From positions 1 to 60,789 of the forward strand of contig NZ_WSTA01000010.1 in assembly GCF_009789225.1 (NCBI RefSeq): DNA of 60,789 nt. The letters are read 5' to 3'. The stretch comes from Agromyces seonyuensis (lineage in GTDB: Bacteria > Actinomycetota > Actinomycetes > Actinomycetales > Microbacteriaceae). Position 1 is the first letter of the stretch, and the number at the start of each line of letters is the position of its first letter. The notes under the pieces are model-generated. The model did no database searches. It was given only the letters and a program-made list of their open reading frames with translations, and was not told the DNA's origin. Both the position numbers and the translations under genes were made by a program. Positions 1 to 60,789 of the stretch are shown here, in pieces.

Positions 1-244
1 CGATCTGGCGCCGGAACGAGCGGCCGGTCGCGGTGCCATCCAGTTCGGCTTGCGTGTGCTTGCCGGTGACCCAGGTCACGAACTTCCGCAGCTGTTCCCA
101 TCGCGTCACGTCCGGACGCCGGCGCACACTCGAAGCGCCGCACGCCGGGCAGCGCCAGCGTTGCGTGCCCGAGGGATGCCGACCGTTCTTGACCAGGCCG
201 GTGCCGCATACCACGCACGTCGTCGAGTTCGGCGTCGGGTCCAC
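1..244 (-). CDS. IS1249-type transposase, N-terminal fragment (runs off window)
   Basis: Reading from a GTG at 244 toward position 1 gives about 81 residues. They begin with a zinc ribbon (CVVC near residues 10-13 and CPAC near 33-36) followed by RRRPDVTRWEQLRKFVTW and GKHTQAELDG. This layout is what I know from the N-terminus of IS1249-type transposases (IS256 group) in actinobacteria. The rest of the gene lies outside the window, so intactness cannot be judged. An in-frame TGA lies just upstream of the GTG, which supports it as the first usable start. No terminal inverted repeat could be assigned in the ~240 bp between this gene and fic. Confidence 0.7.
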   Translation of the reverse strand, partial: MDPTPNSTTCVVCGTGLVKNGRHPSGTQRWRCPACGASSVRRRPDVTRWEQLRKFVTWVTGKHTQAELDGTATGRSFRRQI

Positions 245-424
245 GATTAAGCATCACGGACCATAACCATCCCGCTACATCCGCGCGATCACGGGCCGAG
301 AGCGGGACCCCATCCACTCTTTCTGGCCGATAGGCCCCACTCAACGGCGTGGGCGAACCTGATGATCGCGCGCCGGGCGAAACCGCAGCACTGATGCGGT
401 GCGGCCGATGACGCCACCAACCCC

Positions 425-466
425 AGACGGTGAACCGCAAGCAATAGACGGTGAGCCGCAAGCAAT
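425..466. repeat. 21-bp direct repeat, two copies
   Basis: The unit AGACGGTGAACCGCAAGCAA plus T occurs at 425-445 and again, abutting it, at 446-466 with one A/G difference. It lies just beyond the 3' end of the fic gene, between it and the IS1249 fragment. It may be an insertion scar or a small iteron. I see no gene in 245-483. Confidence 0.7.
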
Positions 467-483
467 GCCAGCTCGGTGCGCCG

Positions 484-1701
484 CTACGCCCCGACGCGCC
501 GACTGCGGTCGGCGAAGGCGTCGAGGGCGGCGGTGATGTCGGGGGCGACCCAGATGCGGCCCCGTCGGCGCGAGTTGCCGGGGGTGAGGATGCCGCGGGC
601 CACGAGGAGATCGAGCGCGGTGAAGATCGCTCGCGCGGACTGCGGCAGTCGCTCCTGCACGAGGCGGGAGTTCAGCACGGGATGCTCGATGGCGAGATCG
701 ACGATGCGGCGGGCTGCCGAGTCCGAGCGCACCCCGGTCAACTTCGCCTGCCAGGCATCCTTCGTCGCTTGGATGTCGTCGACGAGCCGGCGGCCGTTGA
801 CGACGGCGAGCACGACTCCGTCGGCGAAGACGCCGACGATCGGAGCGAGATCGCCGGCGCGGTACCTGGTGAGCGCATCGAAGTAGCGCTCCTGTTGCTG
901 GAGGATGCCCGCAGAGATCGGAACGGTGACCGAGCGAGTGAGCCCGGCACGCCGCAGGGCGGCCTGTACGAGCGCGCGTCCGGTTCGGCCATTGCCGTCG
1001 GGGAACGGATGGATGGTTTCGAACTGCGCGTGCGCGACCGCGATGTTCGCGAGCGGCGCCCCCGAGGGGCGCAGGGAGAACTCGATCAGATCGTCGAGTG
1101 CGCCTTCGACGCGGTCATGGTGCGGTGGGACGAAGTCGGCACCGTGCGGCGAGAAGTTCGTGCGTGCGCCGCCGCCGATCCAGACCTGCTCCGTACGGTA
1201 GCGCCCGACGATGCGAGGGTCGGAACGCTCCAGGAGTTCGCGGTGCATCGCGATGATGGTGTCATGGTCGAGCCGGCTCGACGCCGCGAGCGCGGCCTCC
1301 ATTGCTCGGACGTTGCTCACGATCAGCGGGGCGTTGCCGTCGGTGCGTTCTCCGAGTTCGGCTTCGGCGATCGCTCGGGCGCTGCTGGTCAGGTGCTCGA
1401 TCTGCGAGCTCGACGCGGACTCGCTGCGCAGCAGGATCGAGGCGAACGGTGCGGTGATCGCCCCGACCTCGACGTCGAACCGCACCAGTTGCTGTTGCGC
1501 GTTCTGCACTTCGCCGATCAGCTCGTCGGGCAGTTCCACCTGGAGATCTGAGATCGACGGCGTGATGGATGCCTGGTAGGGGCGGCTGATGCGTTGCCAG
1601 ACGGTGTCGGAAACCGAGTCCTTCGGGATCCGCGGAACCCACGGCAGCTCCTCGTACGAGACGGCGGTGGGCGCCGCGGCCAGTTCCGGTTTCTCGTCCA
1701 T
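484..1701 (-). CDS. Fic family protein (putative AMP transferase)
   Basis: The protein of about 405 residues carries the Fic core HPFPDGNGRTGR (residues ~231-242), which matches HxFx(D/E)GNGRxxR, the catalytic loop that transfers AMP or another nucleotide moiety from an NTP to a hydroxyl side chain. An S-x-x-x-E motif in SSSQIEH (~97-103) sits where class II Fic proteins carry their inhibitory helix; the usual G or N after the Glu is His here. The C-terminus looks like a winged helix. A GAAGG box lies 6 nt before the ATG at 1701, so I prefer this start to the ATG at 1707, which would touch the box. A palindrome upstream (1728-1757) suggests autoregulation. The target is unknown. Confidence 0.88.
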   Translation of the reverse strand: MDEKPELAAAPTAVSYEELPWVPRIPKDSVSDTVWQRISRPYQASITPSISDLQVELPDELIGEVQNAQQQLVRFDVEVGAITAPFASILLRSESASSSQIEHLTSSARAIAEAELGERTDGNAPLIVSNVRAMEAALAASSRLDHDTIIAMHRELLERSDPRIVGRYRTEQVWIGGGARTNFSPHGADFVPPHHDRVEGALDDLIEFSLRPSGAPLANIAVAHAQFETIHPFPDGNGRTGRALVQAALRRAGLTRSVTVPISAGILQQQERYFDALTRYRAGDLAPIVGVFADGVVLAVVNGRRLVDDIQATKDAWQAKLTGVRSDSAARRIVDLAIEHPVLNSRLVQERLPQSARAIFTALDLLVARGILTPGNSRRRGRIWVAPDITAALDAFADRSRRVGA

Positions 1702-1727
1702 CGGCATCCTTCAGCAGCGCGTGAGGT

Positions 1728-1757
1728 TAATGAAGTTTAGCAACACTAAGTTCATTA
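1728..1757. promoter_or_regulatory. Palindromic operator candidate upstream of fic
   Basis: An AT-rich inverted repeat in otherwise GC-rich DNA: TAATGAA (1728-1734) and TTCATTA (1751-1757) are perfect arms, and inside them TTAG/CTAA flank CAACA. It sits 27 bp upstream of the fic start. The symmetry and position suggest a repressor site, possibly bound by the winged-helix tail of Fic; this is inference. Confidence 0.55.
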
Positions 1758-1962
1758 GCTGCCGTGCATGCTGAACGCTGTTGGCGAGTTCCGCTGGAGG
1801 TCAGGCTGTCGCCGACCACGTTCAGACCGGCTTGCTGCGGCGATTGACCATCAACGACGACACGAACCGCACGGCGTGCGGCTGGTCCGCGCCGGTAACC
1901 TCGGTCGCCACGGGCTCATCCGGTGGAGACCCGATCGGACTCCCGTCACGAAAGCAGGCGTC

Positions 1963-2766
1963 ATGACCTCCGCGTTCCACCGCCGCCGCGACAGCGACGC
2001 TCCGCTGACGCGGCGCATGGTGTCCCGGCTGCATCCGGCGCTCACCGACGTGCTGAACCGCCTGGAGGGCTCGCCGCTCAGGCAGTCCTTCACTGACCGC
2101 GCCGTCGAGGTGTCGACGTCGAAGGCGTTCGCCGATCCGGTCGACACGGCGGCTGCGCTGACCGCCCACCGTTGGCTGCTCGAGCGCGCCGACGGGGATG
2201 GCATCCCGCTCACCGCAGCCGGGTACCTCAGGCCGGCCGACGTGCAAGCGCTCGCAGCCGTGCTGCCGAGCATGCAGGACTGGATCTTCGCGGTCCACCG
2301 TGAGATCGACGCCCATCCCGTGCTGGACTTTCGGGAACACCTGCGCGACATCGGGCTGCTCCGCAAGTTCAAGGGAACGCTTCGGCTCACCCGCCTCGGC
2401 CGCGCGGGGCTCGCCGACGGCGCCGCGCTCTGGCAGCACCTCGCCGACCAGCTCGTTCCGGCCGAAGCCGGCTTCGCGGCCGACGCCGCCGTGGTCGTCC
2501 TCGTCCACGCGGCGACGACCCCGGGCGGAAAGCTCGACGTGGCTGTGGTCGCGAAGACGCTGACCGCGCTCGGCTGGTCGCACCGCGACGGCACCCCGGT
2601 CGCACAGGGCGAGGTCTTCGGAGTCTGGAACGACCTCTGGGTCGCCGTCGGGAATGTCGGCGAGCGAGCCGGCGACCGCCGCTCGGATCGCACTCTCAGC
2701 GACACCGCCCGCATCCTCGTCCACGACGCGTTGTTCGAGGAGATGCCGGGCGAGGGCGCTCGCTGA
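1963..2766 (+). CDS. Hypothetical protein related to the C-terminal part of pRiA4b ORF-3-like proteins
   Basis: A 267-aa reading frame with an acceptable purine-rich stretch before the ATG at 1963. The segment around LTAAGYLRPADVQALA and LRDIGLLRKFKGTLRLT resembles the region that follows the pRiA4b ORF-3 domain in some actinobacterial proteins (a start-stop pattern of 'LTAAGYL...GLLR..KG.L.LT..G'). The pRiA4b domain itself is absent. No catalytic motif, signal peptide or membrane segment is visible. The frame stays open upstream to ~1768, but that extension has no protein-like character. Function unknown. Confidence 0.6.
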   Translation: MTSAFHRRRDSDAPLTRRMVSRLHPALTDVLNRLEGSPLRQSFTDRAVEVSTSKAFADPVDTAAALTAHRWLLERADGDGIPLTAAGYLRPADVQALAAVLPSMQDWIFAVHREIDAHPVLDFREHLRDIGLLRKFKGTLRLTRLGRAGLADGAALWQHLADQLVPAEAGFAADAAVVVLVHAATTPGGKLDVAVVAKTLTALGWSHRDGTPVAQGEVFGVWNDLWVAVGNVGERAGDRRSDRTLSDTARILVHDALFEEMPGEGAR

Positions 2767-3098
2767 CAGACGCGCGCCGATCTGAAAGGATTCGACGTCG
2801 GCAGCGCAGTGCCGGCCGCCGCACACCCGTCCGCGCGACGACCGGTTCGCAGCGGTCCGCTGGCGGCACCTCCGCAAGCTCGCGATCGGCACCGAGCACG
2901 CCGTCGACGACGAGGAGTTCGTCGGGAGCCGCGTCTAGCGAACCAGCGACCCCCGCGCCTGCAGCAGGAGTTCGATCGGGTGCGCTTGCCGTAAGCGCGC
3001 GTCGATCGCAGAGGCCGTTCATCATCGGGTGGATGGCGGAAGGCTCGATTCCGGGCTCGCTCTGCCCGTGCCCGCCTCGCAGCACAGGCTGCGGCTGT
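2767..3098. other. 332-bp gap with a possible gene remnant
   Basis: No complete gene is evident. On the plus strand, 2834-2938 encodes a protein-like stretch ending in a TAG (RDDRFAAVRWRHLRKLAIG, continuing with TEHAVDDEEFVGSRV) with no convincing start. It may be the 3' end of a decayed gene. The remainder shows nothing recognisable. Confidence 0.3.
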
Positions 3099-4376
3099 CT
3101 ACGGCCCGAGCAGCGCGAGCGGCACCACCGCGACGCCGTCGGGGCGGCGGTAGGCGTACTGGCCGGTCGTGAGGATGACCCGTTCGGTGACGCGATCGCC
3201 GAGCTCGGCGTGCAGCCAGTTCAGGTGCCGGACGTCCTTGTCGTCGACGCCGGCGGCGAGCTTGACCCCGACCGCGACGATCCGGTGGTCGCCGCGGTGC
3301 ACGATGAAGTCGATTTCGCGATCGCCGTTGCGGGTGCGCAGATGCCCGACGCGGGCCTCCGCGGCCTGGGCGTACGTCTGGATGCTGAGGGCAGCGAGCG
3401 CTTCGAAGAGGCGTCCGAGCATCGGCCCGGGCTGGGGGCCGAGCGGGGCGACGCCGCGCGCGCCGAGGAGGCTGTCGGCGTCGAGGTCGAGGAGTCGTGC
3501 GGCGAGCGCAGGGTCGGCGAGGAAGTGCTTCGGCGCGCCGGCGAGGCGCGTGAACGGGTTCGCGAGGGGCGACCAGGCGTCGACTGGGTCGAGCAACCAG
3601 AGTTTCGCGAGTGCATCGCGGTAGGCGATCGTCGTCGTCTTGGCCGGCTTCTGGTCTTCACCGGGCGTCGCCGCGTCGAGGATCGCGTTGTAGCTCGCCG
3701 TGGACGCGGTCGCCGCCGCGTAGGCGCGCAGCCAGCCGAAGAGGGTGCCCGGCCGGCGTACTCGGGTGCCGAGTTCGGGGAGTTCGCGTTCGGCGATGTT
3801 GGCGAGGTACCCGTCGAGACGGTTTCGCTGCAGTCGCGGTGCGAGTCCACGGATGCCGGGGAACCCAGACGCGAGGATCTCGTCGACGTACGTTTGCACT
3901 CCGATATCGGTCTGACCCTCGATGGATGCCTCGCCGCCGAGCAGTGCCGCCAACGACACGGTCGGCGTCTCGATCGAGCGCTCCGCGAAGCTGAGCGGAC
4001 GCATCCGCAGGCTGACGATCCGACCCGCGCCGGAGTGCAGCGGGACGTCGGCCGGCGGTGCGGCGCTGCCGGTCAGCAGGAACCGGCCGCCGGCGTAAGG
4101 GTCGTGGTCGACGCTGCGCCGCACGCGATCCCAGAGCTCGGGGAGTCGCTGCCACTCGTCGAGGACGACCGGGGTCGTCGACCGGTCGATGAGCCCGAAG
4201 TCGCTGGCGAGGATCTGTGCGGTGTCGGACTCGTCGACCGCGAAGAAGGTACCGGCCCGCCGCCGCGCAGTCTCGGATTTTCCGACGCCGCGCGGCCCAT
4301 CGAGCGCGATCGCGGCGAGCCCCGGCAGCAGCTCGTCGAGCTCGCCGTCGATGATCCGGGGGAGGTAATCGACCAT
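3099..4376 (-). CDS. ATP-binding protein, AAA plus DUF4143
   Basis: The 425-aa protein has a Walker A loop GPRGVGKS (27-34), a Walker B-like VVLDEWQ (70-76) and LLTGSAAP (sensor region, ~100-107), followed by a DUF4143-type C-terminal half with REIDFIVH (353-360). The family usually ends with a degenerate PD-(D/E)xK nuclease fold, D...(E)VK; here the expected Glu is Gly370 (AVGVKLA), so nuclease activity is doubtful. Members are mobile accessory genes, sometimes regarded as toxin-like; the role is unknown. No Shine-Dalgarno precedes the ATG. Instead three iterons (4380-4445) crowd the start, so the transcript may be leaderless. Confidence 0.88.
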   Translation of the reverse strand: MVDYLPRIIDGELDELLPGLAAIALDGPRGVGKSETARRRAGTFFAVDESDTAQILASDFGLIDRSTTPVVLDEWQRLPELWDRVRRSVDHDPYAGGRFLLTGSAAPPADVPLHSGAGRIVSLRMRPLSFAERSIETPTVSLAALLGGEASIEGQTDIGVQTYVDEILASGFPGIRGLAPRLQRNRLDGYLANIAERELPELGTRVRRPGTLFGWLRAYAAATASTASYNAILDAATPGEDQKPAKTTTIAYRDALAKLWLLDPVDAWSPLANPFTRLAGAPKHFLADPALAARLLDLDADSLLGARGVAPLGPQPGPMLGRLFEALAALSIQTYAQAAEARVGHLRTRNGDREIDFIVHRGDHRIVAVGVKLAAGVDDKDVRHLNWLHAELGDRVTERVILTTGQYAYRRPDGVAVVPLALLGP

Positions 4377-4379
4377 GCG

Positions 4380-4445
4380 TCTACGCTACCGTGAGCATTT
4401 CTTCTACGCTACCGTGAGCAGGAGATTTACCTGCTACCGCTAGCA
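4380..4445. promoter_or_regulatory. Three GCTACCGnnAGCA iterons at the DUF4143 gene start
   Basis: The core GCTACCGTGAGCA occurs at 4385-4397 and 4408-4420 (within identical 18-bp units at 4380-4397 and 4403-4420), and a variant GCTACCGCTAGCA at 4433-4445. Spacing is 23 and 25 bp, about two helical turns. All three have the same orientation and the first begins 4 bp from the start codon. They look like an operator array for a dedicated regulator. Confidence 0.65.
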
Positions 4446-4613
4446 GGACTCGGCGTTCGGTTCGTGGGCCGATGCGGCTCCCGGAAGGCCGTGATCATCT
4501 GACGCTTACAGATCATCATGACCGGCATCTCAACGGCGCTCCGCCGATGCCGGCGGCTCCCATCGGCGATGCCGGTGCCGCGATGGGAGCCACTGCGCGG
4601 CATCCGCCCGGTG

Positions 4614-5255
4614 TCAGGCGCTCGCGATCACGGTGCCGTCGTCGCCGTCGATGATGCTGCCGCCGGGCCAGGAGCGGCGGTCGCCGTCCACGATGAGGTC
4701 GAACGCGCGCAGCGGGGTGAGGCCGGCGCGTCCGAGGGCGAGCCAGTCGGTCCAGTCCTCGGGGATCAGGGCACAGGTGCGGTAGCCGTGCGGGCCCGTG
4801 GTGTCGACGACGAAGCGCTCGTCGCCGCGGGCGAGCAGCTCCTCGAGCCGGCGGTCGAGGCAGAGCCGCAGCATGTACCAGTCGACGGCGGTGAACCCGA
4901 GGCGGTGGAAGGATGCCGCGTGCAGCGGCCACACGAGCGGCGTCGCGACCCGGTCGCCGCGGATCGCCTGCGCGGTGTAGACCATGAAGCTCGGGCCGGG
5001 GAAGTACGGCGGGAAGTCGAGCAGCGCGCGGCACCAATCGAGACGGAGCTCCTCGGGCACGCCCGCCCAGCGGTCGCCGTGCTGGTAGACGGGGTAGAGG
5101 TCGGAGCGCTGCGACAGGTCGCGCGCGACGGGTGTGTGCTCGCCCGGAGCGTCCGCGGTCGGATCGGCGGCCTGCGCCGGGATGGCAACGGGTGGCTCGC
5201 CGGAGGACGCACGGCGGGCGAGGTCGCTGAACTCGAAGTACTCCTCTGCGGGCAT
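4614..5255 (-). CDS. Hypothetical protein
   Basis: A 213-aa protein that I do not recognise. The ATG at 5255 is chosen because GAGGAGGT lies 5 nt upstream; the frame extends to ~5462, but that segment is not protein-like. It is rich in Trp, Pro and Tyr, with a Pro/Ala-rich linker near residues 20-45. A globular part follows with PPYFPGPSFMVYTAQAIRG and DWYMLRLCLDRRLEELLARG. It has no signal peptide or membrane helix, so it is probably cytosolic. It is a lone minus-strand gene between the DUF4143 ATPase and the restriction-modification cluster. Confidence 0.65.
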   Translation of the reverse strand: MPAEEYFEFSDLARRASSGEPPVAIPAQAADPTADAPGEHTPVARDLSQRSDLYPVYQHGDRWAGVPEELRLDWCRALLDFPPYFPGPSFMVYTAQAIRGDRVATPLVWPLHAASFHRLGFTAVDWYMLRLCLDRRLEELLARGDERFVVDTTGPHGYRTCALIPEDWTDWLALGRAGLTPLRAFDLIVDGDRRSWPGGSIIDGDDGTVIASA

Positions 5256-5503
5256 GGGGACCTCCTCGAACGGGGAGGCTCGCGCCTCCGTCGACTTGCC
5301 CGGAACGCTCGCCCGGGCCGGTTCTTCCCCTGGGGCACCCCGCTCGACGGAGGGGGTTGCCGTGCAGCCGGCCAGGTACCGACAGCTGCAACTCGTGAAC
5401 CTGCGACCAGTGTGGCATGGAGGACCGACACTCGGCTGGGAACCTGGTCGGCGCCGACCCAATCAGCAAAGGGAGGCAGCCGGCCCATGACGCTGTAGTG
5501 CTG

Positions 5504-5932
5504 TCAACCTACGCGCTGCTTCACGCAGGCGGCGATTGACTTGGCGACCTCCTCAGGGGCTTCATGCTCCCAATAGCGGAGCACGATCCAACTCGCAGAG
5601 ACGAGGCGGCGCGTGGTATCAAGATCCCGGGCAATGTTTCGAGCGACCTTTGGGTCCCAGTACTCCCGATTCGAGACCGGGCGCTGATAGTGTTCTGGGC
5701 AACCATGCCAGAAGCACCCATCGATAAACACAGCTACCTTCTGTCGAGTAAACACCACATCGGCCGTTCTGTTGAGTCGCGGGATCGGTCGAAAGTTAAC
5801 CCTGTACCGCAGCCCGACGGCATGGAGCAAGCGGCGGACGGCAAGCTCTGGCTGTGTGTCCCTTCCCCTATTGGCCTTCATTGAACGGCGCACGCCTTCT
5901 GAAGATGCCCATGACTTTCGCTCAGGTGTCAA
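5504..5932 (-). CDS. vsr: Very short patch repair (Vsr) endonuclease
   Basis: The 142-aa protein has the full Vsr signature: RDTQPELAVRRLLHAVGLRY (24-43), RTADVVF with the catalytic Asp58, DGCFWHGCPEH (71-81) with the metal-binding Cys/His residues, and LRYWEHE near the C-terminus. Vsr nicks beside T:G mismatches produced by deamination of 5-methylcytosine, so it protects a genome carrying a C5-cytosine methyltransferase. Such an enzyme is encoded upstream at 6189-7163 in the same orientation. The start codon is TTG at 5932; the next ATG would remove conserved residues RKSWASSEGVRRS. G+C is visibly lower than in the core genes, consistent with transfer. Confidence 0.93.
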   Translation of the reverse strand: MTPERKSWASSEGVRRSMKANRGRDTQPELAVRRLLHAVGLRYRVNFRPIPRLNRTADVVFTRQKVAVFIDGCFWHGCPEHYQRPVSNREYWDPKVARNIARDLDTTRRLVSASWIVLRYWEHEAPEEVAKSIAACVKQRVG

Positions 5933-6023
5933 CTGTTTTACGCCGATCGGGTAATGTGGCTATTCGCAGTTGAGGGTGTGCTGAGCCGAGCGTTGGTCGG
6001 GGTGGGACCGGGCGAATGACGGC

Positions 6024-6077
6024 GTCGAGGTCTCCGAGCGGGGGCACTCTCGCCCTTCCCGTCCCGAAGACCTCGAC
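6024..6077. other. Long imperfect hairpin between methyltransferase and vsr
   Basis: Left arm 6024-6043 (GTCGAGGTCTCCGAGCGGGG) pairs with 6058-6077 at about 17 of 20 positions; the outer 10 bp (GTCGAGGTCT/AGACCTCGAC) are perfect and the loop is 14 nt. It lies in the 256-bp gap between two co-oriented genes and could be a terminator or processing site uncoupling vsr from the methyltransferase. There is no U-tract. Confidence 0.5.
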
Positions 6078-6188
6078 TTGCTTCACGTTGCCGGCTCATC
6101 GCATGCAAAGAGGACTTCGGGCCGCAAGTCGACGCAATTCCGGAATCTGTTGTTTCGGTGCGCAACCTGGGCAAAAGCACTCTCCCAA

Positions 6189-7163
6189 TTACGCTGCTTC
6201 CTCCTCCAGCCTTACGGACTTGCCAAGGAGGTCGGCGAGGTGCGTGCCAATGGCCGCAGCTAGGTTCACGGGCACTGCATTGCCAATCTGCCGCCCCTGA
6301 ATGGTCTTTGGGCCGCGAAGAATCCACTCGTCCGGGAAGGTCTGAATGCGGGCCGCCTCGCGCACAGTCAATTGGCGCGGCAGAGTCGGGTGAATAGGAG
6401 GATGGAAACCGCCTAGATGATCTCCATTCGGGCCGTAGCCGCCGCCGGCCCTGATTGTCATCGACGGCTTTGAAGCGTCAAGTCTGGAACGTCGGTAGTT
6501 CGGGTCAACTTCGCCCGGTGCCAGCTTGTCCCACCTCTCAGCAACATGCGTCGCATGGCGGTTTGCTACGTGGTTGATCGCAGGATCGTAGGCTCTCTCG
6601 GCCAGATCGCCGATCGCCTCTCCGACAGTCGGCTGACTAGTCGCAGTAGTGGGATTGGGCAAGCTAGCTTCAGCGTCTCGAATACCGATAACGATAAGTC
6701 GACGGCGACCCTGGGGCACGCCATAGTCCGCAGCATTGAGCACGCCATATGCAAACGTGTATCCTTGTTCCTCGAGCGCATCCATGATGCCGCTCAGGTG
6801 GTCGCCATTGCGACGGTGGGTAAGAGCGCTCACGTTCTCGATGACGACCGCCCTCGGACGCACTTCGCTAACGACCCGCATGTACTCCTTCCAGAGGAAG
6901 TTCCGAGGATCTTTCGGGTTCCCCTTGCCCGCAGTGCTGAACCCCTGACAGGGAGGACCCCCTACTACCGCATCGACCCCGGCGTACGGGGTTGCGTCGA
7001 AGTTGCGAATGTCATCACACACAACGTTCCAGTTGGGCCGGTTGAAGGACAGGGTTTCGCAGGAGATCGGGTCGTTGTCGACGCAAACCACTGGCTCCCA
7101 GCCGGCCCGCTCGAACCCGAGGTCGAGCCCGCCACCGCCGCTGAACAAGGAAACGTAACGCAT
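6189..7163 (-). CDS. DNA (cytosine-5-)-methyltransferase
   Basis: The 324-aa protein has the ordered C5-MTase motifs: I (VSLFSGGGGLDLGF, 4-17, SAM binding), IV (VGGPPCQGFS with nucleophile Cys72), VI (ENV, 109-111), VIII (QGRRR, 151-155), a variable target-recognition region (~165-270), and X (GRQIGNAVP, near 290-298). It should methylate C5 of cytosine within a short site and so protect DNA from the NotI-like endonuclease encoded upstream; the shared target is inferred from context. The vsr gene downstream repairs deaminated product. The length is typical for a single-chain C5-MTase and no motif is lost. Confidence 0.95.
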   Translation of the reverse strand: MRYVSLFSGGGGLDLGFERAGWEPVVCVDNDPISCETLSFNRPNWNVVCDDIRNFDATPYAGVDAVVGGPPCQGFSTAGKGNPKDPRNFLWKEYMRVVSEVRPRAVVIENVSALTHRRNGDHLSGIMDALEEQGYTFAYGVLNAADYGVPQGRRRLIVIGIRDAEASLPNPTTATSQPTVGEAIGDLAERAYDPAINHVANRHATHVAERWDKLAPGEVDPNYRRSRLDASKPSMTIRAGGGYGPNGDHLGGFHPPIHPTLPRQLTVREAARIQTFPDEWILRGPKTIQGRQIGNAVPVNLAAAIGTHLADLLGKSVRLEEEAA

Positions 7164-7576
7164 GAGACGAGCCTAGACGGGACTGCCGACACTAGCGGAC
7201 GCGAAACACTGGTCGACGGCAACGGGCCACAGTCGGCCGAGGAGTGTGAGCTCGCTCGGGATGGGATGGCCTGCGGGAAGTGGGGGATTCGAGGATTCGG
7301 CCGCAGCTGGGTCGGCAGTCGGCCACGACGCCGGCCCCGTCGCAGACATGAAATGATCGCAGGCTGGGGCCAGGCTGCCCGCTGAAGACAAGGAAGCTCT
7401 CGTTTGGCTGTTCCGTGGGGTGATTTCAGTTGACCAGGAACACATGCCACTCGTGGATCGGACGGGCTTCCACCGGGTCAAATGTCGAGGGATACTGTCT
7501 GTTCCCGCGATTCTCAAGCGGCCGATCACGAGCCGCGAGTATGTTGGACATCCCAGTCTTAGCGGTTGCCGCCATG
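7164..7576. other. 413-bp gap between endonuclease and methyltransferase genes
   Basis: No gene can be supported. A plus-strand stretch at ~7381-7560 reads as plausible protein (for example EALVWLFRGVISVDQEHM) but opens after a TGA and lacks a convincing start. A 118-aa minus-strand frame (7173-7529) is low-complexity Ser/Arg/Pro. No controller (C) protein gene was recognised. Confidence 0.4.
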
Positions 7577-8494
7577 CTACAAACGATTCTGGATTCGGCT
7601 CTCGTAGGATCCGGCCGGCGGCAAGTGAAGCGGCGAAATGAAGGCTATCGACATGTCACTTGTCGAAATGGTCAGCGGATGCAAGCTTCCTACGGGTATG
7701 GGTGCTCCGGCCATCCACCCGGAAGCCTGCTGCTGATATCGCATGAATGTGATCGAGCCGGGTTGAGTCGGAATGATTCGGAGCCTTTCAATACCTCCAA
7801 GGCGAGTCATGATTCGATCAAATACCGGCTCAGGTGTGATGAAGAATATTCCCGAGCTGCACAGCCGCTCCGCCTGGAGCATGAGTCCCTTCACGATTAG
7901 CTGAGGGAGAATCCGCTTGTTGACGTTTTCCCAGTTCATTCCGAACTGGGAAGAGCGGATGGTTCGGTCCTCTTGGAGCTGAGAGATGCTCTCGCGGTAG
8001 CTATTGCTAATGTCGATTGTCTGTACCTCGACCGGGGCAAAAGAAAGAAGCGCGCCAGTCGGATCTACTGCGACGAGTACATAGTCGATCGAGTACTCGC
8101 CTCCTTCGGGCATAGCTGGAGGGAGCTTGATTTCACCGGAGTTCTGCCAGCCCTGTCCGAAGACACCTACTCGATTTCTCCCAGAGTTACTAGCGTGCAC
8201 CTTGACTTGAGCCCCCGGGACCAGGAGTGGGAGGTCGTCAGCGCCAACTTGGACGTCAAGATCCTTAAATGCAATCTCGGCGACCTGCCGGAGGACGGCG
8301 AAGTCATCGAAGTACATTCGCTTTGGGCAAATCGTAACCGGGACATTGGCAATAGATACGGAACATGCCCCTCCACTGGCTCGCTTACTGCAAGGCCCTG
8401 GGACAAATGGGCACGTCTGGGATTCTGCGGTCCTTGCAGCAATATCACTCTGATCCTCTGCCGCGAAGCCGAACCACTCGAACACATGATTCAC
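7577..8494 (-). CDS. NotI-family type II restriction endonuclease
   Basis: The 305-aa protein matches the NotI family layout. It begins VNHVFEWFGF and has four cysteines (C28, C35, C44, C56; CPFVPGPCSKRASGGACSV) in the place of the NotI Cys4 iron-binding fold. The catalytic pair is D137 (YSIDYVL) and E156-V-Q158 (PVEVQTID), the E-x-Q variant of PD-(D/E)xK that NotI uses (known from NotI as D160, E182, Q184). It should cut both strands at a GC-rich palindrome. The start is GTG at 8494, with no clear Shine-Dalgarno. An IS3-type element ends 107 bp upstream and may have altered the promoter. NotI is longer (about 383 aa), so specificity could differ. Confidence 0.88.
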   Translation of the reverse strand: MNHVFEWFGFAAEDQSDIAARTAESQTCPFVPGPCSKRASGGACSVSIANVPVTICPKRMYFDDFAVLRQVAEIAFKDLDVQVGADDLPLLVPGAQVKVHASNSGRNRVGVFGQGWQNSGEIKLPPAMPEGGEYSIDYVLVAVDPTGALLSFAPVEVQTIDISNSYRESISQLQEDRTIRSSQFGMNWENVNKRILPQLIVKGLMLQAERLCSSGIFFITPEPVFDRIMTRLGGIERLRIIPTQPGSITFMRYQQQASGWMAGAPIPVGSLHPLTISTSDMSIAFISPLHLPPAGSYESRIQNRL

Positions 8495-8623
8495 GTGGGA
8501 CAGGCTACGCTATCGCCGGCCCCAGGTCTGCCAGCGCATCGACCTCGCGTATGCGGCCGATACCTAGTCAAATGCCTTGGGTATTGAGGCATCCTCCAAA
8601 CTGGATCGGCCTGGGTTTCGTTC

Positions 8624-9461
8624 CTAGCGGTTTCTTTGTCCGGCCGGGCTCTGCTGGGCTGATTCGAGGTCAGCGTGGTGCGCGGTCTCGACCTCGATCG
8701 GGGTGCGCATGTCGAGTTCGCCGTGCAGGCGCTGGTGGTTCCACCACCACACGTACTCGAGGGTCGCCAACTCGACCTGCTCGACGGTTCGCCACGGGCC
8801 GCGCTGACGGATCAGTTCGGTCTTGTCGAGGTTGTTGACGGCCTCGGCCATCGCGTTGTCGTACGAGTCGCCGACGGTCCCGGTCGATGGCACGGCGCCG
8901 AGTTCGAGGATGCGGTCGGTGTAGACCGTCGCCATGTAGTTCGACCCGTGATCGGAGTGATGCGTCAGCCCGCTCAGGTCACCGCCGGCGTCCCTCGCGG
9001 CCATGTCGAGCGCCTGCATGTGCAGGATCTCCGCTTTCAGCGTCGCCGCGACGTTCCACCCGACGATGCGCCCGTCAGCGGTGAAGCGGCGCTGGACGAG
9101 GTCCTTCGGCAGCGCGGCGGCCGGGTCGGACTTGGTCGTGAAGACCCTCTTGGACTTCTTCACGCCGCGCACGCCGGCCAGGCGCATCAGCCGCTCGGTC
9201 TGGTCGCGGCCGATGTCCCAGCCCTGCCGGCGCATCAACGCGTGCATCTTCCGGCGGCCGTAGACGCCGTAGTTCTCCGCATGCAGGCGGGCGACCTCGG
9301 GCACCAGCAGGTCATCGCGCAGGCTCCGCGCCGACGGCGTCCTGCTCGTCGCGGCGCGGTAGCCGCGCGAGGTCACGAATCCCTTCACCGCCGGCCGGAG
9401 GACACGGCAGATGAGCTCGACCGGCGAAACGATCCCGGTGCTCGTCGATGAACCGGATCAT
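8624..9461 (-). pseudogene. IS3-family OrfB transposase (DDE integrase), frameshifted
   Basis: The catalytic body (RRKMHALMRRQGWDIGR, THHSDHGSNY with Asp, and MAEAVNNLDKTELI with Glu) is intact and ends at 8624, overlapping the left inverted repeat. The family's usual start, MIRFIDEHRDRF at 9461, overlaps the OrfA stop in the -1 frame. However, after RDRF one extra base near 9420-9427 shifts that frame away from VELICRVLRPAVKGF. Removing one base restores the normal join. As it stands OrfB, or an OrfAB fusion made by -1 slippage, cannot be read through, so the copy is probably inactive unless the base is a sequencing error. Confidence 0.85.
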
Positions 9462-9772
9462 CTTGTCGAGGGGCGGTCGAGCTCCTTGGCGAAAAACACG
9501 CTCGCGGCCCTGAGGATCTCGTTCGCCTTGCGCAGCTCGGCGACTTCCTTCTGCAGCCGCTTGATCTCAGCTGCTGCGTCCGAGGTCACGCCCGGCTTCA
9601 CGCCCGCGTCGACCTCGTAGCGGCGCTGCCACAACCGCAGCGTTTCCGCGCTCATCCCAAGCAGCCCAGCCACGTGCCGGACCGCGCTCATCAAGTTCGG
9701 ATGCCCCGGGCGCGCCTCAGCGAGCATCCTGAGCGCCCGCTCACGCATCTCCGGCGAGTACTTCCTGTTCAT
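9458..9772 (-). CDS. IS3-family OrfA transposase
   Basis: The product of about 104 residues begins MNRKYSPEMRERALRMLAE, the usual opening of the IS3/IS911 OrfA helix-turn-helix (GMSAETLRLWQRRYEVD). A leucine-zipper-like segment follows (AAAEIKRLQKEVAELRKANE). It binds the IS ends and helps assemble the transposition complex. A TTG at 9793 is an alternative start; the ATG at 9772 has AAGGA and GGAAG upstream. The run GTGTTTTTCGCC near the 3' end is a plausible slippery site for the OrfAB fusion. Confidence 0.85.
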   Translation of the reverse strand: MNRKYSPEMRERALRMLAEARPGHPNLMSAVRHVAGLLGMSAETLRLWQRRYEVDAGVKPGVTSDAAAEIKRLQKEVAELRKANEILRAASVFFAKELDRPSTR

Positions 9773-9916
9773 CGTCTTCCATCCTTGCTTCAAGAACGGA
9801 ACGAAACCCAGGCCGATTCATACACGCTTGAATGCGAAGAGCCACGAAAATACCGTCCGCGCTGCGAACTTGCTCGTCCCGCAACTTGGCGATCACTACT
9901 GGCGCGTATCAGTGAG

Positions 9917-10711
9917 TTAGGGTCCATCTGAACCGCCATCCTCACCAATTTGAGACGCGGCATTGAGGAGCAGGTCAATACTCTGTTGCTTGACTCTGTC
10001 CACTAGCTGCTTCACGGTTCCGTAGCGTGAATCAAAAGGCCATCTGACGTAATGCGCGGCCCTGGCCCAATAGAACTCTTCGAGGCCAGGGCCGCAACTG
10101 TTCGCCTTGTCGAGAAGAGCTTTTGAAGCGCGTGCAGCATCCTCGGTGTCAATCAGGGTTGCGAGCCCGACTTTGCGCGCGATCGAGTCGGGGGCAGCTT
10201 CCGAGGCTTGGAGTTCGTTGGATGCAAGGAAATGGAGAAGATCCTCCCGCTCATTTTCCTGGAGCCCAACGATCGACAGCTTGACTTCAGGACTCGCTGC
10301 CAGAAGGTCAAGTCCGAAGAACGCGGCAAACTCCCCTGCGATTCGCCAGTATGGCAGCGCGTCCCGGGCCCCAAGCGGAGCCTCCTCCCTCAAGAACCGA
10401 ACGATACCCTTCGCCTCAAAGCTGAATACCGTTTGGCTGTCGCTCAACTTGCCGCTGATCTCGACCGCGGAGTCCAGACTCGACGCAGTCACTGACTTCG
10501 CAAGCAGGTCACGTTCGCGCTCCTCCAGCGCGATCAGGAATCTGCCCACAATCACTCCCTTCTTCGACCGGCTCCAACATTGAATAGCCTGTTCAACCTG
10601 TACGTGGGCGCTTGCAGTTAGTTCGAATCCTAGGTGTTCTTCCCCGACACGTTGTGAACGTGTGAGGTAAGCGAAGACCTCCGGGAACGATGTGGGTACC
10701 ATCCGCTTCAC
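9917..10711 (-). CDS. Hypothetical protein, 5' end replaced by IS481 remnant
   Basis: The 264-aa frame has no recognised domain. The body is largely helical (for example AIQCWSRSKKGVIVGRFLI, LLHFLASNELQASEAAP, KQLVDRVKQQSIDLLLNAA) with no signal peptide or membrane segment. The first ~20 residues (MKRMVPTSFPEVFAYLTRSQ) are encoded by the end of the IS481 remnant (10653 onward), so the original N-terminus is lost. The gene is therefore a truncated relic or restarts from an internal codon. G+C is lower than in core genes. It is flanked by two different IS elements in the same island. Confidence 0.5.
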   Translation of the reverse strand: MKRMVPTSFPEVFAYLTRSQRVGEEHLGFELTASAHVQVEQAIQCWSRSKKGVIVGRFLIALEERERDLLAKSVTASSLDSAVEISGKLSDSQTVFSFEAKGIVRFLREEAPLGARDALPYWRIAGEFAAFFGLDLLAASPEVKLSIVGLQENEREDLLHFLASNELQASEAAPDSIARKVGLATLIDTEDAARASKALLDKANSCGPGLEEFYWARAAHYVRWPFDSRYGTVKQLVDRVKQQSIDLLLNAASQIGEDGGSDGP

Positions 10712-11120
10712 GGAGGTCTTCGTGACTCACGCTAACGCGCCGTTGACGCCCGAGGGGCGTCGTCGTCTTGCATCGCTGATCGTCGATGACGGTTGGGCTG
10801 TCCGTCGGGCCGCCGAGCGTTTCCAGTGCTCGCCGGCAACCGCGTCCAGGTGGGCGCGCCGCTATGGAGCCGGTCTGCCGTTGACGGACCGCTCCTCACG
10901 TCCGCGGTCCTCGCCTGCTCGACTGCCGCGGCGCACCGAACGACGCATCGTCGCGCTCCGGTTCACCCGGCGGTGGGGGCCGCATCGGATCGCCTGGCAT
11001 CTGGGGATCCCACGATCGACCGTGGGCCGAGTGCTCGGCCGCTACCGGATGCCACTGCTACAAGCGCTGGATCAGGGCACCGGGCTCCCTGTCCGCAAAC
11101 CGAAGCCCGTCCGGTACGTT
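10653..11120 (+). mobile_element. IS481-family element, left part only
   Basis: The left end is placed near 10653 (TGTGAACGTGTGAGG). A perfect 12-bp hairpin (CGAAGACCTCCG at 10672-10683, CGGAGGTCTTCG at 10711-10722) overlaps the transposase start region. Similarity to IS481 transposases stops near 11117, and no right end follows. The insertion truncates the gene at 9917. Confidence 0.75.
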
Positions 11121-11171
11121 CCGAGAGCGCGCTCCATGGATTGGAGTAGAGGCCGCGTCCAAGCAATTTGA
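10722..11171 (+). pseudogene. IS481-family transposase, N-terminal remnant
   Basis: From the GTG at 10722 the frame reads VTHANAPLTPEGRRRLASL, then the helix-turn-helix AAERFQCSPATASRWARRY and a second winged-helix part ending GLPVRKPKPVRY (about 132 residues). The remaining ~190 residues with the DDE catalytic core are missing; the frame continues into unrelated sequence and stops at 11171. It cannot encode an active enzyme. Confidence 0.85.
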
Positions 11172-11301
11172 GTGCAAGCCAACTGAATGTGAATGAAGCT
11201 TCATCGCGTTCGTCGTTCACGCGCGGTCCGTTCTCTTGATCTTCGTGCCGTGGGCGCGGTCCGGGTTCCCGTGGTCGTGCCCATTGGTACTTCTGGCGCG
11301 G

Positions 11302-13848
11302 CTATGCGTGCTCGGCGTCGAACCGCGCGAGCTCTGCCATGAACCACTCGAGGGTCTCGATCACCATCGAACGTGCCTCGCGATCTGCGAGGACATCGAC
11401 CTGGAACGGCGGGCGCTTCTCGAGCCGATCTGATTCGATACGGATGCCCGCGACACGGTTGAGGCGCTCGCGCAGCTCCTCGCGCAGCTCGGGTTCATCG
11501 AACGGCGGACGATTCATCAAGTGTTGGAACACGACCTCGACCGATCCGTACGGATAGATCGTGAACGGCCAGATCGACTTCGGGCGCCCTGGTCCGGTTC
11601 CCGCTTCGAGGAAGCAGCTCGGTTCCGCCGTCGAGCCGTAGGAGATGTGGCCTCCGAGCCGCTCCCATCCTTCGATCAGCTCGCCGACGCCGAACACGGT
11701 CGCGGCTGAGTGCTGCTTCGCGAGCGACTCCAGGAATGCCGTGCGTTCGTCGTCCTCGTCGACGAGCGCGTCACCATCCGACCCCATTGAAAGCCCGATC
11801 AGGGCAGCGAGTTCCGGCACGCCGAGCCGTTGAGCCGTGCTTGCCCGACCCTCGGCGTTGAACTCGACCCCCTCGTCGGCGAGTACGTCGAGCGGATCAC
11901 GCCCCTGGAAAGGGCTGTTCGTGTGCCACGAGAATCCGGGCGAGATAGTTCCACGGCGACCGAGGACACGGTAAGCGCCGGGAAGTCCGGAGCCCGCGAT
12001 GAACTGACCGAGCGGCACAGGGTGGGTTCCGGCGACTTGCGCGAGATCTCCGTAGCTCGCCCACCGGCCTGCCGGGATCGCCTGCACCAGATCCGAGACC
12101 GTACGGGCGGGAAATCCAGATTCCGGAGCCGGTTCGCTGATCGGTCCCGTCCACGTCGCGATGATGCGCTCGGCAAGTGCACGTCCACGTTCCTCAATCG
12201 CGGTTCGATCCCATGACGGGCGATCGGCGATCTCCATGTTCATGCGCATGGACGACGAGCGAAGGTAGTCCCGCTTCAGCTCGAAGGGGTGGTTGCTGAG
12301 CTCGCTGTTGTAGGCGGTCAGCGTGAGGTTCGCGAGCGAGTGGACCGTTGCCTCGTGGAAGTCGTCGAAGGTGGCGAACTCGCCGAGGTTGCGCGACGCA
12401 GCTGCCATCCACTCGGCGGTAGGGCTCTGCGGCATGATGTGCTCGATCGTCATCGTCGACGGATCCACGTGCTCCTTGCCCGGCAGTGCGCGATCACCGG
12501 CACGCATCGGAGTGGTTTCCTCGAGCCATCCGAGGACCGCGCGTCGCTGGTGGTACTTGCCCTGGTAGTAGAACTGCTTGGTTCCGACCGCATCGATGAT
12601 CTGGGCGTCGGTTGCGAAGTACTTGCGGCCGGAGGAGAAGTAGCGATGCAGCGCATCGACCGCGTCGGAGGCGTCCGCGATTTCGAGCGGTGCGCGGTAC
12701 AGGATGCGGGAGAGCGCGTTCGCCGGAGCGCCGATGACGAGACGTCGAACGAGGAACGACTCGAGCAGCTGCAGTCCGCGTGCGACCTCGTCATCGGTCA
12801 GGACGCCGCCGGCGCGGAGATCTAGGAGATGCAGCACCAGTGCATCGGTCGCACCGAGCCCCCAGAGCGATAGCCGCTCGAGCTGCCGGCGAACCGCGGG
12901 CGACGATTCGTGCAGCGGAGAACGGATGACCTGCAGCATCGACGCGAGGTCGGAGAAACGACGGACTTCGTCGACGATCGCTTCGTCCGGGAGCGCATTC
13001 ATTCGCTCGACCTGGGCGGTGTAGATGTCGCCGGGCTTCGAATCGGGCCGAGTGCGCTGGAGGTCGAGCCAGAACAGCGTCTCGAGGTCATTGGTCGAGA
13101 GCTTGCGCTGCAAGTCCAGCCAGATGTCGTTGTAGACGTCTTCGCCGCGCGTGCCCAGCCGCATGAACAGGTAGTTGCGGATGAGATCGCCCTGCGTGAG
13201 TTTGAGGCCCGTGTTGTTCAGCGATTCGAAGATCCGATAGACGTTGTCATCGCCGCGTGCCGTGATTGAGACGAAGACCAGGCCACTCAGAACGGCCGCT
13301 TCGATCCGATCGATATCGTGCGGGTCCTCCGGATCGTCAGCGCGGTGCAGCCCGGCGCGGAAGAACCGATACGCCTCGAGGAGACCGGAGGTGCCGGCGT
13401 GCTCGGGTGTGCCGCCGACGATGGCGCGGAATGCGGCGCGGTCCGCCTGGGTCGGGAGGAGCTTGTACTTCTCATCACCGCTCTTGAATCGGTCGACGAG
13501 ATAGGTCTCTTCGACACGAGCGGCTTTCTCGGGGCGGTCGGGCTCGGTCTCCTTGTAGTGGTCGCGCAATGCGCAGAGCAGCATCGTCAGGGTGGTGAGG
13601 CGCTGCTGGCCGTCGACAACGAGGAACTCCGTGCCGCCGGCGCCTACCTGGCCCAGCGAGAGCACGAGCGATCCGGTGAAGTGCGTCGCGCGAGAGTTCT
13701 GCCGCTGCTCGTCGGCGAGCGCGACGATGTCGTCCCAGAGCCGGCCGAGCTGCTTGCTCGACCACGAGTAGGTGCGTTGGTAGAGCGGCACCCGGTACTG
13801 CTTCACGCCGGCGAGCACCGACTGCAGCTGCGTTTCTTGGACGTCCAT
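11302..13848 (-). CDS. DUF262/GmrSD-type nuclease with HNH (DUF1524) and alkyltransferase-like domain
   Basis: The 848-aa protein has three recognisable parts. Residues 1-230 form the DUF262 domain: VPLYQRTYSW (20-29), VVDGQQRLTTL (77-87) and FESLNNTGLKLTQGDLIRNY (207-226). Around 460-530 is a DUF1524 HNH nuclease: TIEHIMPQSP (467-476) and LANLTLTAYNSELSNHPF (505-522). Residues ~584-640 (IPAGRWASYGDLAQVAGTHP and AYRVLGRRG) resemble the DNA-binding fold of O6-alkylguanine transferases but lack the PCHR cysteine, as in alkyltransferase-like proteins. GmrSD-type proteins restrict phage DNA with modified bases; the alkyltransferase-like module could sense base modification (inference). It lies 91 bp downstream of, and co-directional with, the HTH protein at 13940-16024. 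Confidence 0.9.
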   Translation of the reverse strand: MDVQETQLQSVLAGVKQYRVPLYQRTYSWSSKQLGRLWDDIVALADEQRQNSRATHFTGSLVLSLGQVGAGGTEFLVVDGQQRLTTLTMLLCALRDHYKETEPDRPEKAARVEETYLVDRFKSGDEKYKLLPTQADRAAFRAIVGGTPEHAGTSGLLEAYRFFRAGLHRADDPEDPHDIDRIEAAVLSGLVFVSITARGDDNVYRIFESLNNTGLKLTQGDLIRNYLFMRLGTRGEDVYNDIWLDLQRKLSTNDLETLFWLDLQRTRPDSKPGDIYTAQVERMNALPDEAIVDEVRRFSDLASMLQVIRSPLHESSPAVRRQLERLSLWGLGATDALVLHLLDLRAGGVLTDDEVARGLQLLESFLVRRLVIGAPANALSRILYRAPLEIADASDAVDALHRYFSSGRKYFATDAQIIDAVGTKQFYYQGKYHQRRAVLGWLEETTPMRAGDRALPGKEHVDPSTMTIEHIMPQSPTAEWMAAASRNLGEFATFDDFHEATVHSLANLTLTAYNSELSNHPFELKRDYLRSSSMRMNMEIADRPSWDRTAIEERGRALAERIIATWTGPISEPAPESGFPARTVSDLVQAIPAGRWASYGDLAQVAGTHPVPLGQFIAGSGLPGAYRVLGRRGTISPGFSWHTNSPFQGRDPLDVLADEGVEFNAEGRASTAQRLGVPELAALIGLSMGSDGDALVDEDDERTAFLESLAKQHSAATVFGVGELIEGWERLGGHISYGSTAEPSCFLEAGTGPGRPKSIWPFTIYPYGSVEVVFQHLMNRPPFDEPELREELRERLNRVAGIRIESDRLEKRPPFQVDVLADREARSMVIETLEWFMAELARFDAEHA

Positions 13849-13939
13849 ATCGTGTCGCGGCCTTCCATATGTTTCGGAGCGGCAGTCAGGCTAGCCGTTT
13901 CCGCGGTCGTCGGTATCGGGAGAGCGCTGGTGCAGGCGG

Positions 13940-16024
13940 TCAGGCGATGCCCTGCAGCGCAGAACGCGCGCCGAGCACGAGGTCCGCGATCTCCAGGTCG
14001 CCTCGTGCCCGGTAGGCCTCGGCGAGCTCGTCCACCGACGCCGTGTCCGACTTGCCGATCGCGCGAGCGAGCAATGCCCGAGCCCTCGTGGGGTGGATCG
14101 TCGGTGCGGCGCCGACGAGCAGGAGGGCGTCGTGGAGTGCGTCGCCGGTCATCGCCGGCAGCTCCTCCACGTCGAAGGTTCCGTCGTCGCCGACGATGAG
14201 CAGCACCTCGGCGCCGGCTTTCAGCCCGTCGGCGAGGATGAAGCGACGGATGCTGCCGAAGGCGGGCTGGATGGCGTTCCAGGTCAGCGCCTGCGGTCCG
14301 AGCCGCGACGGGATGTTGCGGACGTCGCCGACGCCCAGCTCGACCACGCCGGCGAACGCGTGCGGTATCGCGAAGCCGCTGCCGCGCTCGTGGTCGGCGT
14401 TGATCGTCTCCCGAAGCATCCATGCGTCGACACGGCGATAGAGGCGGCGGGTGATCCAAGGCGACTTGCGAACCTTCGGACCTTGGTCTGCGAAGCGCAC
14501 GACGCCTTTCTTGCATTCGTAGGGCGAGGTGTTCGCGTATGTGATCACGCTGTTCGGGCTGACCGAGTACTTCTCGGTGATCTCGGCGACGAGCTCGTCG
14601 AGAGCGATGGCGCCGCCCGCTCGTTCCACACGCTCTGCGATCGCAGGGCGGATGCCGCCGTACGTCTCGAACTCCCACTCGTCCAGGGCCCAGGAGTCCC
14701 GGTCGATACGACGGATACGATCGTGGACGGCGAGCTGGTTCCGCAGGGAAGCCAGCGTGCGAGCACTGCCCACCCGTTCGTGGATCTCCACGGAGCTCAT
14801 GGGCGCTCCCTCGATCGAGAGCACCGCCGCGCTCAGGTCGGCCAGGTTGCTCGAGCGGGTCAGCACATGGTCTTCGAGAACTCGATATCCGCACGCCGTC
14901 AACCACTCGGCGATCCGCGCTTCCGCGATGGACAGCTTCCCGGTGATGTCGTCGACGGGAACGACGCCGTGCGAGTTCACGAGAGCCAGCACGGTCTCGC
15001 GCGATGCATCCATCGCCGCGGCGACGGTCGGTGCGGCGCACCATCCGTCTCGGATCTCGTACGCGTCGTCGAGGCGGTCGAGCACGCGCCATGCCTGCCG
15101 CCCGACGATCGTGACGTCGTGGGCGAGCGCAGGCATGGACGCGAGGAGATCCTCGAGTGCAAGCGCGGCGCCGATCCGCTGCCGGACTGCCTCCGCCACC
15201 GACGGGATGATTCCGTCGCCGGTCATGAGGGCGGTCGCTTGCGAACGTGCTTTCGTCTCGAGTTGTCGGATGCGTTCGCGCGTGACGTCGAAGTTCTGAC
15301 CCAGAGCGTCCAGGGTGTTGGGCTTGTCGGCGAAGAGCCGCTCGGCGAGAATGCGCTGCATTCGCGGATCGAACTCGGCGAAGGCAGCATCGAAGTGATC
15401 CGCCACGTCTGCTTCCGCTTCCCAGGCGACCAGCACATCGGCGGCGACCAGCGCCTCGAGCCGACTCCGCGCTGCGATGACGTATTCCGGTGCCCCGGGC
15501 GGCAGCGCCGAACCCAGGAGCGGCTGGTCGGTGAGCCCCAGCGCCGTGTGCCAGGTCGCGATGATGCGGAGATCGTCGGCCGCTCCGGCGAGCGAGGCGG
15601 ATGCTCCGAGTTCGTCCGCGGGAGTCGTGCTCGTGGCGGACGCAGAGGGCTCGTGCATCGCGGCTTCGACGAGTGAGGCGACGAACGATCGAACGGTGCC
15701 CACCCCAATTCCGGGCCAAAGGCGAATCTCGCCGATGCGGTGGTCCTGCAGGTCGGCGACAGTTGTGATCGAGCGCCGGGCGAACGCGTTCGACGCTCGA
15801 GTCGGCAGCTCGAGATCCGTGAGACGCAGTTCCGACGGAATACCGGTGAAGAGATCGCCGATCGTGCGAGCGCCGAACTCGTTCATGGCGATCTCGGCGA
15901 CATCGCCGATCCGGAAACGTCGCGCGACCGCGTTGTCGTCGGTCGGGAGCGTCATCCACGGTGCTCGCTCGTGAAGGGGAACCCCTTCGAGCCACGGAAA
16001 GAGTTCGAGCCAAGTTCGGGGCAT
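13940..16024 (-). CDS. Sigma-region-4-like and helix-hairpin-helix DNA-binding protein, probable partner of the DUF262 nuclease
   Basis: The protein of about 694 residues contains an RNA-polymerase alpha-CTD-like helix-hairpin-helix (ASNAFARRSITTVADLQ ... GIGVGTVRSFVASL, ~75-118). A sigma-70 region-4-like HTH follows (ADKPNTLDALGQNFDVTRER plus IRQLETKA, ~232-259). The rest has winged-helix-like segments (~380-560) but no catalytic motif that I recognise. The ATG at 16024 (MPRTWLELFPWLEG) is preferred because the frame's upstream 29 residues (to 16111) are low in character. It is the first gene of a two-gene unit with the DUF262 protein, which suggests a DNA-recognition or regulatory role in defence rather than a true sigma factor (regions 1-3 are absent). 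Confidence 0.75.
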   Translation of the reverse strand: MPRTWLELFPWLEGVPLHERAPWMTLPTDDNAVARRFRIGDVAEIAMNEFGARTIGDLFTGIPSELRLTDLELPTRASNAFARRSITTVADLQDHRIGEIRLWPGIGVGTVRSFVASLVEAAMHEPSASATSTTPADELGASASLAGAADDLRIIATWHTALGLTDQPLLGSALPPGAPEYVIAARSRLEALVAADVLVAWEAEADVADHFDAAFAEFDPRMQRILAERLFADKPNTLDALGQNFDVTRERIRQLETKARSQATALMTGDGIIPSVAEAVRQRIGAALALEDLLASMPALAHDVTIVGRQAWRVLDRLDDAYEIRDGWCAAPTVAAAMDASRETVLALVNSHGVVPVDDITGKLSIAEARIAEWLTACGYRVLEDHVLTRSSNLADLSAAVLSIEGAPMSSVEIHERVGSARTLASLRNQLAVHDRIRRIDRDSWALDEWEFETYGGIRPAIAERVERAGGAIALDELVAEITEKYSVSPNSVITYANTSPYECKKGVVRFADQGPKVRKSPWITRRLYRRVDAWMLRETINADHERGSGFAIPHAFAGVVELGVGDVRNIPSRLGPQALTWNAIQPAFGSIRRFILADGLKAGAEVLLIVGDDGTFDVEELPAMTGDALHDALLLVGAAPTIHPTRARALLARAIGKSDTASVDELAEAYRARGDLEIADLVLGARSALQGIA

Positions 16025-16232
16025 CCGTTGCAGCTTTCGGTAGGGAGGTGCAGGTGCGGTCTTCAGGCTATTCGCGGGGGTCGCGGGGAGAGTCGTCGAG
16101 CGGCACTCCATCCCCCGAACTGGGGCGGGTTGCTGCTACGGACCCATCTCCCAGGCATCCAGGATGCGCTCGTCGGTCCCCACCAGGCACGTGCGTGGGC
16201 GAGCTGCTCCGCGGTGCCTCGCTTGGGGTCAG

Positions 16233-16529
16233 CTACCGATACCATCGCCCGCGCTCGTCGTCCGAGAGCGGCGGTCGGTCGATGTCGCTCGTCGCGGCCG
16301 ACAGCGTCGCCGGCGCCGTGGCGAACGCGTTCGGGAATGTCGCGCGGGCTTCGTCCTCGGTGAGGTCGTCGAGGTCGACGTCGAGGTCGCGATACCAGTC
16401 GAGCAGGGCATTGCCGATGTCCACCCACTCGTCGCCGTCCCATCGCTCGGTGGGGTACCGCCGGGCGCGGAAGAGCCGTCCGTGCCGTTCGTAGTAGGTG
16501 AAGCCCGGGAACGGCTGGCCCTCAGGCAT
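16233..16529 (-). CDS. Hypothetical protein, 98 aa
   Basis: Starts at an ATG (16529) that overlaps the stop of the upstream gene (ATGCCTGA), which implies translational coupling. The sequence (GFTYYERHGRLFRARRYPTE, GDEWVDIGNALLDWYRDLDV, then an acidic and Pro-rich tail) has no recognised domain, signal or membrane segment. It is the last gene of the minus-strand unit headed by the ADP-ribosylglycohydrolase fusion, so its function may be tied to that gene. Confidence 0.65.
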   Translation of the reverse strand: MPEGQPFPGFTYYERHGRLFRARRYPTERWDGDEWVDIGNALLDWYRDLDVDLDDLTEDEARATFPNAFATAPATLSAATSDIDRPPLSDDERGRWYR

Positions 16530-16943
16530 CCGCTGCCTCCGCTTCCTCGTACTCCCGCACCAGCTCGTCGATCGTCGCGCCGCCTTCGATCCTCGCCGCG
16601 AAGATCTGCGACGCTTCGGCGAGCGTGTGGAGGCGGGTCCAGGGGCGCGGGCCGTGGATGCACAAGGAGATCGACTCGCGGGTGAAGCCGATCGGGTTGC
16701 CCGGCACCGACCAGTGCTCCTCGCCGTCCGAGCCGATCCATAACTCGACGTAGCAACTCCCGCACGGCAGGCGGTAGAGGCCGGGTTCGGTGGGGGAGGC
16801 CGCGGTGTTCTCCTCGCCTTCGCGGCGGATCGCCTCGACCAAAGCCTGGCCGTACTCGCGAGCGGCTCGGCGGCGCGCTCGCGGAGGCGCTCGAGCCACT
16901 CGTCGTCGAACTCGAAGTCGAACCCGTCGTCGCCCGCGCTCAC
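16522..16943 (-). pseudogene. Hypothetical protein gene with 1-bp frameshift
   Basis: Starts with GTG at 16943, overlapping the stop of the preceding gene as GTGA. The first frame reads GDDGFDFEFDDEWLERLRER and then AAEP; the continuation REYGQALVEAIRREGEENTA, LYRLPCGSCYVELWIGSDG and LVREYEEAEAADA is in another frame. One base is missing near 16860-16870 (GAGCC then GCTCGC). Both halves have ordinary protein composition and the gene junctions are preserved, so this is a frameshifted gene or a sequence error. No known domain. Confidence 0.7.
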
Positions 16944-18721
16944 GCCGCCTCCGATCCGCCGGAAGCGGCGGGTACCGCGAGCCTGGCCACCGCATCCTGC
17001 AGGAACGGCTGCGGTGCGAAGCCGGGCAGGGTCGCCTCGACGTCGCGCCAAGCGCGGGCGATCGGGATGCCTCGGTGCCGGTTGCCGTAGAGCGCGGCAA
17101 CTGCCGACGTGCGGCTCCGAGCCTCCGCGCAGTGCACGAACACCGTGCGGCCCTCGGCGCGGAGCGCGGCGATCGTGTCGACGGTGTCGGCGAGGACGGC
17201 ATCCGGGTCGAGGTTGGCGCCAGCCTCGTCGATCAGCCAGACGCCGACGGCCTCGACGCCGACGGGCACCTCGGACGTGCCGAGGCGGCACAACGAGACG
17301 ACCGCGTCGACCTCGGCGGGCAGGTCGGCCAGCGCCGACTGCGAGCCGAGCCAGACGCCCTCGTCATGCGGATGCCGGCGGGCCGGCGTGTGCTGGAACC
17401 ACGGCCGCGCGGAGCTCGGCGCGCTCGGCCAGCCGATCTTGTCGGGCTTCCCGCCGCGGGCGGCGAGCACCGCAAGGCGTACGAGGTCGTCGGCGCCGAG
17501 CCCCGGCCAGCCGTGCAGGCGCCGCTTCCACGACAGGGGCACGGCGCTGCCGCCGTAGAGCGCCCCCGCCAGGGAACCGGCGATCGCCGCGACGGTGTCG
17601 GTGTCGTTGCCGCCGCGCACCGCGCGCTCGAGGGCATCCTGCAGCGAACCGGCGCCGGCGACAGCCGCGAGGGCGCCCTGGAACGCGCGCACCACCCAGC
17701 CGTTGCTCGCGCTGAAGTCGCGGGGGTGCGCGCCGGGCGCGAGCGCCGCGTCGATGAATGCGGCCCAGCGGTCCCGCCGCTCGGCGGGCAGGTGCGCGAG
17801 GCCCGCGGCCACGTCGAGCTCGCCCGTGCGGATCGCATGCCGGATCGCGAGGCACCACAGCGCCGTCGCATCCGCGTTGTCGGGCTCCCAGTGGGTCAGC
17901 TCGGCGACCCGGGCGGCGGCGTCGACGAGGTCCGCCTCCGTGCCGTCGGCGAGCTAGCCGAGCGCGACCGGGCTCGTGCGCATGAGCGAGCCGTTGCCGC
18001 CGGAGCGGCCCTAGCGGCGGTGCTGCGCCTCGGCGGCGGCGCGCGAAGCATCCTCGGTTGTGAGCTCCGGAAGCCGGCCGAGCACGGCGCGGGTCTGCGC
18101 GCCGACGTCGCGGGCGGTGCGCGACCACTCGCGCCACTCCGCGGGGATGCGGCCGAGCACGGCCGGGTCGTTGAGCGACTCGCCGCGCGCGAGCGCCTGC
18201 AGCAGCGGCACGGCCATGCTCGTGTCGTCGGTCCACTCGCCGAAGCCGTGCCCGAAGATGCCGACGCCGAAGGCGATGGATGCCTCGTCGGGCAGTGCGG
18301 GCCCGAACTCGTACTGGGAGCCAAGGGCGTCGCCCGCCGCGGAGGCGAGCACGGCGCCGATGGTGCGGTCGAGGGTGAAGGTGGAACGGGACATGGGGGC
18401 TCCTGGGGTTCGGGCAGGTCGGGGTCGGGGAGCTTCTTCGGCCGGCGCATGCGCGACGAGCGCCTCGCCGTTCGGGCCCTCGAGGCCGCGGAAGAAGAAC
18501 TGCCAGAAACCGTCGACCTGCGTCTCGCCGACGCACTCGTAGACGGCGAATACGCTGTACGCGGCGGGCTCGGCGAGGGGCGTCTTCACCACCATCCCGG
18601 TGAGCCGCTTACCGGAGAGGGTCACCGGCAGGTCGCCGGACTTGAGGCCGTCGCGCGGCCCGCCGAAGTAGGCGCAGTACAGGCTCGGGTCGTGGTGGTT
18701 CGCCGATTCGATGGTGGGCAT
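16940..18721 (-). pseudogene. ADP-ribosylglycohydrolase / dual-specificity phosphatase fusion with two in-frame TAG codons
   Basis: One continuous frame of 593 codons is interrupted by TAG at codon 237 (18011-18013) and codon 256 (17954-17956). Around the stops all ADP-ribosylglycohydrolase motifs remain: GDALGSQYEFG, EWTDDTSM, GGNGSLMRT between the stops, and GGNDTDTVAAIAG, including the metal-binding Asp residues. The C-terminal ~150 residues form a dual-specificity phosphatase domain with VFVHCAEARSRTS (CX5RT, Cys near 531). The N-terminal ~105 residues are an extra unrecognised domain; an internal ATG with AGGAG upstream (MSRSTFTLDRTIG, ~18393) could start the hydrolase alone. The enzyme would remove ADP-ribose from protein or small molecules. 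It is divergent from an NrtR-type regulator. Confidence 0.8.
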
Positions 18722-18732
18722 GAGGCCTCCGG

Positions 18733-18833
18733 TTTATTTAGCGCAAATTCCGTCTTTCTCGTACGTGATCAGTATGCACGGCGCCGCCGACATTTAGCGC
18801 GCATCGCTTCTAATTCCCCCTACAGTGGGGGAA
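18733..18833. promoter_or_regulatory. Divergent control region of NrtR-type regulator and ADP-ribosylglycohydrolase operon
   Basis: Two direct copies of ATTTAGCGC lie at 18736-18744 and 18792-18800, 56 bp apart, one near each gene. A perfect 7-bp inverted repeat (TTCCCCC at 18814-18820, GGGGGAA at 18827-18833) flanks TACAGT (18821-18826). TACAGT lies 6 nt before the ATG of the regulator, so it is its likely -10 box in a leaderless promoter. The palindrome centred on a -10 box is typical of a repressor site. Confidence 0.55.
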
Positions 18834-19531
18834 TGGTCTACCGAGACAGCTCCGATCGCACGCTCGAGGACTATCCGCGCCCGTCCGTGGCCGTCGACAC
18901 CGCGGTGCTGACCGTGCCCGACGGCGGCCCGCTGTCGGTGCTGCTGACGCAGACGAACGACGCCCTCCGCGACGGTGCGGACGAGTGGCGACTGCCCGGC
19001 ACGTTCGTGCACCCGGGGGAGACGCTCGATGTCGCGGTGCTGCGCTCGCTCCGCGCCAAGGCGGGCATCACCGGCCTTCGTCCGCGCCAGCTGCGGGTCT
19101 TCGATGCGCCCGATCGGGACGACCGCGGTTGGGTGCTCTCCGTCGCGCATTCCGACGTCGTGCCGACGCACCGGATCGCACTCATCGAGCGCACCAGGCT
19201 CACCGGCGTCGACGAGGTCACCGGGCTCAGGTACGACCACGACGCGATCGTCGGCGCCGCGGTCGAGGCGCTACGGGCCGACTACCGGCGTTCACCCGAC
19301 CCGGCCGGACTCCTGGCAGTTCCCGAGCGGCGCGACGACGAGCCGGTCGGCTCGTTCACGATCTTCGAGCTCCGGCGCCTCCACGAAGCGGTGCTCGGCG
19401 AACGGCTTTCACGGGACGCCTTCCGGCGCCTGATGCTGCCGCAGCTCGAGCCGACGGGCACCCTGCGCCGAGGTGTGCGGGGCAAGCCGGCGGAGCTGTA
19501 CTGCTCGGCGTACGCGCCGCCCAGTCGGTGA
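18833..19531 (+). CDS. NrtR-type Nudix-fold transcriptional regulator
   Basis: The 232-aa protein combines a Nudix-like N-terminal domain (VDTAVLTVPDGGPLSVLLTQ, WRLPGTFVHPGETLDVAVLR) with a C-terminal winged helix (GSFTIFELRRLHEAVLGER, FRRLMLPQLEPTGTLRRG). This is the layout of NrtR regulators, which sense ADP-ribose or related nucleotides and repress NAD metabolism genes. The Nudix box is degenerate (usual REXXEE residues missing), consistent with ligand sensing rather than hydrolysis. The ATG at 18833 appears leaderless. Divergence from an ADP-ribosylglycohydrolase gene fits an ADP-ribose-linked regulon (inference). Confidence 0.8.
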   Translation: MVYRDSSDRTLEDYPRPSVAVDTAVLTVPDGGPLSVLLTQTNDALRDGADEWRLPGTFVHPGETLDVAVLRSLRAKAGITGLRPRQLRVFDAPDRDDRGWVLSVAHSDVVPTHRIALIERTRLTGVDEVTGLRYDHDAIVGAAVEALRADYRRSPDPAGLLAVPERRDDEPVGSFTIFELRRLHEAVLGERLSRDAFRRLMLPQLEPTGTLRRGVRGKPAELYCSAYAPPSR

Positions 19532-19653
19532 GGCCCGCTCCGTGCGCGATGCGCTCGACGACGTCCGGCTTCAGGTAGCCCGCGCAGACCGGGACCTCAG
19601 CCGGCTCCGCCGTCAACGCACGCGAGCATGCACCCGAGCCCCCGGCACCCCGC

Positions 19654-20226
19654 TCACCCCTCGATGCGGGAGTGCTCGCCCAGGCGGTGCCACGTGCGGT
19701 CGTGGTAGACGAGGGCGTCGCCGGGAGCGTCCGGGGCGACGCCGCGCTCGATGTGGGACTGCAGCGCGTGGGCGGCGATTACCGTGGAGGCACCGGCATC
19801 CATGCGATCGATGACGGCGCAGCGCACCCAGGCGCGGACGTCCCGGTAGACCGGTTCGCCGGTGACCAGGCGCGACCAGCGGTCGGCCTCGGCGAAGCGA
19901 TCGATGCCGCTGGTCGCTCCGAGTTTCGCCACGTCGAGGTCGCTCGCGTCGAGCAGGTGCACGACGACCGTCTCGGCTCGCGAGAGCACGTCGGATGCCG
20001 AGGACTGGGCCGAGATGGAGAAGATCAGCAGGGGCGGTTCGGCGCTCACCGACGCCACCGAGGTCGCCGTCAGCGCGACCGGACCGTCGCCCGCATCCGC
20101 CGTGACGACGGCGACGCCCCCGGGGTGTCCGCGGAAGAGGGCCTTGAACTCGTCGCTCGACAGCGACGACGAGAAGCCCGCCTTCGGGCGCTCGCCCCAG
20201 TCCGCGGTCGGGTACGCGTGGAACAT
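19654..20226 (-). CDS. Flavin reductase family protein
   Basis: The 190-aa protein has the flavin-reductase-like split barrel: FKALFRGHPGGVAVVTADAG, PVALTATSVASVSAEPPLL with FSISAQSSA, and a C-terminal ALVYHDRTWHRLGEH. The family reduces FMN or FAD with NAD(P)H for partner oxygenases. It starts 2 nt after the mesD stop and ends the mesX-mesD-flavin reductase operon. Its likely job is to supply reduced flavin to the oxygen-dependent methionine-forming reaction (inference from context). Confidence 0.85.
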   Translation of the reverse strand: MFHAYPTADWGERPKAGFSSSLSSDEFKALFRGHPGGVAVVTADAGDGPVALTATSVASVSAEPPLLIFSISAQSSASDVLSRAETVVVHLLDASDLDVAKLGATSGIDRFAEADRWSRLVTGEPVYRDVRAWVRCAVIDRMDAGASTVIAAHALQSHIERGVAPDAPGDALVYHDRTWHRLGEHSRIEG

Positions 20227-20228
20227 GC

Positions 20229-21275
20229 TCAGGCTGCTTCGCGATCGGTGCCGGCGAGCTCATCGCGGAGGAGGTCGGCCCCCGCGCTGAGCGCGCTCAG
20301 CTTCGCCAGCGCGACGTTCCGAGGGAACGGCGCCATGCCGCAGTTCGTGCTCGGGATGAGCTTGTCCGCATCGACGAAGCGGAGTGCGTTCCGCAGGGTG
20401 TCGGCGACCTCCTCGGGCGTCTCGATCGTCTCGCTCGCCACGTCGATGGCCCCGAGCATGACCTTCTTGCCGCGGATGAGTTCGATGAGGTCGATCGGAA
20501 CATGGGAGTGGTGGCTCTCGAGCGAGACGATGTCGATGCTGGAGCGCTGCAGGAGCGGGAACGACTCCTCGTACTGGCGCCACTGCGATCCGAGCGTCGC
20601 CTTCCAGTCGGTGTTCGCCTTGATGCCGTAGCCGTAGCAGATGTGCACCACGGTCTCGGCGCTGAGCCCCTCCACCGCGCGTTCCAAGGCCGCGACCCCC
20701 CAGTCCTGCACCTCCTCGAAGAAGACGTTGAACGAGGGCTCGTCGAACTGGATGACGTCGACGCCCGCCGCCTCGAGCTCCTTCGCCTCCTGGTTGAGGA
20801 TCGTCGCGAACTCCCACGCCAGCTTCTCGCGGCTGCGGTAGTGGGCGTCGGAGAGCGTGTCGACCATCGTCATCGGGCCGGGCAGCGCCCACTTGATCCG
20901 GCGATCGGTGATCGAGCGGAGGAACTTGGCATCCTCGACGAACACGGGCCGCTCGCGGCTGACCGACCCGACGACGGTCGGCACGCTCGCGTCGTAGCGA
21001 TCGCGGATGCGCACGGTCTGGCGCTGCTCGAAATCGACGCCGTCGAGGTGCTCGATGAAGGTCGTGACGAAGTGCTGACGGGTTTGCTCCCCGTCGCTGA
21101 GGATGTCGATGCCGCGACGGGTCTGCTCCTGGACGGCGATGCGCAGGGCATCCTGCTTGCCCTCGACGAGCGCGTCCCCCTCCAGTTTCCAGGGCGACCA
21201 GAGGACTTCCGGCTGGGCGAGCCACGACGGCTTCGGCAGGCTGCCCACGGTCGTGGTCGGCAAGAGCGAGTGCAT
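20229..21275 (-). CDS. mesD: Core-MetE methionine synthase (MesD type)
   Basis: A protein of about 348 residues equal to the C-terminal catalytic half of cobalamin-independent methionine synthase: LPTTTVGSLPKPSWLAQPEV at the start, then LSDGEQTRQHFVT, VDVIQFDEPSFNVFFEEV, zinc-ligand His and Cys in TVVHICYGYG, and STNCGMAPFPRN. The N-terminal folate-binding half of MetE is missing, and the gene is immediately downstream of a DUF1852 (mesX) gene. That pairing defines the MesD family of folate-independent, oxygen-dependent methionine synthases. The ATG at 21275 has GGAGG upstream; an ATG at 21299 overlapping the mesX stop (ATGA) is the alternative. The methyl donor is not established by sequence. 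Confidence 0.85.
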   Translation of the reverse strand: MHSLLPTTTVGSLPKPSWLAQPEVLWSPWKLEGDALVEGKQDALRIAVQEQTRRGIDILSDGEQTRQHFVTTFIEHLDGVDFEQRQTVRIRDRYDASVPTVVGSVSRERPVFVEDAKFLRSITDRRIKWALPGPMTMVDTLSDAHYRSREKLAWEFATILNQEAKELEAAGVDVIQFDEPSFNVFFEEVQDWGVAALERAVEGLSAETVVHICYGYGIKANTDWKATLGSQWRQYEESFPLLQRSSIDIVSLESHHSHVPIDLIELIRGKKVMLGAIDVASETIETPEEVADTLRNALRFVDADKLIPSTNCGMAPFPRNVALAKLSALSAGADLLRDELAGTDREAA

Positions 21276-21295
21276 GTTCGAGGATCCTCCGGTGG

Positions 21296-22291
21296 TCATG
21301 CGACGGGGGCGGGAGCGTTGCCGGCCCACTGCTCGAGCAGGTCCCGGTGCGGGGTGATGAAGTGCTCCTCGGTGTACTTGCCCTGCGTGCTCGCGAGCCG
21401 GCTGCGCTCCTCGCGGTCGTAGGCGATCTCAGTGCGCGAGCAGTCCTCTTCGCCGAGGCTCGGCCGGTAGACGGCCGGGGCGGCCGAGTTGGCGTTGTAG
21501 ATCTCCGGGCGGTAGATCTTCTGGAAGGTCTCCATCGTGCTGATCGTGCCAATGAGCTGCAGATCGGTGTAGTCGTTCAGCAGGTCGCCGCGGAAGTAGA
21601 ACGCGAGCGGCGCCACGCTGCCGCGCGGCATGAAGTACCGCGCTCGCAGCCCCATCTTCCCGAAGTACTCGTCGGTCAGTGCCGACGCGCCATCCTGCAG
21701 GTACTCGACCCCGAGGATCGGGTGGCGGTTGGCGCTCCGACGGTAGGTGCGGCTCGTCGACACGCTGATGCAGACCACGGGCGACTGCGGGAAGCGCTCG
21801 CGGTACGCGTCGGAGTCGAGGAAGTGCTGGAAGAGCTTGCCGTGCAGGTCGCCGAAGCCGTCGGGGACGGCGGGCCCGGCCGCGCCGCCGCCGGCCGCCG
21901 GCAGCAGCACGCTGAAGTCGTAGTCGCGGACGTAGGACGAGAAGTTGTTCCCCACGATCCCGTGACGGCGCGTTCCGGTCTGCCGGTCCACGATCTGGAT
22001 GTCGAGCACCTCGAGCAGCGGGAACGTCCGGTCCCCGCCCTCCGCGGCGAAGTCCAGGTGCGCGGAGACGATGTCGAGCTCGACCGTGTAGCGGTCCCCG
22101 TCCGGGTTGTCCCAGTCCGCGAGGTCGTTGAACCGGCGGTCGATCATCATCAGGGCGTTGCGGAGGTTCTGCCGCCGGTGCTCGCCCTGCGCCAGGTTCG
22201 CGAAGTTGGTGGTGATCCGGGAGTCCTCCGACGGCGAATAGTCCTCGTCGAAGCGGGTGGTGCTGATGCTGAATGCGAACGCGTCGGCCAT
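21296..22291 (-). CDS. mesX: MesX / DUF1852 protein, partner of MesD
   Basis: The 331-aa protein matches DUF1852: DAFAFSISTTRFDEDYSPSE, TRITTNFANLAQGE-like opening (SRITTNFANLAQGEHRRQNL), NALMMIDRRFNDLADWDNPD, and EYLQDGASALTDEYFGKMGL, ending EEHFITPHRDLLEQWAGN. DUF1852 proteins are required by MesD for methionine formation; the reaction step is not settled. The gene heads a tight three-gene unit (mesX, mesD, flavin reductase) and is divergent from a LysR regulator 122 bp away, which probably controls it. The ATG at 22291 opens the conserved N-terminus. Confidence 0.88.
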   Translation of the reverse strand: MADAFAFSISTTRFDEDYSPSEDSRITTNFANLAQGEHRRQNLRNALMMIDRRFNDLADWDNPDGDRYTVELDIVSAHLDFAAEGGDRTFPLLEVLDIQIVDRQTGTRRHGIVGNNFSSYVRDYDFSVLLPAAGGGAAGPAVPDGFGDLHGKLFQHFLDSDAYRERFPQSPVVCISVSTSRTYRRSANRHPILGVEYLQDGASALTDEYFGKMGLRARYFMPRGSVAPLAFYFRGDLLNDYTDLQLIGTISTMETFQKIYRPEIYNANSAAPAVYRPSLGEEDCSRTEIAYDREERSRLASTQGKYTEEHFITPHRDLLEQWAGNAPAPVA

Positions 22292-22389
22292 GTCGTCAAT
22301 CCGATGGGTGATCGGCCGGGCTCGGCCTTCGAAGAGCAGTCGCCTCCAGGATGCGGCCCGGCACAAGATATCGGGTAACTCGACGCGTC

Positions 22390-22413
22390 TATGCATTCAT
22401 ATAGGGTCGGCCT
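22390..22413 (+). promoter_or_regulatory. LysR gene promoter and TATG-N4-CATA palindrome
   Basis: TAGGGT (22402-22407) lies 6 nt before the ATG of the LysR gene, consistent with a leaderless -10 box. Directly upstream is TATGCATTCATA (22390-22401), a TATG-N4-CATA dyad. In a mesX/LysR divergent region this is a candidate site for the LysR protein; a longer T-N11-A motif was not pinned down. Confidence 0.45.
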
Positions 22414-23355
22414 ATGGTGCAGGGATCGAGCGGGCTGACGCTCCAACAGCTCCGCTATTTCATCGAAGTCGCCGCCGAGGGATCGATCTCTGCGGCCGCC
22501 GACACGCTCTACGTCGCACAGCCGACCGTGTCCGCGGCGATGAAGGACCTCGAGGGCCGGGTGGGGCGCTCGCTCCTGACACGCTCCGCGCGCGGGGTGA
22601 CCCTCACCGACGACGGCGCGGAATTCCTCGGGTACGCGAGACAGGTGGTCGAGCAGGTGGCGCTCCTCGAGCAGCGCTACCTCGGCCGGCCGCCGGCTCG
22701 ACGCCTGCTCGCGGTGTCCGCGCAGCACTACTCGTTCGCGGTGGACGCGTTCGTCCGCATGGTCAAGGCGACCGGCGCGGCCGAGTACGAGTTCACCCTG
22801 CGCGAGACCCGCACCTGGGACATCATCGAGGATGTGCGCACGTTGCGCAGCGAGCTCGGCATCCTCTACCGCAACGACTTCAACCGGAAGGTCATCGGCA
22901 AACTGCTGCGGGACTCCGGGCTGGCCTTCCGCCCGCTCTTCCTCGCCTCGCCGCACATCTTCATCGCCCGCACGAACCCGCTCGCCGCCCGGGGGCGTGC
23001 GACGCTCGCCGATCTCGCCGATCTGCCCCGGCTCACCTTCGACCAGGGGGCGAACAATTCCTTCTACTTCGCGGAGGAGATCCTCTCCACGCGCTCGAGC
23101 AAGCAGGAGATCCGGGTCGCCGACCGCGCGACGATCTTCAACCTCATGATCGGGCTCGGCGGGTACACGATCTCGACGGGCATCATCAGCGACGAACTCG
23201 ACCCGGCGATCGTCGCCATCCCGCTCGACGTCGACGAACAGATCGAGATCGGATGGATCGGCCACGCCGCGATCCCGCTCACCGAACAGGCGGAGCGCTA
23301 CCTCGCCGAAGTGCGGGCCGTCGTCAGCGGCTTCGGGGTCGCGCTGCTCGGATAG
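22414..23355 (+). CDS. LysR family transcriptional regulator, probable regulator of mesX-mesD
   Basis: The 313-aa protein has the LysR winged helix at residues 8-70 (LTLQQLRYFIEVAAEGSIS, AADTLYVAQPTVSAAMKDLE). A periplasmic-binding-like effector domain follows (from ~95, with GILYRNDFNRKVIGKLL and LGGYTISTGIISDELDP). Divergent orientation next to the methionine-synthesis cluster suggests that it senses a sulfur metabolite and controls mesXD; this is inference from the usual LysR arrangement. Confidence 0.9.
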   Translation: MVQGSSGLTLQQLRYFIEVAAEGSISAAADTLYVAQPTVSAAMKDLEGRVGRSLLTRSARGVTLTDDGAEFLGYARQVVEQVALLEQRYLGRPPARRLLAVSAQHYSFAVDAFVRMVKATGAAEYEFTLRETRTWDIIEDVRTLRSELGILYRNDFNRKVIGKLLRDSGLAFRPLFLASPHIFIARTNPLAARGRATLADLADLPRLTFDQGANNSFYFAEEILSTRSSKQEIRVADRATIFNLMIGLGGYTISTGIISDELDPAIVAIPLDVDEQIEIGWIGHAAIPLTEQAERYLAEVRAVVSGFGVALLG

Positions 23356-23439
23356 GCGCCGGCATCGCCCCGGAGTCCGCCCGAGCGACGCCCCGAGCAG
23401 ATGGCGAGTGCCGATCGTCCCGCCGGATGCCGGGTCCGC

Positions 23440-23491
23440 TTGACCCTGTGGCGACCACACGGTTTCTGATCGGATCGTACGAAATCCGATC
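23440..23491 (+). promoter_or_regulatory. MerR-type promoter and leader hairpin of the small multidrug efflux gene
   Basis: TTGACC (23440-23445) and TCTGAT (23465-23470) are separated by 19 bp, the overlong spacer typical of MerR-activated promoters. Inside the spacer region ACCCTGTGG (23443-23451) and CCACACGGT (23455-23463) form a dyad with one mismatch around CGA. Just downstream GATCGGAT (23468-23475) and ATCCGATC (23484-23491) form a perfect 8-bp hairpin. The MerR gene follows the efflux gene. Confidence 0.75.
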
Positions 23492-23509
23492 CGAAAGAAG
23501 TGCATCGCC

Positions 23510-24142
23510 ATGTCGAACCCGTATGAGGGCTTCCAAGACTTCGTGACCGGTCTGCCGGACCTCCTGCAGCCGCTCATCGTCGCCGTGCTCGCCGCCATCC
23601 CCTACGTCGAGGGGGAGGGCGCGGCCGCGCTCGGCATCATCGCCGGCATCCCGCCGATCGTCGCCGCGCTCGCCGCCGTCGTCGGCAACAGCCTCGCCGT
23701 GCTCGGCGTCGTCATGCTGACCTCGCGCGCCCGCGATCGCGTCGTCGCCCGACGAGCGGGGGCTCGTCGCGCCGTCGCGGTCGGCGGCCGGTCCGGCGCT
23801 TCCGCCGACACCGACACCGAGGCCGTCGGGGCGGCCGACGCCGACGGGCATCCGTCGACGGGCCTGTCGACCGACCGCGACGCGGCAGCGGGCGCTGCGA
23901 CCGCGCCGACGCGCAAGGAGAAGGGACGCCGCCGCGTGACCGCCTGGCTCGTGCGGTTCGGCGTGCCCGGCGCGAGCATCCTCGCCCCGCTCGCCCTGCC
24001 GACCATGCTGACGGCGAGCGTCTTCGTCGCCTCCGGCGTCGACCGTCGCTGGGTGATGCTGTGGCAGGTCGTCGCCATCGTGCTGTGGACGGGGCTCGTC
24101 ACCGCCGCGGCCACCGGGCTCATCAGCCTGCTCGGCTGGTGA
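23510..24142 (+). CDS. Small multidrug efflux family membrane protein
   Basis: The 210-aa protein has two hydrophobic blocks: residues ~18-72 (LLQPLIVAVLAAIPYVEGEG, IIAGIPPIVAALAAVVGN) and ~150-208 (ASILAPLALPTMLTASVFVA, VMLWQVVAIVLWTGLV). They are separated by an Ala/Asp-rich linker and a basic patch (RKEKGRRR). This matches the actinobacterial 'small multidrug efflux' membrane family (PF06695-like). Substrates are unknown. It has its own MerR-type promoter and is followed 45 bp later by a MerR regulator gene, as in drug-inducible export units. Confidence 0.8.
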   Translation: MSNPYEGFQDFVTGLPDLLQPLIVAVLAAIPYVEGEGAAALGIIAGIPPIVAALAAVVGNSLAVLGVVMLTSRARDRVVARRAGARRAVAVGGRSGASADTDTEAVGAADADGHPSTGLSTDRDAAAGAATAPTRKEKGRRRVTAWLVRFGVPGASILAPLALPTMLTASVFVASGVDRRWVMLWQVVAIVLWTGLVTAAATGLISLLGW

Positions 24143-24187
24143 GGCCCGGGCGGCCCGCCGGTAGAGTCCGGGCCTGAGGAGGCGTCC

Positions 24188-24931
24188 ATGGCCTGGAGCA
24201 CGCGGGAGCTCGCCGAGCTGGCGGGCACGACCGTGAACACCGTCCGGCACTACCACCAGGTCGGGCTGCTGGCCGAGCCCGAGCGCAGGGTCAACGGCTA
24301 CAAGCAGTACGGCGTGCCCGACCTCGTGCGGCTGCTGCGCATCCGCCGCCTCGTCGACCTCGGCATCCCGCTCGCGCGGATCGCCGAGGTCGTCGACGGC
24401 GGCGACCGGGGCGGCGACGCACTGCGCGAACTGGATGCCGAGCTGGCCGCGACCATCGAACGGCTGCGTCGCGTCCGCGAGGACATCGCCGCCATCCGGC
24501 GCGAGCGCGCCCCCGCCGATGCGCCGGCCGGGTTCGCCGAGTCGGCAGGGACGATGTCCGAGGCCGACCGGTCGATCCTGCACATCTACGGACGGCTCTA
24601 CGACGACGAGGCGATGACCGACCTCCGCCAGATGGTCACGGAGGACCCACCCGAGCTCCGCGACGCGATCGACGGCCTCCCCGCGGATGCCGACGAGGAG
24701 ACGCGTCAGCACCTCGCCGAGGCGATGGTGCCCTCGATGGTGGAGCTGCTGCGCACCTACCCGTGGCTGCGGGACCCGACGCAGCACACCGCGCGCAACG
24801 CCCGATCGGTGCAGCAGACCCTCGTCGAGGCGGTCGTCGAGCTCTACAACCCGGCGCAGCTCGACGTGTTCGCCCGCACGAGCGCACTCGCGCTCGAGCG
24901 GATCCGCCGCGACGACGAGGCCGACGGCTGA
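24188..24931 (+). CDS. MerR family transcriptional regulator
   Basis: The 247-aa protein has the MerR DNA-binding domain at 1-70 (STRELAELAGTTVNTVRHYH, QVGLLAEPERRVNGYKQYG, IRRLVDLGIPLARI), a coiled-coil dimerisation helix (~85-115) and a C-terminal helical effector domain of ~130 residues with no cysteine cluster. A drug-like ligand is therefore more likely than a metal. GAGGAGG precedes the ATG. It probably activates the efflux gene through the 19-bp-spacer promoter at 23440-23470. Confidence 0.9.
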   Translation: MAWSTRELAELAGTTVNTVRHYHQVGLLAEPERRVNGYKQYGVPDLVRLLRIRRLVDLGIPLARIAEVVDGGDRGGDALRELDAELAATIERLRRVREDIAAIRRERAPADAPAGFAESAGTMSEADRSILHIYGRLYDDEAMTDLRQMVTEDPPELRDAIDGLPADADEETRQHLAEAMVPSMVELLRTYPWLRDPTQHTARNARSVQQTLVEAVVELYNPAQLDVFARTSALALERIRRDDEADG

Positions 24932-24944
24932 CCGGTCGTGCGCG

Positions 24945-25682
24945 TCAGCAGCCCGGGTCGGAGGGGTACTCGTCGCACGTGCCGCGGACGAGTCGGGTGC
25001 TGACCTCGAAGACGCGGATCTCGTACGGTGCGGCGGTCGCGACGACCGTGCCCGCGACGGGGATCCAGTTGCTGCCGTTGAACGAGTACTCGGCGGTGAA
25101 GTCGACGGCGAGCTGCACCGTGTAGGTGCCGCGCTCGTCGTAGGCGTGCTCCGCGGCGGGGCCGTCGAGCGAGTCGGATGCTCCGTCGCCGAAGTCCCAG
25201 CGGGCGAGTGCGGGGGTGAAACGCACGTCGGCCGGGCGATCGAGGAGGGTTCCGGCGACGACGTGCTGCTCGGTGCCGACCGCCGTGAAGGCGATCGGGC
25301 GGTGCTCCAGGCCGCCGCCGTGGGGGAGCGAGTCGGCGACCGGCGTCACCGGCTTGAACGCCGCGAGGTCGGCGAGCGTGAGGAGCGGCTCCGGATCGCC
25401 CGGAACACCGGAACCCGCGCACACCTGTCCGTCAGGAGCGTCGCACGTGATGCTGGGCGGGCGGACCCAGTTGCTGGTGCCGGAGGAACCCCCGTTGCCC
25501 GCTCCGGATTCGCCTCCGGAGGTCTCCAGCCCGACGAGTTCAGTGTGGTCGCCCTCGTTGGAGGCCGAGTTGCCGCAATACCCGAGTGACTCCTGCCATC
25601 TTGGACAATCCGAGTCATCGACACTCGCTGTGGCCGAACCCAACGCAAGCGCGGTCACAAGCAGTAGTTCGAACCACGCCAT
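24945..25682 (-). CDS. Exported PKD-domain protein
   Basis: The 245-aa protein begins with a hydrophobic signal-like segment (MAWFELLLVTALALGSATAS). A Gly/Ser-rich region (~40-70) and a PKD-like fold (ARWDFGDGASDSLDGPAAEH then AYDERGTYTVQLAVDF, ~155-195) follow. Several cysteines (CPRWQ, CGNS, CDAP, the CDEYPSDPGC end) suggest disulfides outside the cell. Its start overlaps the 3' end of the upstream lipoprotein gene by 28 bp, so the two form an operon of surface proteins. Function unknown. Confidence 0.75.
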   Translation of the reverse strand: MAWFELLLVTALALGSATASVDDSDCPRWQESLGYCGNSASNEGDHTELVGLETSGGESGAGNGGSSGTSNWVRPPSITCDAPDGQVCAGSGVPGDPEPLLTLADLAAFKPVTPVADSLPHGGGLEHRPIAFTAVGTEQHVVAGTLLDRPADVRFTPALARWDFGDGASDSLDGPAAEHAYDERGTYTVQLAVDFTAEYSFNGSNWIPVAGTVVATAAPYEIRVFEVSTRLVRGTCDEYPSDPGC

Positions 25683-26215
25683 GATTCGTACTCCGAAATC
25701 TTCATGAGGTCGGGGTCAGAGCCCATTGCGGTTGCCGTGTAGGGCACGAACGGCTGTCGATCAGGGCTGACCATGGATTCGCCGTCGGCGTTCAGCCCGT
25801 CGAGGCCCGACAGGTCTTCGCAAATGGTGAACTGCACAAACAGAGTTTCGTCGTCATGCCAGTACTGCTGGATTTCACGCACCTCGAATGATGTCTCTCC
25901 GACGGTGTGCAACCCCGCATCTTTGAAGCCGTTGGCGTCGATGATTGCCCCATCGAGCGCGTCGTCAACGGCGACACTTTCGAAGTCTGCAACATCGACA
26001 CCGCCGCTCTGCCAGGCTCGTTGCTGCACGTCGTGGTAGCGACCGAATGCCGCCTCCGCCGCAGCCCGAGCCTCCGCCTCATCCGCGAACTCCAGCGGGG
26101 CGTTCGTCGTCGCGACCGGTTCGGGTACGTCGGCGGCGGAGCATCCGCTCATCGCCAACAGGAGGGCGAGCGCACTCGGGAGGGCCGCGGTGCGCGCGCG
26201 GTGGGTGCGGGTCAT
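25655..26215 (-). CDS. Lipoprotein of unknown function
   Basis: The 186-aa protein starts MTRTHRARTAALPSALALLL and has a lipobox LAMSGCSA with the lipidated Cys near residue 25, so it should be anchored to the outer face of the membrane. The mature part is acidic with a helix AEARAAAEAAFGRYHDVQQR, followed by a mixed segment like NTF2-fold calcium-independent lipoproteins of actinobacteria (resemblance only). The ATG at 26215 is chosen because the longer frame upstream is not protein-like. It overlaps the PKD-domain gene downstream. Confidence 0.75.
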   Translation of the reverse strand: MTRTHRARTAALPSALALLLAMSGCSAADVPEPVATTNAPLEFADEAEARAAAEAAFGRYHDVQQRAWQSGGVDVADFESVAVDDALDGAIIDANGFKDAGLHTVGETSFEVREIQQYWHDDETLFVQFTICEDLSGLDGLNADGESMVSPDRQPFVPYTATAMGSDPDLMKISEYESWRGSNYCL

Positions 26216-26312
26216 GCGGCGACCGTAGCGGACGGCCCGCGGGCTGCGGCCGGGGTTGTCCACACGCGCTCGCCGGAGTGCGCCGCCCTCGCCGTCATCG
26301 AACCGGCCCGGG

Positions 26313-26325
26313 TACCCTGGCCTTC
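26313..26325 (+). promoter_or_regulatory. Leaderless promoter of arr
   Basis: TACCCT (26313-26318) lies 7 nt before the GTG start of the rifampin ADP-ribosyltransferase gene, and there is no Shine-Dalgarno, which fits a leaderless mRNA. Confidence 0.5.
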
Positions 26326-26733
26326 GTGAGTGCAGCATCCGAAACGGGCCCGTTCTTCCACGGCACGAAGGCCGACCTCGGGGTCGGCGACCTGCTCACG
26401 GCCGGATTCCGGTCGAACTACCGGCCCGAGGTCGTCATGAACCACATCTACTTCACGGCGCTGCCCGACGGCGCCGGCCTCGCCGCCGAGCTCGCCGCCG
26501 GCGACGGCGAGCCGCGCGTGTACGAGGTCGAGCCGACCGGGTCCTTCGAGGACGACCCGAACGTCACCGACCAGAAGTTCCCGGGCAACCCGACGCGCTC
26601 CTACCGTTCGAGCGAACCCCTCCGCATCGTCGGCGAGGTGCACGACTGGACCCGGCTCACCCCCGAGGCGCTCGCCGCCTGGCACGAGCGGCTTGCGGTC
26701 ATCCGCGCCGAGCGGGGCGAGATCATCAACTGA
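26326..26733 (+). CDS. arr: NAD(+)-rifampin ADP-ribosyltransferase
   Basis: The 135-aa protein matches Arr along its whole length: GPFFHGTKADLGVGDLLTAG, FRSNYRPEVVMNHIYFTA, VYEVEPTGSFEDDPNVTD with QKFPGNPTRSYRSSEPLRIV, and GEVHDWTRLTPE. Arr transfers ADP-ribose from NAD+ to the C23 hydroxyl of rifamycins and inactivates them. The conserved His (FFHGT), Tyr and Asp of the family are present. It is a single-gene plus-strand unit with a leaderless promoter. Arr is often chromosomal in actinobacteria, so this need not be a recent acquisition. Confidence 0.95.
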   Translation: MSAASETGPFFHGTKADLGVGDLLTAGFRSNYRPEVVMNHIYFTALPDGAGLAAELAAGDGEPRVYEVEPTGSFEDDPNVTDQKFPGNPTRSYRSSEPLRIVGEVHDWTRLTPEALAAWHERLAVIRAERGEIIN

Positions 26734-26818
26734 CGGATGCCCCGTGCCGGAGCCCGGCGACCGGCGCCTCGGGGAGGACGGCGCGGCAGCGATCCGGACG
26801 GCCGTCGGCGGCCGCGGT

Positions 26819-26830
26819 TACCCTGCCCGC
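26819..26830 (+). promoter_or_regulatory. Leaderless promoter of the DUF2277 gene
   Basis: TACCCT (26819-26824) is followed by 6 nt and the ATG at 26831, with no Shine-Dalgarno. Confidence 0.5.
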
Positions 26831-27127
26831 ATGTGCCGCAACATCCACGTCCTCCACAACTTCGAGCCGCCGACGACCGACGACGAGGTCCGGGCGGCCG
26901 CGCTGCAGTTCGTCCGCAAGGTCTCGGGCTCGACGCATCCGTCGAAGGCGAACACGGCCGCGTTCGACGCCGCGATCGAGGAGATCGCCGTGGCGACCCG
27001 CCGCCTCCTCGACGGGCTCACGACGAACGCGCCGCCCCGCAACCGCGAGGCGGAGGCCGTCAAGGGGCGCCGGCGCCACGAGCAGCGCATGGAGCGCGAG
27101 GTCCGCATCCGTACGGCGACGGCGTGA
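26831..27127 (+). CDS. DUF2277 family protein
   Basis: The 98-aa protein begins MCRNIHVLHNFEPPTTDDEV and continues RAAALQFVRKVSGSTHPSKA and ATRRLLDGL, which is the DUF2277 pattern (Cys2, the RN-LHNFEPP motif). It is small, basic at the C-terminus (GRRRHEQRME) and soluble. Function unknown. Its stop codon lies inside a strong hairpin that ends the transcript. Confidence 0.88.
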   Translation: MCRNIHVLHNFEPPTTDDEVRAAALQFVRKVSGSTHPSKANTAAFDAAIEEIAVATRRLLDGLTTNAPPRNREAEAVKGRRRHEQRMEREVRIRTATA

Positions 27128-27160
27128 GCGGAACGGCGCGCTCCCCGTTCCGCTCACGCC
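27121..27160. terminator. Bidirectional hairpin after DUF2277 gene
   Basis: GGCGTGAGCGGAAC (27121-27134) and GTTCCGCTCACGCC (27147-27160) form a perfect 14-bp stem with a 12-nt loop. It includes the DUF2277 stop codon and separates two convergent genes (DUF2277 and the SDR). Confidence 0.7.
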
Positions 27161-27187
27161 GATGAGCATCGCCGGCTCGCGCCGGGC

Positions 27188-27973
27188 TCAGCGCACCTGG
27201 TCGGTCGGGCGGATGAGCAGTTCGTTGACGGAGACGTGCTCGGGCTGGCGGAGGGCGTAGAGCACCGCTTCGGCGATGTCGTCGGCCTGCAGCGTGCGCA
27301 TGGAGTCGCCGATCTCAGCGGCCGCCGCGCGCATCGCCGGGTCGGTGAGGTGGCTCGTCAGCTCGGTGGCGACGAACCCGGGTTCGACGACGGTCACGCG
27401 AACGCCCTGCGCGGTCACCTCCTGGCGCAGCGACTCCGTGAAGGCACTCACGCCGAACTTCGTCGCCGAGTACACGCCGCTGCCGAGCGAGGCGATGCGC
27501 CCCGACGTCGAGGACACCTGGATGACGTGGCCGCGCGCGGCGATGAGGGCGGGCAGCGCCGCGTGCACGGCGTACATCGAGCCGAGCAGATTCGTCTGCA
27601 CCATCCGCTCCCACGCGGCGAGGTCGGCGCCGAGGATCATGCCGTTCAGCATGAGGCCGGCGTTGCTGACGAGCACGTCGAGCCGACCGAACCGCTCGAG
27701 GGTGCGCGCGACCGCGCCGACCACCGAGGCGGCGTCGGTGACATCCAGCTCGATCGGCAGGATGACGCCGGGGGCGGCATCCTCGATCTCGCCGAGCCGC
27801 TCGACGCGACGCGCGCCGACGGCGACGCGGTAGCCCGCGTGGGAGAGCGCGAGCGCGGTGGCGTGGCCGATGCCGGAGGACGCCCCGGTGACGAAGGCGA
27901 CCGGCCCGGCGGCGTCGGTCGCTGCGGCTGCGGTGTCGGCGGCTGCGGTCTCGGGGGTGGGGATGCTGGACAT
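27188..27973 (-). CDS. Short-chain dehydrogenase/reductase (SDR)
   Basis: The 261-aa protein has the classical SDR features: nucleotide-binding VTGASSGIGHATALALS (~29-45), LVSNAGL (NAG motif), catalytic Ser in VIQVSSTSGRI and the Y-x-x-x-K pair in YSATKFGVSAF, then VEPGFVATEL. It is probably NADP-dependent, because AVGARRVERL follows the second strand. GAGGAG precedes the ATG at 27973. The substrate cannot be told. It is divergent from the gene at 28123. Confidence 0.92.
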   Translation of the reverse strand: MSSIPTPETAAADTAAAATDAAGPVAFVTGASSGIGHATALALSHAGYRVAVGARRVERLGEIEDAAPGVILPIELDVTDAASVVGAVARTLERFGRLDVLVSNAGLMLNGMILGADLAAWERMVQTNLLGSMYAVHAALPALIAARGHVIQVSSTSGRIASLGSGVYSATKFGVSAFTESLRQEVTAQGVRVTVVEPGFVATELTSHLTDPAMRAAAAEIGDSMRTLQADDIAEAVLYALRQPEHVSVNELLIRPTDQVR

Positions 27974-28122
27974 GGGAGGCTCCTCGTCTCGTGCGACTGC
28001 CCGCGAACGGGCTCGCTCAGACAGACCGGGGAGCGGCCGCGGTTGTGACACGGGCCGGGTCCGGAGCAAAGTTCGTCATCCGTTCCCTTGCCCGGGTCGG
28101 GTCGGGGCCGCACAATGCATGA

Positions 28123-28464
28123 ATGGGCGACCCAGTGGAACGCAATGCGATCGCGAACGTCATCGAGCGGCTCGTCGAACGCTTCCCCACGCTGACGCGC
28201 GAGCGGGTGGAGGCCGTCGTCGGGGAAGAGGCCGAGCGCCTCGCCGACGGGCGGGTGCGGGAGTACATCCCGGCGCTCGTGGAGCACGCGGCCGACGAAC
28301 GCCTCCGGCTGGAGGGCGAGCCGTTGCCCGTCGTCGACGACTCGGAGGCCCCCGCCGTCGTGCAGGACGACGGCGATTCGCTCGACCCGAGCGAGGTCGA
28401 ACGCCGTCAGCGCGAGCAGCACGCCGGCTTCCTCTTCGGCGACCTCGGCGGCGGACCGTCCTGA
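28123..28464 (+). CDS. Small protein with three-helix-bundle dimerisation-like domain
   Basis: The 113-aa protein has NAIANVIERLVERFPTLTRE and RVREYIPALVEHAADERLRL, the pattern of the actinobacterial 'three-helix bundle dimerization' proteins (RFP...V...V......R...F.P.LVE). An acidic tail with VVDDSEAP and a C-terminal GFLFGDLGGG follow. It is soluble with no catalytic motif. The family's function is unclear. Confidence 0.6.
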   Translation: MGDPVERNAIANVIERLVERFPTLTRERVEAVVGEEAERLADGRVREYIPALVEHAADERLRLEGEPLPVVDDSEAPAVVQDDGDSLDPSEVERRQREQHAGFLFGDLGGGPS

Positions 28465-28470
28465 TCGCTC

Positions 28471-28530
28471 GGGCCGCGCTCGTTCGAACCGCGCTCGCTC
28501 GGCCCGCGCTCCTTCGGCCCGCCTTCGCTC
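28471..28530. repeat. 15-bp tandem repeat, four copies
   Basis: Units at 28471, 28486, 28501 and 28516 follow the pattern G(G/A)(G/C)CCGCGCTCSYTC (for example GGCCCGCGCTCCTTC) with a few substitutions. The array fills the gap between the convergent 3' ends of the 28123 gene and the MBL-fold gene and touches the latter's stop codon. Confidence 0.75.
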
Positions 28531-29167
28531 AGACCTCGAACGACTCGCCGGGGGAGAGGGGCACGAACGAACCGCCGCCCTGCTCGACGGCCCACGTCAG
28601 CCGGCCGTCGGCCATCGCCTTGCCCGGTCCCGAGAGCACGGCGTCGTGCACGGCGAAGACGCGCTTCGGCGCGACCTCCAGCACGTAGTCCATCGTCTCG
28701 GCGATCTTCATCCACGGGGCGCCCGCGGGCGCCGCGAGTACGTCGACGGGCTCCGGCGGCACCGCGAAGGAGTCGCCCGAGTAGGCGAAGACGCCGTTCA
28801 CGAGCACGCCGAGGTTGTCGACGACGGGGATCGTCGAGTGGATGACCGCGTGCCGGCCGCCGTAGAAGCGCAGTGCGAACGGACCGACGACGACCTCGTC
28901 GCCCGCGTGCACGACCTCCACCGGTGCGTACTCGCCGACCGCGGCGGCGACGCCCGCCGCGCCGAACACGCGGGCATCCGGGCTCGCCGCGAGGATCGAC
29001 GCGAGCTGCTCGGGCGTCCAGTGGTCGGGATGCTCGTGCGTGATGACGACGGCCGCGACGCCCTCGGGGCCGGGAACGAGCCGGGAGAAGTTGCCCGGGT
29101 CGACGACGAGCTTCGAGCCGGCCTCTTCGAGGACGAGTTCGGCGTGTTCGAACTTGGTGATGCGCAT
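28529..29167 (-). CDS. MBL-fold metallo-hydrolase
   Basis: The 212-aa protein has the metallo-beta-lactamase core: KLVVDPGNFSR, the metal motif ITHEHPDHW (HxHxDH), GGRHAVIHSTIPV, GVFAYSGDSFAVP and FAVHDAVLSGPG. Its short size and PEPVDVLAAPAGAPWMKIAE resemble the UlaG/YddR-like L-ascorbate-lactonase-type hydrolases used as general MBL proteins in actinobacteria. Substrate unknown; cytosolic. Confidence 0.88.
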   Translation of the reverse strand: MRITKFEHAELVLEEAGSKLVVDPGNFSRLVPGPEGVAAVVITHEHPDHWTPEQLASILAASPDARVFGAAGVAAAVGEYAPVEVVHAGDEVVVGPFALRFYGGRHAVIHSTIPVVDNLGVLVNGVFAYSGDSFAVPPEPVDVLAAPAGAPWMKIAETMDYVLEVAPKRVFAVHDAVLSGPGKAMADGRLTWAVEQGGGSFVPLSPGESFEV

Positions 29168-29267
29168 GGCATCCAGTCGACACCCGGCCGCCCGCGCGGC
29201 GCAAGCCGGGCATCGCCCGCCGGCCGGCCCGGGCGGCGGCGTGGCGGGAACGCGCCCAACGGCCGCT

Positions 29268-29280
29268 TATGCTGGCCCGC
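29268..29280 (+). promoter_or_regulatory. Leaderless promoter of the lipid kinase gene
   Basis: TATGCT (29268-29273) is followed by 7 nt and the ATG at 29281, without a Shine-Dalgarno. Confidence 0.5.
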
Positions 29281-30186
29281 ATGCCCTCGACGCAACGGCG
29301 CCTCGTCGTCGCCATCAACCCCGCCGCCTCCTTCGGCCGCCACCTCTCGGTCGGCCCCGAGGTCGCGCGACGGTTGGCGGCCGAGGGGTACGACGTCTCC
29401 ATCGCGCGCGAGGCGAACTGGGAACTGCTCGAGCGGGAGGTCCGCCACGCGGTCTCGCTCGGCACCGACGGCCTCGTCGTGGTCGGCGGCGACGGCATGG
29501 CGACCCTCGGCGTCAACGCGCTCGTCGGCACGGACATCCCGCTCGGCATCGTCGCCGCGGGCACGGGCAACGACTTCGCGCGGGCCCTCGGGCTGCCGTT
29601 CGAGGATCCGATGGCGGGGCTCGACCACCTGCTCGGCGCGCTCGAGCGCGACGCCGTGCCCGTCGACACGGCCCTCGTGCGCCACGGCGATCAGGAGATC
29701 TCGTACGGCTGCGTGCTCTCCGCGGGCTTCGACGCCCGGGTCAACGAGCGGGCGAACCGGATGCGCCGCCCCCGCGGCGCGAGTCGGTACACGATCGCGC
29801 TCGTGCGCGAGCTCGCGACCTTCCGGCCCCGCCGCTACCGGCTGACGATCGACGACGGCGAACCCCGCGAGCTCGGCGCGATGCTCATCTCCGTCGCGAA
29901 CGGCACGTCGATCGGCGGCGGGATGCGGATCGTGCCGCAGGCCTCCCTCGACGACGGGCTGCTCGACGTCTTCGTCGTGCACCCGATCAGCAAGCTCGAG
30001 CTGCTGCGGGTCTTCCCGAAGGTGTTCGCCGGCACCCACATCGACCACCCCGCCGTCGAGTTCGTGCAGGCGAAGCGGGTGCGGCTCGAATCGGAGGATG
30101 CCGTCGCCTACGCCGACGGGGAGCGCATCGGCGCCCTGCCGGTCGAGGTCGAGGTGCGCCCCGCGTCCCTCCGCGTCTTCCGCTGA
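29281..30186 (+). CDS. Diacylglycerol kinase family lipid kinase
   Basis: The 301-aa protein has INPAASFGRH at the start and VVVGGDGMATLGVNAL (the GGDGT-like nucleotide-binding loop, here GGDGM). It also has GIVAAGTGNDFARALGLP, LSAGFDARVNERAN and ISVANGTSIGGGMRIVPQAS, ending with VAYADGERIGALPVEVEVRP. These are the DAGK catalytic and C-terminal domain signatures of YegS/DgkB-type kinases, which phosphorylate diacylglycerol or related lipids with ATP at the membrane face. The Thr to Met change in GGDGT is a mild oddity. Confidence 0.93.
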   Translation: MPSTQRRLVVAINPAASFGRHLSVGPEVARRLAAEGYDVSIAREANWELLEREVRHAVSLGTDGLVVVGGDGMATLGVNALVGTDIPLGIVAAGTGNDFARALGLPFEDPMAGLDHLLGALERDAVPVDTALVRHGDQEISYGCVLSAGFDARVNERANRMRRPRGASRYTIALVRELATFRPRRYRLTIDDGEPRELGAMLISVANGTSIGGGMRIVPQASLDDGLLDVFVVHPISKLELLRVFPKVFAGTHIDHPAVEFVQAKRVRLESEDAVAYADGERIGALPVEVEVRPASLRVFR

Positions 30187-30219
30187 CGCCTGCCGCCCCC
30201 GACCGTCCCCACCATCATT

Positions 30220-30281
30220 CGCGAGTGGGTAGGTATGGCGGGTCGGGCGACGCCTCGACCCGCTATACCTACCCACTCGCG
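30220..30281. repeat. Large palindrome with 26-bp arms
   Basis: The left arm 30220-30245 begins CGCGAGTGGGTAGGTATGGC and the right arm 30256-30281 ends GCTATACCTACCCACTCGCG. The arms match except for one G.T position, and the loop is 10 nt. It lies between convergent genes and may act as a bidirectional terminator or be a dispersed palindromic repeat of this lineage. Confidence 0.8.
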
Positions 30282-30329
30282 GTGCGAATGGATGGGCCGG
30301 GAGCGCTGCGGCGGAGGAGGAGCATGAGC

Positions 30330-30359
30330 GCGGGGCCCGGGCCGAAGCCCGGACCCCGC
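30330..30359 (-). terminator. Hairpin terminator of the heptad-repeat protein gene
   Basis: GCGGGGCCCGGGC (30330-30342) and GCCCGGACCCCGC (30347-30359) pair with one mismatch around a CGAA loop, 24 bp beyond the stop of the minus-strand gene. There is no U-tract, as is common in high-GC genomes. Confidence 0.5.
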
Positions 30360-30383
30360 GTCGCCGTGCGTCGGTACGACGGA

Positions 30384-31919
30384 TCAGGCCGCCGCGACGG
30401 CCATCCCGGTGCGGAAGCGCACGCGGTGCACGACCCAGGCGGCGATCGCCGCGAGCACGATGCCGGCGGCGACGAGCATCCAGGGCAGGAGCGCGGCGGG
30501 CGCGACGCCCGCGGCGCCGGCGGCGAGGTCGGCGGAACCGGCGGCGACCTGCCCGTTGCCGTCGTCGAGCGCCACGGCGCCGTCGGCGAGAGTGCCGGCT
30601 CCGGCCACGAGTTCGCTCGCGCCCGAGGAGAGCGACGCGGCGCCCTCGGCGAGCTCGGCCGAGCCGGACGCGAGGTCGAGGCCGCCCTGCTCGAGCGTGC
30701 CGGTTCCCGCGGCGAGCGCGCCCGCGCCGCTCGAGAGGTTCGCGGCCCCGTTCGAGACCTTCAGCGCACCGGCCGAGAGCTCGTCGGTCTTGCCGGCCAG
30801 CGTCGAGACGCCGGCGGCGAGGTCGCCGGTCTTGACGGAGAGCAGCGCCGTGCCGTCCGCGAGCTCGCGCGCCTTGCCGTCGAGCTCCGCCGCACCGGCC
30901 GCGAGCTGCGCGGCGCCGGCGTCGAGCTTGGGCAGCTTGTCCGCAGCCAGGAGCGCCTGGGTGCCGTCGGCCTGCAGCGCGCTCGCGCCGGCGGCGATCC
31001 GGGCGGCGTAGTAGCCGAGCGGCGGCTGCTTCGGGTCGAGCACCGTGGTGCCGCTCGCGGCGACCAGTCGCCCGGCGCCCGTCGAGAGCGCGGGTGCCGA
31101 CGAGATGAGCGTCTGCAGTCCGGTGATCTGGGCGGTGAGCTGGGCGCGGGTGGCGGCGAGGTCGCCGGTCGCGTCGGCGGGGATGGAGTCGCGGGCCGCC
31201 GTCGTCGAGGCGAGGGCCGACTGCAGGGCGGGCAGCACGCCCGCGTTGAAGGCCTGCTGCTGGGCGGCGTAGCCGGAGAGCTGGGCGTTGAACGTCGAGA
31301 GCCCGGACTGGAAGCCCGAAGCGCCCGCGGCGAGCTCGCCGACCTTGGCGTCGAGCTGCACGACGCCCTGGTGCACGGCGGCGGTGCCCTCCGCGACGTC
31401 CGCAGCACCGCTCGAGAGGGGCGCGGTGCCTTCCGCGACGAGACGGCCGGCGCCGGTCGCGACGGTCCAGGCGCCGTCGGAGAGGGCATTCGCGCCGCTC
31501 GAGGCGCGGTCGGCGCCCGCGGCGAGGTCGCCCGCACCGGTGGACGCCCTGAGGGCGCCGGCGGCGAGGTCGCCCGCCCCGAGCACGAGCGAGTCGGCAC
31601 CGGCTGCGGCCTTGGTCGCTCCCTCGCTCAGCTGGGCGGCGCCGGACGCGGCGGAGTCGGCACCGTCCGCGAGCAGCACCGCTCCGGCGTCGAGGTCGCT
31701 CGCGCCGTTCGCGAGGGTCTCGGCGCCGGCCGAGAGCTCCGTGGCTCCGGCGCCTGCCCGGGACGCCCCGTCGGAGAGCTGCGCGGCTCCGGCCGAGAGC
31801 TTCCCGGTCGCGAGGAGGAAGAACGCCGTGGCCCCCACGAGGGCGACGGCGAGCAGGATTGCGGCGATGCGGACGCCGAGCCCGTGCCGATGCGGGAGGG
31901 CGTGATCGGTTCTCGTCAT
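30384..31919 (-). CDS. Membrane protein with X-X-X-Leu-X-X-Gly heptad repeats (YhgE/Pip-like)
   Basis: The 511-aa protein has one N-terminal membrane helix (IAAILLAVALVGATAFFLLA, ~18-37), a long extracytoplasmic stretch and a C-terminal helix (LLPWMLVAAGIVLAAIAAWV). The middle is built of Ala/Gly/Ser/Leu heptads such as GAAQLSDGASRAGAGATEL and GALKVSNGAANLSSGAGAL, in two blocks split by a globular insert (~190-300). This is the YhgE/Pip-associated heptad repeat pattern of Gram-positive surface proteins. AGGAG precedes the ATG. Function unknown; probably a fibre-like or secretion-related envelope protein. Confidence 0.85.
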   Translation of the reverse strand: MTRTDHALPHRHGLGVRIAAILLAVALVGATAFFLLATGKLSAGAAQLSDGASRAGAGATELSAGAETLANGASDLDAGAVLLADGADSAASGAAQLSEGATKAAAGADSLVLGAGDLAAGALRASTGAGDLAAGADRASSGANALSDGAWTVATGAGRLVAEGTAPLSSGAADVAEGTAAVHQGVVQLDAKVGELAAGASGFQSGLSTFNAQLSGYAAQQQAFNAGVLPALQSALASTTAARDSIPADATGDLAATRAQLTAQITGLQTLISSAPALSTGAGRLVAASGTTVLDPKQPPLGYYAARIAAGASALQADGTQALLAADKLPKLDAGAAQLAAGAAELDGKARELADGTALLSVKTGDLAAGVSTLAGKTDELSAGALKVSNGAANLSSGAGALAAGTGTLEQGGLDLASGSAELAEGAASLSSGASELVAGAGTLADGAVALDDGNGQVAAGSADLAAGAAGVAPAALLPWMLVAAGIVLAAIAAWVVHRVRFRTGMAVAAA

Positions 31920-32342
31920 TGAGGTCTCCTGGTGTCCGGGCGCGCCGACGGCGTCCCGCGGATGGTCGGGTGCGGCGCGCGTGCCGGGGCGGCGTCGCGA
32001 GCCGTGGTGCGATCCGCGCGCGCGGGTGCCGTCGGTTCCGGGGGTGTGCGCGGTCGTCGTCGATCGCGGTCCGCCCGGGGGCGCTCGGGAATCGGCATGA
32101 ACGTAGCAGGACAGGAGATTCCCTCAACGCTTCCGACGCAAGTCAGTCGAGACTCGACAACCTGCGGCGCGATGCCCCAGGTCAGGGCGAGAGGGTTTCG
32201 ACAAGGCCGGTCGGTCGGTACGGTGTCAGGAGCACGGGCATCCGGGAGTTCGGATGACCCGGGCGCAGGCGTGCGCGACGGCACCGGCGCTCGATTTGGA
32301 GTCGCCCTGAACCTGTGCCATACTTATCCGCGTTGCAAAAAC
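31920..32342. other. 423-bp gap upstream of tRNA-Glu
   Basis: No gene is supported; the overlapping open frames are low-complexity Arg/Ala/Gly. The left end should hold the promoter of the minus-strand heptad-repeat gene. The right end has CATACTTAT (~32318-32326), a plausible -10 region for the tRNA-Glu transcript. Confidence 0.4.
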
Positions 32343-32415
32343 GGCCCCATCGTTTAGCGGCCTAGGACACCGCCCTCTCACGGCGGCAGCGCGGGTTCAA
32401 ATCCCGCTGGGGTCA
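32343..32415 (+). tRNA. tRNA-Glu (anticodon CTC), copy 1
   Basis: A full cloverleaf: acceptor GGCCCCA pairs with TGGGGTC, the anticodon stem CCGCC/GGCGG encloses CTCTCAC with anticodon CTC, and the T arm is GCGGG-TTCAAAT-CCCGC. The discriminator is A at 32415 and CCA is encoded at 32416-32418. It reads GAG, the dominant Glu codon here. Confidence 0.97.
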
Positions 32416-32435
32416 CCAGAGCAGTACCGACGGAG

Positions 32436-32460
32436 AAACCCCCGGTTTTCGGGGGTTTTT
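32436..32460 (+). terminator. Intrinsic terminator after tRNA-Glu copy 1
   Basis: AAACCCCCG (32436-32444), loop GTTTT, CGGGGGTTT (32450-32458) followed by more T: a classical rho-independent terminator. It separates the two tRNA genes into different transcripts. Confidence 0.85.
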
Positions 32461-32513
32461 CCATGGCTCTGACGAACGCTCGCGTTCGTCGGTACGACAA
32501 CTGAACAGCATTC

Positions 32514-32586
32514 GGCCCCATCGTTTAGCGGCCTAGGACACCGCCCTCTCACGGCGGCAGCGCGGGTTCAAATCCCGCTGGGGTCA
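32514..32586 (+). tRNA. tRNA-Glu (anticodon CTC), copy 2
   Basis: Identical over the 73-nt body to the copy at 32343-32415, with the same CTC anticodon. The discriminator A is followed by CCG instead of CCA, so this copy needs CCA addition by the nucleotidyltransferase. Confidence 0.97.
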
Positions 32587-32592
32587 CCGAAT

Positions 32593-32626
32593 ACGACACC
32601 CCCGGTCTTCGGACCGGGGGTGTCGT
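32593..32626 (+). terminator. Terminator after tRNA-Glu copy 2
   Basis: ACGACACCCCCGGTC (32593-32607), a TTCG tetraloop and GACCGGGGGTGTCGT (32612-32626): a perfect 15-bp stem. Confidence 0.85.
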
Positions 32627-32656
32627 GCGTTCCGGGCGTGCGTGCTCGGATCATGA

Positions 32657-32699
32657 ACGACGGCGGCCCCGAGGTCCAGGACCTCGGGGCCGCCGTCGT
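32657..32699 (-). terminator. Terminator of the UPF0114 gene
   Basis: ACGACGGCGGCCCCGAGGTC (32657-32676) and its exact complement at 32680-32699 enclose a 3-nt loop: a perfect 20-bp stem just beyond the stop of the minus-strand gene, convergent with the tRNAs. Confidence 0.8.
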
Positions 32700-32706
32700 C
32701 TGCCGA

Positions 32707-33405
32707 CTAGTGGCGCGCCGGCTCCGTCGCGTCGGAGACCGCCGGCGCGGGCGCCGCGGCCTCGCCGGGCTGGGGGAAGTCGGGATAGGGCACCGGCAGG
32801 CCGTCGTGCACCTCGTGCGGCGACACGCGGTGGTAGCTCATCCGGTCGATCGCGGCGAGCGCGAGGGCCGACACGATGAACACGAGGTGGATGACGACCT
32901 GCCACATCACGCCGGTCGACGTGTAGCGCTCGCCTTCCGCGGCGACGCCGCTGTCGGTCATCCCGCCGACCTCGATGAAGGTCTTGAGCAGGTGGATCGA
33001 CGAGATGCCGATGATCGCCATCGCGAGCTTGACCTTGAGGACGTTCGCGTTGACGTGGCTCAGCCACTCGGGCTGGTCGGGGTGGCCGTCGACGCCGATG
33101 CGGGAGACGAAGGTCTCGTAGCCGCCGATGATGACCATGATGAGCAGGTTCGCGATCATGACGACGTCGATGAGGCCGAGCACGCCGAGCATGATCGTCG
33201 CCTCGTCGATGTGCGTCGGGTCGTGGAAGACCGATTCGCCGAGGTGCCACAGCTCGACGAGGAAGACGACCACGTAGATGAGCTGGGCGATGATGAGGCC
33301 GACGTAGAGCGGCGCCTGGAGCCAGCGGCTGGCGAAGATGAGCCCGCCGACGGCGCGGCCCCACGGAGCGGTGCGGGTGATCGGGCGGGGGGCAGGGGTG
33401 TGCAA
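32707..33405 (-). CDS. UPF0114 / YqhA (TIGR00645) family membrane protein
   Basis: The 232-aa protein has four hydrophobic segments (PLYVGLIIAQLIYVVVFLVE, IMLGVLGLIDVVMIANLLIM, KVKLAMAIIGISSIHLLKTF, WQVVIHLVFIVSALALAAID). The family motifs RWLQAPLY near the N-terminus and ISSIHLL are present. The C-terminal ~40 residues are Pro/Ala-rich and cytosolic. Function is unknown in the family. It is divergent from the riboswitch-controlled terC. Confidence 0.88.
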   Translation of the reverse strand: MHTPAPRPITRTAPWGRAVGGLIFASRWLQAPLYVGLIIAQLIYVVVFLVELWHLGESVFHDPTHIDEATIMLGVLGLIDVVMIANLLIMVIIGGYETFVSRIGVDGHPDQPEWLSHVNANVLKVKLAMAIIGISSIHLLKTFIEVGGMTDSGVAAEGERYTSTGVMWQVVIHLVFIVSALALAAIDRMSYHRVSPHEVHDGLPVPYPDFPQPGEAAAPAPAVSDATEPARH

Positions 33406-33489
33406 CGAGCCTCCTGGTCGCGTTCGGGTGTCGAGATTCTACGGGAAGTAGAGGTGCGATCGCCGTGCCCGACTTCCGCTAGGCTCGCC

Positions 33490-33612
33490 CGAGCGAAGGG
33501 GAGTACCCCCGGGGCGTGGCGCCCCGTTCGAGATCCGTCAGTACGGGCGCCGTCGCAGCCGCCCCGGGCCTCGAGGCCGTCGTCCGACGGTCGGGAGAGA
33601 CGTTCGAGACTC
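33490..33612 (+). ncRNA. yybP-ykoY (manganese) riboswitch upstream of terC
   Basis: The leader has the two conserved blocks of this class: CGAAGGGGAGTA (33494-33505) on the 5' side and CGGGAGAGACGTTCG (33592-33606) on the 3' side, with GCCGTCGCAGCCG (33549-33561) between them and GC-rich paired arms. It starts just after TAGGCT (33479-33485 region), a likely -10 box, and ends ~40 nt before the terC GTG. Known members bind Mn2+ and switch on Mn exporters, often TerC-type. Confidence 0.85.
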
Positions 33613-33652
33613 CGTCGTCCCTGAAATCGCACACTTCCGAAAGGCTGCCCGC

Positions 33653-34684
33653 GTGGAAATCCCGCTCTGGTTCGAAGTCGGCACCTATGTCGCGCTGACC
33701 CTGATCCTGCTCGCCGACCTGCTGCTCGTCATCAAGCGACCGCACGTTCCCTCGCTGAAGGAATCCTCGCTCTGGGTCGCGTTCTACGTGGGCCTCGCGC
33801 TCGTCTTCGCGCTGCTCATGTACCTGCTGGGCGACGCCGAGCACGCGGGGCAGTTCATCGCCGGCTGGCTGACGGAGTACAGCCTCTCGATCGACAACCT
33901 CTTCGTGTTCGTCATCATCATGGCCCGCTTCTCGGTGCCGAAGAAGATGCAGCAGGAGGTGCTCATGGTGGGCATCATCCTCGCGCTGATCTTCCGAGGC
34001 ATCTTCATCCTGCTGGGCGCCGCGCTCATCGAGAACTTCTCGTGGATCTTCTACATCTTCGGCGCGTGGCTGGTCTGGACGGCCATCCAGCAGGCGACGG
34101 CGAAGGAGGAGGACCAGGAGGACAACGGCCTCATCAAGCTCCTGCGCCGCCGCATCGACATCACCGACGACTACGACGGCCTGAAGTTCAAGACCGTCAT
34201 CGACGGCAAGAAGGTCTTCACCCCGATCCTCATCGTCTTCATCTCGATCGGCACCACCGACCTGCTCTTCGCCCTGGACTCGATCCCGGCGATCTTCGGG
34301 ATCACCCAGAGCGCCTTCATCGTGTTCACGGCGAACGTGTTCGCGCTCATGGGCCTCCGCCAGCTCTACTTCATGCTGGGCGGCCTGCTCGAGCGCCTCG
34401 AGTACCTCAAGTACGGCATCGCGTTCATCCTCGCCTTCATCGGCGTGAAGCTCGTCTTCCACGCGATGCACGAGAACGAGCTCCCCTTCATCAACGGCGG
34501 CCACCACATCGAGTGGGCGCCCGAGATCAGCACGTGGACCTCCCTCATCGTCATCGTGGCCTCCATGGCCGTCGCGACGATCGCGAGCCTCATCAAGGCG
34601 AACCGGGATGCCAAGCGTCGCGGGCACACGCTCTCCGAAGAGGTCCCGCACTTCACGGAGGACGCCGAGCGCGAGCGCGGCTGA
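33653..34684 (+). CDS. TerC family integral membrane protein (probable Mn2+ exporter)
   Basis: The 343-aa protein has 8-9 hydrophobic segments and TerC signatures: EYSLSIDNLFVFVIIMARF with the conserved Asp (~76-94), FRGIFILLGAALIENFSWIF, IGTTDLLFALDSIPAIFGIT (~203-222, a second D-S-I-P motif) and LKYGIAFILAFIGVKLVFHA. TerC/Alx proteins move Mn2+ out of the cytoplasm or to exported enzymes. The GTG at 33653 has GAAAGG upstream. Control by the yybP-ykoY riboswitch supports a manganese role. Confidence 0.93.
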   Translation: MEIPLWFEVGTYVALTLILLADLLLVIKRPHVPSLKESSLWVAFYVGLALVFALLMYLLGDAEHAGQFIAGWLTEYSLSIDNLFVFVIIMARFSVPKKMQQEVLMVGIILALIFRGIFILLGAALIENFSWIFYIFGAWLVWTAIQQATAKEEDQEDNGLIKLLRRRIDITDDYDGLKFKTVIDGKKVFTPILIVFISIGTTDLLFALDSIPAIFGITQSAFIVFTANVFALMGLRQLYFMLGGLLERLEYLKYGIAFILAFIGVKLVFHAMHENELPFINGGHHIEWAPEISTWTSLIVIVASMAVATIASLIKANRDAKRRGHTLSEEVPHFTEDAERERG

Positions 34685-34728
34685 GCCCACCCGGTGACGG
34701 ATGCCTCGTGCTCCGCACCCCCCGTTCC

Positions 34729-34765
34729 GCGACGGGCCCCGGCCGGATCGGCCGGGGCCCGTCGC
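34729..34765 (+). terminator. Terminator of terC
   Basis: GCGACGGGCCCCGGCC (34729-34744), loop GGATC and GGCCGGGGCCCGTCGC (34750-34765): a perfect 16-bp stem 45 bp past the stop. Confidence 0.75.
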
Positions 34766-34847
34766 GCGTCGCGGCGCCGGACGCGGCGCGTTTGCTAGCG
34801 TGGGAGCGCGCTCGGTGGGGGCGCGCGGGGCTGCGCGAGGGGTGCAG

Positions 34848-35633
34848 GTGGGGGCCGAGGACGAAGTGACGACCGCGTCGCTGGGCGAGCGAGGGCTGGT
34901 CTCGATGGCGGCGACGGATGTCGGCGGTGTCCGCCGCGAGAACGAGGACGCCGTGCTCGAGGCCGCGCCGGCGTTCTTCGTCGCCGACGGCATGGGCGGC
35001 CACGCGGGCGGGGAGCTCGCGAGCCGCGCCGCCGTCGACGCGCTGCGCGAGCGGCTCGCGGGTCGGCATGCTGCGACGCCCGAGCAGGTCTTCGACGCCG
35101 TGCAAGCCGCGAACGAGGCAGTGCGCGGCGTGAGCGGCGGCACGGGGCTCGGCCGAGCCGGCACGACGCTCGCCGGGGTCGTCCTCGTCGAGACCGGCGG
35201 CGGTCGTACCGGGTGGCTCGTCGTCAACGTCGGCGACTCCCGCGTCTACGGCTGGGACGGGCGGAGCCTCGAGCAACTCACCCGCGACCACTCCGCGGTG
35301 CAGGAGTACCTCGATCTCGGGCTCATCGAGCCCGAGCAGGCGGCGACGCATCCCGATCGCAACGTCATCACCCGCGCGCTCGGCATGGCCGACGTCGTCG
35401 ACTTCGACGACCGGCTCGAGCGCCCCGAGGACTGGGCCGCGTTCCTGGTGTGCAGCGACGGGCTCACGCGCGAACTCGACGATGCCGCCATCGCCCGCTT
35501 CCTCGCCGACGCCCCCGACGGCCCCGCGTCGGCGGTCCCGGCGCTCATGGCGGCCGCCCTCGAGGACGGCGCCCGCGACAACGTCAGCATCGTCGTGGTC
35601 GAGACCGGCTCGCAGCCTCCGGCGGTCGAGTAG
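34848..35633 (+). CDS. PP2C-family Ser/Thr protein phosphatase
   Basis: The 261-aa protein carries the PP2C metal-binding motifs in order: VRRENEDAV, VADGMGGHAGGELAS, VVNVGDSRVYGWDG, FLVCSDGLTREL and GARDNVSIVVVE, with the conserved metal-binding Asp residues in DGMGGH, CSDGL and DN. It should dephosphorylate Ser/Thr on proteins, countering Hanks-type kinases; none is encoded nearby. The start is GTG at 34848 with GAGGGG upstream. The last residues SQPPAVE and the TAG stop are encoded by the first unit of a 33-bp tandem repeat, so the original C-terminus may have been replaced. Confidence 0.92.
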   Translation: MGAEDEVTTASLGERGLVSMAATDVGGVRRENEDAVLEAAPAFFVADGMGGHAGGELASRAAVDALRERLAGRHAATPEQVFDAVQAANEAVRGVSGGTGLGRAGTTLAGVVLVETGGGRTGWLVVNVGDSRVYGWDGRSLEQLTRDHSAVQEYLDLGLIEPEQAATHPDRNVITRALGMADVVDFDDRLERPEDWAAFLVCSDGLTRELDDAAIARFLADAPDGPASAVPALMAAALEDGARDNVSIVVVETGSQPPAVE

Positions 35634-35710
35634 GCGCGCCGGGGGCAGCCTCCGGTGGTCGAGTAGGCGCGCCGGGGGCAGCTTCCGGTAGTCGAGTCGG
35701 CGCGCCAGCG
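35612..35710. repeat. 33-bp tandem repeat, three copies, overlapping the PP2C stop
   Basis: Units begin GCAGCCTCCGG at 35612, 35645 and (as GCAGCTTCCGG) 35678; each continues with (G/T)(G/A)GTCGAGT then MGGCGCGCC. The first supplies the last codons and TAG of the PP2C gene. There are no spacers of unique sequence, so it is not a CRISPR array. Confidence 0.85.
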
Positions 35711-35860
35711 CCGTATCGAGACCCCGGTACGTCGCCTTGCGAGGTCTCGATACGCTTCGCTACTCGACCGACGGAGGTTTCGCTCCTCGATCGACGGAGG
35801 GTTCGCTCCTCGACCGGCGGTGGGGTCTCGAGACGCTTCGCTACCGGACCGGCGAAAGGC
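35711..35860. repeat. Intergenic repeat cluster with GGTCTCGATAC inverted repeats
   Basis: GTATCGAGACC (35713-35723) and GGTCTCGATAC (35743-35753) form an 11-bp hairpin. Imperfect units follow, containing TCGACCGACGGAGGTTTCGC, TCGATCGACGGAGGGTTCGC and GGTCTCGAGACGCTTCGC. Such TCTCGATACGCTTCGCTACT elements are familiar as dispersed intergenic repeats in Microbacteriaceae. Confidence 0.75.
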
Positions 35861-35876
35861 ATCCGGCCCGCGGTGG

Positions 35877-35976
35877 TAATCTGTCGCTCGTGCTCGTCGG
35901 CCGACTCCTTCTTCGTCGCCGCGACGGGGCCTCGTTCTAGCAGGCCTTCCCCGTCGCGGAGTCCGTCGTCGGCCTG
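35877..35976 (+). promoter_or_regulatory. leuCD leader: leaderless promoter and alternative hairpins
   Basis: TAATCT (35877-35882) lies 7 nt before the GTG of a Leu-rich leader peptide. Downstream GCGACGGGG (35921-35929) pairs perfectly with CCCCGTCGC (35949-35957), with the peptide stop codon in the loop. CAGGCC (35941-35946) can instead pair with GGCCTG (35971-35976), which excludes the first hairpin. The layout fits ribosome-mediated attenuation of leuC, though which hairpin ends transcription is not clear from sequence. Confidence 0.6.
35890..35940 (+). CDS. Leucine leader peptide, 16 aa
   Basis: GTG-initiated peptide reading [16 protein letters not shown] then TAG, with four Leu codons, three of them in a row (CTC CTT CTT at 35905-35913), 70 bp upstream of leuC. 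No Shine-Dalgarno is present and the -10 box is 7 nt away, so translation would be leaderless. Stalling on scarce Leu-tRNA would place a ribosome over the 5' arm of the hairpin at 35921. It is recognised by composition and position only. Confidence 0.6.
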
Positions 35977-36005
35977 ACCTCCCCGAGTCTGAGGAACGCA
36001 TCCTG

Positions 36006-37493
36006 ATGAACAGCGCAGCATCCGCCCGTCCCGGCACCGAAGCCCCGCGCACCCTGGCCGAGAAGGTGTGGGACGCCCACGTCGTCTCGCAGGGTGAGAA
36101 CGGCAACCCCGACCTGATCTACATCGATCTGCACCTCGTGCACGAGGTGACGAGCCCGCAGGCCTTCGACGGCCTCCGCGTGGCCGGCCGCCCTGTCCGA
36201 CGCCCCGATCTGACGATCGCGACGGAGGACCACAACACGCCGACGCTCCAGATCGACCGCCCGATCGCCGACCCCACGAGCCGTATCCAGATCGAGACGC
36301 TGCGCAAGAACGCCGCCGAGTTCGGCATCCGCATCCACTCGCTCGGCGACAAGGAGCAGGGCATCGTCCACGTCGTGGGTCCGCAGCTCGGCCTCACGCA
36401 GCCCGGAATCACCGTCGTCTGCGGCGACTCGCACACCTCCACGCACGGCGCCTTCGGCGCCATGGCCTTCGGCATCGGCACGAGCGAGGTCGAGCACGTG
36501 CTCGCCACCCAGACGCTGCCGCTGAAGCCGTTCAAGACCATGGCGATCAACGTCGAGGGCACGCTGCGCCCGGGCGTCACGGCGAAGGACATCATCCTCG
36601 CCGTCATCGCGAAGATCGGCACGGGCGGCGGCCAGGGTTACGTGCTCGAGTACCGCGGCTCGGCGATCCGGGCGCTGTCGATGGACGGCCGCATGACGAT
36701 CTGCAACATGTCGATCGAGGCCGGCGCCCGAGCGGGCATGGTCGCCCCCGACGACACCACGTTCGACTACCTGCGCGGCCGCGCCCACGCGCCCGAGGGC
36801 GAGGACTGGGACGCCGCCGTCGAGTACTGGCGCACGCTGCCGACCGACGAGGGCGCGACTTTCGACGCCGAGGTCTTCATCGACGCCGACGCGCTCGAGC
36901 CCTTCGTCACCTGGGGCACGAACCCCGGCCAGGGCGTCTCGCTCTCCGACACGGTGCCGGCCCCCGACGACTTCGAGGACCCGCACGAGCGGGCCGCCGC
37001 CGAGCGCGCCCTCGAGTACATGGACCTCGAGGCGGGCACCCCGCTCAAGGACATCAAGGTCGACGCCGTCTTCATGGGCTCCTGCACGAACAGCCGCATC
37101 GAGGACCTGCGCGCCTTCGCGTCGATCGTGCGCGGCAAGCAGAAGGCCGACGGCGTGCGCGTCATGGTCGTCCCCGGTTCCGCCCGAGTGCGTCTCGAGG
37201 CCGAGGCAGAGGGCCTCGACAAGGTCTTCGAGGAGTTCGGCGCCGAGTGGCGCTTCGCAGGCTGCTCGATGTGCCTCGGCATGAACCCCGACCAGCTCGC
37301 CCCCGGCGAGCGCTGCGCCTCGACCTCGAACCGCAACTTCGAGGGCCGCCAGGGCAAGGGCGGCCGCACCCACCTCGTCTCGCCGCTCGTCGCGGCCGCG
37401 ACCGCCATCCGCGGCACGCTCTCGAGCCCGTGGGACTTGGAGCAGATCGCCGACCCGGCGTCCGCGAGCGAGACGGAAGGGGCGATGGCCTGA
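36006..37493 (+). CDS. leuC: 3-isopropylmalate dehydratase large subunit
   Basis: The 495-aa protein is an aconitase-family large subunit: [36 protein letters not shown], and the three [4Fe-4S] ligands Cys360 (MGSCTNSR) and Cys420/Cys423 ([12 protein letters not shown]). With LeuD it isomerises 2-isopropylmalate to 3-isopropylmalate in leucine synthesis. GAGGAACG lies upstream of the ATG. Its stop overlaps the leuD start (TGATG), and the pair lies behind a leucine leader peptide. Confidence 0.98.
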
Positions 37494-38113
37494 TGGAGAA
37501 GTTCGAGACGGTCACGGCGATCGCAGCGCCCCTGCGGCGCTCCAACGTCGACACCGACCAGATCATCCCCGCGCAGTTCCTGAAGCGCGTCACGAAGACC
37601 GGCTTCGACGACGCGCTGTTCTTCGGCTGGCGCCAGGACCCGGAGTTCGTGCTCAACCAGCCCGTGTTCCAGGGCGCCGAGATCCTCATCACGGGGCCGG
37701 ACTTCGGCACCGGGTCGAGCCGCGAGCACGCCGTGTGGGCGCTGCGCGACTTCGGCTTCAAAGTCGTGATCAGCCCCCGGTTCGGCGACATCTTCCGCGG
37801 CAACTCCGGCAAGCAGGGCCTCCTGGCCGCCCAGGTCGAGGAGACCGACGTCGAGCGCCTCTGGGCCGCGATCGAGGCGCAGCCGGGAATAACCGCGACG
37901 GTCGACCTGGTTGCCCGTACGGTGTCCATCGGCGAGCTGAGCGTCCCCTTCGGGATCGACGACTACACTCGGTGGCGGCTGCTCGAGGGTCTCGACGACA
38001 TCGGCCTGACCCTCCGCGACGAAGACTCGATCACCGAGTTCGAGACTCGGCGCGAGTCGTGGCGGCCGAGGACGCTTCCCGTCCGAGAACCGGCAGAAGT
38101 AGGGGGCCAGTGA
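37493..38113 (+). CDS. leuD: 3-isopropylmalate dehydratase small subunit
   Basis: The 206-aa protein begins [20 protein letters not shown] and has [11 protein letters not shown], the substrate loop [20 protein letters not shown] and [18 protein letters not shown], all LeuD signatures. It completes the isopropylmalate isomerase heterodimer with LeuC. Start and stop codons overlap with leuC upstream and murA downstream (GTGA), so leuC-leuD-murA are co-transcribed and probably translationally coupled. The last ~20 residues are a variable tail. Confidence 0.98.
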
Positions 38114-39480
38114 ACACTCTCGTGGAAGACGCCAAGCAGCACGGAAAGGCGGTCGGCATGAACGTCGACCGACTGACGATCAACGGCGGCAAGCCGTTGA
38201 CCGGCCGCATCGAACTGCGTGGCGCGAAGAACCTCGTGACGAAGGCCATGGTCGCCGCCATCCTCGGCGACACCCCCTCCGTCCTGAAGAACGTCCCGAA
38301 CATCTCCGACGTGAGCGTCGTCCGCGGCCTCCTCGAGGTGCACGGGGTGCGGGTCACGCACGGCGTCGACGAGAGCGAGCTCATCCTCGACCCGCGCAAC
38401 GTCGAATCCGCGCACATGGCCGACATCGACGCGCACGCGGGCTCCAGCCGCATCCCGATCCTGTTCTGCGGCCCGCTGCTGCACAAGCTCGGCGAGGCGT
38501 TCATCCCCGACCTCGGCGGCTGCCGCATCGGCGACCGCCCCATCGACTACCACCTCGAGGTGCTGCGCAACTTCGGCGCCAAGGTCGAGAAGCTGCCTTC
38601 GGGCATCCGGATGTCGGCGCCGACGGGCCTGCACGGCGCCAAGGTGTCGCTGCCCTACCCGAGCGTCGGCGCGACCGAGCAGGTGCTGCTCACGGCGGTG
38701 CTCGCCGACGGCATCACCGAGCTCACGGGCGCCGCGATCGAGCCCGAGATCATGGATCTCATCAACATCCTCCAGAAGATGGGCGCCATCATCACGGTCG
38801 AGACCGACCGGGTGATCCGCATCGAGGGCGTCGACAAGCTCGACGGCTACACGCACCGCGCGCTCTTCGACCGCAACGAGGCCGCCAGCTGGGCGGCCGC
38901 GGCGCTCGCGACCGACGGCGACATCTACGTCGGCGGCGCGCAGCAGCCCGAGATGCTGACCTTCCTCAACGTCTTCCGCAAGGTCGGCGGCGCGTTCGAG
39001 ATCCACGAGGACGGCATCCGCTTCTACCACCCGGGCGGCGAGCTCAAGCCCGTCATCATCGAGACCGACGTGCACCCCGGCTTCATGACCGACTGGCAGC
39101 AGCCGCTCGTCGTGGCGCTCACCAAGGCCACGGGCGTCTCGATCGTCCACGAGACCGTCTACGAGCAGCGTTTCGGCTTCGTCGACGCGCTCGTCGACAT
39201 GGGCGCCACGATCGAGGTCCACAAGGAGTGCCTCGGCGCGCGCACGTGCCGGTTCGGACAGCGCAACTTCCAGCACTCCGCCGTGATCTCGGGGCCCCGC
39301 AAGCTCACGGGCGCCGACGTCGAGGTCCCCGACCTCCGCGGCGGCTTCAGCCACCTCATCGCCGCGCTGTCGGCCGAGGGGCGCTCGACCGTTTCGAACG
39401 TCGGCATCATCGCGCGCGGCTACGAGAACTTCATCTCGAAGCTCGAGCTGCTCGGGGCCGACTTCGTCGTCGAAGGATAA
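38110..39480 (+). CDS. murA: UDP-N-acetylglucosamine 1-carboxyvinyltransferase
   Basis: The 456-aa protein matches Mur[21 protein letters not shown] with the conserved Lys, the catalytic loop [19 protein letters not shown] with Cys138, [17 protein letters not shown], and [20 protein letters not shown] near the end. It transfers enolpyruvate from PEP to UDP-GlcNAc, the first committed step of peptidoglycan synthesis; Cys138 is the residue alkylated by fosfomycin. The GTG start at 38110 overlaps the leuD stop and has AGGGGG upstream; an ATG at 38158 is an alternative. Confidence 0.97.
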
Positions 39481-39487
39481 TGGGGGA

Positions 39488-40288
39488 GTGCCACCCCGTG
39501 ATCCATCCCCCGACCGCGGCGTGACGACGGGCTCCGAGCCCGCCGCACGCCGCGGAGCGGAGAAGCGACGACCCTCGATCTTCTGGCTGCTCGCCGGCAT
39601 CCTGCTGCCCCTCGTGGGGCTGCTGGTGAAGTTCCGCTTCGTCGACCGCGACAAGTTCCCCGCCGCCGGAGCGTTCGTGCTCGCGCCGAACCACCTGAGC
39701 GAGATCGACCCGGTCGTGGTCGGCGCCGCCTCGTGGTACCTCGGCCGCCCGCCGCGCTTCCTCGCCAAGGCCTCCGTGTTCAAGGTGCCGGTCGTCGGCT
39801 GGCTGCTGCGCACGTCCGGGCAGATCCCCGTCGAGCGCACCGGGCGGCAGTCTGGCGACGCCGTCCGCGCCGCCGAGGAGCTCGTCGAGAAGGGGCGCAT
39901 GGTCGTCGTGTACCCCGAGGGCTCGCTCACCCGCGACCCCGACCTGTGGCCGATGCGCGGCAAGTCCGGCGCGGTCCGCATCGCGCTGGAGCGGGGCATC
40001 CCGATCGTGCCGTGCGCGCACTGGGGCGCGCAGGCGGTCATGCCGCGCTACGGCAAGCTGCGCTTCTGGCCGCTCCGCAAGCCGGTGACGGTGATCATCG
40101 GCGACCCCGTCGACCTCTCCGCCTTCGAGGGCAAGCCGCTCGATGCGAAGACCCTCACCGAGGCGACCGACGTCGTCATGGCCGAGATCGCCCGCCTGCT
40201 CGGCGAACTGCGCGGCGAGGAGCCGCCGGCCGAGCGCTGGAACCCCGCGAACCACGACCAACGGGAGACCGGGAAGTTCGATGGATAG
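39488..40288 (+). CDS. plsC: 1-acyl-sn-glycerol-3-phosphate acyltransferase family protein
   Basis: The 266-aa protein has a membrane segment (FWLLAGILLPLVGLLVKF, ~32-49) followed by the PlsC motifs: NHLSEIDPVVV (the NHx4D block I as N-H-L-S-E-I-D), PVERTGRQSGDA, VVYPEGSLTRDP (block III, EGS) and IPIVPCAHWG (block IV). It acylates lysophosphatidate in phospholipid synthesis. The GTG start is 8 bp after murA with GGGGGA upstream. The 3' end overlaps the start of gpsA, the next phospholipid gene. Confidence 0.95.
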   Translation: MPPRDPSPDRGVTTGSEPAARRGAEKRRPSIFWLLAGILLPLVGLLVKFRFVDRDKFPAAGAFVLAPNHLSEIDPVVVGAASWYLGRPPRFLAKASVFKVPVVGWLLRTSGQIPVERTGRQSGDAVRAAEELVEKGRMVVVYPEGSLTRDPDLWPMRGKSGAVRIALERGIPIVPCAHWGAQAVMPRYGKLRFWPLRKPVTVIIGDPVDLSAFEGKPLDAKTLTEATDVVMAEIARLLGELRGEEPPAERWNPANHDQRETGKFDG

Positions 40289-41423
40289 GGCCGTGCACCG
40301 GCGCCGGGGCCATGCTCGTCGCATCGCGGTGCTCGGAGCGGGCAGCTGGGGCACGACGTTCGCCAAGATCCTCGCGGATGCCGGCAACGACGTCGTGATC
40401 TGGGCGCGCCGTCCCGAGCTCGCCCGCGAGATCGAGGAGGCGGGCCGCAACAGCGACTACCTCCCCGGTGTGAACCTGCCTGCCGGCCTGCACTCGACGA
40501 GCCGGCTCGACCGCGCCGTCGAGGGCGCCGAGCAGGTCTACCTCGCCGTGCCGAGCCAGTCGCTGCGCGAGAACCTCCTCGCGGTGCAGCCGCATCTCGG
40601 AGAGCGCACGATCGTCGCCTCGCTCATGAAGGGCGTCGAGAAGTCGAGCGGCCTGCGCATGAGCGAGGTCATCGCCGAGGTGCTGGAGATCCCGGGCGAG
40701 CGGATCGCCGTCGTCTCCGGGCCGAACCTGGCGCTCGAGATCGCGAAGGAGCAGCCGACGGCCGCGGTCGTCGCCTCCGACTCGCTCGAGACGGCCGAGG
40801 CCGTCGCGCGGGCGTCGACGACGCCGTACTTCCGCACCTTCGTCAACCAGGACGTGCCCGGCACCGAGTTCGGCGGCGTCCTGAAGAACCTCATCGCGGT
40901 GGCGATCGGCATCGTCGACGGCGTCGGCTACGGCGAGAACACCAAGGCGTCGATCATCACGCGCGGTCTCGTCGAGATGACCGATTTCGCCGTCGCGTTC
41001 GGCGCGCACCCCGACACCCTGTCGGGACTCGCCGGCCTCGGCGACCTCATCGCGACGTGCCAGTCGCCGCTGTCCCGCAACAACACCGCGGGGCGCCTCC
41101 TCGGGCAGGGCTACAAGCTCCCCGAGGTCGTCGACCGCATGCAGCAGACGACCGAGGGGCTGGCCTCCGTGGGCCCGATCCTCGAGCTCGCGAAGTCGCG
41201 GGGCGTCGACATGCCCATCGTCGAACAGGTGCGGATGGTGCTCGCGGGCACCATGCATCCCTCGAAGATCGCACCACATCTGACCACCGACAGCGACGGC
41301 CCGACGGGCGAAAGGAACACGAATGAACCGGCACCGGGTGGTTCTGCTCTTCGGCGGGCGTTCCAGCGAGCATTCGATCAGCTGCGCGACGGCGGGAGGC
41401 GTGCTCGCGGCGATCGACCGTGA
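40281..41423 (+). CDS. gpsA: Glycerol-3-phosphate dehydrogenase [NAD(P)+]
   Basis: The 380-aa protein has the Rossmann motif IAVLGAGSWGTTFAKILADA (~15-34), VSGPNLALEIAKEQPTAAVV, GGVLKNLIAVAIGIVDGVGY with the catalytic Lys, and LAGLGDLIATCQSPLSRNN. It makes sn-glycerol 3-phosphate from dihydroxyacetone phosphate. The C-terminal tail (ERNTNEPAPGGSALRRAFQR, then AFDQLRDGGRRARGDRP) runs 101 bp into the ddl gene in a different frame. The ATG at 40281 overlaps the end of plsC, so synthesis of the two phospholipid enzymes is coupled. Confidence 0.96.
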   Translation: MDRAVHRRRGHARRIAVLGAGSWGTTFAKILADAGNDVVIWARRPELAREIEEAGRNSDYLPGVNLPAGLHSTSRLDRAVEGAEQVYLAVPSQSLRENLLAVQPHLGERTIVASLMKGVEKSSGLRMSEVIAEVLEIPGERIAVVSGPNLALEIAKEQPTAAVVASDSLETAEAVARASTTPYFRTFVNQDVPGTEFGGVLKNLIAVAIGIVDGVGYGENTKASIITRGLVEMTDFAVAFGAHPDTLSGLAGLGDLIATCQSPLSRNNTAGRLLGQGYKLPEVVDRMQQTTEGLASVGPILELAKSRGVDMPIVEQVRMVLAGTMHPSKIAPHLTTDSDGPTGERNTNEPAPGGSALRRAFQRAFDQLRDGGRRARGDRP

Positions 41424-42417
41424 CCGCTTCGAGGTGATCCCCGTCGGGATCACCCGCGACGGCGCCTTCGTCCTCGTCGAGGACGACCCGGCCCGCTTCG
41501 CCCTCGATCCCGAGCACCTGCCGGAGGTCGTCGACAACGGCACCCGCGTGCGCTGGCCCGAATCGGCCGCGACGCGCGAGCTCCGCGTGCAGGATGCCTC
41601 GGGCGAGCGCTCCCTCGGCGACGTCGACGTGGTCTTCCCGATCCTGCACGGCCGCTTCGGCGAGGACGGCACGATCCAGGGGCTCTTCGAGCTCATCGGG
41701 CTGCCCTACGTCGGCAACGGCGTGCTCGCCTCCGCGATCGGCATGGACAAGCACGTCACGAAGTCGATGCTCGACGCCGCCGGCATCGCCGTCGCGCCGT
41801 GGGTGACCATCTCCCGGCGCGACTGGGCCGGCGAGCGCCGCGACCTGTGGCACCGGCGCGCGAAGGCCCTCGGGCTGCCCGCGTTCGTCAAGCCCGCTCG
41901 CGCGGGCTCGTCGGTCGGCGTAACGAAGGTCTCGGACTGGTCGGAGCTCGACCGCGCCCTCGAGATCGCGTTCGCCGAGGACGACCGCGCCCTCGTCGAG
42001 TCGGCCGTCGTCGGCCGCGAGATCGAGTGCGGCGTGCTGGAAGACCCGGCGGGCGGCGCCCCGCGCGTGAGCGTCGCCGGCGAGGTCGTCGTGACCGGCC
42101 GCGACTTCTACGACTTCGAGGCGAAGTATCTCGGCGCCGACGGCGTCGACCTCGTGTGCCCGACCGAGCTCGGCGAGGGCGAGCGGTTCGAGCTCGAGCG
42201 CATCGCGCAGCAGGCGTTCGAGGCGATCGGCGGCGAGGGTCTCGCCCGCGTCGACGTGTTCCTCTCCGGCGAGGGCTTCGTCGTCAACGAGGTCAACACG
42301 ATGCCGGGCTTCACTCCGATCTCGATGTTCCCGACGTGCTGGCTGAACTCCGGGCTCAGCTACCCGGAGCTCATCTCGGAGCTCGTCGACAGCGGCATCG
42401 CGCGCGGAGCGCGCTAG
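41323..42417 (+). CDS. ddl: D-alanine-D-alanine ligase
   Basis: The 364-aa ATP-grasp enzyme begins VVLLFGGRSSEHSISCATAG and has VVFPILHGRFGEDGTIQGLF, LPYVGNGVLASAIGMDK, LPAFVKPARAGSSVGVTKVS, and VDVFLSGEGFVVNEVNTMPG with FTPISMFP, the metal- and substrate-binding end. It joins two D-Ala for peptidoglycan precursors. It begins inside gpsA (101-bp overlap) and its TAG overlaps, tail to tail, the stop of the DUF3515 gene. Confidence 0.97.
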   Translation: MNRHRVVLLFGGRSSEHSISCATAGGVLAAIDRDRFEVIPVGITRDGAFVLVEDDPARFALDPEHLPEVVDNGTRVRWPESAATRELRVQDASGERSLGDVDVVFPILHGRFGEDGTIQGLFELIGLPYVGNGVLASAIGMDKHVTKSMLDAAGIAVAPWVTISRRDWAGERRDLWHRRAKALGLPAFVKPARAGSSVGVTKVSDWSELDRALEIAFAEDDRALVESAVVGREIECGVLEDPAGGAPRVSVAGEVVVTGRDFYDFEAKYLGADGVDLVCPTELGEGERFELERIAQQAFEAIGGEGLARVDVFLSGEGFVVNEVNTMPGFTPISMFPTCWLNSGLSYPELISELVDSGIARGAR

Positions 42418-42887
42418 CCGACCGTCTCGTCGGTGCAGCCGCCCGTCGCGGGGATCCGTTCGATCGCCGCGCCGAGGTCGGCGCGTACCGTCGAGTCGGC
42501 CACGAGCTCGGTGTCGAGGTAGACCTCGACGGCGGGCTCGCGCCCGTACGTGGTGAGCAGGTAGCGGGGGGCGTCGCTGTCGTCGATGACCCAGTCGATG
42601 CCGTCGACCGTCTGGCACGGCAGCGTCGTGGGGCCGAGCGGCTGCACGCCGCAGCGCAGGATGACCGCGGCCGGGTCGCCCCAGGCGGCGGTCGCCTGGG
42701 CGTTCGTCTCCCGGCGCTCCTGGCCGGCGACGGTGTCGGGCAGGGCGACGGAGACGTCGGCGCAGGCGGCGTTCGCGGCATCGGGGGCCGCGTCGACGGC
42801 GACGGTGCCGGCGCAGCCGGCGAGGGCGGTGGTGAGCAGACCGGCGCCGACGAGCACGCCGGCGAGGCGGGGGAGACGGCGGTTCAT
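42414..42887 (-). CDS. DUF3515 lipoprotein
   Basis: The 157-aa protein has a lipoprotein signal (LVGAGLLTTALAGCAGTVAV, lipidated Cys near 25). The mature part has VALPDTVAGQERRETNAQAT, AWGDPAAVILRCGVQPLGPT and VDGIDWVIDDSDAPRYLLTT with YGREPAVEVYLD, the DUF3515 pattern. The family sits next to ddl and thiL in many actinobacteria; its function is unknown. It is convergent with ddl (4-bp overlap of the ends) and divergent from thiL. Confidence 0.9.
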   Translation of the reverse strand: MNRRLPRLAGVLVGAGLLTTALAGCAGTVAVDAAPDAANAACADVSVALPDTVAGQERRETNAQATAAWGDPAAVILRCGVQPLGPTTLPCQTVDGIDWVIDDSDAPRYLLTTYGREPAVEVYLDTELVADSTVRADLGAAIERIPATGGCTDETVG

Positions 42888-42898
42888 CCCCTTCAGGC

Positions 42899-42910
42899 TA
42901 CCGTTGCAGG
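42899..42910 (+). promoter_or_regulatory. Leaderless promoter of thiL
   Basis: TACCGT (42899-42904) is followed by 6 nt and the GTG start at 42911, with no Shine-Dalgarno. Confidence 0.5.
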
Positions 42911-43984
42911 GTGCCGTCGACCTTCGAAGAACCCGAGCCCCGGGCCGCCCGCCCGGCCGATGCGGATGCCTCCTCGAGCAGTCCCACGGGCGATCCGGCC
43001 GACACCGACGCCGACACCGTCGGCGTCGTCGGGGAACTCGGCGTGCTCGCCCGCATCCTGCCCCGCCTCGGTTCGGGGGCGTCGGCGCTGCTCGGACCGG
43101 GCGACGACGCGGCCGTCGTGGCCGCGCCCGACTCGCGCTTCGTCGTGACCACCGACCTCATGGTGCACGGCCCCGACTTCCGGCTCGCCTGGTCGAGCCC
43201 GTTCGACCTCGGCTGGAAGGCCGCGGCGACCAACCTCACCGATGTCGCGGCGATGGGGGCCCGCCCGACCGCCCTCGTGGTCGCGATCGCCGCGCCGCCC
43301 GAGACGCCCGTGCCGCTGCTCGAGGGCATCGCCGACGGCCTGCGCGCCGGCCTCGACGCCCTCGCGCCGGGGGCCGGCGTCGTCGGCGGCGACCTGTCCG
43401 CATCCCGGGTGCTCACGATCGCGGTCACGGCATTCGGCGACCTCGAGGGCCGTCAGCCGGTGCTGCGCTCAGGTGCGCGCGCGGGCGATGTGCTCGCGCA
43501 CGCGGGCGCACGCGGCGCGGCGGCACGCGGGCTCGCGCTGCTCTTCGAGCAGGGCCGGGATGCCTCGGGGGAGCCCGACGCCGACCTCGCCGCGGCCCTG
43601 CGGCGGGCGCACCCCGAGCTCGTCGGCGCCCAGCTCGCGCCGGAACCGCCCGTCGCCGCCGGGGTCGCCGCGGCCGTCGCCGGAGCGACCTCCATGCTCG
43701 ACGTCTCCGACGGGCTCGCGAAGGATGCTGCGCGCATCGCCCGCGCGAGCGGGGTCGGCCTCGACTTCGACTCGGGCGCGCTGGGGGACGAGCCGCGCTG
43801 GGCGCTCGGCGGCGCGGAGGACCACGGGATGCTCGCGACCTTCCCCGCGGACGCCGCGCTGCCCGAGGGCTTCGAGCGTCTCGGCGTCGTCACGTCCGAC
43901 GCGGGCGTCGTCTCGCTCGACGGCAGGCCGATCGACCCGGGCGGCTGGGACCCCTTCGCCGACTGGGACGGTCAGGCGGGCTGA
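42911..43984 (+). CDS. thiL: Thiamine-monophosphate kinase
   Basis: The 357-aa protein has ThiL/PurM-fold motifs: LLGPGDDAAVVAAPDSRFVV with TTDLMVHGPDFR (Asp-rich metal site), WKAAATNLTDVAAMGARPTA, VVGGDLSASRVLTIAVTAFG and TSMLDVSDGLAKDAARIARA. It phosphorylates thiamine monophosphate to the diphosphate cofactor. The N-terminal ~40 residues are an acidic, low-complexity extension rich in Asp/Thr/Ser that most homologues lack; a later start is possible. Its 3' end overlaps rsmD (opposite strand) by 13 bp. Confidence 0.95.
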   Translation: MPSTFEEPEPRAARPADADASSSSPTGDPADTDADTVGVVGELGVLARILPRLGSGASALLGPGDDAAVVAAPDSRFVVTTDLMVHGPDFRLAWSSPFDLGWKAAATNLTDVAAMGARPTALVVAIAAPPETPVPLLEGIADGLRAGLDALAPGAGVVGGDLSASRVLTIAVTAFGDLEGRQPVLRSGARAGDVLAHAGARGAAARGLALLFEQGRDASGEPDADLAAALRRAHPELVGAQLAPEPPVAAGVAAAVAGATSMLDVSDGLAKDAARIARASGVGLDFDSGALGDEPRWALGGAEDHGMLATFPADAALPEGFERLGVVTSDAGVVSLDGRPIDPGGWDPFADWDGQAG

Positions 43985-44607
43985 TCCGCGGCGCTCTCGC
44001 CGTCCGCGGGGCCGTCCTCGTCGTCGTCCGCGGCATCCGGATCGGCGGCGTACGCCCACCAGAGCATCGTGTCGCCGTAGTCGCGCTTGCGCTCGAGCCG
44101 GATGCCCGCCGGCCAGATCGGTTCGGGGGAGCGCCCGGAGCGCTCGACGATGACGGTCGCGTCCTCCGAGAGGAGCGGGGCGAGCGCCGCGAGGTCGGCG
44201 GCGACCTCGGTCTCCCCGAGCTCGTACGGCGGATCGATGAAGACGACGTCGACGCTCGATCGCCGCGTCGCGAGATAGGACTGCACCGATTGGCCGGCCA
44301 CCGTGATCGTGGGGGCGCGGCGACCGCGGGCGGCCGAGCGCACGGCCTCCGCGTTCTTGCGGCAGACGTTCGCCGCCTCCTCGGACTTCTCGACGAGCAC
44401 GACCTCACGGGCGCCGCGGCTCGCCGCCTCGAGCCCGAGGGCGCCGGAACCGGCGTACAGGTCGAGCACGCGCGCCCCGGCGAGCTCGTCGCGGGCGTCG
44501 AGCGCGGAGAAGATCGCCTCGCGCACGCGGTCGCTCGTCGGACGGGTGCCGCGCTTGGGCACGGCGAGGCGGGTCGAGCCGGCGAAGCCGGAAATGAGAC
44601 GGGTCAT
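43972..44607 (-). CDS. rsmD: 16S rRNA (guanine(966)-N(2))-methyltransferase
   Basis: The 211-aa protein begins MTRLISGFAGSTRLAVPKRG with TRPTSDRVREAIFSALDA, has the SAM loop VLDLYAGSGALGLEAASRGA, VVLVEKSEEAANVCRKNAE and the catalytic VVFIDPPYELGE (DPPY). These define RsmD, which methylates G966 of 16S rRNA. The C-terminal ~20 residues are acidic (DPDAADDDEDGPADGE). It is convergent with thiL and divergent from the TPR gene. Confidence 0.96.
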   Translation of the reverse strand: MTRLISGFAGSTRLAVPKRGTRPTSDRVREAIFSALDARDELAGARVLDLYAGSGALGLEAASRGAREVVLVEKSEEAANVCRKNAEAVRSAARGRRAPTITVAGQSVQSYLATRRSSVDVVFIDPPYELGETEVAADLAALAPLLSEDATVIVERSGRSPEPIWPAGIRLERKRDYGDTMLWWAYAADPDAADDDEDGPADGESAADQPA

Positions 44608-44646
44608 GGCGGTTCCGAGCTTATCCGTGCGTCCCTGCGGGCTGCC

Positions 44647-45942
44647 ATGATGAGAAGCGTGACCGACGCGACGACTCCGCCCTCCGACGCCGACCACCTC
44701 GACCAAGACCAGGCGCGCACGGGCGTCGAGACGATCCTGCGGGAACGACGCGACGCCGAGCAGCTCCTGCTCGACGAACTCTGGAACTTCGCCGACCCGA
44801 CGCTCGCCGAAGCCCGCTTCCGTGACGCCGCCGACGACGACGCGTACTCGTCGCACCTGCGTTCGGTGCTCGCCACCCAGCTCGCACGCGCGCTCGGCCT
44901 CCAGTCGAAGTTCGACGAGGGCGAGGCGGTGCTCATGGCCGTCGAGACCGAGCCGACCGGAACGGGCTCGCGCGCGATCGTGCGCGAGCATCCGTCCACC
45001 GACGGCGACGACGAGCTCGTCGCGGCGATCGCCGGCGCCGAGGCTGCAGCGCTCCGCGCGCGCATCGCCCTCGAACGCGGTCGGCTGCTGGCCTCCGCGG
45101 GGCTGCCGGAGGATGCGGTCCCGGTCTTCACCCTCGCCGCCCGGGAGTCCGCGACCGCGGGTTCCGCCTTCCTCGCGCTCGACGCGCTGCACATGCTCGC
45201 TCTCGCCGACGTCGGACACGAGGAGGAGTGGGCGGCCGAGGCGCTCCAGATGCTCGAGACCGCGCAGGAGCCGCGTACGAAGCGCTGGGCGGTCGCCGTC
45301 AACAACAACCTCGGCTGGCACCTGCACGACGACGGTCGTCCGGAGGACGCACTCGCGCGCTTCGACGCCGCCGCCACTGCGGCCGACGCCTACGGCACGA
45401 ACGAGCAGCGCCAGCTCGCTCGCTGGGCGATCGCCCGGTGCTTGCGCACGCTCGGCCGCTACGACGAGGCGCTCGGCATCCAGCGCTCGCTCGCGCGCTC
45501 CCGACCGGACGACCCCTGGGTGCACACCGAGATCACGCTCCTCGAGCAGGCGCTCGCCGGCGGGCCCGTGGGCGAGCCGGGCGGCACCGAGCCGACCGAG
45601 CGGCCCGTCGCCGCCGGTCAGCCGGTGGGCGTCGGCCTCGCCGCCGTGCTCGCGGCCGCAGTGGGCGAGTCCGCCGGCCCGGCACTGACCGCCGCCGAGG
45701 ACGCCCTGGCAGCGGAGGCGCTCGTCGCCGAAGGCGCGACGGACTCGGCGGCCGAGACCGCGGCCGGGGCGGCGCACGCCGAGGTCGCCCCCGACGCTGC
45801 GCCCGCCCCGGGGTCGGACGCCCCGGAGTCGGACGCCGAGGCCGGCTACGCCGATGGCCCGGCCGCCGCAGGAACCGAGGCCGATACCGACGCCGACGCC
45901 GACGGCGAGGTGTCGGGGGGCGCGCCTACGATCGAACCGTGA
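44647..45942 (+). CDS. Tetratricopeptide-repeat protein with acidic low-complexity tail
   Basis: The 431-aa protein has helical TPR-like repeats: LRSVLATQLARALGLQSKFD, ALRARIALERGRLLASAGLP with EDAVPVFTLAARES, WAVAVNNNLGWHLHDDGRPE with DALARFDAAA, and RQLARWAIARCLRTLGRYDE with ALGIQRSLARSRPD. From ~300 it becomes an Ala/Glu/Asp/Gly-rich tail. It probably mediates protein contacts in the cytosol. It overlaps recG by 4 bp (GTGA). The start is uncertain: ATG 44647, ATG 44650 or GTG 44659, none with a strong Shine-Dalgarno. Confidence 0.8.
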   Translation: MMRSVTDATTPPSDADHLDQDQARTGVETILRERRDAEQLLLDELWNFADPTLAEARFRDAADDDAYSSHLRSVLATQLARALGLQSKFDEGEAVLMAVETEPTGTGSRAIVREHPSTDGDDELVAAIAGAEAAALRARIALERGRLLASAGLPEDAVPVFTLAARESATAGSAFLALDALHMLALADVGHEEEWAAEALQMLETAQEPRTKRWAVAVNNNLGWHLHDDGRPEDALARFDAAATAADAYGTNEQRQLARWAIARCLRTLGRYDEALGIQRSLARSRPDDPWVHTEITLLEQALAGGPVGEPGGTEPTERPVAAGQPVGVGLAAVLAAAVGESAGPALTAAEDALAAEALVAEGATDSAAETAAGAAHAEVAPDAAPAPGSDAPESDAEAGYADGPAAAGTEADTDADADGEVSGGAPTIEP

Positions 45943-48131
45943 CGGACGCGCCACCGCCGGGCGGCATCGGGCTCGATGCCAAGCTCTCCGGCGTGCTCGG
46001 AGGCCGCACGGCCGGAGCCTTGACCAAGGCGTTCGGCATCGAGACCGCGGGGCAGCTGCTGCAGCACTACCCGCGTCGCTACGCGCGGCGCGGCGAGCTC
46101 ACGGCCCTCGCCGAACTCCCGCTCGACGAGCACGTCACGATCGTCGCCGAGGTGCTCGAGGTCCGCGAGCGCACGATGCGCTCCCGGCGGGGCTCGATCC
46201 TCGAGGCGTCGATCTCCGACGGCACGGGCATCCTGACGCTCACCTTCTTCAACCAGGCGTGGCGCTCGCGCGAGCTCAAGCCGGGCGTGCGCGGCGTCTT
46301 CGCCGGCAAGGTCGGCGCGTACCAGGGCAAGCGGCAGCTGGCCCATCCCGACTACGAGCTCTTCGCCGAGCAGGAGCTCGACGTCGGCTCCGAGGAGGCC
46401 CGGCGCTGGGCCGAGACGCCCGTGCCCATCTACCCGGCGACCTCGACGCTCGCGAGCTGGCAGATCGCGGCCGCGATCGAGCTCGTGCTCGACGCCCTCG
46501 GCCCGCTCGACGACCCGGTCCCCGCCGAGCTGCGCCGCGAGCGCTCGCTCGAGGGCTACCGCGCCGCGCTCGAGGGCGTGCATCGGCCCGAGAGCGAGGG
46601 CCAGACGCGGTTGGCGCGGCGCACCCTGCGCTTCCACGAGGCGTTCGCCCTGCAGACGGCGCTGCTGCAGCGACGCGCCGAGCTCCGCCGTGCGGTCGCG
46701 GTCTCCCGCGAGCCGAGGCCGGGCGGCCTGCTCGAGCGCTTCGACGCCGCGCTCCCGTTCGAGCTCACCGACGACCAGCGATCCGTCGGCGAGGAGATCT
46801 CGACCGACCTCGCGGCGACCGCGCCCATGAACCGGCTCGTGCAGGGCGAGGTCGGCTCGGGCAAGACGCTCGTCGCCCTCCGCGCGATGCTCGCGGTGGC
46901 CGACTCCGGCGGACAGGCGGCGCTGCTCGCGCCCACCGAGGTGCTCGCGGCCCAGCACGTCCGTTCGATCGCGCGGATGCTCGGGCCGATGCTCTCGGCC
47001 GAATTGCTGCCGACGCTCGTCACGGGCCAGCTCGGGGCGGCCGAGCGCCGCAAGGCGCTGCTGCGCACCGCGGCCGGCCAGTCGCGCATCGTCGTCGGCA
47101 CGCACGCGCTCCTCGGCGACAAGGTCGAGTTCGCCGACCTCGGCCTCGTCGTCGTCGACGAGCAGCACCGCTTCGGCGTCGAGCAGCGCGAGGCGCTGCG
47201 GCGCAAGGGTCGCACGCCCCCGCACGTCCTCGTGCTGACGGCGACGCCCATCCCGCGCACGGTCGCCATGACGGTCTTCGGCGACCTCGACGTCTCGACG
47301 ATCCGACAGCTGCCCGCGGGCCGTGCCGGCATCGAGTCCCACGTCGTGCCGCTCGCGCTGCGCCCGGGCTGGCGGCCGCGGATCTGGTCGCGGCTCGCCG
47401 AAGAGCTCGAACAGGGGCGTCAAGGCTTCGTCGTCGTCCCCGCCATCGAGGGCGCCCAGCTCGAGGCGGGCGGGCTCGACCCCGAGGAGGCGGCGGAGGC
47501 CGCCGAGGACGCGCGGCCGCTCGCGACCGTGGTCGACACGCTCGCCGAGGCCCGCGCCCACCCGCAGCTCGCGGGGCGGCGCGTCGAGGCGCTGCACGGC
47601 CGCATGAGCGCCGACGAGAAGGATGCCGCGATGCAGGAGTTCGCGGGCGGCGCGATCGACGTGCTCGTCGCGACGACCGTCATCGAGGTCGGCGTCGACG
47701 TGCCGAACGCCTCGACGATGATCGTGTTCGACGCCGACCGCTTCGGGGTCTCCCAGCTCCACCAGCTGCGCGGCCGGATCGGCCGCGGCGGGGTGCCCGG
47801 CGTCTGCCTCCTCGTCACCGGCGCCGAGCCCGGCTCGGTCGCGCTCGAGCGCGTCGAGGCGGTCGCCGCGACCCTCGACGGGTTCGAGCTCGCCCGCGTC
47901 GACCTCGAACTGCGACGCGAGGGCGACGTGCTCGGCGAGCGCCAGTCCGGCGGCCGCTCCTCGCTCAAACTGCTGCGCGTCGCGCACGACGGCGAGCTCA
48001 TCGCCGATGCGCGCACGGCCGCCGCGGGCATCCTCGCCGACGACCCGACGCTCGCGTCGCACCCGGCCCTCGCGGCTGCGCTCCGGCGCCGCCTCGACGA
48101 GGAATCCGCGTCCTTCCTCGCCAAGGGGTGA
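45939..48131 (+). CDS. recG: ATP-dependent DNA helicase RecG
   Basis: The 730-aa protein has an N-terminal wedge/OB domain ([37 protein letters not shown]) and helicase motifs: [11 protein letters not shown] (301-310), [12 protein letters not shown] (DEQH 407-410), [33 protein letters not shown] and [15 protein letters not shown]. It remodels stalled replication forks and Holliday junctions. The GTG start overlaps the TPR gene stop. The length is typical. Confidence 0.97.
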
Positions 48132-48261
48132 GCCTTCGTCCGTGCGCCGCAGCGGCGCGTCGCGGAGGCACCGCCCGAGCCCGGAAACGAGGTTCCGTCG
48201 ACTTCGACGCCGCGCGCCTGTGGATGGGCTGAAGCGGCGGAAGGGCTTCCCACGACGCCGC

Positions 48262-48274
48262 TATGCTGCACAGC
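48262..48274 (+). promoter_or_regulatory. Leaderless promoter of coaD
   Basis: TATGCT (48262-48267) lies 7 nt before the ATG at 48275, with no Shine-Dalgarno. Confidence 0.5.
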
Positions 48275-48775
48275 ATGCAGCGGATCGCCGTCGTTCCAGG
48301 ATCATTCGACCCCGTGACTCTCGGGCACCTCGACGTGATCGAACGCGCCGCCGGACTCTACGACGAACTGCACGTCGTGGTCGTGCACAATCCCGACAAG
48401 CACGCGCTCCTGCCGATCGCGCAGCGCGTCGCGCTCATCGAGCAGTCGATCGCCGACGCCGGCATCCCCGAGCGCACCGGCGGCCGCGTCATCGTCGCCG
48501 CCTGGAGCATGGGGCTGCTCGTCGACTACTGCACCGACGTCGGCGCGAGCGTGCTCGTCAAAGGCATCCGCTCGCAGGTCGATGTGGCGTACGAAACGCC
48601 CATGGCGATCGTGAACCGCCACCTCGCGGGGGTCGAGACGGTCTTCCTCCTGCCCGACCCGGCCAACGCCCACGTGTCGAGCTCGCTCGTGCGCCAGGTC
48701 TCCGCGCTCGGCGGCGACGTGTCGCCCTACGTGCCGAGCGTCGTCGCGACCTACCTCGAGGAGAACCCCCGTTGA
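48275..48775 (+). CDS. coaD: Pantetheine-phosphate adenylyltransferase
   Basis: The 166-aa protein starts [20 protein letters not shown] with the nucleotidyltransferase T/HxGH motif (TLGH). It also has [40 protein letters not shown] with [18 protein letters not shown], and [18 protein letters not shown], the CoaD ISS(S/T)xxR motif. It transfers AMP from ATP to 4'-phosphopantetheine in CoA synthesis. The ATG at 48275 is preferred to the one at 48263. Its TGA overlaps the TTG of the next gene. Confidence 0.97.
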
Positions 48776-49782
48776 GCCTGCAGGACCCCATGATCGCCGA
48801 CGCCGCGCTGCCGATCGGTGAGGTCGGCGCGCACGCGCGCCGCATCATCGAGAACGTCGAGCGCGTCATCGACGGCAAGCGCTCGTCGGTCGAGGCGGCG
48901 CTCACGGTCCTGCTCGCCGAAGGCCACCTCCTCATCGAGGACGTCCCGGGCGTCGGCAAGACCATGCTCGCCAAGGCGCTCGCGCGCTCGGTCGACTGCA
49001 CCGTCGGCCGCATCCAGTTCACGCCCGACCTGCTCCCGAGCGACGTCACGGGCGTCGCGGTCTTCGACGCGGTCGCGCGCGACTTCGAGTTCAAGCCGGG
49101 GCCGGTCTTCGCCAACCTCGTCATCGGCGACGAGATCAATCGCGCGAGCCCGAAGACGCAGGCCGCCCTCCTCGAGTGCATGGAGGAGCGCCAGGTCACG
49201 GTCGACGGCACGAGCCACCGCCTCGCCGAGCCGTTCATCGTCATCGCGACGCAGAACCCCGTCGAGATGGAGGGCACGTACCCGCTGCCCGAGGCCCAGC
49301 GCGACCGGTTCATGGCGCGCATCTCGATGGGCTACCCGGGCGCCCGCGACGAGGTCGCGATGCTCGGGGCGCGTGCGGAGTCCTCGCCGATCGACTCGAT
49401 CGGCCCCGTGGTCTCGGAGCCCACCCTCGTCGCGATGATCCGCGCGGCCCGCGGGGTCTACGTGTCCGAGCCCGTCAAGGAGTACGCGGTCGCCCTGGTC
49501 CGCGGCACGCGCGCCGACCGCCGCGTGCGCCTCGGTGCGAGCCCCCGCGCGACCCTGCAGCTCGTCCGCGCCGCGAAGGCGCGTGCCGCGATCGACGGCC
49601 GCGACTTCGTCATCCCCGACGACCTCGATGCGCTCGCGATCCCCGTGCTCGCGCACCGGCTCGTGCCCACCGGGCGCGCCATCGGCGCGCACGACCACGA
49701 CGGTGCCTCGCTCACCGAGTCGATCGTCCGGCAGATCATCGGCGAGACCGCGGTGCCGCTCGGTTCGCCCCGTTCGGAGTAG
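48772..49782 (+). CDS. MoxR-type AAA ATPase
   Basis: The 336-aa protein has Walker [21 protein letters not shown] (~60-79), [19 protein letters not shown], Walker [21 protein letters not shown] (~115-134), sensor 1 [20 protein letters not shown] and a MoxR C-terminal lid ([20 protein letters not shown]). MoxR ATPases act with DUF58 and transglutaminase-like partners, both encoded next, probably in assembly or maturation of envelope proteins. The TTG at 48772 overlaps the coaD stop and has GAGGAG upstream; the ATG at 48790 with AGGA is an alternative. Confidence 0.93.
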
Positions 49783-49784
49783 CG

Positions 49785-51116
49785 ATGTCCGCGCTCGACG
49801 CGCTCGGCCGGACGGCGAACCGCCTCCGACGGGCGCCGAGGCCGACCGCCCGCGGCTGGGCCCTCATCGTCGTCGGCGTCCTCCTCGTCGTGCTCGCCTT
49901 CGCCCTGCACACGCGGGGGCTGCTCCTGCCCGGCCTCATCGGCATCGGGATGCCGCTGGCCGCACTCGCGTGGGTGGCGCTGCGGCGCCCGAACGTGCAG
50001 GTCGTGCGCGTCTTCGACGCGCGGATGCTGCCCGTGGGCGGCGCCACCGACGTGCAGCTCGTCGTGCAGAACCGCTCGGCCCGCCGGCTCGACGGCGCCA
50101 CCTGGCGCGACGAGACCGACGACTCCCTCGTGCCGCAGCCCGAGGCCGTGCTGCCGACCGCCGCGGCGGCCGGGCGGCCCGGCGAGAGCGTCAGTCTGAG
50201 CTACCGGCTCGAGCCCGAGCGGCGCGGCGTGTTCGCCGTCGGTCCGTTGCGCCTGACCGTGCACGACCCGTTCGGGCTCGCTCGCGGGGACTCGACGCAC
50301 GGGCCCGTGGCCGAACTCGTCGTGACGCCGCGCGTCGCGACCCTCGAGGAGGGCGCCCCCGGCGGCGCCGGCGGCGACGGCACCGTGCGCTCGCTCGCGC
50401 GCCGCACGATCCCCAACGCCGACGAGCTCATCGCCCGCGAGTACCGTCGCGGCGACCCGTATCGCCGGGTGCACTGGCGGGCGACCGCGCGCCTCGGCGA
50501 GCTCATGGTGCGCCAGGAGGAGCAGTCAGGCGACCCCGAGGCCGTCCTCGTGCTCGACACCGGGGCCGAGGCGTTCCGGCGCACCGGGTGGCAGCTGCTG
50601 CCGAGCGGCGAGCTCGCACCGGTGGGGTTCGAGCTCGGCGTCGAGGTCGCGGCCGCGGTCGGGGTGCGCCTCATCCGCGACGGCTTCCGCGTGCAGTTCC
50701 TGCGCACGGTCGAGGCCGACGGCCGGCCGGGCGGGCTCCACGGCGCCCGCTCCGTCGAGGTCCGCGGAGCGTCCGGCGTCGCGGGGCTGCTCGACCAGCT
50801 CGCGCGGCTCGACGAGCCGACCGTGCCGGATGGCCTCGAGTGGCCGTCGCCGCAGCTGCGAGGACGCGGCCACGCTGAGCGCCGACCCGTCTACGCCGTG
50901 CTCGTCGACCCGGACCGCGAGGTCCTCGCCGCGCTCGAGGTGCTGGCCTCCCGGTTCGAGCCGCGGACGGTCATCGCGATCGGCGGGCTCTCCGCCGACG
51001 CGCGCACCCGGCTCGAATCCGCCGACTGGAACGTCGTGACGCTCACGGAGGCCGGCGCGCTCTCCGCCGCGTGGGAGTACGCGAACGCGGGAAGAGGATC
51101 GCTCGATGCGGACTGA
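49785..51116 (+). CDS. DUF58 domain-containing membrane protein
   Basis: The 443-aa protein has two adjacent membrane helices (GWALIVVGVLLVVLAFALHT, LLLPGLIGIGMPLAALAWVA, ~24-66). A beta-rich region and the DUF58 motif REYRRGDPYRRVHWRATARL (~222-241) follow, then a von Willebrand A-like fold. It lies 2 bp after moxR and overlaps the transglutaminase gene by 11 bp, the usual MoxR-DUF58-transglutaminase unit. Exact role unknown; membrane-bound. Confidence 0.92.
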   Translation: MSALDALGRTANRLRRAPRPTARGWALIVVGVLLVVLAFALHTRGLLLPGLIGIGMPLAALAWVALRRPNVQVVRVFDARMLPVGGATDVQLVVQNRSARRLDGATWRDETDDSLVPQPEAVLPTAAAAGRPGESVSLSYRLEPERRGVFAVGPLRLTVHDPFGLARGDSTHGPVAELVVTPRVATLEEGAPGGAGGDGTVRSLARRTIPNADELIAREYRRGDPYRRVHWRATARLGELMVRQEEQSGDPEAVLVLDTGAEAFRRTGWQLLPSGELAPVGFELGVEVAAAVGVRLIRDGFRVQFLRTVEADGRPGGLHGARSVEVRGASGVAGLLDQLARLDEPTVPDGLEWPSPQLRGRGHAERRPVYAVLVDPDREVLAALEVLASRFEPRTVIAIGGLSADARTRLESADWNVVTLTEAGALSAAWEYANAGRGSLDAD

Positions 51117-53427
51117 ACTGCGACGCACCGCCGCACAGGATGCCGCCCTCGCCGGCGCGGGCCTGGCCCTGGTCCTGGCGTCGATGGCGGCGCTCGTGCC
51201 GCTCGTGCAGGGCTCGGGGTGGTGGTGGACGGGTGCGCTCGTCGCCCTGGCGATCTTCGCGGGCGGCTTCGGCATGCGCGCGGCGCGCGTCCCCGCGGCG
51301 CTCGTCCCGCCGGCCGAACTCCTCCTCGCGCTCGGCATCCTCACCCTCCTCTTCGGCGAGGGCGCCGTCCTCGGCGTCGTGCCGACTGCGGCGACGTTCG
51401 AGTCGTTCGGCGACCTCGGGGCCGCGGCCGCGGCGACGATCCGGGAGCAGACCGCGCCGGTGTCGGCCGACGAGGGGCTGCGCTTCCTGCTCGCCGCAGG
51501 CGCCGCCGTCGTGGCGGTCGTCGTCGACGTGCTCGCGATGTCCTTGCGCGCCCCGGCGTTCGCGGCGTTCGCCGTCGCGCTGCCGCTCGCGGTGCCGATC
51601 ATCATCCTCGGCGAGCTCGAGCTCGGCCTCGTGGTGCTCGTCGCGGCCCTCTACCTGCTGCTGCTCTGGGTCGACGTGCGCGTCCGCCGCAACGATGCGG
51701 AACCGCCCGCGCCGGGGCTGCCGCGCGCGCACGCCGATCGGCGGGGACGGACCTCGCCCGCGATCGGCAGCGCCGTGGCCCTCGCGGGCGCCGGGCTCCT
51801 GCTGGCCTCGATCGTGGCCTCCTCGCTGCCCATGACCGGCGGCGGCATCGGTTCGGGATCGATCTCCGGCGGCACCCGCGTGACGCCGTTCGTCGATCTC
51901 GCCGCCGACCTGCGGCGCCCCGCCGCGCGGCAGGTCCTGCACTACACGACGAGCGACGACGAACGGGTCTACTTCGGGCTCATGACGCTCGACGAGATCG
52001 ACGGGGCGGTCTGGCGGCCCTCGGAGTCCGCGCTCGACCGCTCGCGCGACGTCGCCCGGTTCGACCGGCCGGCCGGCCTCGCCGAGGACGTCGCGGTCGA
52101 CGAGCAGGATGTGCGGGTCTGGGTCGATCGCCTCGATTCGTCGTGGCTGCCCGTGCCGGCACCGGTCGCGAGCGTCGAGGGCCTCGAGGGCGACTGGTAC
52201 TGGGATGCCTCGACGCGCGCGGTGCGCTCGGCCGCGGCGTCCTCCGACGCGCAGGAGTACACCGTCTCCCGCCTCGTCGTCGAACCGACGGCCGAGCAGC
52301 TGCGGGCCGCGAGCCTCGCTGAGGTGCCGGCCGACTTCGAGCGCTTCACCGAGCTGCCGGAGGAGTTGCCCGCGAGCGTCGCGGACGCCCTCGCGGAAGT
52401 GACGGCGGATGCGGCGACCCCCTACGACGCCGCGACGGCGCTGCAGGCCTGGCTCCGCGGGCCGACGTTCGACTACTCGCTCGACACCCCCGTCGAGGCC
52501 GGCTACGACGGCGGCTCGCTCGAGGTTGTCGAGGAGTTCCTCGACGTGCGTTCGGGCTTCTGCGTGCACTTCGCGAGCACCATGGCGATCATGGCGCGCG
52601 CCGAGGGCATCCCGGCCCGAATCGTGCTCGGCTACATGCCGGGCGATTCGAGCGGCACCGTGATCGACGGCCGCTCCCGCCGCAACATCGACTCGCACGA
52701 CCTGCACACGTGGCCCGAGCTCTACTTCGAGGGCGTGGGCTGGGTGCCCTTCGAGCCGACGCCCGGCCGAGGGGTCGTCCCCGACTACTCGCGGGTCACC
52801 TCGCCTGAAGCCGGCGACCCCGAGACCCCCGCGACGAGCGCACCGGGGCAGCCCGGCGCGACGACGACGCCGACGGCGAGCGCCCCGGTGCGCCCCGCCG
52901 AGACGATCGACCCGGAGCAGCAGGCCGAGGCGCAGGCGGAGGCGGTGAACCTGCAGACCGGCGTCGGCGTCCTGGCGTGCCTGATCCTGCTGCTCCTCCC
53001 GGCCCTGCTGCGAGCGCTCCGGACCGCCTTGCGGCGCGGGCGCATCCTCGACGGCGGTGCCGACGGCGCCCGAGCGGCCTGGTCGGAGGTTCGCGACACG
53101 GCCGTCGACCTCGGCGAGGTTCCCGATCACGCGGCGACGGTCCGCGGCTTCGCCGCGCGCATCCGTGCGGACTCGCCCGGCTTCCGCGCCCGCGACGCCG
53201 AGCCCGCCGTGCTCGCCCTGGAACGGATCACCGTCGCCGTCGAGCGCGCCGAGTACGCCCGCCCCGGGGACGTCGACGCCCCGACCCCGGCGGACGTGGA
53301 CCTCGCGGTGGCGGCGCTGCGGGCGGAACGCCCGTGGTGGCGGGCGCTCCTCTCGATCGCCGCGCCCCGTTCGTTCGCGATCTACGTCGTCGACCGCGCG
53401 GGGGCGCTGCTGCAGCGCCGCGCCTGA
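51106..53427 (+). CDS. Transglutaminase-like domain membrane protein
   Basis: The 773-aa protein has about five N-terminal membrane helices within residues 1-240. An extracytoplasmic transglutaminase core follows with nucleophile Cys486 (VRSGFCVHFASTMAIMARAE) and His534 (DSHDLHTWPELYFEGVGWVP with FEPTPGRG). After a Pro/Thr-rich spacer there is another membrane helix (LQTGVGVLACLILLLLPALL) and a cytoplasmic DUF4129-like tail. It is the third member of the MoxR-DUF58-transglutaminase set; such enzymes may crosslink or hydrolyse peptide bonds in the envelope. The ATG overlaps the end of the DUF58 gene. Confidence 0.93.
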   Translation: MRTELRRTAAQDAALAGAGLALVLASMAALVPLVQGSGWWWTGALVALAIFAGGFGMRAARVPAALVPPAELLLALGILTLLFGEGAVLGVVPTAATFESFGDLGAAAAATIREQTAPVSADEGLRFLLAAGAAVVAVVVDVLAMSLRAPAFAAFAVALPLAVPIIILGELELGLVVLVAALYLLLLWVDVRVRRNDAEPPAPGLPRAHADRRGRTSPAIGSAVALAGAGLLLASIVASSLPMTGGGIGSGSISGGTRVTPFVDLAADLRRPAARQVLHYTTSDDERVYFGLMTLDEIDGAVWRPSESALDRSRDVARFDRPAGLAEDVAVDEQDVRVWVDRLDSSWLPVPAPVASVEGLEGDWYWDASTRAVRSAAASSDAQEYTVSRLVVEPTAEQLRAASLAEVPADFERFTELPEELPASVADALAEVTADAATPYDAATALQAWLRGPTFDYSLDTPVEAGYDGGSLEVVEEFLDVRSGFCVHFASTMAIMARAEGIPARIVLGYMPGDSSGTVIDGRSRRNIDSHDLHTWPELYFEGVGWVPFEPTPGRGVVPDYSRVTSPEAGDPETPATSAPGQPGATTTPTASAPVRPAETIDPEQQAEAQAEAVNLQTGVGVLACLILLLLPALLRALRTALRRGRILDGGADGARAAWSEVRDTAVDLGEVPDHAATVRGFAARIRADSPGFRARDAEPAVLALERITVAVERAEYARPGDVDAPTPADVDLAVAALRAERPWWRALLSIAAPRSFAIYVVDRAGALLQRRA

Positions 53428-53539
53428 CGGCTGCGGCGCGAACCGGCGCGAGCCGATCCAAGGGCCCGGTTCCTGTGCGTCGGCCGGGTGTCGACCGAGA
53501 GCGGATCGTGGCTTCGGGCGATGCGTGGGCCGGCGCCGG

Positions 53540-53553
53540 TACGATGGGTCCTC
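53540..53553 (+). promoter_or_regulatory. Leaderless promoter of the yceD-rpmF-rnc-mutM unit
   Basis: TACGAT (53540-53545) is followed by 8 nt and the GTG at 53554, with no Shine-Dalgarno. Confidence 0.5.
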
Positions 53554-54111
53554 GTGACAACCCGCACCCCGTTCTCCGTCAACGTCCGCGATCTCGTCGG
53601 CAAGCCCGGCGAGTATCGCGAGGTCGAACTCGACGTCCCCGCCGCCGAGGCGCTGGGCGAAGGGCTCGTCGCCGTGCGCGCCGGCACGGAGGTCCGATTG
53701 GACGTCCGCCTCGAGTCCGTCCACGAGGGCATCCTCGTCACCGCGGAGGTCGACACGACCGCCGACGGCGAGTGCGGACGGTGCCTCCGGGAGATCGCCC
53801 TGCCCGTCGAAGTCGAGTTCCAGGAACTGTTCGGGTATCATGTGGGAGAAGCCATCGAGTATGGGGTTCAAGACGACCACGTGGATCTTGAACCGCTCGT
53901 CAGAGATGCGGTAGTGCTGTCACTGCCCTTCCAGCCGGTGTGCCGGCCGGATTGCCCAGGTCTCGACCCCGAGACGGGCCTCCGACTGGCCGATCACCCG
54001 GAGCTCGCTGCGCCTGAGCAGCACGACCCTCGCTGGGCCGCGCTCGCGGGGTTCACGGCTTCCACCGACGAAGGATCCGGCGACGAGCCGGACGCAGACC
54101 ACAGAAAGTAG
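53554..54111 (+). CDS. YceD family protein (DUF177)
   Basis: The 185-aa protein has the DUF177 layout: [40 protein letters not shown] with the first Cys pair, [28 protein letters not shown] with [12 protein letters not shown], the second Cys pair, and [11 protein letters not shown] at the end. The gene is almost always next to rpmF, as here (8-bp gap), and YceD proteins are linked to 23S rRNA or ribosome biogenesis. The GTG at 53554 follows a leaderless promoter; the frame extends upstream but is not conserved-looking. Confidence 0.92.
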
Positions 54112-54119
54112 AGTTAGAC

Positions 54120-54323
54120 ATGGCTGTTCCCAAGCGGAAGATGTCTCGCGCCAACACCCACGCCCGCCGCTCGCAGTGGAAGGCGCAGGTCCCCACGCTC
54201 GTGAAGACCATCGAGAACGGCAAGGTCACGTACAGCCTGCCGCACCGCGCGAAGGTCGTCGAGGACTCGGCGGGCACCCCGCTCTTCCTCGAGTACAAGG
54301 GCCGCAAGGTCGCCGACGTCTGA
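54120..54323 (+). CDS. rpmF: 50S ribosomal protein L32
   Basis: The 67-aa protein [20 protein letters not shown] followed by [20 protein letters not shown] is a typical actinobacterial L32 without the zinc cysteines (the C-minus type). It is part of the large subunit near the peptidyl transferase region. It follows yceD and precedes rnc in the usual order. Confidence 0.98.
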
Positions 54324-54363
54324 GTCTCCCGAGACTCATCAGTCGAACCACGAACGACCGGTC

Positions 54364-55065
54364 GTGACGCGCCCCGAGGAACAGCTCCCCGATCTTTCCG
54401 CGCTGCAGCAGAAGCTGCAGATCGAGATCGACGAGGAACTCCTCCGGCTGGCGCTCACGCACCGGTCGTTCGCATATGAGCACGGCGGCATCCCGCACAA
54501 CGAGCGTCTCGAATTCCTCGGCGACTCGATCCTCGGGCAGGCCGTGACCGTGAAGCTCTACCGCGAGCATCCGGACCTCGACGAGGGCGATCTCGCCAAA
54601 CGGCGAGCGAGCCTCGTCTCCTCGGTGGCGCTCGCGGAGGTCGGCCGCACGATCGGGCTCGGCCCGTTCATCCGGCTCGGCCGCGGCGAGACGATGACGG
54701 GCGGCCGCGAGAAGGCGTCGATCCTCGCCGACACGGTCGAGGCCATCATCGGGGCGACGTACCTGGGCGCCGGCGGCGACGCCGCCACGGCGCTCGTGCT
54801 GCGGCTCATCGGGCCGCTCGCCGCCGACCCCGCCCGCTTCGGCGCCGCGATGGACCCGAAGACGAGCCTGCAGGAGCTCGCGGCGAAGCTCGGCGCGCCG
54901 GCACCCGCCTACACGGTCGCCGAATCCGGCCCCGACCACTCCAAGCAGTTCACGGCGACGGTGCTCGTCGGCGAGCTCGCGAGCGCCGAGGGCCAGGGCA
55001 CGAGCAAGAAGCAGGCCGAGATGGCCGCGGCGCTCGAAGCCTGGACGATGCTGCAGCACGCCTGA
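54364..55065 (+). CDS. rnc: Ribonuclease III
   Basis: The 233-aa protein has the RNase III signature HNERLEFLGDSILGQAVTVK with the catalytic Glu/Asp set, the second acidic motif ILADTVEAIIGATYLGAGGD, and a C-terminal dsRNA-binding domain (DPKTSLQELAAKLGAPAPAY, GQGTSKKQAEMAAALEAW). It cleaves double-stranded RNA in rRNA and mRNA processing. The GTG start at 54364 is chosen as the first in-frame start. The gene ends 2 bp before mutM. Confidence 0.97.
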   Translation: MTRPEEQLPDLSALQQKLQIEIDEELLRLALTHRSFAYEHGGIPHNERLEFLGDSILGQAVTVKLYREHPDLDEGDLAKRRASLVSSVALAEVGRTIGLGPFIRLGRGETMTGGREKASILADTVEAIIGATYLGAGGDAATALVLRLIGPLAADPARFGAAMDPKTSLQELAAKLGAPAPAYTVAESGPDHSKQFTATVLVGELASAEGQGTSKKQAEMAAALEAWTMLQHA

Positions 55066-55067
55066 GG

Positions 55068-56021
55068 ATGCCCGAACTCCCCGAAGTCGAGGTCGTGCGG
55101 GCCGGACTCGCGCCCGCGGTGACCGGTGCCCGGATCAGCGGCGTCGAGGTCGTCGACGAGCGTTCGCTGCGACGGCACGACCGCGCCGCCGGCGACTTCG
55201 AAGGGCTCCTGACGGGTCGCACGATCGAGGCAGCGGTCCGCCGCGGGAAGTTCCTCTGGCTGCCCGTCGGCGACGGCCTGGCGCTCGTCGGGCACCTCGG
55301 CATGAGCGGCCAACTGCTGCTGCGGGAGGCGGGCGCGCCCGCCGACCGGCACCTGCGCATCCGTCTCGGCATCGAGCATCCCGAGCACGGCGAGCTGGCC
55401 GTGCACTTCGTCGACCAGCGTGTGTTCGGCGGGATGGCCGTCGACCGGCTCGTGCCGACCCTCGACGGCGGCCCGGGCGGCGACGCGGGTCTGCTCTCGG
55501 CGGCGCGCTCCGATCAGGATGCGCCGTGGCGCACGGGCATCCCGACCCAGGTCGCCCACATCGCGCGCGACCCGGTCGACCCGCGCTTCGATCCCGCCCG
55601 CTTCCGGCACCTGGTCGCCGGCAAGTCGAGCGGCATCAAGCGGGTGCTGCTCGACCAGGGCGTCGTGAGCGGCATCGGCAACATCTACGCCGACGAGTCG
55701 CTGTGGGGCGCGCGCATCCACCCGGAGCAGCCCGCGTCCTCGCTCTCGCGACGCAAGGTCGACGAACTGCTGCATGCGATCGAACTCGTGCTGCGCAAGG
55801 CGCTCGCCGAGGGCGGCACGAGCTTCGACGCCCAGTACGTCAACGTCAACGGGCAAGCCGGCTACTTCGCCCACTCACTGGAGGCGTACGGCCGTCAGGG
55901 CCGCGAATGCCGCCGTTGCGGCACGCCCATCGTGCGCGAGCAGTTCATGAACCGCGGCTCGCACCGCTGCCCCCGCTGCCAGCGCCTGCGCGCGCCGCGC
56001 ACGGCCGTCGCCGCAGCCTGA
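55068..56021 (+). CDS. mutM: Formamidopyrimidine-DNA glycosylase
   Basis: The 317-aa protein begins MPELPEVEVVRAGL with catalytic Pro2 and Glu3. It has the conserved Lys region AAVRRGKFLWLPVGDGLALV with GHLGMSGQLL, the helix-two-turn-helix GIGNIYADESLWGARIHPEQ, and the C4 zinc finger CRRCGTPIVREQFMNRG then CPRCQ. It excises 8-oxoguanine and FapyG. In related genomes smc commonly follows mutM; here a secreted Ig-like protein follows instead. Confidence 0.97.
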   Translation: MPELPEVEVVRAGLAPAVTGARISGVEVVDERSLRRHDRAAGDFEGLLTGRTIEAAVRRGKFLWLPVGDGLALVGHLGMSGQLLLREAGAPADRHLRIRLGIEHPEHGELAVHFVDQRVFGGMAVDRLVPTLDGGPGGDAGLLSAARSDQDAPWRTGIPTQVAHIARDPVDPRFDPARFRHLVAGKSSGIKRVLLDQGVVSGIGNIYADESLWGARIHPEQPASSLSRRKVDELLHAIELVLRKALAEGGTSFDAQYVNVNGQAGYFAHSLEAYGRQGRECRRCGTPIVREQFMNRGSHRCPRCQRLRAPRTAVAAA

Positions 56022-56147
56022 ACCCGGATCTTCGCCGAGCGACGACTGCGAACCGGCCGGAAGACCCCCTGACTGGGGACGGCCGTCGGACACGGCCGGC
56101 GTCGGGACGCTCATAGGCTGGTTGGTCCACCTGATCTGGAGGCCTCC

Positions 56148-58904
56148 TTGCCCGCAGTGCTTCGCCGCGCGCGCCCTGTCGCGTTCGTCTCCGTGACCGT
56201 CTCGGCCGCGGTCCTCGCCTCGCTGCTCACTACGACTCCGAGTTTCGGCGAGGACGGCGTCGTCGCGACGGCGGCGCCGTCCCTTGCGGGAATCGTCGTC
56301 GATCCGGCATCCCAGCCGGCCGAGAACGTCTGCATCTCCGTCGACACAGCGGTCGACGGCGTGTGGATGCCAGTCGGGCTCCCTGAGCCGGTGCGCACCG
56401 ACGCCACTGGCGCGTACGCCATCGAGGGACTCGCGGACGGCGAGTACGCGGTGTCCGCGGAGCCCTGCGACCTCCCGGCGGAGAGCGTTCGCACGTGGGC
56501 GCCCTCCGGCATCGAGTCCCCGGCCGTCGGTGACGGCGTCGTCGTCATCGACGGCTCCGCCGCCGAGTCCGCCGACATCGCCCTGCGACCGGTGGGTTTG
56601 GTGGCCACGTCGGCGCCCGCGATCGTGGGCGCAGCGGTCGTGGGCGCGCTGCTCGAAGTGACGACGGGCTCCTGGAACCTCTCCGGCATCGAGTTCACCA
56701 CCCAGTGGACGCGCGACGGCGCCCCGATCGAGGGGGCGACCGGCACGGGGTACACGCCGAGCACCGCCGACCTCGGTCGCACCGTCGGGGCGACGGTGAC
56801 GGCCGGCCGTGCCGGCTGGACGACGGCGACCGCATCAGCCGACGGAGTCGTCGTCGGCGAAGGCGACGGCGTGCCGTTCGAGGTGTCGATCACCGGCACC
56901 GCGATCGTGGGCGGGGCGCTCACGGTCGTCCTGCCGTCCGACCTCGGTGAGGCGGACTTCCAGTGGTATCGCGACGGCATCGCCGTCGAGGGCCGCACGT
57001 TTGCCGAGTACCCGGTCGGTGACGACGACGCCGGTGCCGTCCTCAGCGTCGCGGTGACGGCGACGACCGCCGGTCACACGGCGTACACCGCGACTGCCGC
57101 CTCGGGCGTGGTTTCGGGGGGGATGTTCACGAGCAAGCCGAAACCTGTCGTGGCCGGCACCGCCAAGGGCGGGGAGATCCTGACGGTCGCCGTCGGCTCG
57201 TGGTTGCCGGCACCGGCCAGCGTCGCTGTCCAGTGGCTGCGCAACGGCATCGAGATCCCGGGCGCGACGGCCTCGTCGTACCGGTTGACCCAGAGCGACG
57301 TGAACGCGGCCGTTTCGGTTCGGGCCACCGCCTCGCGCGCCGGTTACGAGACCGCATCCACGACTTCGTCGACCATCAAGGCCGCGATGGGGTCGTTCAC
57401 GTCGGCGCGTCCGACCGTTTCCGGATCGGTGAAGGTCGGCTCGACGTTGACGGCGGTGCCGGGTGCATGGAAGCCGTCGGGTGCCAAGTTCACCTACGTC
57501 TGGAAGCGCAATGGCGCAACGATCGCGAAGGCCGTCGCGGGGACCTATCGACTCACCGCGGCCGACCTCGGTGCCAAGATCACCGTCGTCGTGACGGCCG
57601 GCCTCTCCGGCGTGACCACCGCGAGCGTGACGTCGTCGGCGACCGCGGCCGTCGCGAAGGGGACCATCTCGGCGCCGCCCCCGACGATCTCGGGGACGGT
57701 CGCGGTGGGACGGACGGTGACCGCGAAGCCCGGCACGTGGTCGCCCGCGGCGACGTTCACCTACCAGTGGAAGCGCGACGGCGTCGCCATCTCCGGTGCG
57801 ACGAGGTCGACCTACGTGCTGACGGCGGCCGACCGGGCGCACCAGCTCACCGTGGTCGTCGCCGGTTCAGCGAGCGCGTACAACACACTGACCAAGGCGT
57901 CCGGTTCGATCACGGTCGCGGCAGGCACGTTCAGCGCGCCCGTGCCCACGATCTCCGGTACCCGGGCGGTCGGCAGGACCGTGACGGCTGTGCCGGGCAA
58001 CTGGTCACCGGCGGCGACGTACCGCTACCAGTGGCTGCGCAACGGCGCGACCATCTCCGGTGCGACCAAGTCGACGTACGTGCTGACGGCGTCGGACCTC
58101 AGCGCCTCGATCTCCGTCGTGGTCACCGGGGCGCGGACCGGGTATTCGTCGAAGGCAGTGACCTCGGCCAGGACGTCGCCGGTCGCGCCAGGAACATTCA
58201 GCGCGCCATCGCCGACGATCACCGGCACTCGCGCGGTCGGGCAGACGCTGACGGCCGTGTCCGGCACCTGGTCGCCGGCGGCGAGCCTGCGCTACCAGTG
58301 GTTCCGCTCGGGCGCGGCCATCTCCGGTGCGACGAAGTCGACCTACGTGCTCGCTGCGGCCGACCTCGGCACGATGATCTCCGTCCATGTCACGGGGACG
58401 AAGACGGGGTACACGACGCTTGACAAGGCATCCGCTCGAACCGGCTCGATCGTGCCCGGAACGCTGTCGCTCACCGCGCGCATCTCAGGTTCCGCGAAGT
58501 TCGGCGGCACGCTGAGCGCGGTTGCAGCAGCGACCAGCGGTACGACGTTGACGTATCGCTGGTACCGGAACGGCGCCGCGATCTCCGGTGCGACCGGTCG
58601 CACCTACGTCGTCGGGAGCAGCGACGTCGGCAAGCGACTGCATGTCGTCGTCACCGGCTCGAAGACGGGGTACTCCACGAAGTCGGCCGCCTCGGCCCAG
58701 ACCGCTGCCGTGCCCCCGCCTGCCAGGACCACAGCGATCCCGGGCACCTGGAATTGCCCGAGCTGGGCGCCGATCAAGGGCAACGAGAGCTCGATGATCT
58801 ATCACTTGCCGGGGCAATCCTTCTATACGCGCACGAACCCGGAAGCGTGCTTCTCATCCGAGTCGGCCGCGATCGCCGCGGGGTACCGCAAGTCCAAGGT
58901 CTGA
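56148..58904 (+). CDS. Secreted multi-domain protein with eight Ig-like modules and a sunset-type C-terminus
   Basis: The 918-aa protein has a signal peptide (PVAFVSVTVSAAVLASLLTT, cut near residue 38) and a CnaB-like domain (DATGAYAIEGLADGEYAVSA, ~45-130). Eight ~85-90 aa modules follow (about 155-850) with the pattern GxxxVGxTLTAxxGxWxP, YQWxRxGxxISGATxxTY, LTxxDLGxxIxVxVT, xxGYxxxxAxS. The C-terminal ~50 residues (NCPSWAPIKGNESSMIYHLP, GQSFYTRTNPEACFSS, AAIAAGYRKSKV) match the short 'sunset' domain. The TTG start has GGAGG upstream. It is probably a cell-surface or released binding protein; the ligand is unknown. Modules 5-8 are the most alike, pointing to recent internal duplication. Confidence 0.9.
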   Translation: MPAVLRRARPVAFVSVTVSAAVLASLLTTTPSFGEDGVVATAAPSLAGIVVDPASQPAENVCISVDTAVDGVWMPVGLPEPVRTDATGAYAIEGLADGEYAVSAEPCDLPAESVRTWAPSGIESPAVGDGVVVIDGSAAESADIALRPVGLVATSAPAIVGAAVVGALLEVTTGSWNLSGIEFTTQWTRDGAPIEGATGTGYTPSTADLGRTVGATVTAGRAGWTTATASADGVVVGEGDGVPFEVSITGTAIVGGALTVVLPSDLGEADFQWYRDGIAVEGRTFAEYPVGDDDAGAVLSVAVTATTAGHTAYTATAASGVVSGGMFTSKPKPVVAGTAKGGEILTVAVGSWLPAPASVAVQWLRNGIEIPGATASSYRLTQSDVNAAVSVRATASRAGYETASTTSSTIKAAMGSFTSARPTVSGSVKVGSTLTAVPGAWKPSGAKFTYVWKRNGATIAKAVAGTYRLTAADLGAKITVVVTAGLSGVTTASVTSSATAAVAKGTISAPPPTISGTVAVGRTVTAKPGTWSPAATFTYQWKRDGVAISGATRSTYVLTAADRAHQLTVVVAGSASAYNTLTKASGSITVAAGTFSAPVPTISGTRAVGRTVTAVPGNWSPAATYRYQWLRNGATISGATKSTYVLTASDLSASISVVVTGARTGYSSKAVTSARTSPVAPGTFSAPSPTITGTRAVGQTLTAVSGTWSPAASLRYQWFRSGAAISGATKSTYVLAAADLGTMISVHVTGTKTGYTTLDKASARTGSIVPGTLSLTARISGSAKFGGTLSAVAAATSGTTLTYRWYRNGAAISGATGRTYVVGSSDVGKRLHVVVTGSKTGYSTKSAASAQTAAVPPPARTTAIPGTWNCPSWAPIKGNESSMIYHLPGQSFYTRTNPEACFSSESAAIAAGYRKSKV

Positions 58905-58909
58905 CCGAG

Positions 58910-58935
58910 GGCAGGGCCCGTCGCCGGGCCCTGCC
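58910..58935 (+). terminator. Terminator after the Ig-like protein gene
   Basis: GGCAGGGCCCG (58910-58920), loop TCGC and CGGGCCCTGCC (58925-58935): a perfect 11-bp stem 6 bp past the stop, before a convergent gene. Confidence 0.7.
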
Positions 58936-58978
58936 AGTCCCGTTCGCACGGCGACCGGACGGGACTGTCGGGTGCGCC

Positions 58979-60043
58979 TCAGCCGCGCTGCCAGGTCGCC
59001 TGGAACGAGTGCGGCCGGAACCCTAGCGCTCGGTTGATCGCGAGCATGTGGTCGTTCTCGTCGGCGTTCCAGGTGTAGACCGCGGTGCGCTCCGGTGCGG
59101 CATCCGCGAGCAGCACGAGGTTCGCGAGCTTCATCCGCATCCCGAGGCGGCGGCCGCGGTGCGCGGACAGCACGATCGTGTCGTGCTGGTAGACGCCCTG
59201 CTTGCCCGGCGCGAGGGCGAGGGTCGTGTACCCGGCGATCTCGCCGTCGGCCGCGACGGCGGCGACGCTCAGCATCCGGCGGCCGGCACCGAGCGTGCGT
59301 TCCTCGTCCGCGCGGACGCGCTCGACGTCCCAGTGCTCCTCGCCGACGTCGAGGTCGCCGTTCGGCGCCTCGACGTTCATGAGCGTGCGTGCGGCGGCGT
59401 AGGCGGCGACGTGCTCCTCGGGCGCGCGGTCCTGCCACGTCACGAGCCGGTAGCCGTCGTGGCGTTCGGCCGCGAGGCCGCGGGCGCGGAACTCGTCGGC
59501 GCGGCCGGCGAGCGGCAGCGAGCTCGCGAGGACGAGCTGGCCGAGCCGGTAGCCGCGACCGAGCGCGAAGCGGGCGGCGGGCGCGTCGGCCGGCAGGCTG
59601 GCATCGCCCTGCGGGGCGCGCACCCGCTCCCCGGCACCGTCGTCGACCCGGTGCTCCGAGATGAGGATGACCGTGCTGCGGCCGTCCTCGGCGATCGCCG
59701 CCTCGGCGGCATCGAGGAGCTCCCCGGCGAGGCCGCGCCGTCGGTACGCGGGGTCGACGCCGAGCACGCTCACGTAGGCGGTGCGGTTGGCGGTGTCGAG
59801 CTCCCAGAACGTCGCGAGGGCCGCGACCAGCCGGTCGCCGTCCCAGACGCCGTAGCGGCGGCGCGCGAGATAGGCGTCCTGACTGAGCGCCGCCAGTTCG
59901 GCGGCCGAATAGCTGAACTCGTCCGTGCCGGTCGTCTCGGTCTGGATGCGCGCGGCGAAGTCCGCGTAGGCCTCCAGCGCGGCCGACTCGGGGATGCCGA
60001 CTCGGTCGGGAGCATGGATGGGCTGGATGCTGAGTCGCGGCAC
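58979..60043 (-). CDS. Tandem-GNAT acetyltransferase
   Basis: The 354-aa protein holds two GNAT folds. The first (~50-140) has VSVLGVDPAYRRRGLAGELL, the acetyl-CoA motif A (RRxGxA). The second (~200-350) has TIVLSAHRGRRLGMRMKLAN (motif A) and YTWNADENDHMLAINRALGF (motif B). Such double-GNAT proteins acetylate small molecules or aminoglycoside-like amines; the substrate cannot be named. It is co-directional with, and closely similar to, the partial gene upstream (60084 onward), which suggests tandem duplication. Confidence 0.9.
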   Translation of the reverse strand: MPRLSIQPIHAPDRVGIPESAALEAYADFAARIQTETTGTDEFSYSAAELAALSQDAYLARRRYGVWDGDRLVAALATFWELDTANRTAYVSVLGVDPAYRRRGLAGELLDAAEAAIAEDGRSTVILISEHRVDDGAGERVRAPQGDASLPADAPAARFALGRGYRLGQLVLASSLPLAGRADEFRARGLAAERHDGYRLVTWQDRAPEEHVAAYAAARTLMNVEAPNGDLDVGEEHWDVERVRADEERTLGAGRRMLSVAAVAADGEIAGYTTLALAPGKQGVYQHDTIVLSAHRGRRLGMRMKLANLVLLADAAPERTAVYTWNADENDHMLAINRALGFRPHSFQATWQRG

Positions 60044-60083
60044 GTCGGTTCCCTCCGCTGCCCGGGGCGTCGCGGGCAGCCGA

Positions 60084-60789
60084 TCAGGCTATCGCGCCCG
60101 GATCGCCGTCGCGAGGCGGGGGAGCCGATGCCCGCTGCCAGGCCGCCTCGTAGCCGACGACCCGGAACCCGAGGGCGACGTTGATCGCGAGCATGTGGTC
60201 GTTCTCGTCGGCGTTCCACGTGAGCACGCCGGTCCGCTCAGGTGCGAGCTCGGCGAGCCGCACGATGTTCGCGGCCTTCACGAGCATCCCGAGCCCGTGG
60301 CCGCGGTGCTCGGGCACGACGAGGGTGTCGGCCTGCTGCGCGACCCGCTTGCCGGCGGTGAGCTCGAGCTCGGTGTACCCGGCGACGGCGCCGCCCGGAT
60401 CGAGCGCGGCGGTGACGAGCACGCGCGAGCCGGCGCGGGCCATGCGCCCTTCCCGAGCCCGCACGCGGTCGGCGTCCCACGGCTCCTCGTCGATCTCGAG
60501 CCCGCCGGCGGGCACGTCGAGGGCCATCCGAGTGCGGGCGCGCGCGTAGGCGTCGACGAGCGAGTCGGGCGTCGCGCCTTCCCACGACTCGACCCGGTAG
60601 CCGGGCACCCGGGCCGCGGCGGCGGCCGCGGTGGCGGCGAACTCCGCCGAGCGGCCCCCGACGTCCAGGCGGGAGACGCGATCGAGCTGCGCGAGTTCGT
60701 AGCCGTGCGCGAGGGCGAACGCCGCGGCCGGCTCGTCGGCGGGCAGGCTCGCCGCGCCGTCGGGCGGGCGGAGGGCCGGCCCCGGGCGG
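60084..60789 (-). CDS. Tandem-GNAT acetyltransferase, paralogue (N-terminus outside window)
   Basis: The frame is open from the window edge and ends at 60084. The C-terminal part repeats the neighbour's sequence pattern: PEHRGHGLGMLVKAANIVRL, LTWNADENDHMLAINVALGF and a closing YEAAWQR. It also shares the interdomain stretch ASLPADEPAAAFALAHGYEL. The N-terminal GNAT domain and start lie outside. The spacing to the next gene is 40 bp, so the two paralogues are probably co-transcribed. Confidence 0.9.
   Translation of the reverse strand, partial: RPGPALRPPDGAASLPADEPAAAFALAHGYELAQLDRVSRLDVGGRSAEFAATAAAAAARVPGYRVESWEGATPDSLVDAYARARTRMALDVPAGGLEIDEEPWDADRVRAREGRMARAGSRVLVTAALDPGGAVAGYTELELTAGKRVAQQADTLVVPEHRGHGLGMLVKAANIVRLAELAPERTGVLTWNADENDHMLAINVALGFRVVGYEAAWQRASAPPPRDGDPGAIA

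Follow-up and report, generated by a model that had tools for sequence, protein, structure and literature searches.

Gene organisation of the locus

The window, a stretch of 60,789 nucleotides from Agromyces seonyuensis, comes from a draft assembly of 169 contigs. Two ORFs of 694 and 848 aa are found on its minus strand, the 694-aa gene preceding the 848-aa gene, and their coordinates in the ORF list (Table 1) agree with the preliminary description of this DNA, which had placed the two genes 91 bp apart. An in-frame start farther upstream would extend the first protein to 723 aa. No terminator-like site was found between positions 10600 and 16600, where 2.4 are expected by chance, and a consensus scan, which covers one promoter type only, revealed no promoter-like site. 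As the genes are co-directional, with a 91 bp gap and no terminator-like site, their co-transcription in the window is plausible. Around them lie an IS3-like transposase (HTH_21/rve_3), an IS481-like fragment, a Vsr gene, a C5 methyltransferase gene and a NotI-like protein with a score just under its cut-off, which fits the IS-rich island with restriction genes described previously.

Table 1. Coordinates, in the window, of the two genes and of their predicted domains.
Feature	Positions	Strand	Evidence
694-aa protein gene: alpha-CTD-like + sigma region 4 + conserved C-terminal region	13940..16024	-	ORF, Pfam, alignment of window + 10 relatives
Alpha-CTD-like helix-hairpin-helix, aa 67-118	15671..15826	-	Sub-threshold Pfam match; profile against alpha subunits
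Sigma-70 region 4, aa 215-260, recognition helix VTRERIRQ	15245..15382	-	Pfam E 7.2e-8; RpoD match
Conserved C-terminal region, aa 275-694	13943..15202	-	Alignment; no Pfam family above cut-off
Intergenic gap, 91 bp, between the 694-aa and 848-aa genes	13849..13939	-	
848-aa GmrSD-type protein gene with ATL-like domain	11302..13848	-	ORF, Pfam, alignment of 10 rows
DUF262/GmrSD_N domain, aa 10-228, DGQQR at aa 79-83	13165..13821	-	Pfam E 6.1e-33
DUF1524/GmrSD_C HNH domain, aa 414-560	12169..12609	-	Pfam E 8.4e-22
Alkyltransferase-like DNA-binding domain core, aa 582-637	11938..12105	-	Sub-threshold Pfam match; profile against Atl1

The 848-aa protein, a predicted GmrSD-type enzyme with an alkyltransferase-like domain

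Pfam recognised both GmrSD_N (E 6.1e-33) and GmrSD_C (E 8.4e-22) in the 848-aa protein, as anticipated by its earlier reading as a DUF262 plus DUF1524(HNH) protein. Relatives from 9 of 16 other loci were aligned with it; L163 was left out for an in-frame stop, and L042, L166, L168, L171, L172 and L173 because they were broken, truncated or distant. DGQQR is unchanged in 10/10 rows, and E469 and H470 of the HNH domain are invariant across the alignment. The features of GmrSD membership, DUF262 with DGQQR and DUF1524/HNH with a conserved His, are present, and the protein is classed on these sequence features as a single-chain GmrSD-type restriction enzyme. Among solved structures, the best match of the GmrSD part was DndI (9jfl, E 1e-32, profile positions 7-549), followed by an 818-aa DUF262 protein (20yv) and SspE. 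As far as the DndI report goes (PDB 9JFL, PMC11662687), DndI and SspE share with the 848-aa protein a DUF262 domain with DGQQR and a DUF1524/HNH domain, and respond to phosphorothioate marks, whereas the 848-aa protein adds an alkyltransferase-like (ATL-like) domain.

This domain was matched by the single sequence under the 27-bit Pfam cut-off (MGMT DNA_binding_1, E 3.2e-4, 20.9 bits). A profile built from 7 aligned ATL regions, with one residue mistyped, matched S. pombe Atl1 (3gva) with E 3.4e-8, the whole 848-family profile also matched the ATL fold (E 2.9e-7), and one Streptomyces relative exceeds the Pfam cut-off for PF01035, with 36.3 bits. The acceptor cysteine of the PCHR motif is replaced in 10/10 rows, by Ala in 8 and by Gly in 2, so that the alkyltransferase-like fold lacking this cysteine, as first proposed, was recovered in the family. 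By profile, Atl1 and the ATL region both have an MGMT-type fold without acceptor cysteine; Atl1 has a Trp at that position, against Ala or Gly and a nuclease fusion in the 848 family, and no Trp (PWHR) was found there in the 10-row alignment. The fusion itself is already published and not new: PF01035 was found fused to DUF262 and DUF1524 in several GmrSD homologues, mainly from Streptomyces (Machnicka et al. 2015, PMC4619093), an arrangement like that of the 848-aa protein, with its fused MGMT-type domain. The lost cysteine and an adjacent alpha-CTD/sigma4 gene, which are features here, have no mention in the available text of that paper, where the word "sigma" is absent.

The 694-aa protein, a predicted fusion of alpha-CTD-like and sigma region 4 domains

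Sigma70_r4 was found in the 694-aa protein with 32.3 bits for a cut-off of 24.1 (E 7.2e-8), and RNA_pol_A_CTD with 19.1 bits, under its cut-off of 23.8 (E 0.0011). A 5-row profile of the helix-hairpin-helix region of the family matched bacterial alpha subunits (E 4.4e-9), and both elements seen at first, the helix-hairpin-helix and the sigma4-like HTH, were in this way recognised. The best solved match of sigma region 4 was RpoD (1tty, E 9.4e-7). In an alignment of the window protein with relatives from 10 of 32 other loci, R249, E250 and R253 of this region are invariant in 11/11 rows and the recognition helix is unchanged. Arg76 and Asn79 of the alpha-CTD-like domain are invariant in close relatives (4 rows); by eye, the domain is absent or unrecognisable in L034, L153, L154 and L155. 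Judging from these matches, the protein is an alpha-CTD-like and sigma region 4 fusion, belonging to an actinobacterial family. Sigma70_r2 was not detected at E up to 1, and a sigma factor was rejected on this ground; the protein should therefore bind promoter-like DNA rather than work as a sigma factor. AlphaFold2 single-sequence models of the two proteins were unusable (mean pLDDT 42.8 and 45.3), and the folds of both are consequently assigned from profiles alone.

A scan of genome contigs with the 694-family profile kept 80 loci, nearly all matched around the sigma-4 region only; the match extends to about residue 501 in L061 and L068. Comparison of the C-terminal region with solved structures gave nothing meaningful, no relatives of this part were found among viral contigs, and the phage sequence collection gave no match; the 848-family profile detected 2 distant DUF262 loci among the viral contigs. 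An OpcA match (14 bits for a cut-off of 26.3) was at chance level. Like the 694-aa protein, MzaA of the MZA system is a sigma-region-4 protein of a defence operon; by profile coordinates its sigma4 lies near the C terminus, against aa 215-260 here, and MzaA identity was rejected, since NF041931 scored 37.8 bits for a cut-off of 800, over the sigma4 stretch only. Bacterial proteins combining RNA polymerase alpha and sigma features were reportedly described by Aravind and Iyer in 2012 (HARE-HTH). PF05066 matched neither of the two proteins nor anything in the window genome; 6/14 control genomes were matched, and a diverged form is possible.

The two genes are not paired in the other loci sampled

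The preliminary description had considered the two genes as one unit. Among the 32 loci of 694 relatives, the 848-family profile gave a match in one (L204). As this profile misses distant DUF262 proteins, such as that of L231, a second one of wider DUF262 scope was made, with L231 as its check; it matched in two loci (L153 and L204). Both DUF262 proteins are encoded on the opposite strand, have no GmrSD_C match and do not belong to the 848 family, so that true members of that family, as scored by these profiles, adjoin 694 relatives in 0/32 loci. In the other direction, the 694-family profile matched in none of the 16 loci of 848 relatives, whose neighbourhoods share no common partner by eye, and tblastn for the partner gene gave 0/16 loci in each direction. 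Both families coexist in only two of 396 genomes of the order, that of the window and G762, where their sites are about 0.9 Mb apart. The pair was thus seen in a single genome and in 0/48 other loci, and in these samples homologues of the two genes are not adjacent, an outcome that the preliminary description had named as refuting its proposal.

The loci were sampled from one phylum, order and class, with partial overlap, and the 848 counts do not include the class sample. Weak members were kept in the counts, namely L006 and L213 on short contigs, the broken copy L035, and the weak fragments L158 and L159 of one genome, as were the non-independent members L033 and L035 (one strain) and L153 and L154 (one genus). 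Gene models at these loci were made with a simple GC-frame script, which missed the L040 member.

Neighbours of the 694 relatives

Known defence genes adjoin 9 of the 32 loci and UvrD/DUF4011 helicases another 5 (L033, L034, L035, L216 and L219); the remaining 18, with nothing recognised, are an upper bound because the Pfam scans covered part of the neighbours. PbeA/PbeC genes of the Pbe (CxC ABC ATPase) system lie beside L032, L037, L040 and L204, and on the opposite strand beside L206; none were seen among the scanned neighbours of the 694-aa gene in the window. DndB plus Zorya are found beside L153 and L154, an MZA-like operon at L157, and an MmeI-type/T5orf172 operon at L209. Several junctions are tight: the L037 member overlaps PbeA by 4 bp, that of L157 overlaps an MzaE-like gene by 4 bp, and those of L153 and L154 sit 9 bp after a DndB-like gene. 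The L209 relative carries an RNase_T exonuclease fusion, and is split, with three stops inside the match and the C-terminal region in a separate ORF; that of L037 is joined at its N terminus to a part whose endonuclease-like matches are weak. These varied neighbours, with one or two fusions, give indirect support to the earlier idea of an HTH partner by which nucleases are guided or regulated. Family f105 holds 37/50 of the class-level matches, which, together with the 18/32 loci without recognised partner, suggests a partly chromosomal, non-defence role. UvrD/DUF4011 neighbours alone are no proof of defence.

Interpretation of the locus

Each family is found in the other loci examined with other partners or alone, which looks less like a new two-part system than like a pairing, local to this genome, of protein types already known. 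We consider it fairly likely that two separate defence-type genes are neighbours within an island that holds restriction genes and IS remnants, the 848-aa protein being a stand-alone GmrSD-type enzyme and the 694-aa protein an accessory, recurrent in defence loci, that binds promoter elements; the pair itself is probably no system. The genes, the profile-based domains, the conserved residues and the absence of pairing in the samples were computed. The 848-aa protein is best read, from its domains, as a usually solitary, type IV-like restriction enzyme, in which the DUF262 part (DGQQR) would act as an NTP-binding and NTP-hydrolysing gate for the DUF1524/HNH nuclease. With its alkyltransferase DNA-binding fold, but without the cysteine, the ATL-like domain should in addition recognise bases that are altered or flipped. 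The 694-aa protein would read promoter-like DNA, with the alpha-CTD for the UP element and sigma region 4 for the -35 element, and could act either as a regulator of nearby genes or as an adaptor bringing nucleases to DNA. We infer from sequence these biochemical activities, the binding to promoters, the reading of bases by the ATL domain and any effect of one protein on the other.

Since regulator and adaptor are both sub-readings of this explanation, their probabilities overlap with its own. A regulator competing with RNA polymerase at the promoter of a defence gene, with no role in cleavage, seems a somewhat unlikely version. Two promoter-contacting RNA polymerase modules without sigma region 2, in a gene that precedes the 848-aa gene, are consistent with it; yet a simple repressor would need neither so large a conserved region at the C terminus nor the exonuclease to which the L209 relative is fused, and the consensus scan, for its one promoter type, saw no site. 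We regard as rather improbable an effector-swapping adaptor, which would recognise UP/-35-like DNA and recruit the adjacent nuclease, here the GmrSD-ATL protein. Its sigma 4 and alpha-CTD recognition residues are preserved, the tight co-directional junctions with varied genes (L037, L157, L153, L154) and the fusions point the same way, and exchange of the effector next to the 694 gene would give the same non-paired pattern. Against it stand the lack of a GmrSD-ATL link at other loci, 848 relatives occurring without a 694 gene, the 18/32 loci without recognised partner and the stops interrupting the L209 gene. Bolder and quite improbable is the idea that the family is an interchangeable homing module directed to the UP/-35 elements of strong phage promoters, where it recruits the adjacent nuclease; if true, GmrSD-ATL cleavage here would need a promoter and an altered base together.

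A dedicated two-gene modification-dependent restriction system, as originally proposed, is very unlikely: the 91-bp spacing, the common strand and the location of both among restriction genes speak for it, but the pair is not conserved in the loci examined, and the proposal was set aside. We set aside as equally improbable a phosphorothioate-linked defence, with the 848-aa protein as a DndI/SspE-like sensor and the 694-aa protein as a Pbe/Dnd accessory, which would account for DndI being the nearest solved structure, for the correspondence of PLYQR to the DndI P23/Y25/Q26 patch and for the 694 relatives beside PbeA/PbeC and DndB-like genes, but DndC (TIGR03183) had no match in the draft genome at E up to 10, a test of limited power as control genomes likewise gave none over the cut-off, and PLYQR is common among DUF262 proteins.

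Under the favoured explanation of two separate genes, more can be gained from the 694 family, in which one protein type with the promoter-contacting modules of RNA polymerase recurs beside unrelated defence genes and also beside helicases of the UvrD type. Should it target or control these neighbours via promoter DNA, DNA restriction would be tied to transcription signals. With the GmrSD-ATL family, it could be tested simply whether an alkyltransferase-like domain can read modified bases for a restriction enzyme.

Comparison with same-genus genomes

Synteny with three genomes of the same genus was loose. One of them, G756, has ADP-ribosylglycohydrolase and Vsr genes resembling those of the window; the DUF262 and C5 methyltransferase genes that lie between them differ from the window's own. 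Beyond Vsr, no match to the compared window ORFs was found over the next ~10 kb, so that a hotspot at this place is a tentative reading. The other DUF262 genes, at L153, L204 and G756, indicate that DUF262 proteins and the 694 family do meet in islands.

Domain composition of the two proteins

The window is the entire contig C2 of a draft assembly (3.9 Mb in 169 contigs). The two open reading frames that the preliminary description had joined into a modification-dependent restriction unit were found where it placed them, both on the minus strand and 91 bp apart. Its reading of the domains was also good, as detailed below for GmrSD_N/GmrSD_C, the Atl1-like domain without cysteine and the alpha-CTD/sigma-4 profiles.

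Coordinates of genes and regions in the window and in the loci (L) of relatives
Location	Feature	Strand	Remark
Window 11302-13848	848-aa protein gene	minus	ORF
Window 13940-16024	694-aa protein gene	minus	ORF
Window 11302-11750	Region C-terminal of ATL domain		aa about 700-848
Window 5504-8494	Vsr, C5 methyltransferase, NotI-like protein
L037:7086-10979	694-family protein, extended N-terminus
L153:8916-12659	694-family gene		L153 and L154: two genomes, one genus
L154:8914-12657	694-family gene
L153:15177-17102	DUF262 protein		641 aa
L157:959-10679	MZA-like operon
L160:8737-14027	Nearest 848 relative found		55% identity
L209:1262-10365	Operon-like, with RNase_T fusion
L216:3749-10159	UvrD-like gene between two 694-family genes		L034 similar

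In the 694-aa protein, Pfam detected Sigma70_r4 significantly (E 7.2e-8) and RNA_pol_A_CTD under the cut-off; no sigma region 2 was found by this search, and an OpcA match was rejected, being at chance level. The alpha-CTD assignment was settled by relatives, as the one of L037 exceeds the cut-off (26.8 bits vs 23.8) and a profile built from 5 rows finds solved alpha subunits at E 4.4e-9. The sigma-4 recognition helix, VTRERIRQ, is the same in the aligned RpoD chain 1tty, and R249, E250 and R253 do not vary across 11 rows (the protein and 10 relatives). In E. coli sigma-70, their equivalents contact the -35 element, and Arg76 and Asn79 are counterparts of alpha-CTD residues contacting the UP element. 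Not every relative has an alpha-CTD: that of L034 is without it, and none could be recognised by eye in L153, L154 and L155. The C-terminal region, about 420 aa, is well conserved; it gave no Pfam family over the cut-off and no meaningful PDB match.

The 848-aa protein matched GmrSD_N (E 6.1e-33), GmrSD_C (E 8.4e-22) and, below threshold, the MGMT DNA-binding domain (aa 582-637, E 3.2e-4). With PADLOC, the Orf5 model came first (E 1.6e-125, aa 11-566) and HEC-06 second. DGQQR, the HNH histidine and the core of the alkyltransferase-like (ATL) domain are kept across the alignment with 9 relatives (A5), and of its 10 rows, 8 have Ala and 2 have Gly at the position of the ATL cysteine. The profile built on the ATL region, which carries one wrong residue, gave S. 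pombe Atl1 as top match (E 3.4e-8), above true methyltransferases, and the independent A5 profile ranked them likewise (E 2.9e-7). Among solved structures, the A5 profile matched DndI (9jfl, E 1e-32), whose mechanism is described in PMC11662687, an 818-aa DUF262 protein (20yv, E 4.6e-18) and SspE (E 9.9e-16). GmrSD proteins fused to PF01035 had already been described in 2015, mostly from Streptomyces (PMC4619093). The GmrSD-ATL enzyme is an already known architecture. A search for publications on GmrSD with alkyltransferase found none; among the matches listed for sigma-like or alpha-like defence proteins and alkyltransferase-like restriction enzymes, none concerned this pair, judging by titles and abstract openings.

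The region C-terminal of the ATL domain varies among the relatives, and by eye there seem to be at least two types of post-ATL domain.

Occurrence of the two families

In an order-level sample of 396 genomes, the 694 profile (E up to 1e-15) was found in 7 and the 848-aa protein (E up to 1e-60) in 16, own genome counted. Both families occurred only in the own genome, which has a single match to the 848-aa protein, and in G762, where they lie at 0.69 and 1.58 Mb. In a phylum-level sample of 396 genomes, the 694-aa protein was found in 6 at E up to 1e-15 (204 at 1e-3, mainly short sigma-4-stretch matches) and the 848-aa protein in 10 at E up to 1e-40, the own genome alone carrying both at these thresholds.

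At the level of loci, tblastn of each protein against the other's loci (16 + 16) gave no match either way. The profile of the 694 family (A4) matched 0 of 16 loci of 848 relatives, and A5 matched 1 of 32 loci of 694 relatives (L204). Since A5 was shown to overlook distant DUF262 proteins, a broader DUF262 profile was applied, which detected 2 of the 32 (L153, L204). These two proteins have GmrSD_N and no GmrSD_C match, and their genes lie on the strand opposite to the 694-family gene, about 3.8 and 1.2 kb away. L154 has the same DndB-Zorya setting as L153 but no DUF262 protein by this profile. DUF262 proteins of other kinds are thus sometimes near the 694 family; the GmrSD-ATL kind was seen near it in the window and at none of these 32 loci. 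In the order, phylum and locus samples homologues are usually not adjacent, an outcome that the preliminary description itself had named as refuting its proposal, and the two-gene unit is unsupported as a conserved system.

Neighbours of the 694 family

The part worth pursuing is the alpha-CTD/sigma-4 family, whose neighbours change from locus to locus. Defence genes of the Pbe, DndB/Zorya, MZA-like or MmeI-type kinds were found at 9 of the 32 loci (Pbe and Dnd annotation follows PMC10853773 and PMC6459918). PbeA/PbeC adjoin the 694-family gene in L032, L037, L040 and L204; L206 has them on the opposite strand. In L153 and L154, a DndB-like gene precedes the 694-family gene by 9 bp, and there are Zorya genes on the other strand. 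In L157, the gene ends an MZA-like operon (MzaC E 3.5e-209, MzaE E 5.6e-106); MzaA is named as a sigma factor in PMC9523054. In L209, the member, split by stops, has an RNase_T exonuclease part.

UvrD or DUF4011 neighbours, which are not proof of a defence role, were found at 5 of the 32: UvrD-type genes in L034, L216 and L219, UvrD with a 3'-5' exonuclease and DUF4011 in L033, and a DUF4011 match adjoining a broken copy in L035. At the remaining 18, the searches applied recognised no partner.

In a class-level sample, 50 of 394 genomes had the 694 profile, 37 of them from one bacterial family (f105), and a UvrD gene was present in 2 of the 6 loci fetched from it (L214 to L219), namely L216 and L219. 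Part of the 694 family is therefore probably chromosomal core. In at least 15 f105 genomes, a single contig carries two 694-family matches separated by a few kb.

Several members have further particularities. The last gene of the L157 operon encodes an 801-aa member, for which PADLOC gave nothing at E up to 0.001. The member of L037 is extended at its N-terminus by about 570 aa that give weak His-Me/homing-endonuclease matches, and its gene overlaps the PbeA gene by 4 bp. Besides an MmeI-type enzyme, the L209 genes encode a DEAD helicase, a T5orf172 protein and a fusion of RNase_T exonuclease, BRCT, HhH and sigma region 4; the 694-family C-terminal region comes next, as an ORF of its own.

Comparison of the island with a genome of the same genus

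G756, of the same genus, has an ADP-ribosylglycohydrolase gene (58-62% identity) resembling the one that flanks this region of the window and, on the other side, a Vsr gene with 61% identity over 136 aa to the window's. The DUF262 gene between them is a different one (GmrSD_N E 1.6e-27), and the C5 methyltransferase there has only 35% identity to the window's; G756 has no 694-family match. The region is likely a defence hotspot with changing content. We do not put this higher, because past Vsr none of the window genes compared matched within the fetched stretch, and Vsr may be part of the island itself. Neither this hotspot nor the DUF262 count (2/32) puts the 848 family beside the 694 family.

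The 848 relative of L160 adjoins C5 methyltransferase-like and Vsr-type-like genes, judged from N-terminal sequence alone. In the window, Vsr (E 7.2e-19) probably forms a type II restriction-modification set together with a dcm-type C5 methyltransferase and with a NotI-like protein that scores just under the Pfam cut-off.
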